Shown: in pieces, positions 1 to 45,201 of the stretch
How positions within the stretch are numbered: position 1 is the first letter of the stretch
How the letters are laid out: each line of letters begins with the position of its first letter
Origin: Parvularculaceae bacterium
GTDB taxonomy: Bacteria; Pseudomonadota; Alphaproteobacteria; Caulobacterales; Parvularculaceae
Direction of reading: 5' to 3'
Length of the DNA: 45,201 nt
Assembly: GCA_021776435.1 (NCBI GenBank)
Contig: JAJFFW010000003.1
Coordinates: forward strand, 1 to 45,201
Translations under genes and position numbers: made by a program
The notes under the pieces: generated by a model
What the model was told of the DNA's origin: nothing
Database searches by the model: none
Seen by the model: only the letters and a program-made list of their open reading frames with translations

Positions 1-112
1 TGTTAGATCCGGGATCCAGAATCGCTTGCTCCGTGCACGCCGCTCTGGATCCCGGATAGCTCAATTCGCCAACCAAATCAAAGATTTGGGGCAAATTGGC
101 TTCCGGGATGAC
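1..112. repeat. 112-bp palindromic repeat, copy A
   Basis: Contains facing GGGATCCAG / CTGGATCCC arms and ends in CCGGGATGAC. A second copy of the same 112-bp length lies at 32784-32895; comparing by eye I count about 15 differences. It contains no reading frame of its own. Its left end is at the window edge, so it could extend further, as the second copy does. Confidence 0.85.
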
Positions 113-160
113 ATTTCTTGATGCTTTGAATCTCAACAGACACTGGAGCAAAAAGCCGTA

Positions 161-228
161 ATTTAAAGGGGGTGCGCCGGGTAACGCGAAAACCGTGAAC
201 CGGTTCTCGCTCGGCGCCCTAAACCCTG
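161..228. repeat. TTTAAAGGGG...CTCGGCGC repeat, copy 1
   Basis: This segment runs from TTTAAAGGGGG through GCGCCG, GTAACGCG and AAACCG to CTCGGCGCCCTAAA. It matches 38973-39036 over its whole length with scattered changes. It contains a short inverted repeat (AACCG-TGAA-CGGTT). Both copies lie directly downstream of the stop codon of a minus-strand gene, so a 3'-end hairpin role is possible. Confidence 0.6.
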
Positions 229-232
229 CGCT

Positions 233-904
233 CTATGACAAAAGTGCGTATTCCCCGCCGCGCTCAAGGGCGCGGGCATAGGCCGGGCGGGCGTGGATGC
301 GCTTGAGGAACGCCATCAGCTTCGGTCGGCTGTTATCGAGCCCGCCGCGCGAGGCCGCCGCTTCCAGCGGGAAGCTCATGATCACGTCGGCGGCGGTGAA
401 TTCAGCACCCGCGAACCACTCCGTTTTTTCAAGCGTCGCTTCCATAAAATCGAGATGCGCCTTTATCTGCGGATCAACAAATGAAGTGAGCACCTTTTTT
501 GTGATTGCCTTTGCAATCGGTTTTGCAAAAAACGGCATTGGCCCTTCAGCAATTCGTGTAAAGATAAGTTTTAACAGAAGAGGCGGCATCGCTGACCCTT
601 CGGCGTAGTGGAGCCAGTAGGTATATTGCAGTCTATCAGGTGTTTGTTGTGACGGACGCAGCCTCCCCTCGCCGTGAACGTCAACCAAATATTCCACAAT
701 AGCGCCGGTCTCTGCGAGAATAACGCCGTTGTCATCAATCACAGGTGACTTGCCGAGGGGGTGAATCTTACGAAGCGCCGCAGGCGCCAGCATGGTTTCT
801 GCATCTCTTTCATAGCGCTTGACCTCATAATCAAGACCCAACTCTTCAAGAAGCCAGAGAACACGCTGCGAGCGGGAATTATTCAAATGATGGACAATGA
901 TCAT
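233..904 (-). CDS. Glutathione S-transferase family protein
   Basis: The 223-residue protein has a thioredoxin-like N-terminal half with the cis-Pro loop HPLGKSPVI (about residues 48-56) and the glutathione-contacting ETGAIVEYL (65-73). An all-helical C-terminal half follows, with the TAADVIMSFPLE helix typical of the family. It probably acts in the cytosol on glutathione conjugates or peroxides; the substrate cannot be told from the sequence. I chose the ATG at 904 because AGGAG lies 9 bases upstream and family members begin at this point. The same frame is open up to 1012, but that extension has no family resemblance. The gene stands alone between repeat clusters, so its neighbours give no clue to its job. 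Confidence 0.9.
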   Translation of the reverse strand: MIIVHHLNNSRSQRVLWLLEELGLDYEVKRYERDAETMLAPAALRKIHPLGKSPVIDDNGVILAETGAIVEYLVDVHGEGRLRPSQQTPDRLQYTYWLHYAEGSAMPPLLLKLIFTRIAEGPMPFFAKPIAKAITKKVLTSFVDPQIKAHLDFMEATLEKTEWFAGAEFTAADVIMSFPLEAAASRGGLDNSRPKLMAFLKRIHARPAYARALERGGEYALLS

Positions 905-964
905 TGTTGGGACTCCTGCGCCCTTAATGGGCATGAAGGGAACCAGGTTTATCGCCTGATGGTC

Positions 965-1132
965 TAGCAGGCTATTGAAAAACCCCATTGTGTGGCCCAT
1001 CCTTCGAGGCACGGACTTCGTCCGTGCGCCTCAGGATGAGGAAATTCAATGGGTTACCTCATCCTGAGGTGCGAGCGTAGCGAGCCTCGAAGGACGAGGT
1101 AACCCTGAAAAGAGTTTTTCAATAGCCTGCTA
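965..1132. repeat. Composite 168-bp element with 19-bp perfect terminal inverted repeats
   Basis: The outer arms TAGCAGGCTATTGAAAAAC (965-983) and GTTTTTCAATAGCCTGCTA (1114-1132) are exact reverse complements. Nested inside is a two-armed CATCCTTCGAGGC / CCTCAGGATGAGG palindrome (997-1099). No reading frame and no obvious target-site duplication are seen. The structure resembles a MITE or a mosaic intergenic element. Confidence 0.85.
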
Positions 1133-1187
1133 GCGCCATTCCGGTTTCAACTGAATCAGGAATAGCGCTAGGTCACAACCCATGAAC

Positions 1188-1283
1188 CGTCATCCCGGAT
1201 CTAACAACCATTGGCCGAATGCCTGCGGAATTCGGACGGTTGTAACAGCCTGCCCCGGACTTGATCCGGGGTCCGGGATGACA
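1188..1283. repeat. GTCATCCCGG...CCGGGATGAC palindromic repeat
   Basis: Begins GTCATCCCGGATCTAACA and ends GGTCCGGGATGAC, so its ends are inverted repeats of each other. An internal pair, CCGAATGC-CTGCGGAATTCGG, and a CCCCGGACTTGATCCGGGG hairpin lie inside. It shares its ends with the element at 32732-32896. Together with 965-1132 it fills most of the 905-1350 intergenic region. Confidence 0.75.
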
Positions 1284-1350
1284 CGAGTTCCGGGTTTATG
1301 AGTCGATGACCGAACCTAACCATTCGCCCAAACCAGAGATAGCATCAAGG

Positions 1351-1860
1351 TCAACACGCAGCTCTGATATGATCGCGAAGCGGCGTGAATGAGTCGGTCA
1401 GTTCGGCATAGATGGCGCGCTTAAATGGAACGATGAGGTGAGTCGCCTCTTCCAATTCGACCCATCGCCATTCATCGAACTCCTGCTTGTGGTGGGCGTT
1501 CAGGTTAATTTCGTTTTCCTCGCCTTCAAAGATCATCGCCGCCCATTTTTGCCGCTGACCTTTCCAATCGCGCTTCTTCTCTTCTGTGGGAAAGTCATAG
1601 GCCATCCACCCGGGTGTAATGACAAGCAGCCGAGCGGTGGTGACACCGGTCTCTTCAGCAAGTTCTCGGAAAGCGGCTGACGCCACATTTTCACCAGCAT
1701 CAATGCCCCCTTGCGGCATCTGCCATCGATGCCCGCCAGGATCGTCGCCAAAGGTTGCGATCTTACCAATACGCCGTCCGACCCAGACCTGGCCGTTCCG
1801 ATTAAACAGGGCGACGCCAACATTGGGGCGGTACCGTTTAAGGCGTTTATCCGAAAGCAT
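1351..1860 (-). CDS. rppH: RNA pyrophosphohydrolase (Nudix), RppH
   Basis: RppH removes pyrophosphate from the 5' end of transcripts and so starts RNase E-dependent mRNA decay. The 169-residue protein opens with the family's KRYRPNVGVALFN and carries a complete Nudix box at about residues 51-73 (GGIDAGE...RELAEETGV), with the acidic metal ligands in place. WQMPQGG just before the box and the WRW...E segment near the C-terminus are also typical of RppH rather than of other Nudix enzymes. The ATG at 1860 is preceded by a weak AGAG. It is the last gene of the minus-strand run that includes ctpA and the YibQ-like gene, an order common in alphaproteobacteria. Confidence 0.93.
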   Translation of the reverse strand: MLSDKRLKRYRPNVGVALFNRNGQVWVGRRIGKIATFGDDPGGHRWQMPQGGIDAGENVASAAFRELAEETGVTTARLLVITPGWMAYDFPTEEKKRDWKGQRQKWAAMIFEGEENEINLNAHHKQEFDEWRWVELEEATHLIVPFKRAIYAELTDSFTPLRDHIRAAC

Positions 1861-1902
1861 GAATCAACTCTAGCGAACTAAAACGAACGGTCCACACTTC
1901 TT

Positions 1903-3195
1903 CTAGCGAGCCCGCGTGCGGATACGCAAAACAGCCGACGCCGGCGCCAGCGCCAGACCGCGGGCTTCCATAGTGCTGGCCCAGCGGTCAACCTCATCGA
2001 TATTCGCAGCATAGGCATACGTCTTACCGAGAGCGTCGCCATCTCGACGCGCAATGCGTTCGAGCGCTTCCAGGTCTTCGAGAAGCATGGTGCGGGAATC
2101 GGTTTCGCCGACGGGTGCAATGACGCGATTTACCGAGACCCCTATTCCGCCAGTCTCTTGAAAAGCGCTACGTATTGCGCCCGTATCATCGATATAAGCG
2201 AGGCCGGTCTCCCGCAGGCGGGCAAGAATAGGCGCCATCGCTTCAGCATCTGCCGAAAACTTCCCACCCTGATAATTCGTCACGGCAAAATAACCGCTGA
2301 ACCGTGACAACACCCAGTCGAGGCGTTGAAGGTTTTGATCGCTTGGACGCCCGGACATTAGGGCTGCGGAACCTAAGGCAGAAGAGTCCGTTCCATATCC
2401 TTCCATCGGCAGCTCAACAATGATTTCATGTCCGCTAAGGCGCGCTTTGTCAGTCCAGACTTTGAGGTTTTGAGCATAAGGAGCAAAGGCGAGCGTCACT
2501 TCGGGGGGCAAGTTATCAATGGCGCGTTGAGTGAGAGCTTCGTTTAGACCCAGACCGCCAACGATGATGGCAACTTTCGGACGCCGCTCCGATAAATCAA
2601 AAGGCCGCGCATAGCTCTCCACTGAAGCCCGCCCTCCAGGGCCAATCCGGGGAATGTCTCCGTATTGAGTTTTTTGCAACAACGTGAGGTCAGGCCCCGC
2701 AATCGGCGTCACACTATGGGCCGGTTTTAAGGGCGCCTCAGATAAAGCGCTCGTTTTCAGATCGTCGATATTCTTGCCATCGACTGTGATAATCAGCTCA
2801 CCCTCTGGCGCCTCTTCCAAGTCTATAAGATCTCGTTTCTCGAGGACCAACTGTTCATCAGGCGGCGCAAAAACATCTACGAAGTCCTCTCCCGGAACAT
2901 CCCCGTCCGTCGAGAACTGATCGTCACGTAACACCAGACCGCTCGCCAACCGGACGCCGATCACCTCATCCATGCCTGTTTGCGAAGCGTCTTCTCCATG
3001 GATGACGCCCTCAGACGGAGAGGCCATACGTTCCGCTTGACCCGAAATCGGCAGTGCAATGCGTACGGGCCAGTGGTCTCCAACAAAAAAGACCAGCCCC
3101 GCAAAAACCGCCACCGCCGAAGTAAAAGCAAGCCACGCCCAAGTCAGGCGACTTAGAACAGGGCGACGAAAACGGCGACGTCTAGATAATGCCAT
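1903..3195 (-). CDS. Divergent polysaccharide deacetylase family protein (YibQ-like)
   Basis: The protein has about 430 residues. A basic arginine-rich stretch is followed by a single membrane segment (about residues 16-36), a variable acidic linker of about 150 residues, and then the PF04748-type domain beginning at RPKVAIIVGGLGLNEA. The segment GHEIIVELPMEGYG is characteristic. The family has a (beta/alpha) barrel related to NodB deacetylases, but its enzymatic activity is not established. It is probably anchored in the inner membrane facing the periplasm. It lies between ctpA and rppH, a placement that recurs with envC and ctpA and suggests a cell-wall role. I took the ATG at 3195; the frame is open to 3246 and neither start has a strong Shine-Dalgarno sequence. 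Confidence 0.85.
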   Translation of the reverse strand: MALSRRRRFRRPVLSRLTWAWLAFTSAVAVFAGLVFFVGDHWPVRIALPISGQAERMASPSEGVIHGEDASQTGMDEVIGVRLASGLVLRDDQFSTDGDVPGEDFVDVFAPPDEQLVLEKRDLIDLEEAPEGELIITVDGKNIDDLKTSALSEAPLKPAHSVTPIAGPDLTLLQKTQYGDIPRIGPGGRASVESYARPFDLSERRPKVAIIVGGLGLNEALTQRAIDNLPPEVTLAFAPYAQNLKVWTDKARLSGHEIIVELPMEGYGTDSSALGSAALMSGRPSDQNLQRLDWVLSRFSGYFAVTNYQGGKFSADAEAMAPILARLRETGLAYIDDTGAIRSAFQETGGIGVSVNRVIAPVGETDSRTMLLEDLEALERIARRDGDALGKTYAYAANIDEVDRWASTMEARGLALAPASAVLRIRTRAR

Positions 3196-3350
3196 GACAT
3201 TTTCAAACCAGTGGATTTGCCGGCAAAAAGAGAGTCTGCCCGGCATATACTGGCAAAGAGAATAAAAAGGATGTGGTTAACGGAATGAAAACATCACCCG
3301 CCGAAAAGTCGGGTGGCGCCTAATAAAACCAGGAAATCTCCTGCCCTTAT

Positions 3351-4757
3351 TTAATTATTTGAGGCCCCGGCGTCGGCAAGCGCCTGACGATAGGCTGTCG
3401 CATCTGCAAGCAACTCAAGCGCCCTTGTTAGCTGACAGTCTTCCTCTTCAGGGCACAAAACGGGCTCGACCTCTGGCGTGACCGCTTCAGCTCCTTCCAC
3501 AGGGAGTTCTTCAGCCGCTTTTTCAGCCGCAAGAGCGCCAGGCAGATCTTTTTCACTCGGCCGATCCACCACCTCTTTCTGGCCGGGGAAAAGCACCGGC
3601 ATCAAGATGTCTGGTTCGATGCCAAGGGACTGAATGGAACGACCCGCGGGCGTGTAATACCGCGCCGTCGTCAGACGCAAAGCACCCTGTAAACCATTCT
3701 CAAGAGGAATAACGGTCTGAACGCTGCCCTTGCCAAAACTTTTGGTGCCCAAAAGAAGGGCGCGATTGCGGTCTTGTAAAGCGCCCGCGACAATTTCAGA
3801 AGCTGACGCAGTTCCACCATTGATCAGCACAATGATCGGTCGGCCATTAACCATATCGCCAGGCGTACCCATTTCGCGTAAAGTATCTTTCGGTCGACGC
3901 CCGCGCGTTGAAACGATCTCACCGCCATCGAGAAATGCGTCAGACACCGCCACCGATTGATCAAGAAGCCCGCCAGGGTTAGATCTCAGGTCAAGCACAT
4001 ACCCTTTCGGCCCACCAGGAATTTCTTTTGCAAGCGACTTTATCGCCTTACGCAAGCCGTCAGCCGCTTGCTCTGAAAACGTTCGAATACGGACGTAACC
4101 GAAATCACCTTCGACGCGAGAGATTACGGCTTGCACTTTTATAATGTCCCTCACAAGCGTAACATCGAATGGGTCTTGGTCGCGATTACGCAGGACCGAG
4201 ATATCAACTTTCGTGCCGCGCTCACCTTTGAGATTAGAAATCGCTTCATCGATTGACATTCCAAGCACCTGAGCGCCGTCGATTTCAACGATCAGGTCCA
4301 TGGACTGCAGACCAGCCCGTTCGGCCGGGGTGTCATCCATTGGCGAAACAATTTTCACATAGCCTTTGTCAGGACCTTCGTTATCCATGGTGACTTCGAT
4401 GCCGAGCCCTGCGAAAGAGCCGCGTGTCTGCTCCTGCATGGTCTGGAAATCTTCCGCCGTCATATAGCTCGAATGAGGGTCGAGCGTGGACATCATGCCG
4501 TCAACGGCGCCTTTGATGAGCTCCACATTATCAGGCGTACTGACGTAGTTTTCGTTCACCTGCTCAAAAATTTCGCCGAAAAGGTCGAGTTGGCGAAACG
4601 TGTCGGCGGTAATTGACGGACGCGCAAAACCGGCGCTGATAAAGGCGCCGAACGCGAGCGCGATGATGGCTGTGACTGCCGTGGAGCCAAACGAAAATGT
4701 ACGGTGTTTCACTGCATTCCGGTGTTGGCGAGACAGGTTCTTTTTAAGCTTTGTCAT
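3351..4757 (-). CDS. ctpA: Carboxyl-terminal processing protease (S41 family), CtpA
   Basis: This periplasmic serine protease trims C-termini of envelope proteins. The 468-residue product has an uncleaved signal or membrane segment at about 24-45, and a PDZ domain (GYVKIVSPMDDTPAERAGL, with DLIVEIDG following). The S41 catalytic core has GGTASASEIVAGALQDR (nucleophile Ser near residue 318) and GTKSFGKGSVQ with the general-base Lys. An acidic tail with two cysteines close together (CPEEEDC) follows the protease fold. I chose the ATG at 4757 because GAGG sits 8 bases upstream. A TTG 13 codons earlier would overlap the preceding envC-like gene. The spacing suggests co-transcription with that gene. 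Confidence 0.93.
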   Translation of the reverse strand: MTKLKKNLSRQHRNAVKHRTFSFGSTAVTAIIALAFGAFISAGFARPSITADTFRQLDLFGEIFEQVNENYVSTPDNVELIKGAVDGMMSTLDPHSSYMTAEDFQTMQEQTRGSFAGLGIEVTMDNEGPDKGYVKIVSPMDDTPAERAGLQSMDLIVEIDGAQVLGMSIDEAISNLKGERGTKVDISVLRNRDQDPFDVTLVRDIIKVQAVISRVEGDFGYVRIRTFSEQAADGLRKAIKSLAKEIPGGPKGYVLDLRSNPGGLLDQSVAVSDAFLDGGEIVSTRGRRPKDTLREMGTPGDMVNGRPIIVLINGGTASASEIVAGALQDRNRALLLGTKSFGKGSVQTVIPLENGLQGALRLTTARYYTPAGRSIQSLGIEPDILMPVLFPGQKEVVDRPSEKDLPGALAAEKAAEELPVEGAEAVTPEVEPVLCPEEEDCQLTRALELLADATAYRQALADAGASNN

Positions 4758-4776
4758 TCGGGACGCCTCATACGGC

Positions 4777-6015
4777 CTAAAAGGCCATTTCCTCAATACT
4801 TTTACGTGAGAGCCATAACGCAGGGTTAACAGGCTCTCCCTCTTTACGGATCTCTAAATCCAATTCCGCGACGCCCTTACCCATGGCGGCGATCGGTTGA
4901 CCCGCCGCCACGTGCTGGTCTTCCTCGACCATAAAAGCGCCGACGCCCATAAAGAGTACATGGTAGCCGCCGCCCACGTCCAGAACAATGAGGTTGCCAA
5001 TTGGGAGCCAAGACTGAGCAAATGCGACACGCGCCTCAAAAGGAGCGGTCACAATTGCCTGATCTCTAACCGAAAACCGCATTCCCTCATAATTTCCGCC
5101 TTCAGGCCTGGGCTGGCCAAAGCGCCCAACGATCCGACCGACAACCGGTGGTCGCAAAGCGCCGCGTGCGGTTAGAAAGGTCTTTGACGGTTTGAATGGC
5201 GCCGGATTGGTATCTGGCGCAATCGTTCGTGGTCTCGGATCGACTTCTGCAAGCAGCGTGTCGGGTATGCGACGCTGCGGTTTCAACCGAGGAGTCACTG
5301 TGTAGGCAAGCTTTTCAAGGCGGCGGATAACTTCTTTCAATGACGTCGCTTTCGCCGCGAGCGATGCTGTTTCGCGCTGAGCCGCAGCCGCCAGTCTTGC
5401 TGCAACATCACGCTTTTGTTCGTTTTGAACCAGCAGGTCGGAAAGGATATCGCGCCGGGAGGTCAGTTCAGCATTGGTCTTTTCATGAGCCTGGCGTTCA
5501 GCGGCCAATTTGGTGCGCGCAACCTCCAGCGCCTCGAGGGCGTCGCGCAGCTTGGCGGCTTTGGCCTCCAAAGCCGGAGCGGCGTCAGCCAAGAGCATTG
5601 CCGCGCGGGCGGCGCGGTTCGCATCACCAGGCGAGACAAGAAGAGCTGGCGGACGGGATAGCTCAAAAGATTGAAGGGCGGCGAGGACCTCAGATACATT
5701 CTCAGATTCAGCCTTTAAAGCTGTTTCCGCTTTACTCTCTTCCGCTTCGAGAGTCTCAATCTCGGTCTCGATGCCTGCCAGACGTCGCTCCGCGTCTTGA
5801 AGAGAATTTGCGGTCTCAATGAGCTGGTAGCGAATCCCCGCAACTTCTTTCTCGCGCGCTTCCGCCTCCCCTTTCCATTGCTCTTCTTCCGCAACCCGAT
5901 CCTTTAGACGTTGCTCAATCGCCGCGAGATCTTCAGCGCCCGGCGGAGTCTGTGCAATCGACGGATGAACCACCAACGTGACCGTCACAAAAAAGATGGA
6001 GAACGCGCGAATCAT
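4777..6015 (-). CDS. EnvC-like murein hydrolase activator (degenerate LytM/M23 domain)
   Basis: The protein has about 412 residues: a signal peptide (MIRAFSIFFVTVTLVVHPSI, cleaved near AQT), a long coiled coil (about 25-250), a linker, and a C-terminal LytM-type domain. The zinc ligands of active M23 peptidases are missing: the first His motif reads GMRFSVRD and the HxH position reads ELDLEIR. Such catalytically dead LytM proteins act by activating amidases, as EnvC does for AmiA/B in Escherichia coli. The ATG at 6015 overlaps the rlmH stop as ATGA, which points to translational coupling. The frame is open to 6102, but only the chosen start puts the signal peptide at the N-terminus. Confidence 0.88.
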   Translation of the reverse strand: MIRAFSIFFVTVTLVVHPSIAQTPPGAEDLAAIEQRLKDRVAEEEQWKGEAEAREKEVAGIRYQLIETANSLQDAERRLAGIETEIETLEAEESKAETALKAESENVSEVLAALQSFELSRPPALLVSPGDANRAARAAMLLADAAPALEAKAAKLRDALEALEVARTKLAAERQAHEKTNAELTSRRDILSDLLVQNEQKRDVAARLAAAAQRETASLAAKATSLKEVIRRLEKLAYTVTPRLKPQRRIPDTLLAEVDPRPRTIAPDTNPAPFKPSKTFLTARGALRPPVVGRIVGRFGQPRPEGGNYEGMRFSVRDQAIVTAPFEARVAFAQSWLPIGNLIVLDVGGGYHVLFMGVGAFMVEEDQHVAAGQPIAAMGKGVAELDLEIRKEGEPVNPALWLSRKSIEEMAF

Positions 6016-6494
6016 CCTCGATGATAGGGGTGACCGGAAAGAATTGTCATCGCACGGTAAAGTTGTTCGCATAACATCGTTCTGACAAACATATGGGGCC
6101 ATGTCGCCCTACCAAACGCCAATCGGGTTTGAGCAGCATTGGTAACTACCGGGCCATGCCCATCAGCCCCACCGATAAAAAACCCCACAGATGGAACACC
6201 CTCGTCGCGCCATTTAGCGAGGCGATCTGCGAAAGCAGAGCTGGATAGCGAGTCGCCCTGTTCGTCCAATGCCGCCAGATGGGCCCCGCTAGACACGCAC
6301 CCCATCAACATCTCCGCCTCGCGCAATTTCCGTATTGGCGTCTCTAGCCCGCGCGGCGCCTCGACTTCGCGGATTTCGAAGCTCGAGAAGCCAAGATTGC
6401 GTCCACTTGCACGGATACGCGCGGAATAGTCCTCAACAAGAAGCGCTTCCGGCGCATTTTTAAGTCGCCCGACAGCGGCAATAACGAGGCGCAT
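6012..6494 (-). CDS. rlmH: 23S rRNA (pseudouridine-1915-N3)-methyltransferase RlmH
   Basis: RlmH methylates pseudouridine 1915 in helix 69 of 23S rRNA, using S-adenosylmethionine on the assembled 70S ribosome. The 160-residue length is normal for this SPOUT methyltransferase. Visible hallmarks are the N-terminal MRLVIAAVGRLK, the knotted SAM-binding loop FFIGGADGHG, and the C-terminal LYRAMTILSGHPYHR, where the conserved Tyr-His contacts the substrate. Its stop overlaps the start of the EnvC-like gene. rsfS lies 20 bases upstream, giving a likely rsfS-rlmH-envC-ctpA operon. Confidence 0.95.
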   Translation of the reverse strand: MRLVIAAVGRLKNAPEALLVEDYSARIRASGRNLGFSSFEIREVEAPRGLETPIRKLREAEMLMGCVSSGAHLAALDEQGDSLSSSAFADRLAKWRDEGVPSVGFFIGGADGHGPVVTNAAQTRLAFGRATWPHMFVRTMLCEQLYRAMTILSGHPYHRG

Positions 6495-6514
6495 CAGCCG
6501 CCCCCTTCTCTGTT

Positions 6515-6931
6515 TTAAGCGTCTGCGTTAACCGGCGCCCGAGCCGCTTCAGACCAGATACGTTCGAGATTATAAAACGCGCGGACTTCGGGCTTGAAAA
6601 GGTGAACAATCACATCTTCCGCGTCGATCAGCACCCAGTCACAAGCTGGCAGACCTTCGGCGCGCGTGCGATGGAATCCCGCGGCTTTGAGGCGGCGCAA
6701 AATCTTTTCTGCGACGGCGCTCACATGACGTTGCGAGCGGCCTGTAGCGACGACCATCGCGTCTGCAATGTCGGACTTGCCATCAAGGTCAATCGTTACG
6801 ATTTCCTCGGCCTTATCATCTTCAAGCTCGTTTACTATGATTGAGAGGATTTCGCGGCTGCGCTCCTCGGGCGACAACAGCGCCAACCCTTCTGAAGCGT
6901 CTTCACGCCCGCCATCGGCACTTTCCGCCAT
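6515..6931 (-). CDS. rsfS: Ribosomal silencing factor RsfS
   Basis: RsfS binds uL14 on the 50S subunit and blocks subunit joining when nutrients are short. The DUF143 fold is clear: EEIVTIDLDGKSDIADAMVVATG, then RSQRHVSAVAEKI, ACDWVLIDAEDVIVHLF and the terminal RAFYNLERIW. I prefer the ATG at 6931 (138 residues), because GAGG lies 8 bases upstream and family proteins have about this length. The frame is open to a GTG at 7027 (170 residues), which has no good ribosome site and adds a low-complexity leader. It is followed closely by rlmH. The upstream gap to nadD (about 315 bases from this start) shows nothing beyond the possible leader. Confidence 0.92.
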   Translation of the reverse strand: MAESADGGREDASEGLALLSPEERSREILSIIVNELEDDKAEEIVTIDLDGKSDIADAMVVATGRSQRHVSAVAEKILRRLKAAGFHRTRAEGLPACDWVLIDAEDVIVHLFKPEVRAFYNLERIWSEAARAPVNADA

Positions 6932-7246
6932 CGGCGTTGCCTCAGTAACGAGCGTCAGTGCGGCTTTACTGGGCGCCGCCGAACCAGGGTGTGAATTCAG
7001 TTCTAATCTCCATAACAACGTGGACACGCGCCCACGCGATAAATGTAGTGCGGATCAACGGGTCCGCCAAGCGCGCAAACCTGCCGACTGTTGTATTTCG
7101 GCCTCACGATGAAGACGTTATCGCGAAAAGTTAACCAATCAGCCGATATCCGACGCGAAATGCAGGGGAAAGTCGCAAGGATGATGGGCTGAATGGCGCG
7201 AGCTCTATGAACCAGAGCGAAATGCGTGATTCAAAGACCGCGTTTA

Positions 7247-7855
7247 TTATTGCCTGTCGCGGCGAGCGTTATCAGTTTTTCTTATCTCCGTCGAGGACGA
7301 CGGATTGTTTGTATCCTCAATATAAACCCAGGCGGGGGGAGGTCTTCCAGCAAGCTCTGAAGCGGCCTCAGGCGCAACGCGCGCGCCGGCAAGCGCCGTC
7401 GCCGCCGCTCCCGACAATGCGGCCTGTTCATATTCAGGGCGATTAAAGATCGCCATTGGCGCCATCCCGGCAATTCGGCGCCAATCTTTCCACCGGTGAA
7501 AATCCGCGAAACTATCCGCCCCCATGAGCCAAACAAAGTGCGCCTCTGGATTTATTTCCTTTAGCTGAGAGAGTGTTTCTACGGTGTACTGAATGCCTCG
7601 ACGCTCCTCAAAGTCACTCACGACAATGCTGGCGTTATGAACAAGCGTGCGCGCCTTAAAAAGGCGTTCTTCATAGGGCGCGTATAAGGTTTCGTCCTTT
7701 AGCGGATTACCGGGGGTGACCAGCCACCACACAGCATTCAACTTCAAATGCTCGATCGCCGCGAGTGAAATCTCCAGATGCCCCGCATGGGCAGGGTTAA
7801 ATGATCCGCCGAGCAGACCGATTTTGAGTGTTTGCGATGGTCTTGGAAGGGGCAC
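7247..7855 (-). CDS. nadD: Nicotinate-nucleotide adenylyltransferase NadD
   Basis: NadD adenylates nicotinic acid mononucleotide in NAD synthesis. The 202-residue protein has the nucleotidyltransferase signature GGSFNPAHAGHLEIS (HxGH about residues 24-27), WLVTPGNPLK, the MGADSF loop, and the C-terminal SSTEIR that binds ATP. The start is GTG at 7855 and the Shine-Dalgarno sequence is weak. It sits between obg and rsfS; in many alphaproteobacteria proA or proB also lies here but is absent from this locus. Confidence 0.94.
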   Translation of the reverse strand: MPLPRPSQTLKIGLLGGSFNPAHAGHLEISLAAIEHLKLNAVWWLVTPGNPLKDETLYAPYEERLFKARTLVHNASIVVSDFEERRGIQYTVETLSQLKEINPEAHFVWLMGADSFADFHRWKDWRRIAGMAPMAIFNRPEYEQAALSGAAATALAGARVAPEAASELAGRPPPAWVYIEDTNNPSSSTEIRKTDNARRDRQ

Positions 7856-7936
7856 GAATATGAGCTTCTTGGGATGAGAGGAAGAGATAAGACATAGATA
7901 AACGCTTTCGGCTGAAATTCAATTTTCGGGCCGCAA

Positions 7937-9022
<1,086 letters not shown>

Positions 9023-9060
9023 TTATTCGACGGAATGGTCACGCTCTCTCATCATGTTTA

Positions 9061-9462
9061 TTAGGTAAGCGCGGCCTGTATCTCTTTTAACTGGTTAAGC
9101 TCGCGTTCCGCCATCCGGCGTGTTTCCGCTCCCGTGTCCGCATCCGCGAGGTCTTCCTCACAGTCGCGAATGCGCTGGGCCACCGCCGCAGCGTCTAGTT
9201 CTTCTGCCGGCACCGCTTCTTCGGCAAGCACGGTGAGCCCGGCGGGGGAGATTTCGGCAAAGCCGCCACGCACGAATATGCGTTTTTCTTCGGCGCCGTT
9301 TTTGACGCGGATCATGCCCGGCGCCAGCGTCGTCATCATCGGTGCGTGGTTGGGTAAAACCCCGATCCAGCCTTCCGTTCCCGGAATGTCGATCTGATCG
9401 GCGTCGCCGGAGGCGAGTTCGCGCTCCGGCGAGACGAGATTGAAATGCAGTTTGTCGGGCAT
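9061..9462 (-). CDS. atpC: F1 ATP synthase epsilon subunit
   Basis: This central-stalk subunit couples c-ring rotation to catalysis and can inhibit ATP hydrolysis. The N-terminal beta-sandwich is typical (KLHFNLVSPERELASGDADQIDIPG, GWIGVLPNHAPMMT, FVRGGFAEI), followed by a short helical pair, for 133 residues. I chose the ATG at 9462 (MPDKLHFN). The in-frame ATG at 9489 is created by the end of a palindromic repeat that fills the atpD-atpC gap, and family N-termini start near KLHF. It is the last gene of the atp operon, 156 bases after atpD. Confidence 0.94.
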   Translation of the reverse strand: MPDKLHFNLVSPERELASGDADQIDIPGTEGWIGVLPNHAPMMTTLAPGMIRVKNGAEEKRIFVRGGFAEISPAGLTVLAEEAVPAEELDAAAVAQRIRDCEEDLADADTGAETRRMAERELNQLKEIQAALT

Positions 9463-9485
9463 GATGCCAACGCTTTCCTTTTCGT

Positions 9486-9607
9486 CCATCCTTCGAGGCC
9501 CGGCTGACGCCGGGCGCCTCAGGATGAGGGTAGTTTCATTGCTTCAATCGCACCCCTCATCCTGAGGTGCGACCCTGGATTTAATCCGGGGGAGCCTCGA
9601 AGGATGG
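9486..9607. repeat. CATCCTTCGAGGC palindromic repeat between atpD and atpC
   Basis: The ends CCATCCTTCGAGGC (9486-9499) and GCCTCGAAGGATGG (9594-9607) are perfect 14-bp inverted repeats. Inside are a GCCTCAGGATGAGG / CCTCATCCTGAGG pair and two short variable hairpins (CCCGG-CTGACG-CCGGG; CCTGGATTTAATCCGGG). It fills nearly the whole spacer of the operon and may fold in the mRNA. Confidence 0.9.
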
Positions 9608-9618
9608 CGGCGCGCGCT

Positions 9619-11191
<1,573 letters not shown>

Positions 11192-11206
11192 CGGCTATTC
11201 TGGTCT

Positions 11207-12118
11207 CTAAAGCGCCTCCGCGCCGGCGATAATTTCAATCAGTTCGGTGGTGATCTGAGCCTGACGGGCGCGGTTATATATCAGGTTCAGCTTATCGATC
11301 ATATCGCCTGCATTACGAGTCGCATTATCCATCGCAGTCATCGAAGCCGCCTGTTCCGACGCAACATTTTCAAGCAGTGCACGGAATATCTGCACGGCCA
11401 CATAACGCGGGAGCAGTGTTTTCAGGATCTCGTCTTCTTCCGGCTCGTAGTCATAAATGGCGCCCTTGAGATCAGTCGTCAGACGTCCCTCAGGATGAGG
11501 AGACCGGGCGTCTCGAAGGACAGGCGCCTTTGCGGGAATGATCTGTTGCGGGGTCGGAACCTGCGTCATCACAGATTTGAACTTGCCGTAGAAGAGTGTG
11601 GCAACGTCGAACTCGCCGTCATCGAACATCGTCAGGACCTGCTCGGCAATTTCCTGAGCTTGCGCAAACCCGATCTGCTTGACGTCGAGGAAATTCGTCT
11701 TGGCAACGATGAGGCTGCCGTAGAGACGCTTGAGTTGATCATCGCCCTTACGGCCGACCGTAATGATCTTGACGGTCTTGCCTTCGATTTGAAGCTTGAC
11801 GATATGCTCACGGGCGAGGCGTACAATTGATGAATTGAAACCACCGCACAGACCTTTATCGGCAGTCGCAACGATCAACAGGTGGGTTTCATCTTTGCCT
11901 GTGCCGGACAACAGCTTCGGCGCATTGGGGTTGCCCTCAACGCCAGCGGTGAGGTTCGCGAGCACCGCCTCCATCCGTTCCGTATAGGGGCGCGCCGCCT
12001 TGGCGGTTTCTTCCGCACGACGCAGTTTCGCAGCCGCCACCATCTGTTTGGCCTTGGTGATCTTCTGCGTGGATTTCACGCTGGCGATCCGGTTTTTGAG
12101 GTCTTTTAGGTTGGCCAC
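11207..12118 (-). CDS. atpG: F1 ATP synthase gamma subunit, with in-frame repeat insert
   Basis: Rotor shaft of F1, 303 residues. The conserved ends are intact: [20 protein letters not shown] at the start and [19 protein letters not shown] at the end, with the DKGLCGGFN loop near residue 90. Between QQIIPAK and [10 protein letters not shown] the protein carries about 13 residues more than I recall from other alphaproteobacterial gamma subunits. The extra residues ([13 protein letters not shown], about 198-210) are encoded by one arm of the CCTTCGAG...CCTCATCCTGAGG repeat. The site is a loop known to vary in length, so function is probably kept. The gene starts 11 bases after atpA. Confidence 0.96.
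11486..11521. repeat. Repeat arm inside atpG, translated in frame
   Basis: On the minus strand this reads GTCCTTCGAGAC, a short core, then CCTCATCCTGAGGGA. It has the same TCCTTCGAG and CCTCATCCTGAGG ends as the intergenic copies. GAGAC (11500-11504) and GTCTC (11510-11514) form a 5-bp stem, and CCTCA/TGAGG a second. Length and phase preserve the atpG frame. Confidence 0.85.
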
Positions 12119-12129
12119 TTACCGGTCCC

Positions 12130-13659
12130 CTAAGCAAAACTCTTGGCAAAAACATCGAGAACTTCGGTCAGATTCTTCTCGGTGTCACCGTCGAGCTTAC
12201 CGGTCTCGCGGATCGATTTGAGAATGTCGGCGTGATCAGCATGAAGCTTGCGCAAAAACTCGCGCTCAAAATGGCCGACCTTCGATTTTTCAATCTTGTC
12301 GAGATGGCCCTGGGTGCCGGCAAAAATGACGCAGACCTGCTCTTCAACCTGCAATGGCGAGAACTGGCCCTGCTTCATCAGCTCGGTCAGTCGGTCGCCG
12401 CGCGCCAGAATGCGCTGCGTCGTCGCGTCGAGGTCGGAACCAAATTGCGCGAACGCCGCCAGTTCACGATACTGCGCCAACTCGCCCTTAATTTTACCAG
12501 CAACCTGTTTCATCGCCTTGATCTGCGCCGAAGACCCGACCCGTGACACAGAAAGACCGACATTCACCGCCGGCCGGATGCCCTGATAGAACAGATCGGT
12601 TTCAAGGAAAATCTGGCCGTCGGTGATCGAGATCACATTGGTCGGGATATAGGCCGAAACGTCGTTCGCCTGGGTCTCGATGATCGGCAGGGCGGTCATT
12701 GAACCACCGCCATTGTCCTCGTTCAGCTTGGCCGCCCGCTCCAAAAGGCGCGAGTGAAGATAGAAAACATCGCCCGGATAGGCTTCACGACCCGGCGGGC
12801 GACGAAGAAGCAGCGACATCTGGCGATAGGCGACGGCCTGTTTCGACAAATCATCATAGATGATCAATGCGTGCATGCCGTTATCGCGGAAGTATTCGGC
12901 CATCGCGCAACCGGCGAACGGCGCAAGGAATTGCAGCGGCGCAGGCTCAGAGGCCGTCGCGGCGACAACAATTGTATATTCAAGGGCGCCATTGTCTTCG
13001 AGCGTCTTGACGATCTGAGCAACCGTCGAGCGCTTCTGGCCGATGGCGACATAAACGCAATAGAGTTTCTTTGACTCATCATTGCTGGCGTTGATGTCTT
13101 TTTGATTGAGAATGGTGTCGATGCAAATCGCCGTCTTGCCGGTCTGGCGGTCGCCGATCACCAGTTCGCGCTGACCACGACCGACCGGGATCATCGCATC
13201 GATCGCTTTGATGCCGGTCTGCATTGGTTCGTGTACAGATTTGCGAGGCAGAATGCCTGGCGCTTTCACGTCAACGAGACGGCGTTCGCTCGCCTCAATC
13301 GGACCCTTACCGTCAATCGGCTCGCCGAGCGGATTGACGACACGCCCGAGCAGGCCCTTGCCGACAGGAACGTCAACAATCGCCTGGGTGCGCTTAACGG
13401 TGTCGCCTTCTTTAATCTCACGGTCTTCGCCGAAGATTACGACACCGACATTATCCGCTTCAAGGTTCAAGGCCATGCCTTTGATCCCGTTTGCGAACTC
13501 AACCATCTCGCCGGCCTGAACGTTGTCGAGGCCGTAAACGCGGGCGATGCCGTCGCCGACCGACAAGACCTGGCCGATCTCGGACACTTCGGCGTCTTTA
13601 CCGAAGTCCTTGATCTGTTGCTTCAGGATCGAAGAAATTTCTGCGGCTTGGAGCTCCAT
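12130..13659 (-). CDS. atpA: F1 ATP synthase alpha subunit
   Basis: Regulatory nucleotide-binding subunit of the alpha3-beta3 hexamer, 509 residues, full length. The Walker A loop reads [10 protein letters not shown] (about 169-178), followed by the alpha-specific [13 protein letters not shown] and [18 protein letters not shown]. The C-terminal helical domain ends DVFAKSFA. The N-terminus [16 protein letters not shown] binds the delta subunit. It lies 5 bases after atpH and 11 before atpG. The start is ATG at 13659. The 246-aa plus-strand frame opposite (13102-13842) is a shadow. Confidence 0.97.
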
Positions 13660-13664
13660 GGGTC

Positions 13665-14222
13665 TTACGCCTCTTTCATCACGGATTTCATACGATTAAG
13701 TTTAGTACGCAGCGACGAGTCTATCATTTTGGAACCGACCTTGACGATGAGTCCGCCAAGAAGGTCTGGATCGACACTGGTTTCAAGATTGACCGCCTTA
13801 CCGACCACAGATTCAATTTCACTGCGCAGGCGACGGGATTGATCTTCGCTGAGCGTCGCGGCCGAAACCGCTTCCGCAGAAACCTCGCCGCGGTGATCAG
13901 CGAGCATGCCCTGATACGCCGCGATCATGTCTTCAAGCGCGCCGAGACGGCGGTTTTTCGCAACGAGGCTGAGAAAATTCTTGGTCATAGCGCCAAGGCC
14001 CGCCTGGTCAGCGAGAGCGACGATTGCACGCAGTTGATCATCCGCGCCATAAACAGGGCTCTTGAGAAATTCTCTGAACTCGGGCGCAACCGCGACCGCA
14101 GCGCTGAACGTATTCAAATCCGCTTCAATCGCCTCAAGCGCATCCGCCTCGATCGCAAGATCGAATAAGGCGGCGGCGTAGCGGCCGGCGACGCCGAATC
14201 GGATGGCTATATCAGTAGACAC
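13665..14222 (-). CDS. atpH: F1 ATP synthase delta subunit
   Basis: Stator subunit joining the top of F1 to the b-subunit stalk, 185 residues. The N-terminal helical domain ([16 protein letters not shown]) and the C-terminal strand motif [23 protein letters not shown] are both clear. The start is GTG at 14222 with only a weak purine-rich stretch upstream. It is the first gene of the atpHAGDC operon. The genes for F0 (a, b, c subunits) are not in the window, as is normal in alphaproteobacteria, where they form a separate operon. Confidence 0.95.
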
Positions 14223-14546
14223 CAGGGCTCTCTTTAGTTCCTGCGTGAGGTCGCTCGGAAGAGCACACCTAACTGGTTGAATTTACTTACAGATTAGAGG
14301 TTCCCATCCGGCGATCGCCGGGGCCCCTTAGGTAGATCGCGCGGGGGATAGCATGGGCCCCGCCGCGACGCAACAAAACTGTCTGCGGCGGAATGGCTAG
14401 CCGCCATCAGCTGAGTGTGGCCCCCGCATCGGGCAAGGCTCCCATTTAGAACATTCCGTGCCGCCTTATCCGTGTTCGGAAATACACTTAATTCTGTTTA
14501 TTGAATTTGAGAGTCAAAGTCAGGAGTCAAACCAACCCACTTCATC
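14223..14546. other. priA-atpH intergenic region (probable atp leader)
   Basis: 324 bases with no convincing reading frame. It contains a perfect 14-bp palindrome, CCGGCGATCGCCGG (14308-14321), and a GGCGG...CCGCC hairpin near 14386-14405 followed on the minus strand by a weak T-rich stretch. An AT-rich block at about 14480-14525 contains TTGACT-like hexamers on the minus strand that could be a promoter for the atp operon. No single promoter can be picked with confidence. Confidence 0.4.
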
Positions 14547-16730
14547 TCAAAGAAAAGAATAAGGATCGATATCCACAATCCGTCGAACCGATGCAGGGGT
14601 TTTTACACGTGAAAGCCAGGCTTTGAGATAGGCTTGAAGATTAACGTCGCGTCGCGCTTTGACCAGCAATCGTATACGCACTTCTCCGCGCAATCGATAA
14701 AGGGGCGCGGGCGCTGGTCCCCAAACTTCAACACCATCGGCTTTTGGGGCTGCGGAAGCGAGCGTGCGCGCCGCATCCTTCGCCGTCTTTTCATTCCTTG
14801 AACGAAGCAAGATTGCAGCAAGACGCCCAAACGGCGGAAACGACAATTGACGACGCCCCTCCGCCTCGGCCGCCAGAAAGGCGTTGCGATCTCCGCTTAA
14901 TAGCGCCTCAAAAACCGGCGCGGCCGGTTGATAGGTCTGCAATAACGCTCGACCAGGCTTTTGCGCCCGTCCGGCGCGGCCTGCCACCTGGGTCAATAAC
15001 TGATACGTCCGCTCGGCTGCCCGCAAGTCACCCCCAGACAGGCCGAGATCAGCATCAACAACGCCGACGAGTGTGAGATTAGGAAAATGATGTCCCTTCG
15101 CGACAACTTGCGTCGCCACCAGAATATCGATCTCACCCGCCTCCATGGCGTCAAGGATGGCGCGCATCGCCGTGGGTGTCGGCGCTGTGTCGGAAGAAAG
15201 TAACTCAAGCCTTGCATGAGGCCAGCGTGCACGCGCTTCTTCCGCGACCCGTTCGATCCCGGGACCACAGGCCGAAAGCCCCCCGACGGCATTACACGCC
15301 GGGCAGGCATCAGGCTTTGCCATCGAGAATCCTGTATGATGGCATACAAGCCGGTTTTCGAAGCGATGTTCGACAAGCCAGGTATCGCTGTCAGGCGCTT
15401 TCATACGATGACCGCAGCGGCGACAGATCGTAAGTGGGGCGTAGCCGCGCCGGTTCAAGAAAAGCAAAGTCTGCTCGCCACGGGAAAGCGTTTCATCAAC
15501 CGCGCTGGTCAGCGCCGGTGAAAGCCATGCGCCACGCTCAGGCGGATGTTGACGCAAGTCGACCAGACTGAGGCCGGGCGTCATAGCCCCGCCAAAGCGC
15601 GACGGAAGAGTGACAGACCTATAACGACCGCGCGCTGCATTGACGGCCGTTTCGAGCGACGGCGTCGCTGACGCCAAAAGAACAGGAAACCCGGCCCGAG
15701 CACCGCGCACGACAGCCATGTCACGCGCTTGATAAATCACGCCCTCTTCTTGTTTATAGGCGCTTTCATGCTCTTCATCGACGATGATCAGTTTAAGGTT
15801 CTTATAGGGTAAAAACAGCGCCGACCTGGCCCCCACGACAAGCCGGGCCTGTCCTTCAAGCACGCGCCGCCACACGCGGCGCCGAGCCGCCAACCCAATA
15901 TCGGAGTGCCAAGCCGCAGGCGCGGCGGCGAATCGCTCCTCAACACGCTTCAAAAATGGCAGCGTGAGGGCGATTTCAGGTATCAAAATCAGAACCTGCG
16001 CGTCTGGTTCTTTCTCCAGCACTGTCGCGGCAGCCTCAAGATAAACTTCGGTTTTTCCGGACCCAGTCACGCCGTCGATCAGGACCGTACCGGCGCCGCC
16101 CGCATCGATCCCCCTCACGATTTGCCCTATCGCTTCAGCCTGTGCGGGAGATAATGACCGACCTTTCCGCGCCAGATCAGGCGTCTCGAATGGTGGGTCA
16201 GGATCAATGTTAACCGGGCGCAAGACGCCCGCCTTAACAAGACCACGCACGGCGCCTTCGCCAACACGAGCGGCTTCAGCGATTGCCCGCGCCGACATTG
16301 GTGCAACCGCATGTGCGGGCCTGTCCTTGAATACCGACAAAATAGCCTGGCGCTGCGGCGTCATCCGATCCGGCCCAAGACTTGTCGTTTCGTACCCAAT
16401 CCCGCCTTTCGGCGGCGCCAACGCTTCACCGGAACGCATCACCATGCGCAACACAGCACCTGCGGGAAACATCGTATACGCCGCAACCCAATCGACAAAA
16501 TCAAGGATTTCAGGTGCGAGAGGCGGAGCCTCAATCACATCCTCAACCGATTTTAACCGAGCCGAGTCAAGCGGTTCAATCGCTTCCCCCGGCCATACGA
16601 CGCCCAAAACCGAGCGCTTTCCGAATGGTGCGCGCACCCATCGCCCCGGCACGGGTTGAGACGCGGCTGGAGCAAGATAATCAAAGGCCTTAAAAAGCGG
16701 TAGCGGAAACAAGACCTTGACGCGCACCAT
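14547..16730 (-). CDS. priA: Primosomal protein N' (PriA helicase)
   Basis: PriA recognises stalled or repaired forks and reloads the replicative helicase. The 727-residue protein starts with the 3'-DNA-binding domain (VRVKVLFPLPLFKAFDYL). It carries Walker A DGVTGSGKTE (about 219-228), Walker B-like IIVDEEHESAYKQEE, and a cysteine-rich zinc region (CRRCGHR, VCHHTG, CPACNAVGGLSAC). Helicase motifs VATQVVAKGHHFPN and QVAGRAGRAQKPG follow. The start is uncertain: ATG 16730 puts the family N-terminus first, and a second ATG at 16775 would add 15 residues. It lies upstream of atpH in the same direction, a common alphaproteobacterial order. Confidence 0.94.
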   Translation of the reverse strand: MVRVKVLFPLPLFKAFDYLAPAASQPVPGRWVRAPFGKRSVLGVVWPGEAIEPLDSARLKSVEDVIEAPPLAPEILDFVDWVAAYTMFPAGAVLRMVMRSGEALAPPKGGIGYETTSLGPDRMTPQRQAILSVFKDRPAHAVAPMSARAIAEAARVGEGAVRGLVKAGVLRPVNIDPDPPFETPDLARKGRSLSPAQAEAIGQIVRGIDAGGAGTVLIDGVTGSGKTEVYLEAAATVLEKEPDAQVLILIPEIALTLPFLKRVEERFAAAPAAWHSDIGLAARRRVWRRVLEGQARLVVGARSALFLPYKNLKLIIVDEEHESAYKQEEGVIYQARDMAVVRGARAGFPVLLASATPSLETAVNAARGRYRSVTLPSRFGGAMTPGLSLVDLRQHPPERGAWLSPALTSAVDETLSRGEQTLLFLNRRGYAPLTICRRCGHRMKAPDSDTWLVEHRFENRLVCHHTGFSMAKPDACPACNAVGGLSACGPGIERVAEEARARWPHARLELLSSDTAPTPTAMRAILDAMEAGEIDILVATQVVAKGHHFPNLTLVGVVDADLGLSGGDLRAAERTYQLLTQVAGRAGRAQKPGRALLQTYQPAAPVFEALLSGDRNAFLAAEAEGRRQLSFPPFGRLAAILLRSRNEKTAKDAARTLASAAPKADGVEVWGPAPAPLYRLRGEVRIRLLVKARRDVNLQAYLKAWLSRVKTPASVRRIVDIDPYSFL

Positions 16731-16858
16731 CCCTGTCAAATCAAAAATCTTGTTGGTTTTCTTATTCTTCACCATAAAGCTCGTCAGACGCGCTTGATCC
16801 CGCAGCCGGTTTCGGCTGAATTACGATCCTACCTGTGGCGAAACGGCGGACCGACGCA

Positions 16859-17869
16859 ATGCGTATCTTTTTAATCATTCTGATAGCTGGAATTTTTGCG
16901 ACAAACAGTGCTGAGGCAAAATACAGCCTGTGCAATAAAACCAGCTATGCGCTTTCGGCCGCGATTGGCTATGTCGATGGCGACCGGCTGGCGACCCGCG
17001 GTTGGTGGCAATTGCGGCCCGGCCAATGCAAGGTGGTCCTGACTGAACAGACCAATCCCGGGCGCTATTTTATTTATGCTGAAGCCATCCCTGGCCACCG
17101 CGGGCCGATGCGGGTCTGGTCACGGGATACGCCGCTTTGCGTTGAAAACTCTGGCTTCTTTAATCTGCGAAACCAGGAAATCTGCCGCGATGATCCGACT
17201 CGCCAGCGCCAGTTTTCCGATGTTGAAATAACAGCCGCAGCAGGCGGTAACTGGCAGACGGATTTTGCCGAAGCCTCCAGTTTTACAATCTACTCCGCCG
17301 AAGTCGCCGGCGTGCAGCGTTTATTGCGTGACATCGGAAAAAAAGTTCAGTCAATCGACGGCACTTTGGGTCGTGAAACCAAGCGTCATATCGAGGCCTA
17401 CCGTAAAGAAAAGGAACTTGGCAGAGGATCTAATATCGACGAGGCGCTCATAGACGCGCTGATCGAAGACGCCAATGCGCGCGAGACCAAGCTCGGGTTC
17501 TTCTTTTGCAACAAAACGGCCGAACAGGTCTGGGGCGCAATCGCGATCCCGGATGAAGGCGAGCACTATTCGAGCAAAGGGTGGTGGCAACTAGACGCAG
17601 GCGAATGTGTAAAAGTTTTAAAGGGTGAGCTCCAAAAAGATCATTACTACGTATACGGTGTTATAGAAGAAGGTCTCACAGAACGCCGCCTATCGGGAGG
17701 CGACCGCGAATTCTGTGTTAACGCTGTCAAGTTTGACATTACAAGTGAACTTTCATGCGCCGACCAGGACTTGGAAGCGGCGAACTTCAAAAAGATTGAA
17801 ATTGGCGGTGCGCCATCAACCACGTTCGATTTTCTTCCCGATATGTTCGTCGGCCCACCAACGCAGTGA
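16859..17869 (+). CDS. Secreted tandem DUF1036 protein with a peptidoglycan-binding-like middle
   Basis: The protein has about 336 residues with a signal peptide (MRIFLIILIAGIFATNSAEA). Two DUF1036 units follow: one from SLCNKTSYALSAAIGYVDG with GWWQLRPGQC, and a second from FFCNKTAEQVWGAIAI with GWWQLDAGEC. Each has several cysteines that could form disulfides. Between them (about residues 150-190) is a segment resembling a PG_binding_1 domain: VQRLLRDIGKKVQSIDGTLG then RETKRHIEAYRKEKEL. DUF1036 has no established function. The export signal and the middle domain suggest a wall-associated periplasmic protein. An upstream GTG at 16835 adds 8 residues. It diverges from priA. Confidence 0.85.
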   Translation: MRIFLIILIAGIFATNSAEAKYSLCNKTSYALSAAIGYVDGDRLATRGWWQLRPGQCKVVLTEQTNPGRYFIYAEAIPGHRGPMRVWSRDTPLCVENSGFFNLRNQEICRDDPTRQRQFSDVEITAAAGGNWQTDFAEASSFTIYSAEVAGVQRLLRDIGKKVQSIDGTLGRETKRHIEAYRKEKELGRGSNIDEALIDALIEDANARETKLGFFFCNKTAEQVWGAIAIPDEGEHYSSKGWWQLDAGECVKVLKGELQKDHYYVYGVIEEGLTERRLSGGDREFCVNAVKFDITSELSCADQDLEAANFKKIEIGGAPSTTFDFLPDMFVGPPTQ

Positions 17870-17881
17870 TGTGATTACCTG

Positions 17882-18583
17882 ATGGTGGACCTTACACATA
17901 TTGACGCCTGGGTTTTCGACCTCGACAACACCCTCTACCCTGCAAAGTGCCAATTGTTTGCGCAAATCGACGCGCGAATGACAGAATTCGTCAAGGACGC
18001 TTTAGGGCTGCCGCATGACGAAGCACATCGTCTGCAAAAAGAATATTACGTCCGTTACGGCGCCACGATGTCCGGGTTAATGATCGAGCACAAAGTCCCG
18101 CCAGATGAATTTCTAGATTATGTTCATGAGATCAAACTCGACGCAGTCACTCACAACGCTGCGCTTGCCGAAAATATCGGCGCTCTCCCAGGGAAACGGT
18201 TCATCTTCACAAATGGCTCCGAACGTCATGCTGCGAATGTGACGTCAAAGCTCGGTATCAACCACCTATTCGACGACGTGTTCGACATAAAGGCCGCGCA
18301 GTACACGCCCAAACCTTATCGGGAAACCTATGAACGCTTCCTCAAGCACCACGCCGTTCGTGCAAAAAGCGCCGCGATGTTTGAAGATCTCGCACACAAT
18401 CTGGAGGCGCCTCACGCCCTCGGCATGACGACCGTCCTTGTGTGTTCAGATGCCGAATGGCTCGCCAATGAGCCTGTCGAGAAGCGGCCGGCGCGTCTCG
18501 GCGACACAGCCGAACACGTCCATTACTCAACAACAGACTTGACAGCATTCCTTGGGCGCGTGAAGACCACCGAACGCGTGTGA
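17882..18583 (+). CDS. HAD-family pyrimidine 5'-nucleotidase-like hydrolase
   Basis: The 233-residue protein has haloacid-dehalogenase motif I WVFDLDNTLYP (catalytic Asp near residue 13), motif II FIFTNGS, a Lys in YTPKPYRE (motif III), and motif IV MFEDLAHNLEAPHALGM. The LYP after motif I and the helical cap are typical of the Sdt1/PhoP-like pyrimidine nucleotidase group (TIGR01993 type), so the likely reaction is dephosphorylation of a nucleotide or a related phosphate. It begins 12 bases after the DUF1036 gene and precedes dapD by 30 bases. There is no strong Shine-Dalgarno sequence at the ATG. Confidence 0.88.
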   Translation: MVDLTHIDAWVFDLDNTLYPAKCQLFAQIDARMTEFVKDALGLPHDEAHRLQKEYYVRYGATMSGLMIEHKVPPDEFLDYVHEIKLDAVTHNAALAENIGALPGKRFIFTNGSERHAANVTSKLGINHLFDDVFDIKAAQYTPKPYRETYERFLKHHAVRAKSAAMFEDLAHNLEAPHALGMTTVLVCSDAEWLANEPVEKRPARLGDTAEHVHYSTTDLTAFLGRVKTTERV

Positions 18584-18613
18584 GACGTTCACGCGCCGTC
18601 TACGGAGGATCGC

Positions 18614-19444
18614 ATGACGGATTTCGCTCAACTTGCAGGGATTATAGACCGTGCCTGGGAGAACCGGGAAGACGCCAGCCCGGAAACCCGGGGCGAGATC
18701 CGCGATGCGGTCGAGACAGCGCTTGATCTGCTCGACCGGGGCGAGGCGCGCGTCGCCGAAAAGAGTGACAAAAACTGGGTCGTCCATCAATGGCTGAAAA
18801 AAGCTGTGCTTTTATCGTTTCGCCTCAACCCCAACATCAACATTGGCGGTGGGCCCGGCGGCGGCGGATGGTGGGACAAAGTCCCGTCAAAATTCGAGGG
18901 TTGGGGGGCAGCGGACTTCGAGCGGGCAGGCTTTCGGGCGGTCCCGCCTGCTGCTGTGCGCCGGGGCGCCTATGTGGCGCCGTCCGCAGTTTTGATGCCG
19001 TCCTATATTAATATCGGCGCTTATGTGGGTGAGGGTGCGATGATCGACACCTGGGCGACGGTCGGATCTTGCGCGCAGATCGGCGCCAAATGTCATATCT
19101 CCGGCGGCGTCGGAATCGGCGGAGTGCTGGAACCTTTGCAAGCAACCCCGGTCATCATCGAAAATAACGTATTTATCGGCGCCCGCTCGGAAGTCGCTGA
19201 GGGCGTGATCGTGCGAGAAGGTTCGGTCTTGTCGATGGGCGTTTATCTTGGCGCATCGACAAAGATCGTTGATCGCGAGTCGGGCAAAATTTTATATGGC
19301 GACGTCCCGCCCTATTCTGTTGTCGTCGCGGGTTCACTGCCTTCAAAGAAGGGCGGTCCAAACCTGTACTGCGCCGTCATCGTAAAACAGGTGGACGAGA
19401 AAACGCGATCAAAAACATCCGTCAACGAATTGCTGAGGGATTGA
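18614..19444 (+). CDS. dapD: Tetrahydrodipicolinate N-succinyltransferase DapD
   Basis: DapD transfers succinyl from succinyl-CoA to tetrahydrodipicolinate in lysine and meso-diaminopimelate synthesis. Full length at 276 residues: an N-terminal helical domain, then a left-handed beta helix of hexapeptide repeats ([54 protein letters not shown]) and a C-terminal GSLPSKKG segment. A GGAGG lies 7 bases before the ATG, among the best ribosome sites in the window. dapE follows about 750 bases downstream on the same strand, after a repeat and a cupin gene on the opposite strand. Confidence 0.97.
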
Positions 19445-19481
19445 CGTTGAACGGCATAGACGCCAGCTGTTTTGTTTGCCG

Positions 19482-19617
19482 CCCATCCTTCGCGACGCCT
19501 TGCCGGCTTCTCGCCGTCAGGGCTCCTCAGGATGAGGATCTCTGTGTTGCAACAAAGGTAACCCTCATCTTGAGGAGTATTCGCCGTGTCAGCGGAGAAT
19601 GCGTCGCGAAGGATGGG
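19482..19617. repeat. CATCCTTCGCGACGC palindromic repeat downstream of dapD
   Basis: The ends CCCATCCTTCGCGACGC (19482-19498) and GCGTCGCGAAGGATGGG (19601-19617) are perfect 17-bp inverted repeats, with CTCCTCAGGATGAGG / CCTCATCTTGAGGAG inside. It is a variant (CGCGACGC instead of CGAGGC) of the family seen in the atp operon. It fills most of the gap between the convergent dapD and cupin genes. Confidence 0.9.
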
Positions 19618-19666
19618 TTACAATCTCGATCGGATTTTTATTTCGCGATGGCGCGGCAGATCGCCC

Positions 19667-20134
19667 CTAATACTGTTCACCGTCCTTCCGGCAGGGCGGG
19701 GCCCATTGCCCGTCTTTCTTGATCATTATCATGTCAACATCCAGATCGGTGTATCGGCACACTTCGTCTTGTGCGCGCGCGCCAATTTCAAGATAGACGA
19801 CGTTTTTGCCGGAACGGTTGACCAGATGATGCCCGTTCGCGACGCCGGCCTTGAACGCCGCCGCATCGCCGGCGCAAAGACGGGTTTCGCCGTCGTCCTC
19901 GACCAGCATCGCCTCGCCTTCGAGCATATAGATGAATTCATCCTCCGATTCATGCCAATGACGGTGCGCCGACGCCGCCCCCGGCGAAAGCCGCGTCAGG
20001 TTGACGCCAAACTGGTCGAGCCCGCCGGCGTCGCCGAGCTTTTGTTTCGAGCGCCCATCGACAATGCCGGCATATTCCTGCGGATAACCCGTACCAGTGC
20101 GCGCCTGGATCTTTTTAATGTCAATTTTCGGCAT
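19667..20134 (-). CDS. Cupin domain protein
   Basis: A 155-residue single-domain cupin. Motif 1 reads AHRHWHESEDEFIYMLEGE, with His-x-His and Glu metal ligands; motif 2 reads FKAGVANGHHLVN with the second His. An N-terminal extension (MPKIDIKKIQARTGTGYP) and a C-terminal tail with WAPPC complete it. The metal and substrate are unknown. Many such proteins bind sugars, and some are dioxygenases or isomerases. It lies between dapD and dapE on the opposite strand, so it breaks what is often a dap operon. The ATG at 20134 overlaps by one base an open frame leading into dapE, but the dapE start lies 66 bases further on. Confidence 0.88.
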   Translation of the reverse strand: MPKIDIKKIQARTGTGYPQEYAGIVDGRSKQKLGDAGGLDQFGVNLTRLSPGAASAHRHWHESEDEFIYMLEGEAMLVEDDGETRLCAGDAAAFKAGVANGHHLVNRSGKNVVYLEIGARAQDEVCRYTDLDVDMIMIKKDGQWAPPCRKDGEQY

Positions 20135-20199
20135 TGTTCGAATGCTCCTTTAAGCGGAAGTTTCTTGTTAGAGGCAATCGGCTAGTCTACCAAAACATC

Positions 20200-21372
20200 A
20201 TGGCTGAAATCGACCCTTTAGAACTGGCGCGCACACTGATCCGCCACCCCTCGATTACACCGGCGGGTGAGAGCGTGCTGGACGTCGTGGAGGACAGACT
20301 CAAAAGCCTCGGGTTTTCCTGCACGCGGCTGGTTTTTGAGGAGGAAGGCGAGACGCCGGTCGATAATCTCTACGCACGATACGGCAACCGCAAACCGAAT
20401 TTCTGTTTCGCCGGACATGTGGACACCGTGCCTCCAGGAGATAAGTCGGATTGGTCCCTGCCGCCTTTCGATGGCGTTATCAAAGATGATTATCTATGGG
20501 GGCGGGGCGCTGTCGATATGAAAGGCGCGATCGCCGCCTTTATCGCCGCCGCCGCCAGATCGACCACTAATGGAAAAATACCCGGCTCGTTGAGCCTCCT
20601 CATCACCAGTGACGAAGAGGGGCCAGCGGTCAACGGCACGCGGAAAGTTCTACAATGGATGCGCGAGCAAGGTGAGGTCATTGACCATTGCCTGGTGGGC
20701 GAACCGACAAACCCGGCGGAAATCGGCGATATGGTGAAGGTCGGCCGCCGCGGAAGTATTAATTGCTGGCTCACCGTTGAGGGTCGTCAGGGCCATGTGG
20801 CCTATCCGGACCGGGCGCAAAACCCCATTCCCGCCCTTATGACGAAATTGTTGGCGTTGAGCGAAACGTCCCTCGATGAAGGGTATGAGCATTTTCAACC
20901 GTCGAGTCTTCAGGTTACGGACATTCATATTGGAAACCCAGCACATAATATAATCCCTGCGCGCGCAGTAGCGCGGTTCAATGTCCGCTTCAACCCAACC
21001 TGGACTGGCAAATCAATTGAGGCATGGTTGCGTGATCGACTCGACCGTCTCGCAACCTCATCAGGATTAAGCTATCATCTTAAGGTGGTTGTTTCTGGCG
21101 AAGCGTTTTTAACCACTGACCAGGCATTTATTTCCTTAATCGCCGACAGCGTCGAAACATGCACCGGGCGCAGACCTGAGTTCTCCACATCCGGCGGCAC
21201 ATCTGATGCCCGTTTCATAAAGGATTACGCGCCTGTGGTTGAGTTTGGTTTAATCGGCGCCACCATGCATCAAATCGATGAGCGCGTGTTATTATCGGAT
21301 ATTGATATGCTTACGGATATTTATCAGCATATTCTGGACCGGTATTACATTACTTTTGGAGATGCGTCGTGA
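20200..21372 (+). CDS. dapE: Succinyl-diaminopimelate desuccinylase DapE
   Basis: DapE hydrolyses N-succinyl-LL-diaminopimelate, the step after DapC in the succinylase branch of lysine/DAP synthesis. The 390-residue M20 metallopeptidase has the di-zinc ligand motifs FAGHVDTVPPGD and WGRGAVDMKG, the general base in SDEEGPAVNGT, and the C-terminal EFGLIGATMHQIDERV. The dimerisation-domain motif GRQGHVAYPDRAQNP is also clear. I chose the ATG at 20200 (MAEIDPLELARTLI), because family N-termini begin there; the frame is open back to 20134 without resemblance. Its stop overlaps the next gene's start. Confidence 0.96.
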   Translation: MAEIDPLELARTLIRHPSITPAGESVLDVVEDRLKSLGFSCTRLVFEEEGETPVDNLYARYGNRKPNFCFAGHVDTVPPGDKSDWSLPPFDGVIKDDYLWGRGAVDMKGAIAAFIAAAARSTTNGKIPGSLSLLITSDEEGPAVNGTRKVLQWMREQGEVIDHCLVGEPTNPAEIGDMVKVGRRGSINCWLTVEGRQGHVAYPDRAQNPIPALMTKLLALSETSLDEGYEHFQPSSLQVTDIHIGNPAHNIIPARAVARFNVRFNPTWTGKSIEAWLRDRLDRLATSSGLSYHLKVVVSGEAFLTTDQAFISLIADSVETCTGRRPEFSTSGGTSDARFIKDYAPVVEFGLIGATMHQIDERVLLSDIDMLTDIYQHILDRYYITFGDAS

Positions 21373-21986
21373 TCACCCTTGATTATGCCGCCAACAACCT
21401 GATTGGCGCCTGGAAGATGGCGTGGGGGTTGAACAGTTGGGAGGAGCGCGTCGATCACTCAACGGATGGCGTATTTCTTTCGTTTTGGGCGATAGCCGTC
21501 GCCGCACCGCTTTCCCTTTTATTTGTATCCTCAGTACGCCGCGCAGCGCGAGTGACGCCGGACTTTCCCGAAACACCCGTTCTGCAAGCCCCGATAGCAT
21601 TAATGGTCGCTTCAGACTTCATCGCTTTTGTACTCTTCATCGCAATCAGTCTGTTTTCCCTGGTCATGATCGCACGACGTCTCGGCGCGTACCGACAAAT
21701 CTCTCTGCTCATTGTAGGGTTTAACTGGTCGCAAGTCTTTGTCGGCGCGATTTTAGCCTTACCCGTAACTGTAATGGGAATAACAGGAAGCAAGAATTTA
21801 GCAGCGGCGCTGTTTTTGCCTGCGGTCGCTTTTTCCGGCGCCATCTTTTGGGGAATATTGAGACGCAGCCTGCCGCTCAATGTGACCATGACAATCGCTG
21901 CTATCGTATTGCTGATGCTTATCAGTGTGATCACTGACTCTGTGGTGAATGGGTTTGCGCTTTTCGCCTATCAGGCTTTCTCATAA
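21369..21986 (+). CDS. Membrane protein of unknown function, coupled to dapE
   Basis: The 205-residue protein has about five hydrophobic segments (near 43-57, 75-100, 112-132, 143-162 and 178-196). I recognise no family with confidence; the overall plan resembles small Yip1-like or DUF membrane proteins. The GTG start overlaps the dapE TGA stop (GTGA) and GGAG lies 8 bases upstream, so it is likely translated with dapE. Its 3' end overlaps the convergent truA gene by 16 bases. A link to envelope or lysine metabolism is only a guess from position. Confidence 0.75.
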   Translation: MITLDYAANNLIGAWKMAWGLNSWEERVDHSTDGVFLSFWAIAVAAPLSLLFVSSVRRAARVTPDFPETPVLQAPIALMVASDFIAFVLFIAISLFSLVMIARRLGAYRQISLLIVGFNWSQVFVGAILALPVTVMGITGSKNLAAALFLPAVAFSGAIFWGILRRSLPLNVTMTIAAIVLLMLISVITDSVVNGFALFAYQAFS

Positions 21987-22717
21987 TCGGCTTGAAGAAA
22001 GTAAAGGCCGCAAGCTGGCGCCACAGGTCCGCACTCTGAACGATCACACGACTGGAGCACGGCTTTCAGTTTGGACGGCGCCCAACGTCCAAGTCCCACC
22101 TTCACAAGAGATCCAGCGAGAGACCGCACCTGACTATGCAGGAAAGACGGCGCGGAGCAATCAATTGTCACCTTTTCTGCATCGCGCTTCACGGAGATTG
22201 CACTCAATGTTTTGATTGGGGAGGTCGCCTGACATTGCGCTGTGCGGAAGGTTGAAAAATCATGCTTGCCGGTGAGCAATTGAGCTGCTTCATGCATAAC
22301 GGCGGCATCGATCGGTGCGGAAACCTGCCAGGCGCGGTTGCGTTTAAGCGCAATGGGTGAACGACGGTTGATAATCTCGTAGCGGTAATGACGGGCAATG
22401 CATGAAAACCGTGCGTGGAACTGATCACTCACCCGTTCTGCTGACAGAACGGAAATCGGAGCCGGTTTGAGGTATTGGTTGATCGCATCGCGCACCGTAT
22501 CGGGCATGTAGTCTTTGGGCAGATCAATATGAGCCGTCATGGCGATTGCGTGGACACCCGCATCGGTGCGGCCTGCAGCGAATATTACGGTTTCCTCACC
22601 GCAAAGGGCTTCTGCCGCTGATTCGAGGGCGGCCTGAATTGACGGTGCATTATCCTGTCTTTGCCAACCAGAATAAGGTGTGCCGTCATATTCAATAAGG
22701 AGCTTAAAACGGGACAT
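21971..22717 (-). CDS. truA: tRNA pseudouridine(38-40) synthase TruA
   Basis: TruA isomerises uridines 38-40 in the anticodon arm. The 248-residue protein has the catalytic Asp in AAGRTDAGVHAIAM (near residue 52), the N-terminal LLIEYDGTPYSGWQRQDN, the ARHYRYEI strand, and PSFLHSQVRSLAGSLVKVG near the C-terminus. The ATG at 22717 starts 4 bases after the fmt stop, with GGAAG inside the end of fmt as the ribosome site. The frame stays open to 22888 inside fmt, but that part is a shadow. It is the last gene of the def-fmt-truA operon. Confidence 0.96.
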   Translation of the reverse strand: MSRFKLLIEYDGTPYSGWQRQDNAPSIQAALESAAEALCGEETVIFAAGRTDAGVHAIAMTAHIDLPKDYMPDTVRDAINQYLKPAPISVLSAERVSDQFHARFSCIARHYRYEIINRRSPIALKRNRAWQVSAPIDAAVMHEAAQLLTGKHDFSTFRTAQCQATSPIKTLSAISVKRDAEKVTIDCSAPSFLHSQVRSLAGSLVKVGLGRWAPSKLKAVLQSCDRSECGPVAPACGLYFLQADYEKA

Positions 22718-22721
22718 TGAT

Positions 22722-23651
22722 CTAAAGCTTCCGCCCAACATCGAGTGAGGCGCCACGTAGAAAAACATCAGCTTCTTGCACAGCTTTCCCTGCACGCTGT
22801 AGACGGACAAGCTCAATGGCGCCGTCACCGCACGCCACAATGAGGCGACCATCATTTTCAAGAATTCCTCCAGGAGCGCCGCTCCCATCCACCAGGCGGG
22901 AGAAGAGCACCTTTACGCGGATCGGATCTTTTTCCGTTGGCGCTTCGAACCAGGCGCCGGGGAACGGCGACAGTCCGCGAATATGGCAGTCGACCTCATG
23001 CGCCGGGCGCAACCAATCGATACGAGATTGCGCCGGAGTTATCTTTTCCGCGTAAGTGACGCCTTGTTCCGCCTGCGGGGTTTCTATCAGCGCGCCCCGC
23101 TCTACCGCTGCGAGCGCACGCGGCATCAGCTGGGCGCCAATTTGTGCAAGCCGGTCATGGAGTGATCCCGTCGTGTCCTCTGGCTTGATCTCGACTATCT
23201 CGGAAAGGAGCACCGGCCCGGTATCGAGCCCCGCCTCCATACGCATCACCTGCACCCCGGTCTGATCGTCACCCGCCATAATCGCTCTGTGAATGGGGGC
23301 CGCTCCGCGCCAACGCGGCAATAGAGAAGCATGCAGATTAAAACAGCCATATCGAGGCGCATCAAGTACGGCTTGAGGCAAAATCAGCCCATAAGCGACA
23401 ACCACAGCCGCATCAACATTAAGCGCATGAAAAATGTCACGCTCCGTTTTAGGTTTAAAAGATCGCGGTGTGTGAACATCCAACCCATGGTCCTCCGCAA
23501 ACCGATGAACCGGAGAGGGTGTTACATGGTGACCTCGGCCAGAGGGTTGCGGTGCGCGCGTATAAACCGCAACGACGTCATGGCCGGCGGTTAGAAGTTC
23601 GGCCAAAACCGGAACAGAAAAAGCGGGCGTCCCCATATAAGCGAGGCGCAT
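22722..23651 (-). CDS. fmt: Methionyl-tRNA formyltransferase Fmt
   Basis: Fmt formylates initiator Met-tRNA from 10-formyl-tetrahydrofolate. The 309-residue length is normal. The N-terminal Rossmann-like part starts [19 protein letters not shown]. The formyltransferase signature reads [20 protein letters not shown] (with the SLLP loop), followed by [17 protein letters not shown] containing the catalytic Asp. The C-terminal OB-like domain carries [13 protein letters not shown]. The ATG at 23651 has AGGAG 9 bases upstream; the frame is open to 23690. It sits between def and truA. Confidence 0.96.
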
Positions 23652-23710
23652 GATGCGAATTCTCCTAATAGGTCGTGTCGCTCGCGCCACACTGGCAATA
23701 TTATCAGTCG

Positions 23711-24229
23711 CTACTCTGCGGCAGCGAGTCGTTGGTCTTTTTTAAGCTTCCTGAGGATTCGATCGCGTTTCAAGCGGGACAAATGATCGATGAACAGAAC
23801 GCCCTCAAGGTGATCCATCTCATGTTGAATGCAGGTCGCCAACAGCCCTTCCGCCTCGAGACTTTGAGCGTTACCCTGATAATCGAGATAACGCACGGTG
23901 CACGCGGTCGGGCGTTCGACATCCTCATAATAATCCGGAACCGAGAGACACCCTTCTTCATAAAGCCCAGATTCTTCCGAGGGATTATGGATTTCAGGGT
24001 TAACAAAAAAGCTCGGCTGAGGGTCCTCGTCATCACGGGCCAAATCGATGACAATCACCCGCAAGGGAATGCCAATCTGGATCGCCGCCAACCCGATACC
24101 AGGGGCGGCGTACATCGTCTCAAGCATATCATCCATGATCGTCCGCAACGCATCATCCACTTTCACGACAGACTTCGACACCTCACGCAGGCGCGGATCA
24201 GGGGCGATCAATATTTCTCTAACAGCCAT
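23711..24229 (-). CDS. def: Peptide deformylase
   Basis: Def removes the N-formyl group from new proteins and is the functional partner of Fmt encoded next to it. The 172-residue protein has all three metal-site motifs: [10 protein letters not shown] (motif 1), EGCLSVP (motif 2, Cys ligand) and QHEMDHLEG (motif 3, His-Glu-x-x-His). A short charged C-terminal tail ([12 protein letters not shown]) follows. It is the first gene of the def-fmt-truA operon and diverges from the RmuC-like gene at 24355. Confidence 0.97.
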
Positions 24230-24354
24230 GAATTGTCACCTATGGCCGACATCGGCATCCGTCAAGACCCTCGCGAAGCGCTCTAAGTCCTCGCAAGTGC
24301 AGCCTTTTTCCGTTATACTCGTTACATAGCACAATTGGGCGCACAGGGATCGGC

Positions 24355-26403
24355 ATGACTTTCCAGACCCAGGGCCTAAAATATTTGGCCACAGGCGATG
24401 ATGCTCTGGACCAGGCGGTCACGACCGTTGAACCGTTAATCACCGGGTCTGCGCCTATCCTTTGGGGCGGTTTTGCGATTTTCGCGGCGGTCTTTTTTAT
24501 CACTCTCATGTTGATCATGCGCGGACGTCTTGCCAAGCCACGCCAGACAGAAAACCCCGAGCCGGATCAACACGCTTTTCAGGCTGCCGAAGATACCTAC
24601 GAGGACATTAACCGTGACGACCCTCCAGCTCATGACCTGACTGATGATAAAAGCGCACACCACGATGAAGGTCTCGTATTCGACCAAGACCCTCCTGACG
24701 ATCATGACGCAGAGAAAACCGAGCGTCCCAAAAGGATGCCATTTGTAAATCTATTCTTTTCGAAAAAAGCGCGGTCTCAAAACGTGATTCATGAAGGCGA
24801 CCTCAAAGAGTCGCCAGTCGAGCTTGCTGATCTTCCTGATACCGACGGGCGCACTGATGTTTCGCATGATTTTAAGTCCGAATTTAACATAAAGGCCGCT
24901 GAAGCCGCGCGACATCAAGCCGAATCCGAGATCGCTGAAATGAAACGCCGCGCCGCCGATGAGGCTGAGGCTTTATGGAGACGCACAGAAGAAGACGCTG
25001 CGCGTTCTCTTCATGCCGCGGAAGAGGAATTTGCAAGAGCCCGTCAACATACAGCGGAAACGGAACGGGCTCGAGCTCGCGCCGAAGCAGAAATACAAGC
25101 AGAGGCCATAAGGTTGGCGGCTGAGATACGCAATGAGACAGATCGCGAGGCCGACTTTGAGCAGCGAAAACTAACCGCTGCCTTCGAACGATGCTCGCAA
25201 TCCATATCCGCGATAGAACAGACAATCGCCAGTCAGACCAATGCACAGCGCAAAGAAAGTGATGACCTAAGAAGTGACCTGGCAGCGCAGTTTGAAGACC
25301 GCTTTACGGCGTTTACGCGTTTTATCGAAGAGCAGATTAAAGCAACGCCAACCCCAGACATTTACGAGCAACAAAATCACCACCACGCATCTATCGAACA
25401 GCAAGTCCTCAGCTATTCCGAATCCGTATCACATCAATTAGCCGCTCATCGCGATACAATGATTGCGGCGATGGTTCACTTGGCAGACAAGATCAATTCA
25501 CTCGCCACCGCTCCCGAAGACGTCAACCGCTTAGCGCGTGAATTGAGTGCGTTGCGAACTTCTCTGGACACCAAGTTTCATGTCCCCGTTTCACCGCTCG
25601 TTCAGCTCTCGGATATTGTACGAAATACATTGGCGCCCTCAACATTTGAGCTGCGCGCATTGATGTCTAACAACCGCAAAGCCGACTGCCTTATTCATCT
25701 TGCCGAGCCGTTGAAATCGATAGCCGTCGATGCGCGCTTTCCTGTTGAGGCTTTTCGTCAGCTCAGTGAAAATGACGATAATGAGACGGGCCGCGGGCGT
25801 GCGGAAAATACGTTCCGTCGTACGGCCCTCAATCACATCGTAGACATTGTCGAACATTTGATCGTTCCTGGTCAAACCGTTGATTCAGCCGTGATGTTTC
25901 TGCCATCAGAAACGATGCTCTCAACATTGCACAGCCGCTTTCCCGATATCGTTCAAGACAGCTACCGCGCCCGTGTTTGGATCGTGTCACCGACCAGCTT
26001 CATGGCGACGCTGCATACGATCAGCGCCGTTCTTCAAGACGCTCAGAGGCAAGCTGAGGCGGCAAGCCATGTTCCCATCAAGAGCGGCCCCTCGCCGCTG
26101 AATACAGGCCAGTCGCATCCAGAAGTCACCACCCACGAACCGCAATTCAATGACGCAGATGAGCCCTGTTTCGAGCCATCATCTCCCGATTACCCTGCAC
26201 AAAGCGTCAACCGCGATCCCGTCTCAACTCCGGATGAAAAAGCGCCTGAAGTGACGCCGCACCCTGTCGCCTCTCATGTCGACGAGGGTCTGTATTCACA
26301 GCCCCCAGCGGACCATGAGGATGATCAGCAGACAGAAGAGGAAGAACCCAAGCACCCGACAACCGCTCCGCGTCCGCAGCGCCCACCTTTTCCACTACAA
26401 TAA
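24355..26403 (+). CDS. Membrane-anchored coiled-coil protein with a divergent RmuC-like domain
   Basis: The protein has 682 residues. In order: one membrane segment (about 34-57), an acidic linker, a long Ala/Glu/Arg-rich coiled coil (about 175-310), a region that aligns by eye with RmuC (about 425-560), and a proline-rich acidic tail. The matches to the neighbouring true RmuC are ADCLIHLAEPLKSIAVDARF against PDMIVRLPGSRVIAVDSKVS, and DSAVMFLPSETM...WIVSPTSFMATL against DFVVMFVPGENY...LIASPTTLIAIL. The Lys of VDSK is Arg here and the GRWGE motif is lost, so nuclease-like activity is doubtful. It converges on rmuC with 21 bases between the stops. An ancient duplication and loss of catalysis is my inference. 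Confidence 0.8.
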   Translation: MTFQTQGLKYLATGDDALDQAVTTVEPLITGSAPILWGGFAIFAAVFFITLMLIMRGRLAKPRQTENPEPDQHAFQAAEDTYEDINRDDPPAHDLTDDKSAHHDEGLVFDQDPPDDHDAEKTERPKRMPFVNLFFSKKARSQNVIHEGDLKESPVELADLPDTDGRTDVSHDFKSEFNIKAAEAARHQAESEIAEMKRRAADEAEALWRRTEEDAARSLHAAEEEFARARQHTAETERARARAEAEIQAEAIRLAAEIRNETDREADFEQRKLTAAFERCSQSISAIEQTIASQTNAQRKESDDLRSDLAAQFEDRFTAFTRFIEEQIKATPTPDIYEQQNHHHASIEQQVLSYSESVSHQLAAHRDTMIAAMVHLADKINSLATAPEDVNRLARELSALRTSLDTKFHVPVSPLVQLSDIVRNTLAPSTFELRALMSNNRKADCLIHLAEPLKSIAVDARFPVEAFRQLSENDDNETGRGRAENTFRRTALNHIVDIVEHLIVPGQTVDSAVMFLPSETMLSTLHSRFPDIVQDSYRARVWIVSPTSFMATLHTISAVLQDAQRQAEAASHVPIKSGPSPLNTGQSHPEVTTHEPQFNDADEPCFEPSSPDYPAQSVNRDPVSTPDEKAPEVTPHPVASHVDEGLYSQPPADHEDDQQTEEEEPKHPTTAPRPQRPPFPLQ

Positions 26404-26424
26404 ACCGCAGCAGATCTGACAGCT

Positions 26425-27864
26425 TTATTCCTCAGCGCCTTCGTCTTCCGATGACGGCGGCGGCAACAAGTCGTCATTGCCACGCAATTGACGTGGTGAC
26501 TGATCAATCTGCTTCAATTCCTCAATCGGCCTTTCGGCGCCAAGCCATTCATAATCCGCCAGACGGCGCGCACGGGTCAACACGCGACTCTCAAACCCGC
26601 CGACCACCTCGTCATATTTTTTGACAGCGTTACCCAACGCGCTCCCTAACCCCGAAAGGCGCCCGCTCAAAACACGCAAACTGTCGTGGAGGTCTTTGCC
26701 CATTTTCATGATGCTCTCAGCGTTGTCCGCCGCGTTAGCCTGGCGCCAATTGAACGCAACCGATTTTAGGATCGCGATCAAAGTTGTCGGAGACGCGATA
26801 AGAATCTTTTTTTCGAAGGCGTCCTGAAAGAGCTGAGGTCGAGCGTCCATAGCCCCAGCATAGTAATTCTCTCCCGGTACGAACATCACAACAAAATCAA
26901 GTGAATCCTTCAAGCTTTCTGCATATTCCTTTTTGCTCAAGAGTTTGACATGCGCCCAAAGATCATTGCCATGACGGACAAAATGGGCGACGCGCTCCGT
27001 CTCTGTCTCTGCATCGAGCGCATCCAGATAAGCATTTATAGAAACCTTTGAATCGACGGCGATGACGCGACTGCCAGGGAGACGAACGATCATATCGGGT
27101 TGCTTGCGCTGTTGATCGTCATCGTCGTGGTATTGCTGCTCGATAAAATCGACGTGCGCTGACATGCCCGCCATTTCGACCACATTGCGCAATTGTTCTT
27201 CTCCCCAACGTCCGCGTATCTTGGGACCAGAGCGAAGAGCGGTCGATAATTTCTGCGCTTCCATTCGCACATCATTACTGGATTTAACTAGATCGCCGAT
27301 CCGACCGGAGAGTTCGCCCTGCGCTTTTTGTTGATGCTCGCGCATGTCGGAGAGGCCTTTTTCGTATCGGACCAGCGTCTCGCTGACTGGCCTCAAAAGG
27401 TCATCAACAGCTTTGCGCCGCTTGTCCGCGTCAGCGCTTTGTGCTTGGCGGTGACGCTCAAACGTTTCATTCGCACGCAGTAAAAAAGCCCGGTGCGCGC
27501 CGTCCAACAGCTCCGCCGTTGACGCTTTGAACTGCGTTTCCATTCGAGTTTTGAGTTCAGCCAATGCGCGCTCGCGTTCGGTCAGCCTGGTTGCGTTCAC
27601 CGCTGCTTCGTTTTCGACACGCGTGCGGGTCGTCCGTTCGTCCTCAAGCGCCATTTTGAGAGCGGCGACTTCCGTAGCTCGGGTTTCCGCAGCGGAGAGG
27701 GCAATCCGCGTCTGTTCAAGATCTGCGCGTAATTCCATTTCACGGCGAACAAGTCGTGTTGACCGAATAAACAGAAAAACGACCACGCCGAGAGCAATCA
27801 GCGCGACCCAGAAAACAGGGGCCTCCGGCTGGAAGCCCGCATCAGCAAACCTTTTCAGTAACAT
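26425..27864 (-). CDS. rmuC: DNA recombination protein RmuC
   Basis: The 479-residue protein has an N-terminal membrane anchor (about 15-33), a coiled coil to about residue 200, and the RmuC domain. Conserved segments are GRWGEEQLRNVVEMAGM, PDMIVRLPGSRVIAVDSKVS, LDFVVMFVPGENYYAGA, and ILIASPTTLIAILKSVAFNW. RmuC limits inversion at short inverted repeats in Escherichia coli and has a predicted PD-(D/E)xK nuclease-like core. This copy keeps the E, D and D-x-K positions. It is convergent with the RmuC-like 682-aa gene. The GtrA gene ends... upstream on the same strand direction begins a separate sugar-transfer cluster 27 bases away. Confidence 0.94.
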   Translation of the reverse strand: MLLKRFADAGFQPEAPVFWVALIALGVVVFLFIRSTRLVRREMELRADLEQTRIALSAAETRATEVAALKMALEDERTTRTRVENEAAVNATRLTERERALAELKTRMETQFKASTAELLDGAHRAFLLRANETFERHRQAQSADADKRRKAVDDLLRPVSETLVRYEKGLSDMREHQQKAQGELSGRIGDLVKSSNDVRMEAQKLSTALRSGPKIRGRWGEEQLRNVVEMAGMSAHVDFIEQQYHDDDDQQRKQPDMIVRLPGSRVIAVDSKVSINAYLDALDAETETERVAHFVRHGNDLWAHVKLLSKKEYAESLKDSLDFVVMFVPGENYYAGAMDARPQLFQDAFEKKILIASPTTLIAILKSVAFNWRQANAADNAESIMKMGKDLHDSLRVLSGRLSGLGSALGNAVKKYDEVVGGFESRVLTRARRLADYEWLGAERPIEELKQIDQSPRQLRGNDDLLPPPSSEDEGAEE

Positions 27865-27891
27865 TGCCTAATAGTAGATTGATTCGTGACT

Positions 27892-28320
27892 TTACCGGTC
27901 TGCGCTCTTGAACACGAAAAGCGCTGTCAGGGTATAGTTGATAAGCACCGTGAGGGCGATTGCAACTCCCTTGGCCCATAACGGGCCAATGCGCCCTGCG
28001 AGGACGCTCACCAACACGGTCGACAAGATCAGCGACAAGGCATGGGCGCTGAAGAACTTAAAATAGCCCCGCAGCGTGCGCGGCGCCGGCCGCCCATTTT
28101 CATGAAAAGTCACATGCGCGTTGAGAAAATAACTGCCGCTATTGGCGACAAAGAACGCCCCGGCATTGGCCAATGCAGGCATCACACCCAGGTAAACAAG
28201 CACAGCATAAGCGGAAAAATCGACCACCGTGTTGACAGCACCCACACCGCTGAACCGGACGAAACGGCTCCTGTGGCGCCTGATGATCGTGTCGTCTGTA
28301 GGATCTTTTGGGTCCGGCAT
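27892..28320 (-). CDS. GtrA family membrane protein (lipid-linked sugar flippase)
   Basis: The 142-residue protein has four membrane segments and the GtrA signature FSGVGAVNTVVDFSAYAVLV, followed by FFVANSGSYFLNAHVTFH. GtrA proteins are believed to move polyprenyl-phosphate-linked sugars across the inner membrane for O-antigen or wall decoration. The ATG at 28320 begins one base after the stop codon of the GtrB-like gene, so the two are co-translated. The divergent GT87 gene at 29484 supplies a candidate final transferase. Confidence 0.92.
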   Translation of the reverse strand: MPDPKDPTDDTIIRRHRSRFVRFSGVGAVNTVVDFSAYAVLVYLGVMPALANAGAFFVANSGSYFLNAHVTFHENGRPAPRTLRGYFKFFSAHALSLILSTVLVSVLAGRIGPLWAKGVAIALTVLINYTLTALFVFKSADR

Positions 28321-28321
28321 G

Positions 28322-29395
28322 TCAGCCCGCGCGGCGCGACACTGCGCCCTGGTCGATTTTCAGGTTTACCTCGCCTTGCGACGGATCGGCGCCATCGCTA
28401 TGGGCGCTTTCTTGACATCCTATATCTGACATCGCGATCTCATTCGTAAAATAGAGCGGTCGATGTTTCGTCTCGTTGAATACCCTTCCGAGATATTCGC
28501 CGATAACGCCGAGCACGCACAATTGCACACCGCCCAGAAAAAGAATCACGGTGATAAGCGTAGGGAAGCCCTGGACCGTTTCTCCGAAAATGGCGGTTTT
28601 CACAATGAACAAAGCACCCATGATAAAAGCGAACACCGCCGTTACAAAGCCGAGATAACTCGACAGCTTTAAGGGCGCCAGTGTCGAAGACGTCACGCCT
28701 TCAATCGAAAAATTCCACAATCGCCAATAATTCCATTTTGTCTTGCCGGCATGTCGCCGCTCACGGTTGTAAGGGACAGCCTTTGACGGGAAACCGATCC
28801 ACGCGAATACGCCTTTCATGAAACGGTGTCGTTCACGCATCGCGCATACGGCATTCACCGCTTTGCGGCCTAGCAGACGAAAGTCACCGACATTTTCCGG
28901 AAGCTCGACCGGACCTGAGCGGCGCATCAAACGATAGAACATCAGTGCTGTGAGTTTCTTCAACCAACCGTCGCCATGGCGCTTGCGTCTTTGCGCATAG
29001 ACGACATCATACCCCTCGCGCCACCCTGCAATCAGACTACCGATTAACTCCGGGGGATCCTGCAGGTCGGTATCGATAACAACCACCGCATCACCTCGCG
29101 CCGCATCAAGACCGGCTGTGAGAGCAATCTCTTTACCAAAATTTCGACTGAGATCGACAATCGTCGTATTGGGGTGGCGCTCGCGAAGGGCGTACATCAT
29201 CGCTAACGTTCTATCGCGCGATCCGTCATTCACAAAAACAACCTCAAACGGTTGTTCGAGGGCGGTCATTGCGCGACGAAGACGACGGTGAAAATCGAGC
29301 AACACAGCCTCTTCGTTGAAGGCCGGGCAGACGATCGACAACAGCGCCGGGCGGTCCTCTTTGCGTTGAGCGGGTATCGATGCCGCGTCGTTCAT
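28322..29395 (-). CDS. GtrB-like polyprenyl-phosphate glycosyltransferase (GT2)
   Basis: The 357-residue protein has a GT2 N-terminal domain: SIVCPAFNEEAVL, FVNDGSRDRTLAMM, and the metal-binding VVIDTDLQDPPELI. Two C-terminal membrane segments (about 255-320) and the GVQLCVLGVIGEYLGR signature are those of GtrB/dolichol-phosphate-mannose-synthase-like enzymes. It transfers a hexose from a nucleotide sugar to polyprenyl phosphate; which hexose cannot be read from the sequence. The C-terminal 40 residues are variable. The ATG at 29395 diverges from the GT87 gene across 88 bases that must hold both promoters. Confidence 0.93.
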   Translation of the reverse strand: MNDAASIPAQRKEDRPALLSIVCPAFNEEAVLLDFHRRLRRAMTALEQPFEVVFVNDGSRDRTLAMMYALRERHPNTTIVDLSRNFGKEIALTAGLDAARGDAVVVIDTDLQDPPELIGSLIAGWREGYDVVYAQRRKRHGDGWLKKLTALMFYRLMRRSGPVELPENVGDFRLLGRKAVNAVCAMRERHRFMKGVFAWIGFPSKAVPYNRERRHAGKTKWNYWRLWNFSIEGVTSSTLAPLKLSSYLGFVTAVFAFIMGALFIVKTAIFGETVQGFPTLITVILFLGGVQLCVLGVIGEYLGRVFNETKHRPLYFTNEIAMSDIGCQESAHSDGADPSQGEVNLKIDQGAVSRRAG

Positions 29396-29483
29396 GCCAA
29401 TCCTTTTCGCTCTGTTTCCTGTATTCGAACGCTAATCCTTTATTTATGCGTTAATCATACGGTTCATTCCCCTGAACAGGGCG

Positions 29484-30737
29484 ATGAACATGATAATGAA
29501 CGCTGTAGCGCACACACCGATATTCGACCGGTTCGACATCCGATTCTCACGGGTTCAAGTTCTGGCTGTCGCCGGGGTGCTGTTGATCACCTCCCTTGGG
29601 GTATTCCTTTTCCAAATCGCTTCCTCACATGACCCTTTTTTGCCCAACGGCGTGCCTTTAGGGGGCGATTTTATCGCATTTTGGAGCGCAGCCCGCGGCG
29701 TTGTGGCCGGTCACGCAGGGGATTTATACAATAGCGCATTTTTTGAATCCTGGCTTCAAACCATGGTCCCGGCGGAGAACCCTTATGACCTGACCTGGCA
29801 ATATCCACCGAGTTATTACTTTCTCATCCTGCCGCTGGCTTTTTTGCCCTATTCAGCCGGCTATGCCGCATGGACAGGCGGATCATTGATCGCTTTCGCC
29901 GCTACGGGCTATGTGATCGGATTGCGCGAGCGCTGGCTTTTCGTCGTCCTTTCCGCACCAGTCGTCTTTAACGCAGCCATCACCGGACAAAACGGATTTC
30001 TAACCGCAAGTCTCCTCGCCGGCGCGGCGCTGTTGCCAGACCGGCGCCCGATGATCGCAGGTCTTTGCGCTGCCCTTTTGACCGTGAAACCCCAACTCGG
30101 TCTTCTCTTGCCGATAGCGTATGCGGCGGGTGGGTGTTGGAGAGCGTTCGGTTGGGCGACGGTCGGCACAGTCTTCCTTGGTCTTGCGAGCGTCATCGCT
30201 TTCGGCGTTGAACCCTGGCTTCACTTCCCTGAAGGCGCAGCCCTGGTTTCAGAACGGTTGAGCGATGGGGTTATGCCGCTTTTTAAAATGCCAACGACAT
30301 TTGCCGGTTTCATGTTGGCGGGCGCGCCTAAGGCCTTGGCGTTATCAGTACACAGTGTAATAGCATTCTGTGTCATGGGGACCGTCGCCATCGTCTGGCG
30401 ACGGGTTCGAGAGCCCGACCTCCGCGCAGCCATACTGTGCACCGGCGTATTTTTCATTTCGCCTTATATCTATTATTATGAACTGGTTGTCGCCGCGTTG
30501 CCCATAGCCCTGGTCGCTAAACGCGCCATGAAATCTGGTTGGCTCAAATATGAGCAGCTTTCATTCGGGATGCTGTTTTTGATTCCAATGTTCATTCCGA
30601 GCGCCGCCTATCGTTTCGGACTTCACATAGGGTTTGGCGTAAGCGTCATCGCTTTTCTCATTGTGATGCGGCGTATTCGCTCCACTCACCCGGACTTCAG
30701 GCTTTTACGGCGTCAAAAATCCGCGCTTCTCGCCTGA
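29484..30737 (+). CDS. GT87 family integral membrane glycosyltransferase (DUF2029)
   Basis: The 417-residue protein has about ten membrane segments. The first periplasmic loop carries the family motif GGDFIAFWSAARGVVAGHAGDLY with the presumed catalytic Asp. GT87 enzymes use polyprenyl-phosphate sugars, best known as mannosyltransferases in actinobacteria. The divergent GtrB and GtrA genes would make and flip such a donor, so the three genes may form one decoration pathway. Three ATGs lie in the first five codons; AGGGCG sits best before the second or third. It ends 5 bases before the convergent Rieske oxygenase gene. Confidence 0.85.
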   Translation: MNMIMNAVAHTPIFDRFDIRFSRVQVLAVAGVLLITSLGVFLFQIASSHDPFLPNGVPLGGDFIAFWSAARGVVAGHAGDLYNSAFFESWLQTMVPAENPYDLTWQYPPSYYFLILPLAFLPYSAGYAAWTGGSLIAFAATGYVIGLRERWLFVVLSAPVVFNAAITGQNGFLTASLLAGAALLPDRRPMIAGLCAALLTVKPQLGLLLPIAYAAGGCWRAFGWATVGTVFLGLASVIAFGVEPWLHFPEGAALVSERLSDGVMPLFKMPTTFAGFMLAGAPKALALSVHSVIAFCVMGTVAIVWRRVREPDLRAAILCTGVFFISPYIYYYELVVAALPIALVAKRAMKSGWLKYEQLSFGMLFLIPMFIPSAAYRFGLHIGFGVSVIAFLIVMRRIRSTHPDFRLLRRQKSALLA

Positions 30738-30742
30738 ATAAA

Positions 30743-31813
30743 TCACGTACGCCAGCGCAATGTCGCGGGCGCCAGCGGATTAACGAATGCGCCCGATGGC
30801 GGGCGCTCGATCCAGGCGCGTTTCAACCGGTAGTACCATTTCGCAGGCTCATCCGGATCGCCGACATAAAGCGGCGTTGTTGTCATGCGCGAGAGGTTTT
30901 TATTCTGCTCCCGGAGCATCGCGCCATCCTGCGCCAGAAAATTCGCAGACATCCGTCCAAGCACGGGCTTAAGCAGGGTCAAGATGGGCATATCCCAAAA
31001 GATCATGTGCGTGATTCGCGCAAACCCATCTTCCTCCGGTGTAATCGCCGTCAGACCGAGAATAAACCGGTTGGCGTTACGGATGTTTTCATACCGCAAG
31101 GCAGGCAGCCTGAATTCGATCTCCGTCGTCGGCGCGCCACCAAGCATTTTGTAAATTCGGCTATTCGAAGAAGGACGGTGAGCAGGCATTTTGAACCCGA
31201 ATTCAGTCGGTTCGAAGGTCTTGACCTTGTCTTGAAGCCCCGCGCCCTCGCGCCACCACCATTGTCTGTGTACGAACGGCGTGTGAGCAGGATCGACGAG
31301 GCCGATTACTGTTTCGTCGTAAGGACCTTCGGCCTGCGCGACCGTGACAATCTGTGGCCGGAACGATGGCGGCAAGCCTGTTGATGGAGGGGCAATTGCC
31401 GGCTTTGCCGCTTTCGTACGGTCAGTGTCCTCCGGCCGGAAAATCCACACAATGCCATTTTCTTCGTGAACCGGGAAGCGGCGCACCGCAATCATCGAGG
31501 AGTCGAACGCGCTGTCTGAATGGAGCGCCGGGATCGCCGCGCAAACCCCGTCGCGCGCGCCGATCCGCCAACCGTGATAGGGGCATTCAACGCTCGGCCC
31601 GCCTTGATCGCTTTCGACAATGCGGCCAGCTGAAAGCGGCGCAGCGCGGTGGGGACAGACATCGAACAGAGCAAACGCCTCGCCCTCTTTGGTGCGGCCC
31701 AGCACGACCGGTTCGCCCCAAAAGATGCGCCGTAAAAGCGCGCCGTGGGCGATATCGCGTGACAGACAGGCGAAATACCAAAGACCGGAAAGAAGCGTCT
31801 GATCGTCGCGCAC
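30743..31813 (-). CDS. Rieske [2Fe-2S] oxygenase, ring-hydroxylating alpha-subunit type
   Basis: The 356-residue protein has an N-terminal Rieske domain with both ligand pairs (CPHRAAPLSAG and CPYHGW) and a C-terminal mononuclear-iron domain with VDPAHTPFVH, matching the D-x2-H-x4-H iron site. Such enzymes insert oxygen into aromatic, sterol-like or other substrates using an external ferredoxin reductase. No reductase or ferredoxin gene is adjacent. The LSRDIAHGALLRRIFWGEPVVLGR opening resembles oxygenases of the vanillate/Pao/KshA type. The start is GTG at 31813 with AAGGG 8 bases upstream. Its substrate is unknown. Confidence 0.9.
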   Translation of the reverse strand: MRDDQTLLSGLWYFACLSRDIAHGALLRRIFWGEPVVLGRTKEGEAFALFDVCPHRAAPLSAGRIVESDQGGPSVECPYHGWRIGARDGVCAAIPALHSDSAFDSSMIAVRRFPVHEENGIVWIFRPEDTDRTKAAKPAIAPPSTGLPPSFRPQIVTVAQAEGPYDETVIGLVDPAHTPFVHRQWWWREGAGLQDKVKTFEPTEFGFKMPAHRPSSNSRIYKMLGGAPTTEIEFRLPALRYENIRNANRFILGLTAITPEEDGFARITHMIFWDMPILTLLKPVLGRMSANFLAQDGAMLREQNKNLSRMTTTPLYVGDPDEPAKWYYRLKRAWIERPPSGAFVNPLAPATLRWRT

Positions 31814-31930
31814 CGCAAATCCCTTGATAATTCCAACAGCCTTTTTCTATTCATTAAATCGTGAAAGAGCGCCAGTATCTTTTTTTCACGTTTTCGACAA
31901 AATACTTACGGCTACTTTTTTGAACACGCA

Positions 31931-32536
31931 TTAGAATGGCCTTCGCGTTTTCATCGCGGCCGCAAGCGTGCCTTCATCAAGATAGTCGAGTTCTCCGCCG
32001 ACCGGCACACCTTGAGAAAGGCGCGTGACCGTCACACTGCATGTCAACAACTGCTCAGTCAAATAATGCGCCGTAGTCTGACCATCCACCGTGGCGGCAA
32101 GCGCCAACACGACTTCGCTCACGTCATCCACTCCCGAACGCGCAACCAGCCCCCCGATATTAATGTCATCGGGCCCGACGCCATCGAGCGGCGACAACAA
32201 CCCGCCGAGCACATGATAGCGCCCGCGATGGGCGCCGGCGCGCTCCAGCGCCCACAGATCGGCGACATCCTGCACCACACACAGCACCGAAGTATTGCGT
32301 TGCGGATCGGCGCAGACGGCGCAAGGGTCAATGGAATCCCAATTGCCGCAGACCGAGCACGCCTTGACCTTGTCGGCGGCGTCAGCGAGCGCAAAGGCCA
32401 GCGGGCGCATCACCGGTTCGCGTTTTTTCAAAAGATAAAGCGCCGCACGCTTCGCCGAACGCGGCCCCAGCCCCGGCATTTTGGTGAGGAGATCAATCAG
32501 GCGCTGTAATTCGGGACCGATGGTGGATGCGGGCAT
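31931..32536 (-). CDS. recR: Recombination protein RecR
   Basis: RecR works with RecF and RecO to load RecA on gapped DNA. The 201-residue protein has the helix-hairpin-helix ([20 protein letters not shown]), the four-Cys zinc finger ([16 protein letters not shown]), and the Toprim domain ([35 protein letters not shown]). The C-terminal [20 protein letters not shown] is also conserved. It lies downstream of dnaX and ybaB, a widespread order. Here a 380-base repeat-rich gap separates it from ybaB. Confidence 0.96.
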
Positions 32537-32916
32537 TTTTAAACCTTACGACAATTACTAGGACTGTGCGCTCAAACTTCTGCCAAAGTAAAATTCCTGC
32601 CCCCCCGGCCATAATGTTGTCCCATCGCGGCAAACACCTTAACGGTGTTGCACTTGTTCCGTGAACTCGTGGGACCCATTCTTCGTTCCACACTGGATTC
32701 CCGCATTCGCAGGAAAGAGCGGAGAAGGGAACGTCATCCCGGACGTTACACGAGCCCAAAACCGCAGGGTTTTGGCCTGCGAGTGTTAGATCCGGGATCC
32801 AGGGCTGCTTGCTCCGTGCGCGCTGTCCTGGATCCCGGATAGCTCGTTTTGCCAGCCAAATCATAGATTTGGGGCAAACCGGCTTCCGGGATGACGGCTT
32901 TGTTGGGTATGCACCT
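32537..32916. other. Repeat-rich recR-ybaB gap
   Basis: 380 bases with no supported gene. It holds the composite palindromic element 32732-32896 and, left of it, a short ATTCCCGCATTCGCAGGAA hairpin (about 32696-32714) of a further repeat type. The rest (32537-32690) shows nothing recognisable beyond a run of seven C at about 32600-32606. Confidence 0.6.
32732..32896. repeat. Composite palindromic repeat, copy B of the 112-bp unit
   Basis: The outer ends CGTCATCCCGG (32732-32742) and CCGGGATGACG (32886-32896) are inverted repeats. A CCAAAACC-GCA-GGGTTTTGG hairpin follows the left end. From 32784 to 32895 the sequence matches 1-112, including the GGATCCAG...CTGGATCC arms and AAATC-ATA-GATTT. 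Confidence 0.88.
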
Positions 32917-33240
32917 CTAAAACGGCAGTTTCATGCCCGGCGGCAGGGGCAGGCCAGCGGTCAAGGTTTTCATTTCATCCGCAGACTGAGTCTCCAGTTT
33001 GGCCTTGGCGTCGTTGATCGCGGCGGCGATCAAGTCTTCAAGAACGTCGCCCTCGTCCGGGTTAATGAGATCTTTTTCAATCACAACTGACTTCGCATAA
33101 CCCTTGCCGTTGAGGGTCACTTTGACCATACCAGCGCCGGCCACGCCCTCGACTTCCATCTCGGCGATCTTTTCCTGAATTTCCTGCATTTTCGCCTGCA
33201 GGCCCGCCGCCTGTTTCATGATGTCGCCAAGGTCTTTCAT
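32917..33240 (-). CDS. YbaB/EbfC family nucleoid-associated protein
   Basis: The 107-residue protein has the family's helix-sheet-helix plan: MKQAAGLQAKMQEIQEKIAE, then VEGVAGAGMVKVTLNGKG and LEDLIAAAINDAKAKLE. It binds DNA as a dimer with curved tongs. Family members are encoded between dnaX and recR in many bacteria, as here, suggesting a replication- or repair-linked role. The C-terminus is rich in Gly/Pro/Leu (LPLPPGMKLPF), also typical. The start is ATG at 33240, 34 bases after dnaX. Confidence 0.95.
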   Translation of the reverse strand: MKDLGDIMKQAAGLQAKMQEIQEKIAEMEVEGVAGAGMVKVTLNGKGYAKSVVIEKDLINPDEGDVLEDLIAAAINDAKAKLETQSADEMKTLTAGLPLPPGMKLPF

Positions 33241-33274
33241 CGCCGCCTCTTCCGTAAACTGATCTTAGAATGTT

Positions 33275-35137
33275 TCACCCTTCACCCCTTAACGGTTCCG
33301 GGTCCGCGTCAGACCCTATCTGGTCATCCGCCTCTTGATCGTCAACCGGCGTGAAGGGTTCAGGCGTTGGTTCACGGATCGCCGTCACCTCGGCGCCGGG
33401 AAAGACTTCCAGCGCCTTTTTCACAAGCGGGTGGGCCATCACCTCCGCCATGCGCGTATCGCGCAGGGTCGCAGCGCCCTCGGTGCGCGTGTTGACGGTG
33501 ACAACCCAATGCTCGCCGGTCCATTCCTTGAGACGGCGCATCAACCGGCCCGCGAGATCTGCTGGCGCGCGTTCGTGCAACCGCACCTCGATGCGTCCCT
33601 GTTCAAACGAAATCACGTGCACATAGCCCTCAAGCTCGGTGCGGAGCTTGGCGTTTCGATGCACCCCCGCAAGATGCGCAATATCAGCAAGCGAAGCGAT
33701 GCGTGGGTGGCCCGGCGAGGGCGGCGGGGAGGATGGCTTCGGCTCCAACGCCCGCGCCGCCGCAGCGATGCTCAGGCTGGCGCTCGGCTGATCCGCCGGT
33801 CTCTCACGAGAGGCGAGGGAATTCCCAGCAGGTGTGGGCTCAACACCCCCCTCGCTTGAGGCGCCGCTGGTTCCGCCAGAGGTTGACCCAGCAGCGGACG
33901 ACGCCCCACCGGCTGATACGACACGGTTTTCTCTCAAAGCGCGCAAGGCCTCATCCGGTGTCGGTAGATCGGCCGCAAAACAGAGCCGGATCAGCGCCAT
34001 CTCTCCCGCCGCCGAGGGATCAGGCGCAGCCAGTGTTTCAGACAGGCCCCTCATCAACAGCGCCCAGGCGCGGGTCAGCGCGTTCAACTGCAGGCCGTCG
34101 GCGGTATTGCGGGCGCGCTCGGCGTCAGCCTCGCCGGCCGGGCCGTGACTTGCGGCCTCGCCGCCCGCCGCTTTCACCCGCGTCACCAGATGGACGAGCT
34201 CAAGCATGTCACGCAGGACGATAGACGGCTCAGCGCCTGCATCATATTGATCCCGAAACATTGTCAGCGCGGTCTTTGCGTCACCCTGCAAGGCGGCCTG
34301 CAACAGGCCCCAGGTCTGGCTGCGGTCGGCCAGACCCAGCATCGCCCGGACTTCCTCGCCGGTCACTTCGACGAGCCCCTCAGCATCGGCGCCGCCGACG
34401 CTCGACATATGCTGAATGATGGCCTGATCGAGCAGCGATAAACCGTCGCGAACCGACCCTTCCGCAGCGCGCGCAATCATCGCGAGGCCCTCTAAATCGA
34501 CCTTCGTGTTTTCCTTTGCAGCAATCTTGCCGAGAAAATCCACCAACACGGTCGGATCAATTCGACGCAGGTCAAATCGCTGGCAGCGTGAGAGAACCGT
34601 CACAGGGAGCTTGCGGATTTCCGTTGTCGCGAAGATGAATTTCACATGCGGCGGCGGCTCTTCGAGGGTCTTCAACAAGGCGTTAAAGGCCTGTGTCGAG
34701 AGCATGTGCACTTCGTCGATGATATAGACTTTGTAGCGGGCCTCGACGGGCGCATAACGCACCCCCTCAATCAGATCGCGAATATCTCCGACACCGGTGC
34801 GAGAGGCCGCATCCATCTCAAGCACATCCGGATGGCGGCTCTCGGCGATCGCCTGACAGTGCAGACCATCTTCGGGCATATCGATTTGCGGGCCGTTATC
34901 TTCGCCATTCGGCCCGACATAATTGAGGGCCCGCGCAAGAATGCGCGCGGTCGTGGTTTTTCCGACACCGCGCACGCCCGTCAGTACAAAAGCGTGGGCA
35001 ATACGGCCGCTCGCAAACGCATTACTGAGCGTGCGCACCATGGCTTCATGGCCGATCAGATCGTCAAATCTGCGCGGGCGGTATTTTCGCGCCAGAACCT
35101 GATAGGCCTCGGAAGCGCCGGCAATTTTTTCAGGCAT
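33275..35137 (-). CDS. dnaX: DNA polymerase III subunits gamma/tau
   Basis: Clamp-loader ATPase, 620 residues. An AAA+ domain with Walker A TGVRGVGKTTTARI (about 53-66), Walker B YIIDEVHML, and sensor/SRC motif TVLSRCQRFDLRRI is followed by a collar domain. Then come a low-complexity Ser/Gly/Pro linker (about 415-470) and a tau-like C-terminal domain ending with acidic residues. Most bacterial DnaX proteins hold zinc through four Cys just after Walker A; here only the single Cys of GLHCQAIAESRH is visible. I saw no clear programmed-frameshift site. It lies downstream of the SRP RNA gene and upstream of ybaB. Confidence 0.95.
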   Translation of the reverse strand: MPEKIAGASEAYQVLARKYRPRRFDDLIGHEAMVRTLSNAFASGRIAHAFVLTGVRGVGKTTTARILARALNYVGPNGEDNGPQIDMPEDGLHCQAIAESRHPDVLEMDAASRTGVGDIRDLIEGVRYAPVEARYKVYIIDEVHMLSTQAFNALLKTLEEPPPHVKFIFATTEIRKLPVTVLSRCQRFDLRRIDPTVLVDFLGKIAAKENTKVDLEGLAMIARAAEGSVRDGLSLLDQAIIQHMSSVGGADAEGLVEVTGEEVRAMLGLADRSQTWGLLQAALQGDAKTALTMFRDQYDAGAEPSIVLRDMLELVHLVTRVKAAGGEAASHGPAGEADAERARNTADGLQLNALTRAWALLMRGLSETLAAPDPSAAGEMALIRLCFAADLPTPDEALRALRENRVVSAGGASSAAGSTSGGTSGASSEGGVEPTPAGNSLASRERPADQPSASLSIAAAARALEPKPSSPPPSPGHPRIASLADIAHLAGVHRNAKLRTELEGYVHVISFEQGRIEVRLHERAPADLAGRLMRRLKEWTGEHWVVTVNTRTEGAATLRDTRMAEVMAHPLVKKALEVFPGAEVTAIREPTPEPFTPVDDQEADDQIGSDADPEPLRGEG

Positions 35138-35267
35138 GTCCGCTCCACAATTACCCCGTAAGTATGAAGGGTCGTGACGTAAGCCTCAACTGCGCTTTTT
35201 TTGCGAGTTTTGCAAAGACCCGGTGCGCGCGAAACTCACGAGAGTTGGTAAAAGCGGCTGGAAAGGT

Positions 35268-35360
35268 GGAAGACTGAAACGACCCGAACCTGAAACTCGT
35301 TACGGCTGCTTCCTTCCGGATCTGACCGGGTTGGCGAGAGGTTCGCCCGCCAGCCTTCCG
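35268..35360 (-). ncRNA. ffs: Signal recognition particle RNA (small, 4.5S type)
   Basis: On the minus strand the tetraloop and conserved SRP54-binding core read GGTCAGATCCGGAAGGAAGCAGCC. The flanks pair as CGAACCT (35339-35345) with AGGTTCG (35285-35291), and CTCG with CGAG, giving the long hairpin of bacterial small SRP RNA; an outer GGAAG/CTTCC pair sets approximate ends. The RNA works with Ffh in co-translational membrane targeting. Ends are uncertain by several bases. A -35/-10 pair sits upstream at the correct distance. The location next to dnaX is seen in many alphaproteobacteria. Confidence 0.93.
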
Positions 35361-35366
35361 TGGCGG

Positions 35367-35395
35367 AATATCAGTGCGACAGTATGGAATTGCAA
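35367..35395 (-). promoter_or_regulatory. Likely promoter of the SRP RNA gene
   Basis: Minus-strand TTGCAA (35390-35395) and GATATT (35367-35372) are 17 bases apart, resembling a housekeeping sigma-70 promoter. The start point would fall near 35360, matching the outer stem of the SRP RNA. Confidence 0.55.
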
Positions 35396-35578
35396 GGGAC
35401 AGTTTGGCGCATATTGCACCAGGCTGCGATAATCTTGACGGATCGCTCCTGGCCAGCAGGGAGTTTATCCGCGCTTGCCGGGTATTGAACAGAAATAGCA
35501 GTGACCCTATCGGCCTCCTCTGGTCTCTGGCCGAGTTGACGTTAAATAGAGCCATCGCAGCCTGCTGGAGCCTGGATC

Positions 35579-36487
35579 ATGACGCTTGACGAAAACCCGT
35601 GCCTCTTTGCCGGCAACCCTCTCGACCGGGCGAGCGAGAAGCGGATAGACCCGGCCTGGATCAAGACGCGCCTTGATGACCCCGACAGCCTCCTATTGCC
35701 CCTTTATAAAGGTGACCCGCTCATCACCGGTGGCGCGCCCGCATGGTTGTCGACAGCAGCCCGGCGCGAATTTTCACAAAGAACAAAGCCGGTTTTTCTG
35801 GGCCTGAAAAACCAGCGCGCCTATTTCGCCATCAACGCCTCTGACGCCGCCTCACCAGAAACCGCACCTTTCGCAGAGATCGGCGTCTATACGCCATTGC
35901 GCCAGTCAGCGGCGATGTTGGGTGATAATGACATCGCCATCATCGGTCAGGCGCGCTGGTTGCTAGACTGGCACTACCGGCACCGGCACTGTGCGGTCTG
36001 CGGCGCGTTGACCGATATCAAAGACGGCGGCGCGAAGCGGCAATGTCCCGATTGCAGCGCAGAACACTTTCCCCGATCCGATCCGGTGGCGATCATTCTC
36101 GCCACCCATGGCGACGCCTGCCTGCTGGGGCGCGGGCCACATTTCCCGCCCGGCTTTCTCTCCGCCTTAGCTGGCTATATCGAAGTAGCGGAAACCCCAG
36201 AGGAATGCGCCGTACGCGAAGTTTACGAAGAAGCGGGCGTGCGTCTGACCGATGTGCGTTATCAATTTTCTCAACCCTGGCCCTTTCCTTCCTCGCTGAT
36301 GATGGGGTTTATCGCCGATGCCGAAGCGCGCGATCTTAATCTTGATACGAAGGAAATAGAGGAAGCGTGCTGGGTCGACCGTGCCGACATCCTCAAATTG
36401 TTAAACGGCGAAGAGGTCGACGGCGTTTTCCTGCCGCCAAGGTTCACCATCGCAAGGCAATTGCTCGAGCGGTGGGCGGGGGATTAG
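35579..36487 (+). CDS. nudC: NAD(+) diphosphatase NudC
   Basis: NudC splits NAD(H) and removes NAD caps from RNA. The 302-residue protein has an N-terminal domain, a zinc ribbon (CAVCG and CPDC about 20 residues apart, then EHFPRSDPVAI) and a Nudix box (GYIEVAETPEECAVREVYEE). It also has the NADH-pyrophosphatase-specific SQPWPFPSSLM. The ATG at 35579 follows GGAGCCTGGATC. It shows no operon link to its neighbours. Confidence 0.95.
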   Translation: MTLDENPCLFAGNPLDRASEKRIDPAWIKTRLDDPDSLLLPLYKGDPLITGGAPAWLSTAARREFSQRTKPVFLGLKNQRAYFAINASDAASPETAPFAEIGVYTPLRQSAAMLGDNDIAIIGQARWLLDWHYRHRHCAVCGALTDIKDGGAKRQCPDCSAEHFPRSDPVAIILATHGDACLLGRGPHFPPGFLSALAGYIEVAETPEECAVREVYEEAGVRLTDVRYQFSQPWPFPSSLMMGFIADAEARDLNLDTKEIEEACWVDRADILKLLNGEEVDGVFLPPRFTIARQLLERWAGD

Positions 36488-36540
36488 AGCGTTTTGCATT
36501 CAGGCTGATGCTATCCTGGATCGAGGCCTCTCAACCCGCT

Positions 36541-36605
36541 CATCCCGGCGGAAGCCGGGACCCAGTCAGACTCAGATCTAAGCCCCGGCTTCCGCCGGTG
36601 AGAGC
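36541..36605. repeat. CCCGGCGGAAGCCGGG repeat between nudC and pheA
   Basis: CATCCCGGCGGAAGCCGGGACCC at the left pairs with CCCCGGCTTCCGCCGG at the right. The type is common in alphaproteobacterial intergenic DNA. It fills part of the 171-base gap between the convergent nudC and pheA, and may end both transcripts. A TTAGAGCGTTTTGCATTCAG stretch just before it (36485-36504) recurs in part, inverted, near 40027-40044. Confidence 0.65.
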
Positions 36606-36658
36606 GGCGTTTGATGCAGCGCCTGCGATCCAAGATGAATGCAACCTCGCCGTCCGTC

Positions 36659-37507
36659 CTAACGCTCTCGCGCCGCTTTGTAGACGCCGAGAATTTTCAG
36701 TGTTGACGAAAAGAAGCTCAACTCCTCGAGCGCCAGACGCACAGGCCTGTCCTGCGGATGGCCTTCGATGTCAGCATAGAACATGGTCGCGTTAAACGAG
36801 CCGTCCAGCTGATAGCTTTCAAGCTTGGTCATGTTGACGCCGTTGGTCGCGAAACCGCCGAGCGCCTTGTAAAGGGCTGCGGGAATATTGCGCACCTGAA
36901 AGACGAAACTGGTAACGGTCTCGCCCCCCCCGGGCGCTGCATCGTGGGGCTCTAACGCCATTTCCAGAAAACGCGTCGTGTTGTGATCGGCGTCCTCGAC
37001 ATTCTTCAGGAGAACCTCAAGCCCATAGAGCGACGCCGCGAGGGTTGAGGCTAAAACAGCCTCATCACCGCGGTCTGTTTGCGCCAGGCGCCGCGCCGCG
37101 CCGGCTGTATCGCCCGCCAATTTGGCCCTGACGCCATGGGTCTTAAAAAACCCGCGGCACTGGCCAAGCGCCATCGCATGGCTGCGCACCACCTTAATAT
37201 CTTCAAGTTTTACGCCGGGCCTGACGAGGAGATGATGTTCGATTGGCAGGAAGTGCTCGGCGACGATATGAAGGTCGGCTTCAGGCAACAGGTGATGAAT
37301 ATCGGCAACACGTCCGGCGAGAGAATTTTCTATCGGCAGCATCGCGCGCATCGCGGCGCCGGACTGCACCGTCTCGAAGGCCTCTTCAAATGTCGCGCAG
37401 GGCAATGGTTCAAAATCCGGTGCAAACCGCACGCAGGCCAGCTCTGAAAACGCCCCAGGCTCGCCCTGAAAGGCGATCTTTTGTTTTGCGGAGACAGTTT
37501 TTGTCAT
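36659..37507 (-). CDS. pheA: Prephenate dehydratase
   Basis: PheA converts prephenate to phenylpyruvate in phenylalanine synthesis. The 282-residue monofunctional protein has no chorismate mutase domain. It begins AFQGEPGAFSELAC, contains the catalytic NTTRFLEM, and ends in an ACT domain (FVFQVRNIPAALYKALGGFA). In that domain the phenylalanine-binding ESRP is replaced by ESYQ, so feedback may differ. The ATG at 37507 has AGGGAT upstream; the frame is open to 37534. It diverges from the membrane cytochrome c gene, as is common in alphaproteobacteria. Confidence 0.93.
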   Translation of the reverse strand: MTKTVSAKQKIAFQGEPGAFSELACVRFAPDFEPLPCATFEEAFETVQSGAAMRAMLPIENSLAGRVADIHHLLPEADLHIVAEHFLPIEHHLLVRPGVKLEDIKVVRSHAMALGQCRGFFKTHGVRAKLAGDTAGAARRLAQTDRGDEAVLASTLAASLYGLEVLLKNVEDADHNTTRFLEMALEPHDAAPGGGETVTSFVFQVRNIPAALYKALGGFATNGVNMTKLESYQLDGSFNATMFYADIEGHPQDRPVRLALEELSFFSSTLKILGVYKAARER

Positions 37508-37681
37508 TTCAAAGGATCCCTGTTCGGCGGGCATTTGATCGTTGCGGGATAAAAAAGCAAGCGCACCGCGTGAAAACGCCGCGGGACGATCTGTCCAACA
37601 TCCATTGCGCCGCGCCCTGAAGCCCGGTAGAACCCGGCCCGGATTGGGATAACCCGGCTTTCTAACTTATCGAGTGTTTCA

Positions 37682-38365
37682 ATGAACGATCCTCTTTCTG
37701 GCAACAAGATCGCAGCAGCCATTCTGGTGGCTCTTCTCCTGTTTTTCGGTTTGCCGATTCTCGCAGAAACCCTAATGGGCGGCCATGAAAGTGGCGGCCA
37801 TGGGGAACTTGATCTGGCTTTTCCGGTCGCTTTTGAGACCACTGATGACGCGAGCTCTGGCGCCGAAGAGCAAAAGCCCGCCCTGGCTGTCCTGCTGGCC
37901 GACGCAAGCGCGGCAGCGGGTGAGCGTCGGTCCGCCATTTGCAAATCCTGCCATACGCTGGAAAAAGACGGCGCCAACTTAGCCGGTCCGAATTTGTGGG
38001 GTATTGTTGATCGCCAAGTCGCCGACCGCGCAGGGTATGGCTACACTGCTGCGCTTCAAGGCTTTGGCGGCGTGTGGACCTACGAACGCCTTGACGGGTA
38101 TCTTGAAAATTCTGAGGCCTTTGTCCCCGGTACGGCCATGCGCCAGCGTTTTGCGAAACCAGAACAGCGCGCCGACCTTCTTGCCTATCTGCAGACGCTA
38201 TCTGACAACCCGGTTGGGTTCCCGCAACCAGCAAATTCTGAACCGGATACGTCGGCCCAACGGCTTGAAACCGATGAAGCCGTCATGGCAGAACCGCTAT
38301 TTGATGATGGTGAGGTGGAGCCCACGCCATCGAACGATGCAGCGGACGAACCTTCGGATCATTAA
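37682..38365 (+). CDS. Membrane-anchored class I cytochrome c (CycM-like)
   Basis: The 227-residue protein has an uncleaved N-terminal membrane segment (about 8-30), a linker, and a cytochrome c domain. The haem site CKSCH is at 87-91, LAGPNLWGIVDR follows, and the Met ligand is in PGTAM (Met near 153). Such cytochromes carry electrons from the bc1 complex to a terminal oxidase. The C-terminal 55 residues are acidic and low in complexity, an extension beyond the usual domain. It diverges from pheA; the 174-base gap between them should hold both promoters. Confidence 0.92.
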   Translation: MNDPLSGNKIAAAILVALLLFFGLPILAETLMGGHESGGHGELDLAFPVAFETTDDASSGAEEQKPALAVLLADASAAAGERRSAICKSCHTLEKDGANLAGPNLWGIVDRQVADRAGYGYTAALQGFGGVWTYERLDGYLENSEAFVPGTAMRQRFAKPEQRADLLAYLQTLSDNPVGFPQPANSEPDTSAQRLETDEAVMAEPLFDDGEVEPTPSNDAADEPSDH

Positions 38366-38467
38366 CGTCGCAGCAGATTGGGCCAGTGAGAAGGGCGCAA
38401 TCTCCCCGGGATTCTATTTAATCCAAATCCGCACGAGATGACTTTATAGAGCGCCGGGCGAAAAAGT

Positions 38468-38496
38468 GGTCCTTCGACAAGCTCAGGATGAGGTCC
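38468..38496. repeat. Fragment of the CCTTCGA...CTCAGGATGAGG repeat
   Basis: Reads GGTCCTTCGACAAGCTCAGG then ATGAGGTCC, a short one-arm variant of the repeat family found whole at 9486-9607. It lies between cycM and arsC. A TTATAGAGCGCCGGGCG stretch just before it (38443-38459) resembles the end of the repeat at 38973-39036. Confidence 0.6.
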
Positions 38497-38524
38497 GGCT
38501 TTTCGCGCAACCGGCGCGACCATA

Positions 38525-38568
38525 AAGAAAACGATCGCATCGGGCGATCCCGATTTATCGCCCGATGC
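38525..38568 (-). terminator. Intrinsic terminator of arsC
   Basis: A perfect 12-bp stem, GCATCGGGCGAT (38537-38548) and ATCGCCCGATGC (38557-38568), with an 8-base loop. On the minus strand the T-rich tail is GATCGTTTTCTTT. The stem touches the first base of the arsC stop codon. Confidence 0.8.
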
Positions 38569-38915
38569 TATAGTATTTCAAGCACCGCTTCCGGTGGGCG
38601 CCCGATCGCCGCCTTGTCATCATTCACAACGATGGGGCGTTCAATCAGCGTGGGATTCCCGACCATCAATTCTATAAGAACATCATTCGTCAGGTCTGAC
38701 CGATTTAAGCGAAGATCTTTATACGGCGCTTCTTTCTTGCGCATGATGTCGCGCGGTTCCGCCCCCAGCGCTTTTAAAATATTCGCCAATTCGGCCGAAC
38801 TCGGCGGTGTCTCCAGGTAATGAACAATCCGGGGATTCAAACCACGCCCCTCCAGCAACGCCAACGTTTGGCGAGACTTTGTGCAGCGCGGGTTATGATA
38901 GATTGTTAAAGCCAT
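38568..38915 (-). CDS. Arsenate reductase, glutaredoxin-dependent (ArsC/YfgD type)
   Basis: The 115-residue thioredoxin-fold protein has YHNPRCTKSRQTLALLEGRG at the N-terminus (active Cys near residue 11). RKKEAPYKDLRL follows, then the cis-Pro segment NPTLIERPIVV with the family's Arg. The IGRPPEAVLEIL ending is standard. Enzymes of this class reduce arsenate with glutathione and glutaredoxin, but many solitary YfgD-like copies have no proven arsenate role. There are no other ars genes nearby. A hairpin terminator abuts the stop. Confidence 0.9.
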   Translation of the reverse strand: MALTIYHNPRCTKSRQTLALLEGRGLNPRIVHYLETPPSSAELANILKALGAEPRDIMRKKEAPYKDLRLNRSDLTNDVLIELMVGNPTLIERPIVVNDDKAAIGRPPEAVLEIL

Positions 38916-38972
38916 GAGAATCCTTTGCGGCTATGGCAAAATGCGAAACCACAACTCACGCGTTTTGCTGTG

Positions 38973-39036
38973 GTTTAAAGGGGTCGCGCCGTTTAACGGG
39001 GAAACCGTTGCACACACCTCTCTCGGCGCTCTAAAA
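38973..39036. repeat. TTTAAAGGGG...CTCGGCGC repeat, copy 2
   Basis: Matches 161-228 in its ends (TTTAAAGGGG, CTCGGCGC) and in the AACG-G-GAAACCG centre. It lies just downstream of the response-regulator stop at 39046, as copy 1 lies downstream of the GST-like gene. It fills part of the 130-base gap to arsC. Confidence 0.6.
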
Positions 39037-39045
39037 CTTTCCGCC

Positions 39046-39732
39046 TTATAACGCCAGCCTGTATCCGCCGCTCTCCGTTACCAGGATCGCCACGTTAGAC
39101 GGATCTGGCTCAATTTTCTGACGCAGCCGATAAACATGGGTCTCAAGCGTATGTGTGGTAACCCCTGAATTATACCCCCACACCTCATCTAGAAGCACCT
39201 CGCGGGTGACCGGTTTACCGCCGGATCGATAGAGATATTTCAAAATCGATGTTTCTTTTTCCGTAAGCCGAATCTTGCGGTCTTCAGGCGTGACCATCAT
39301 CTTCACCGATGGGCGAAATTCATACGGCCCGATTTTGAACACGGCGTCTTCGCTCTGTTCATGACTGCGCAAATGAGCCCGCACGCGCGCCAGGAGGACG
39401 CCAAATTTGAAAGGTTTTGTCACATAGTCATTGGCGCCGGCATCCAGACCAAGAATCGTATCGGCTTCAGAATCGGCGCCCGTCAACATAATGACCGGTG
39501 ATTTGAAACCGTTTTTTCGCATTACGCGGCACGCCTCGCGCCCATCCATGTCAGGAAGGCCGACGTCCAAAAGCATGAGGTCGATATGCGCCTCTTCCTT
39601 CACGCGGTCGATTGCTTCGAAAGCCGTTGACATCGGTTCAACCGAAAATTCGTCGTGGAGATGAAACTGATCTACGAGCGTTTCCCGTAAGAGATCGTCG
39701 TCATCAACCAAAAGTATTCGTTTCGCCCGCAT
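39046..39732 (-). CDS. OmpR-family response regulator (orphan)
   Basis: The 228-residue protein has a receiver domain (ILLVDDDDLL, phospho-acceptor Asp near 56 in LMLLDVGLPDMDG, and Lys in YVTKPF), then a winged-helix domain ending in THTLETHVYRLRQKIEPD and LVTESGGYRL. It looks like the conserved alphaproteobacterial regulator known as CenR (partner of CenK, envelope control) in some species, but I am unsure of that. No histidine kinase gene lies next to it. I prefer the ATG at 39732, with AAGGTG upstream; a GTG 4 codons earlier is possible. The 39733-40040 gap shows no gene. Confidence 0.93.
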   Translation of the reverse strand: MRAKRILLVDDDDLLRETLVDQFHLHDEFSVEPMSTAFEAIDRVKEEAHIDLMLLDVGLPDMDGREACRVMRKNGFKSPVIMLTGADSEADTILGLDAGANDYVTKPFKFGVLLARVRAHLRSHEQSEDAVFKIGPYEFRPSVKMMVTPEDRKIRLTEKETSILKYLYRSGGKPVTREVLLDEVWGYNSGVTTHTLETHVYRLRQKIEPDPSNVAILVTESGGYRLAL

Positions 39733-40040
39733 AATAAAAAACACCTTGCTTCGCCTGTTTCGTATATTACAGCCAAATCACCAGAAATGAGCAGTAACAA
39801 AAAGCTCACAACCACGTCAGTGATCCGTGATACATTACCATATTCAAACTTAGATGCCGCGCAGGCTATAATATTCACTACGTCCTGGGCAAGCACCCTT
39901 TCAGGGCCTAAACGCCGCTGACCTTCCAACAATCTCAACATTCTAGCGCCGGTCGTCCAATGCGGGTCGGGGCGCTTATGGAAAGAAAAACCCAAGATTG
40001 CCTAGCAGTACACTAAGCGGCGCAGACAGCAAAACGCTCT
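39733..40040. other. Gap between response regulator and yggS
   Basis: About 300 bases with no supported gene. A 107-codon minus frame (39672-39995) overlaps the regulator gene and has no family look. Its right end has GCAAAACGCTCTTTAG, the inverse of a stretch near 36485. No clear promoter or terminator was found. Confidence 0.45.
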
Positions 40041-40742
40041 TTAGGGTGAATCCGGTCTGGCGCCGAAGAGCTGGGTTCCAACTCGGATATGGGTGGCGCC
40101 AAGCTGTACGGCGGTTTCATAATCCGCGCTCATTCCCATACTCAGTGTCTCCAACCCGTTGCGAGCGGCTATTTTTGCAAGAAGGGCAAAATGGGGCGCC
40201 GGCGCCTGATCGGCTGGTGGAATACACATCAGACCATCGATCGTAAGCCCGTACTGGTCTTTGCACAGATTGATAAACGCATCCACATCTCCGGGCGCCA
40301 TCCCGGCTTTTTGTGGCTCTTCCCCTGTATTCACCTGCACAAGAAGCGCCACACGACGGTTTTGAAGGCGCATCTCTTCAGCCAATAAGCGTGCGATTTT
40401 TGGCCGGTCCACGGTCTCGATGACATCAAAAAGGCCGACAGCGTCACGGACTTTGTTTGACTGTAGCGGGCCAATCAATCGCAACTCAACATCCCCATAG
40501 CGGGCTTTTAACGCCGGCCATTTTCCGAGGGCTTCTTGTACTCGGTTCTCACCGAAATCCCTGTGACCCGCCTCCAATAGAGGTAAAATCCGGTCCGGAC
40601 CGTGTTTCTTGGAAACCGCCGTTATAGTAATGGGGGGGCTGACGCCATTGTTGTGCGCCATGGCTTTATCAAGAGCGTCGCGGATCTTGGCAAGATTTGC
40701 AACAGGACCAGCTGGGATATCACAATGATCAGCATCAGACAT
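40041..40742 (-). CDS. YggS family PLP-binding protein
   Basis: The 233-residue protein has the alanine-racemase-like barrel. The PLP Lys is in ITAVSKKHGPDRILPLLEAG, then FGENRVQEALGKW, LIGPLQSNKV, and SMGMSADYETAVQLGATHIR near the end. Family members keep free pyridoxal phosphate in balance rather than catalyse a known reaction. GGAG lies 6 bases before the ATG. Its start overlaps the divergent ThiE-like gene by 18 bases, so each promoter must lie inside the other gene unless the ThiE-like start is further in. Confidence 0.93.
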   Translation of the reverse strand: MSDADHCDIPAGPVANLAKIRDALDKAMAHNNGVSPPITITAVSKKHGPDRILPLLEAGHRDFGENRVQEALGKWPALKARYGDVELRLIGPLQSNKVRDAVGLFDVIETVDRPKIARLLAEEMRLQNRRVALLVQVNTGEEPQKAGMAPGDVDAFINLCKDQYGLTIDGLMCIPPADQAPAPHFALLAKIAARNGLETLSMGMSADYETAVQLGATHIRVGTQLFGARPDSP

Positions 40743-41366
40743 GAAGGGCTCCAGGAACGGGCGCGTAAACTAGCAGCCGCCGCTGACTGGCTCAAACAGC
40801 ATTCCGGTGAAAAATCAACACCTTTTACGCTGGCCTTTCTGACTGACCGCATGAGGATACCTGACCCCATACCAATTGCCCAGGCTTTGCCCGAAGGCAC
40901 AGCTATCATTTTGCGTGATTACACGTTCCCGGAACGAGAACAGCTTGCGCACCGGTTGCGATCTGTTTGTGCTGCGCGATCAGTTTTATTGCTCATTAGC
41001 GAAGACGTGAGGCTGGCGCGCAAGGTTCATGCTGACGGTCTTCACCTGCCAGCACGCGCTCTTACAGCACCCCCCGATGGGTTTGATGATTTCCGGTTAC
41101 TCTCAGCAAGCTGTCATAATGCGGAGGAATTGACGGCGGCGGCGGCGTTGAAGGTTAGCGTCGCCTTGTTATCGCCAGCATTTGCTACGGAAAGCCATCC
41201 GGGCGCCAAGCATCTGGGGCAAAGTAAATTTAACCGGCTGGCGGAGAATTCTAAATTGCCCGTTCTGGCCCTGGGCGGCGTTGACGAATCGATCAGCCGG
41301 GCCCTGGCAGGACCCAATGTTGCGGGTCTGGCTGGTATTGGCGCTTTCGTGGCGCGCTCCAAATGA
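40725..41366 (+). CDS. ThiE/TenI-like thiamine phosphate synthase-family protein
   Basis: The 213-residue (beta/alpha)8 protein has LAFLTDRMRIPDPIPIAQAL, KVHADGLHLPARA, LLSASCHNAEEL, VALLSPAFATESHPGAKHLG, PVLALGGV and GLAGIGAF, which follow the ThiE/TenI plan. True ThiE has a T-x-T-K-type diphosphate-binding loop; here it reads TESHPGAK, so catalysis is uncertain and a TenI-like or other role is possible. I chose the ATG at 40725; no later in-frame start precedes the conserved LTDR. The gene overlaps yggS head-to-head by 18 bases. No thiamine riboswitch is visible. Confidence 0.85.
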   Translation: MISIRHEGLQERARKLAAAADWLKQHSGEKSTPFTLAFLTDRMRIPDPIPIAQALPEGTAIILRDYTFPEREQLAHRLRSVCAARSVLLLISEDVRLARKVHADGLHLPARALTAPPDGFDDFRLLSASCHNAEELTAAAALKVSVALLSPAFATESHPGAKHLGQSKFNRLAENSKLPVLALGGVDESISRALAGPNVAGLAGIGAFVARSK

Positions 41367-41398
41367 GCAGGTATCAGAACCAAGCAACCCGTGTGGAT

Positions 41399-41440
41399 CA
41401 AAAAACAACGGGACGAGTCTTAAAAAGACCCGTCCCGTTG
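41399..41440 (-). terminator. Intrinsic terminator of the porin gene
   Basis: A 15-bp stem with one mismatch: CAACGGGACGAGTCT (41406-41420) and AGACCCGTCCCGTTG (41426-41440), with loop TAAAA. On the minus strand six T follow (41400-41405). It lies 23 bases after the porin stop. It may also slow the convergent ThiE-like transcript, but no T-run follows on that strand. Confidence 0.88.
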
Positions 41441-41462
41441 CATATCCCCTCTTCGCAAACCC

Positions 41463-42671
41463 TCAGAACTTGATGGAGCTTTCAATCACGACCGTCGTGG
41501 CTTCTCCGAGACCGCCTGCAGCAGCCGGTTTTGTCGTCTCAACATATTGCGCAGCCGCGCCGATCGAGATGCCTCGACCAATAAAATAAGTGACGCCAGC
41601 CTGAGCCGTCTGGGTATCCCTGAAAAGCGTCGGATCAAGCAGGTTCGGTCCAATGACATTGGCTTCAGACTGTCCGTAACCGACCATGAAGCCCCATGGA
41701 CCTGTTTCATACGTCACGCCCGCATCGAATGCCAAATAACCGTCATCAACATTCGGCGTATCGATGCCCGCATTGGTCGTCTTCACCGAACCGCCAAGCG
41801 TGATGCCGCGATAGGCGAGGTTAATACCAACGGAATACGCCTCATAATCATCAAATATCGGAGACGCTGCACGTGTATTTTCATCGGCCGTCACAAAACT
41901 TGCTCCGAGGCCGAAGAAGACACCGTTTTCGCCAAGTTTAATTTCTTTTTGATAATAGAGCGCCGCTTCAATCACATCATCCCATTCAGAGGACTCAATC
42001 AATAACGTGCCGTCCGGCGCGAGCAAAAACCCTTCTTCCGGCGCACAAAGACGTTCGCCGCAATTTCTTAATGTGGGGGAGTAGGAAACACCGAGCTGCA
42101 AACCACCGAATACACCGCCAAGAAAATTCGCTGGCGGAAGATAAGTAATCTTCGTTGAATACCCTGAAAAATCATTGACGGTATGAATGTCGTTAATGCC
42201 CGACAAATCCGAACGCCAGTCATTGACGTTGAACGACTGAAAAATTGTCGGCGACGTCACCGCCAAAGTACGGCCGACACCTTGATCCCGCCCGGCAACG
42301 ATCTTGCCGAAAGGACCGCGCGCGAACCCATAGGCGCCTTGAATATATGCGTCACTCGTTAAAGGACCAACGCCGCGCGGCCCACCAATCAATAGGCTGG
42401 AATATCGTCCGCCTGCAAAGTTTTGGCGCGGCTGGTCGCCGTCAATGCGGCCTTGGATGACACTGCCGATTTCGATGCCGTTATCGAGAACGCTCGATCC
42501 TGTAAAAGTAATCTCAGCGTCGAAATCAGATTCTGCGTCGCCATCACTCACGCCGGTGACAAGGCTCGCCTTGCCCTTAACTTCGATTTCAATGGGATCC
42601 GCAGCATAAGCAGCGCTGACAGCCAAAGCCGCCACTCCGCATCCCAATGCTGCTAATCTGCCAATTGTCAC
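41463..42671 (-). CDS. Outer-membrane porin (Gram-negative porin_4 type)
   Basis: The 402-residue protein has a signal peptide cut near AYAADP and alternating beta-strand pattern throughout. The ending VVIESSIKF has the C-terminal Phe needed for BAM recognition. EIEVKGKASLVTGVSDGD at the start and the GPFGKIVAGRDQGVGRTLAV loop resemble alphaproteobacterial porins of the PF13609 type. It has a Cys pair (NCGERLC) that may form a loop disulfide. The start is GTG at 42671 with GAGG 8 bases upstream. The upstream 42672-43031 region has no gene; no promoter could be picked. Confidence 0.9.
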   Translation of the reverse strand: MTIGRLAALGCGVAALAVSAAYAADPIEIEVKGKASLVTGVSDGDAESDFDAEITFTGSSVLDNGIEIGSVIQGRIDGDQPRQNFAGGRYSSLLIGGPRGVGPLTSDAYIQGAYGFARGPFGKIVAGRDQGVGRTLAVTSPTIFQSFNVNDWRSDLSGINDIHTVNDFSGYSTKITYLPPANFLGGVFGGLQLGVSYSPTLRNCGERLCAPEEGFLLAPDGTLLIESSEWDDVIEAALYYQKEIKLGENGVFFGLGASFVTADENTRAASPIFDDYEAYSVGINLAYRGITLGGSVKTTNAGIDTPNVDDGYLAFDAGVTYETGPWGFMVGYGQSEANVIGPNLLDPTLFRDTQTAQAGVTYFIGRGISIGAAAQYVETTKPAAAGGLGEATTVVIESSIKF

Positions 42672-43031
42672 CGGTTTGTCCTCAGTCTCGTTGATCCGTC
42701 TCGCAAGTCTCGTTCCTACGAGAGAAGCCTAATGTCCCAACATCTGAACCTTTGGCCCATTTAATTTTCGTTCACACAACTAAGGCGCCCGCCCGTATTG
42801 GGTGCAGATACCCGTAATAGCAAAAGCCACTCTGCTCATCGGATCACACGCATCAAGCATGCACGCGTGAGCGGCCGCAGCCTGCGGTCACAGTTTATAC
42901 GCAACCAATAATGGCGCGGCTCGCCAGAGAATCAAGCGTCGGCAGGCATCCGGAGTTGTCTAATTGCGCGATTGTGGTAGGAAAGCCACGAATTCAAGCG
43001 CTTGCGTGCTTTGTATAGGAATTGTAGCCTC
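42672..43031. other. Divergent intergenic region, porin and DUF3576 lipoprotein
   Basis: 360 bases with no supported gene. It must contain promoters for both genes. Short inverted stretches are visible (CTCGTTCCTACGAG near 42710; GCATGCACGCGTGAGC and GCCGCAGCCTGCGGTC near 42858-42890), but none can be called an operator. Confidence 0.4.
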
Positions 43032-43499
43032 ATGAACGCCGAAAAACCCCGTATAATCAAGATACTGCTTTTAGCAGGCGCGACCGCAATATTGGCCGCA
43101 TGCGGCGGCGCTGGCAATAATGGCGACGGGCGTAATTTATCCCTACCGGGCATCTCAACCGGCTCGAAGTCCGGTCAAGCCACAACCGTGAACCGTTATC
43201 TTTGGTCGGCGGCTTTGGAAACGCTCAATTTCCTGCCAATTTTTACTGCAGACCCGATCTCGGGACTAATCATCTCGGATTGGTATATCAACCCGGAATC
43301 CCCCAATGAGCGGTTCAAAACCAATGTCTATATTCTCGATAACGCCCTTCGTGCGGATGCTTTGCGGGTATCGGTGTTCCGTCAGGAGCGAAATGAAAAC
43401 GGTTGGATCGACTCGACCGTCAATCCTGCAACGTCGCGCGAAATCGAGAATGCGATCCTGACTCGCGCCCGCCAGCTTCGACTGAACGCGATTGAATAG
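43032..43499 (+). CDS. DUF3576 lipoprotein
   Basis: The 155-residue protein has a lipoprotein signal ([17 protein letters not shown], lipobox LAAC, with GG after the Cys) and the DUF3576 domain: [38 protein letters not shown], then [20 protein letters not shown]. Its role is unknown; genes of this family often stand next to leuS and lptE, which suggests outer-membrane assembly. AGGA lies 11 bases before the ATG at 43032; the frame is open to 43002. A strong terminator follows before leuS. Confidence 0.9.
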
Positions 43500-43520
43500 A
43501 CAAGGTCGCCGGTTTAAGCC

Positions 43521-43549
43521 AAAAACGGCGCTCTGGCGCCGTTTTTTTT
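43521..43549 (+). terminator. Intrinsic terminator after the DUF3576 gene
   Basis: Stem AACGGCGC (43524-43531) and GCGCCGTT (43536-43543) with a 4-base loop, followed by eight T (43542-43549). It separates the lipoprotein transcript from leuS, which starts 34 bases later. Confidence 0.93.
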
Positions 43550-43582
43550 CGCCCTGATTTAAGAGAATGGAAGACCCGGCCC

Positions 43583-45201
43583 ATGCCCCGCTACAATCCC
43601 AAGGAAGTCGAACCGAAATGGCGCGCGCGCTGGGAAAAAAGCGCCGTCTTCAATGCCAGCGAAGATCACAGCCTGCCAAAATATTACGCCCTCGAAATGT
43701 TCCCCTATCCGTCAGGGCGCATCCACATTGGTCATGTGCGCAATTACGCTATGGGCGATGTACTGGCGCGCTACAAAAAAGCGCAGGGGTTTAACGTTCT
43801 GCATCCGATGGGGTGGGATGCGTTCGGCATGCCGGCTGAAAACGCCGCCATGCAAACCGGTAAACATCCCCGTGATTGGACCTACGCCAATATCGACGCC
43901 ATGCGCGAACAACTTAAGGGCATGGGTCTCTCGATAGACTGGAGTCGCGAATTCGCAACCAGCGATCCTGACTATTACGTTCACGAACAACGCATGTTTC
44001 TGGAGTTCTGGCGCAAGGGCTTCGTTGAACGCAAAGAAAGTCAGGTGAACTGGGACCCTGTTGATCAAACGGTTCTGGCGAATGAGCAAGTGATCGACGG
44101 CAAGGGCTGGCGGTCTGGCGCGCCGGTCGAACGCCGCAAGCTTTCACAATGGTTTTTGAAGATTACCGGCCGCGCGGACGACCTGCTGGCGGCGCTCGAT
44201 GATGGGCGCCTCAAAGGCTGGCCTGACAATGTGCGCTTGATGCAGCGAAACTGGATCGGCAAGTCAAAGGGCTTGCAGATGAAGTTTCATTTCGCAGACG
44301 GGACAAATGATACGGCGACGACACTTTCTGAGTTCGACGGACTTGAGGTTTACACGACCCGGCCAGATACGCTCTTTGGCGCTTCGTTTTGTGCGGTCGC
44401 GGCGGACCACCCGCTAGCGCAGGCCTTCGCACCGAATGACGAGGCGCTGAGAACCTTTATCGCCGAATGCCAGAAAACCGGCACATCGGAAGAGGCGATC
44501 GAAAAGGCCGAAAAGAACGGCTATCGCCTGCCGGTCAGCGTCAAGCACCCGTTTATTGAAGGCGCGACATTGCCGGTCTATGTCGCCAATTTCATCCTCA
44601 TGCAGTACGGAACCGGCGCGATTTTCGGCTGTCCGGCCCATGACCAGCGTGACCTCGACTTCGCGCGCAAATATGACCTTCCCGTGCCGCCCGTTGTGCT
44701 GCCGCCAGAGACTGACCCTGCCTCATTCGCCATTGAAGACGAGGCTTATGTCGGCCCCGGAACGATATTCAATTCTGGCTTTCTGGATGGCTTGTCGATC
44801 GACGAGGCGATCGCGGCAGCGATCGCCCGGGTTGAGAAAACGGGCGACGGCGCTGGAACCACGCAATATCGCCTGCGGGATTGGGGCGTATCGCGCCAGC
44901 GGTATTGGGGATGTCCGATTCCGGCCATCCACTGCGAAACCTGCGGGGTCGCGCCCGTCCCGGAAAAAGACCTGCCGGTGAACCTGCCGGAAGTCGCTGC
45001 ACGTGAATTTTCAATTCCCGGCAATCCGCTCGACCGCCATCCCACCTGGAAGCATGTCGACTGCCCCACTTGCGGCAAACCGGCGCGGCGCGAGACCGAC
45101 ACCTTCGACACCTTCATGGATTCTTCCTGGTATTTTGCGCGCTTCGCCGCCCCCGCGCCCAACGCGCCAACCGACAAGGCGAGCGCCGATTACTGGCTGC
45201 C
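43583..45201 (+). CDS. leuS: Leucyl-tRNA synthetase, N-terminal part (cut by window end)
   Basis: Charges tRNA-Leu. About 539 codons are visible, open to the last base, so the gene continues beyond the window. The class I HIGH motif is in [18 protein letters not shown] (48-51). [32 protein letters not shown], and the CP1 editing domain ([28 protein letters not shown]) follow, then a zinc-binding region with CETCG and [14 protein letters not shown] near the end is also typical. The KMSKS loop lies outside. The ATG at 43583 has GGAAG upstream. Confidence 0.97.

Follow-up and report, generated by a model that had tools for sequence, protein, structure and literature searches.

The atpG gene of a Parvularculaceae bacterium contains an in-frame segment that is best explained, with a probability of roughly 0.87, as a damaged half-copy of a short, non-autonomous, REP/MITE-like palindromic repeat that was inserted, tolerated and translated as part of the ATP synthase gamma subunit (AtpG). 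The window, the whole stretch of 45,201 nucleotides here analysed, is one contig of a 2.96 Mb draft genome in 142 contigs (G000). The repeat is identified, it lies in frame in atpG, it recurs in frame in other core genes, and its coding copies show a bias in the frame that is read.

The repeat segment within atpG

Minus-strand positions 11486-11521 read GTCCTTCGAGACGCCCGGTCTCCTCATCCTGAGGGA, in frame within the gene (Table 1). An earlier note on this DNA had described a palindromic repeat arm translated inside AtpG, and this is borne out by an intact open reading frame (ORF) that matches Pfam PF00231 over residues 3-303 (E 4.2e-98), its best solved relative being chain G of 5dn6, which we take to be a Paracoccus structure. 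The approximately 13 added residues estimated there are reduced by codon alignment to 10 (30 nt, AtpG residues 200-209), the Glu-Gly that follows being native; 11495-11524 is an equally good parse of the insert, since CCT is repeated at both of its edges.

Table 1. Coordinates of features in the window.
Feature	Position	Strand	Remarks
atpG, ATP synthase gamma subunit	11207..12118	-	303 aa, GTG start, intact ORF
Net insert, 30 nt in frame	11492..11521	-	from codon alignment with family relatives and other AtpG
13-mer CCTCATCCTGAGG in atpG	11488..11500	-	flipped relative to the canonical half-element; overlaps conserved Pro-Glu-Gly codons
Full copy, two inverted half-elements	9486..9607		between ORFs taken by eye for atpD and atpC
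Copy with degenerate right half	11067..11191		between atpG and the ORF taken by eye for atpD
Full intergenic copy	997..1094		enclosed by a larger inverted repeat, perfect over 20 nt (964-983 / 1114-1133)
Full copy, GCGAC ends	19482..19617		one core with one mismatch
Bacterial small SRP RNA	35263-35361	-	Rfam RF00169

The repeat unit is a half-element formed by TCCTTCG[A/C/T]G, a variable hairpin stem and then CCTCAGGATGAGG, and a full copy, such as that at 9486-9607, consists of two inverted half-elements. The first 15 bases of the atpG insert, GTCCTTCGAGACGCC, recur only within uvrA and pdhC among the 45 stretches of the window genome fetched around the repeat plus the window, and, judged by sequence, derivation of the 5' arm from the repeat appears beyond reasonable doubt. 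Canonically TCCTTCGNG is followed by CCTCAGGATGAGG, the place of which is taken in atpG by CCTCATCCTGAGG. This 3' core is therefore flipped relative to 116 canonical half-elements from three genomes (G000, G028 and G005), in which a pattern search yielded atpG as the only free-standing flipped-order case, five others being either nested (L072) or an imperfect half running into the next half. Of the claimed likeness of the segment's ends to the copies at 9486-9607 and 11067-11191, the sequences hold (TCCTTCGAG and CCTCATCCTGAGG occur in both), while the arrangement does not. In addition, CCTGAGGG, which ends the atpG segment, coincides exactly with the Pro-Glu-Gly codons present in most family relatives, so that the apparent 3' arm may combine repeat sequence with bases native to the gene. 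This overlap, together with the flipped core, indicates that the copy could be partial or recombined, and it may have originated by insertion and decay, by inversion of its 3-base centre or by microhomology copying.

In the last case, the atpG bases would have been gained by template switching, native CCTGAGG codons pairing with a repeat copy and 30 nt being copied. Several features agree with such an event: (i) two repeat copies lie within 2 kb (9486-9607 and 11067-11191), (ii) native CCN GAR GGN codons are found exactly at the insert junction, flanked by the repeated CCT, (iii) the atpG 3' core has a non-canonical orientation, and (iv) repeat stems change sequence yet stay self-complementary, as expected. 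However, the coding copies checked in UvrA, PdhB, GlyS and ValS consist of canonical half-elements, one or two in each, and not of junction fragments, and a single mechanism is simpler, making template switching a possible but rather unlikely source of the insert.

Insertion of a repeat half-copy is the preferred reading, and the loop that holds it was compared across relatives. The gene was present in 79 of the 81 genomes searched, and 109 other atpG loci, together with the window's own, provided 92 distinct AtpG sequences for alignment. The loop from IIPA to YEP comprises 34 aa here versus 19-31 in the 91 other distinct sequences, in agreement with the earlier note, which describes it as shorter in other alphaproteobacteria, and 24 residues is its commonest length (45/92). 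The insert is absent from all 91, and none of them shows the same loop without the repeat. Codon-level alignment gives PA-x-A-P-E-G-x-x-x-P-D-L-K-G for most family relatives and PAKAP followed by the insert for the window genome, while three relatives carry an unrelated 5-residue gain in the same loop, indicating that it tolerates length change. The nearest named relatives by AtpG are Parvularculaceae labelled Marinicaulis and Parvularcula; because even the closest AtpG sequences are only ~84-87% identical to that of the window, the insertion event is not reconstructable. In an AlphaFold model built with 40 sequences (mean pLDDT 83.8), residues 200-221, which include the insert, show pLDDT < 50 and sit between a strand (185-193) and the C-terminal helix (227-301). 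The insert position appears, in this model, compatible with the AtpG fold, in a loop predicted to be disordered just before that helix.

Recruitment of the longer loop for a function, such as regulation of rotation, would have a parallel in the longer chloroplast gamma chains (322 and 364 aa), which have a regulatory role, but it is improbable: the insert occurs in one genome only, the loop keeps to the shorter range in all others, model confidence at the loop is low, and the same type of peptide is found in unrelated proteins. An assembly artefact might be suspected in a draft of 142 contigs, all the more as about a dozen contig ends lie within 600 bases of a repeat core in G005, but the intact, in-frame ORF and the like insertions in glyS and thiC of the single-contig Aquisalinus flavus genome (G028) make it very improbable. 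Chance resemblance of an ordinary loop expansion to the repeat, to which the varying loop length of the three relatives with an unrelated 5-aa gain could lend some colour, is hardly credible for a 15-mer identical to the uvrA and pdhC copies and bearing a self-complementary GAGAC/GTCTC stem.

Structure and distribution of the repeat

The 13-mer CCTCATCCTGAGG is present in 62 exact copies in 40 clusters in the window genome, versus 0 for the pattern read backward; when one mismatch is allowed, these values rise to 97 copies and 59 clusters, versus 3. The repeat is thus abundant far beyond chance. Distinct half-elements numbered 53 in the G000 stretches, 38 in G028 and 25 in G005, with lengths from 36 to >50, and G028 was recognized as A. 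flavus because its atpG locus (L037) is found letter for letter in NZ_CP042288.1. The variable stem was evaluated in 150 distinct half-elements of eight genomes. In the main register, where it starts mostly with G-C and C-G pairs, 65.6% of positions self-pair, versus 40.9% after exchange of partners among copies at random (200 shuffles, maximum 44.7%), and in a second register 45.2% are paired versus 33.5%. The hairpin is therefore conserved even though its sequence is not. A script detected one copy nested inside another at two places (L072 and L078, the latter in uvrA), and the second core of the 11067-11191 copy has one mismatch.

Across the class, the canonical half-element pattern was found in 31 of the 385 genomes sampled (own genome included), with up to 138 copies and a backward control of 0 throughout. 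Exact cores occur very unevenly, in 21 of 49 genomes of the same family and order, again including the own one (backward control 0-2 per strand). Rfam at its gathering threshold provided no match for the repeat, its only match in the window being the SRP RNA.

Other repeated sequences were observed alongside. A larger repeated unit encloses the repeat at window positions 964-1133 and at L075 and L084; in the window its inverted ends are perfect over 20 nt, and inner sequence resembling this unit recurs on contigs C22 and C80. A composite unit, TTTCCGG..AACCGGGTCATCATTA, encloses the repeat at L085, L086, L091, L105 and L107, at L091 in opposite order, and contigs C71 and C102 begin almost identically. 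In a different genus, the same repeat adjoins the atpG 3' end (G005:C4:172515-172567, L345), near the position of the window's 11067-11191 copy. A separate short element, CCTTCGACAAGCTCAGGATGAGG, is located at six places (window 38481-38493, L086, L104, L106, L112 and L113) in a similar context of ~100 bp, GCGAAAAAGTGG ... GCGCGACCACAAAGAAAAC, with variation. Further palindromic repeats of the window, with a GGATCC or TCATCCCGG core, lie at 1-112 and 32784-32895 and at 36536-36607, those with the TCATCCCGG core resembling CGTC REPs as these are worded in their description.

Coding copies in core genes and their reading frame

Other coding genes of the window genome carry the same repeat in frame, namely those for UvrA, for the pyruvate dehydrogenase components PdhB (E1 beta) and PdhC (E2), and for a pair of paralogous TPR proteins in which the flanks of the element match each other. 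Three other genera contribute in-frame copies: A. flavus, on its single-contig chromosome, in GlyS (insert AASSFVAAGAAPQDEAAPGAEQDPHPEAATK) and the C-tail of ThiC; a third genus (G005) in ValS; and a fourth (G003) in UvrA. Protein sequence on either side of these copies is conserved. PdhB and PdhC are matched across the element by NCBIfam PRK11892 (14-497) and TIGR01349 (52-495), respectively, and UvrA of G000 has an NCBIfam match over 19-995. When aligned to solved structures, UvrA of G000 (2r6f, at 251/290, chain 254/254), GlyS (7yse, 419/457, chain positions 422/425), ThiC (4s2a, 600/624, chain positions 590/589) and ValS of G005 (1gax, 626/672, chain positions 472/475) show a break at the element, while UvrA of G003 has Pfam domains on both sides of its insert. 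Such breaks between conserved segments suggest that these positions, too, are compatible with the respective folds. At the corresponding position, PdhC of G001 and of G009 contains related inserts, which may go back to a single ancestral event.

Coding copies are a minority of clusters. Exact-core clusters lie inside confirmed genes in 4/40 cases in G000 (AtpG, UvrA, PdhB and one TPR protein), 2/32 in G028 and 1/40 in G005, and in none of 21 in G003, 12 in G001, 10 in G021, 9 in G010 and 9 in G006. In G000, cores with one mismatch add PdhC and the second TPR protein, so that 6/59 of such clusters are coding there; the degenerate cores in UvrA of G003 and in PdhC of G001 are additional to these counts. 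Some candidates were rejected: an RNase E/G copy (L093), whose ORF spans the full element, although alignment of relatives sets the start downstream; L316 of G028, where the element seems to lie upstream of the real start and there is no family match; and, within a set of ten ORFs, FdhD (L100) and DAGK (L101), with single chance-like 12-of-13 matches, and L072, where the element precedes an NlpC/P60 domain.

The choice of frame among coding copies was uniform. Four readings of the repeat, named by their residues, are open in most of 155 distinct half-elements (PQDE 138, LRMR 138, PHPE 136 and LILR 141), the third frame on each strand always being closed. All ten gene-lineage cases (AtpG, UvrA of G000, PdhB, PdhC, the two TPR proteins, GlyS, ThiC, ValS and UvrA of G003) are read as PQDE/PHPE, which is more hydrophilic and less basic than LILR/LRMR, an outcome with odds of 1 in 1024 if frames are equally likely and the ten cases independent. 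As a control, Pfam was run on 49 other ORFs in which a core lies at some distance from either end (cut-offs 200 and 180 aa; four confirmed genes excluded). Of these, 45 gave no domain; L339, L397 and L410 (its longer ORF) have the element ahead of their domains; and L440 was set aside, its 13-mer looking, by eye, like native epimerase sequence. Of nine further ORFs, six lacked domains, and L083, L092 and L071 have domains that start only after the element. In total, domains appear in 7/58 control ORFs, with the element preceding them in six and a native-looking 13-mer in one, and no confirmed gene with the LILR/LRMR reading of the repeat was detected in these 58 ORFs and the ten cases, as judged by ORFs, Pfam and sequences recognized by eye. 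Since only PQDE/PHPE is used though LILR/LRMR is equally open, we infer selection on the protein behind the frame bias, from events that are few.

UvrA matches were obtained in 49 genomes, from 30 of which the locus was fetched; 23 loops were parsed automatically, G003 (L200) and five short-loop rows were read from the text, and G050 (L223) was left out. Seven of the 30 loci (L194-L200, from G000, G009, G001, G015, G005, G011 and G003) have palindrome-derived in-frame inserts in one and the same loop, which follows the UvrB-interaction domain (Pfam UvrA_inter). This loop spans 30-47 residues in G000, G001, G005, G009, G011 and G015 versus 7-16 in 17 other parsed genomes, and is also long in G003. 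It is filled by the atpG-type repeat in G000 and G003, by a CCCTCTCC...GGAGAGGG palindrome in G001 and by C5-G5 type palindromes in G005, G009 and G015, neither of the latter two types resembling the atpG-type repeat. G011 contains an apparent decayed copy, which folds no better than shuffled sequence (z -0.2); the z values of the remaining five parsed inserts are -3.8 to -8.4. The two C/G-rich palindromes have a CTCYCCCGC..GCGGGRGAG centre in common, with different flanks, and may therefore be related, so the loop would be occupied by two or perhaps three unrelated repeat families.

The TCCCCCG..CGGGGGA pattern has 59 sites in G001, 42 in G005, 14 in G000, 11 in G015 and 1 in G009, the last in uvrA itself; read backward, it is absent from these five genomes and found once per strand in three others. 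The CCCTCTCCC..GGGAGAGGG type was found 5 times in 131 kb of G005 stretches and at just one place besides uvrA in 67 kb of G001. The C5-G5 type is also located in the lipoyl linker of PdhC in G005, G021 and G023. More broadly, the lipoyl linkers of PdhC and PdhB were observed to be partly translated palindromes of two families (L224, L225, L227, L236, L239, L103 and L081).

Coding copies of the window genome also differ in subtype. The TCCTTCGAGAC end (GAGAC subtype) is displayed by 5/9 coding half-ends versus 1/62 non-coding ones (Fisher p 5.5e-5, the half-ends of one element not being independent), and by most class-wide half-elements among the matches listed. On one reading, an earlier wave of the repeat survives in the coding copies; the ends in GlyS and ValS are common in their own genomes among the matches listed, so this pattern is not general. 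We tentatively propose, at somewhat less than even odds, that particular protein loops act as landing pads repeatedly colonized by unrelated palindromes, and that coding copies outlive intergenic turnover as subtype fossils. If so, mobile hairpins would continually supply core enzymes of Parvularculaceae with linker sequence.

Mechanism and relation to known palindromic repeats

A course of events in line with these data would begin with the spread of a REP/MITE-like repeat through the window genome and its relatives. One copy would have entered atpG at a site coding for a variable, probably disordered loop of the gamma subunit, and, with an added length that is a multiple of three and no stop, it would have been tolerated and translated, giving the protein some ten additional hydrophilic residues. 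Loops and interdomain linkers encoded by other core genes of the family would have received copies in this way on repeated occasions; selection has presumably removed those that landed in folded cores or were read in the basic, more hydrophobic frame. Most likely, some enzyme mobilized the repeat in trans, or new copies arose from hairpins through template switching, and copies in loops then survived selectively, the insert there being probably translated and nearly neutral. Since two copies belong to a named strain whose genome is a single contig, translation and fitness cost are directly testable, and the shared UvrA loop together with the strict frame choice offers a natural experiment on the absorption of mobile DNA by proteins.

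Transposition by RAYT, the route proposed for GTAG REPs, is unlikely here and was rejected, as PF01797 (Y1_Tnp) has no match in seven repeat-rich genomes (G000, G003, G005, G006, G010, G021 and G028), which also sets the repeat apart from GTAG/RAYT REPs. One match just over the cut-off was obtained in each of G001 (16 cores) and G009 (1 core), and control searches found the family in 6 and 5 of 14 genomes. According to the portions available of PMC3733652, a RAYT gene may be lost while its repeats persist.

In-frame palindromes inside genes are a known phenomenon, having already been reported in the available portions of PMC3733652 and PMC2229807. The earlier note regarded Rickettsia as their established setting, which is correct as far as it goes but too narrow, intragenic REPs being described in several species (Di Nocera 2013, PMC3733652, in part), with units inside uvrA, recB and tRNA-synthetase genes and with two Xanthomonas recB genes carrying different REPs at about the same site. 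Its suggestion of a similar process in another lineage agrees with the insert in a core rotor subunit of this alphaproteobacterium. Related reports, as far as their accessible text goes, concern Br-REPs of Bradyrhizobium (PMC5082802), coding palindromes of Nematomorpha (PMC6649704) and RepRanger (PMC12306157). Within one library of open-licence literature, no report was found on the window repeat, on the Parvularculaceae cases or on several repeat families in one UvrA loop, and a search with the repeat's own letters returned unrelated papers only, judged by title and abstract.

Among REPs, the GTAG and CGTC groups have been described, the latter being mostly alphaproteobacterial and without a dedicated transposase (PMC3733652, in the sections available). 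The window repeat shares with CGTC REPs its palindromic nature, the mostly alphaproteobacterial range, the predominance of inverted dimers and the presence of some units (GTAG or CGTC) in genes. CGTC REPs are characterized there by stems of 8-9 bp starting with A-T pairs at the first two positions, loops of 4-5 and a CCA tail, whereas in the window repeat the conserved ends are long and the stem, which varies in length, has a G-C/C-G start in its main register, a distinction drawn against a description in words. QMITE2 of Coxiella is likewise palindromic, with relatives reported in Bradyrhizobium and Rhodobacter and some in-frame gene overlaps; as described in the part consulted of PMC5896051, it differs in that overlaps with functional genes are at 3' ends and mid-ORF in-frame copies are in hypothetical proteins. 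ERIC, YPAL and Correia elements are also small non-autonomous repeats fused in frame to ORFs, but they are larger (107-168 bp) and come from enterobacteria, Yersinia and Neisseria (PMC2229807, in part).

The RPEs of Rickettsia are similar as short palindromes found both between genes and in frame within conserved genes (Delihas 2007, PMC2229807, in the excerpts available), and RPE-6 and RPE-4 of R. conorii have been equated with CGTC REPs in the corresponding passage of PMC3733652. The window repeat fits these RPE-like traits, with many copies, in-frame positions in conserved genes and sites that seem compatible with the fold, a likeness judged by behaviour. RPEs, too, fall at positions compatible with the protein fold, and the present host, like its relatives, is presumably free-living, unlike Rickettsia. 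The known systems are extended here by a further lineage and repeat family in which housekeeping proteins contain many in-frame copies, affecting ATP synthase, nucleotide excision repair, pyruvate dehydrogenase and two aminoacyl-tRNA synthetases.
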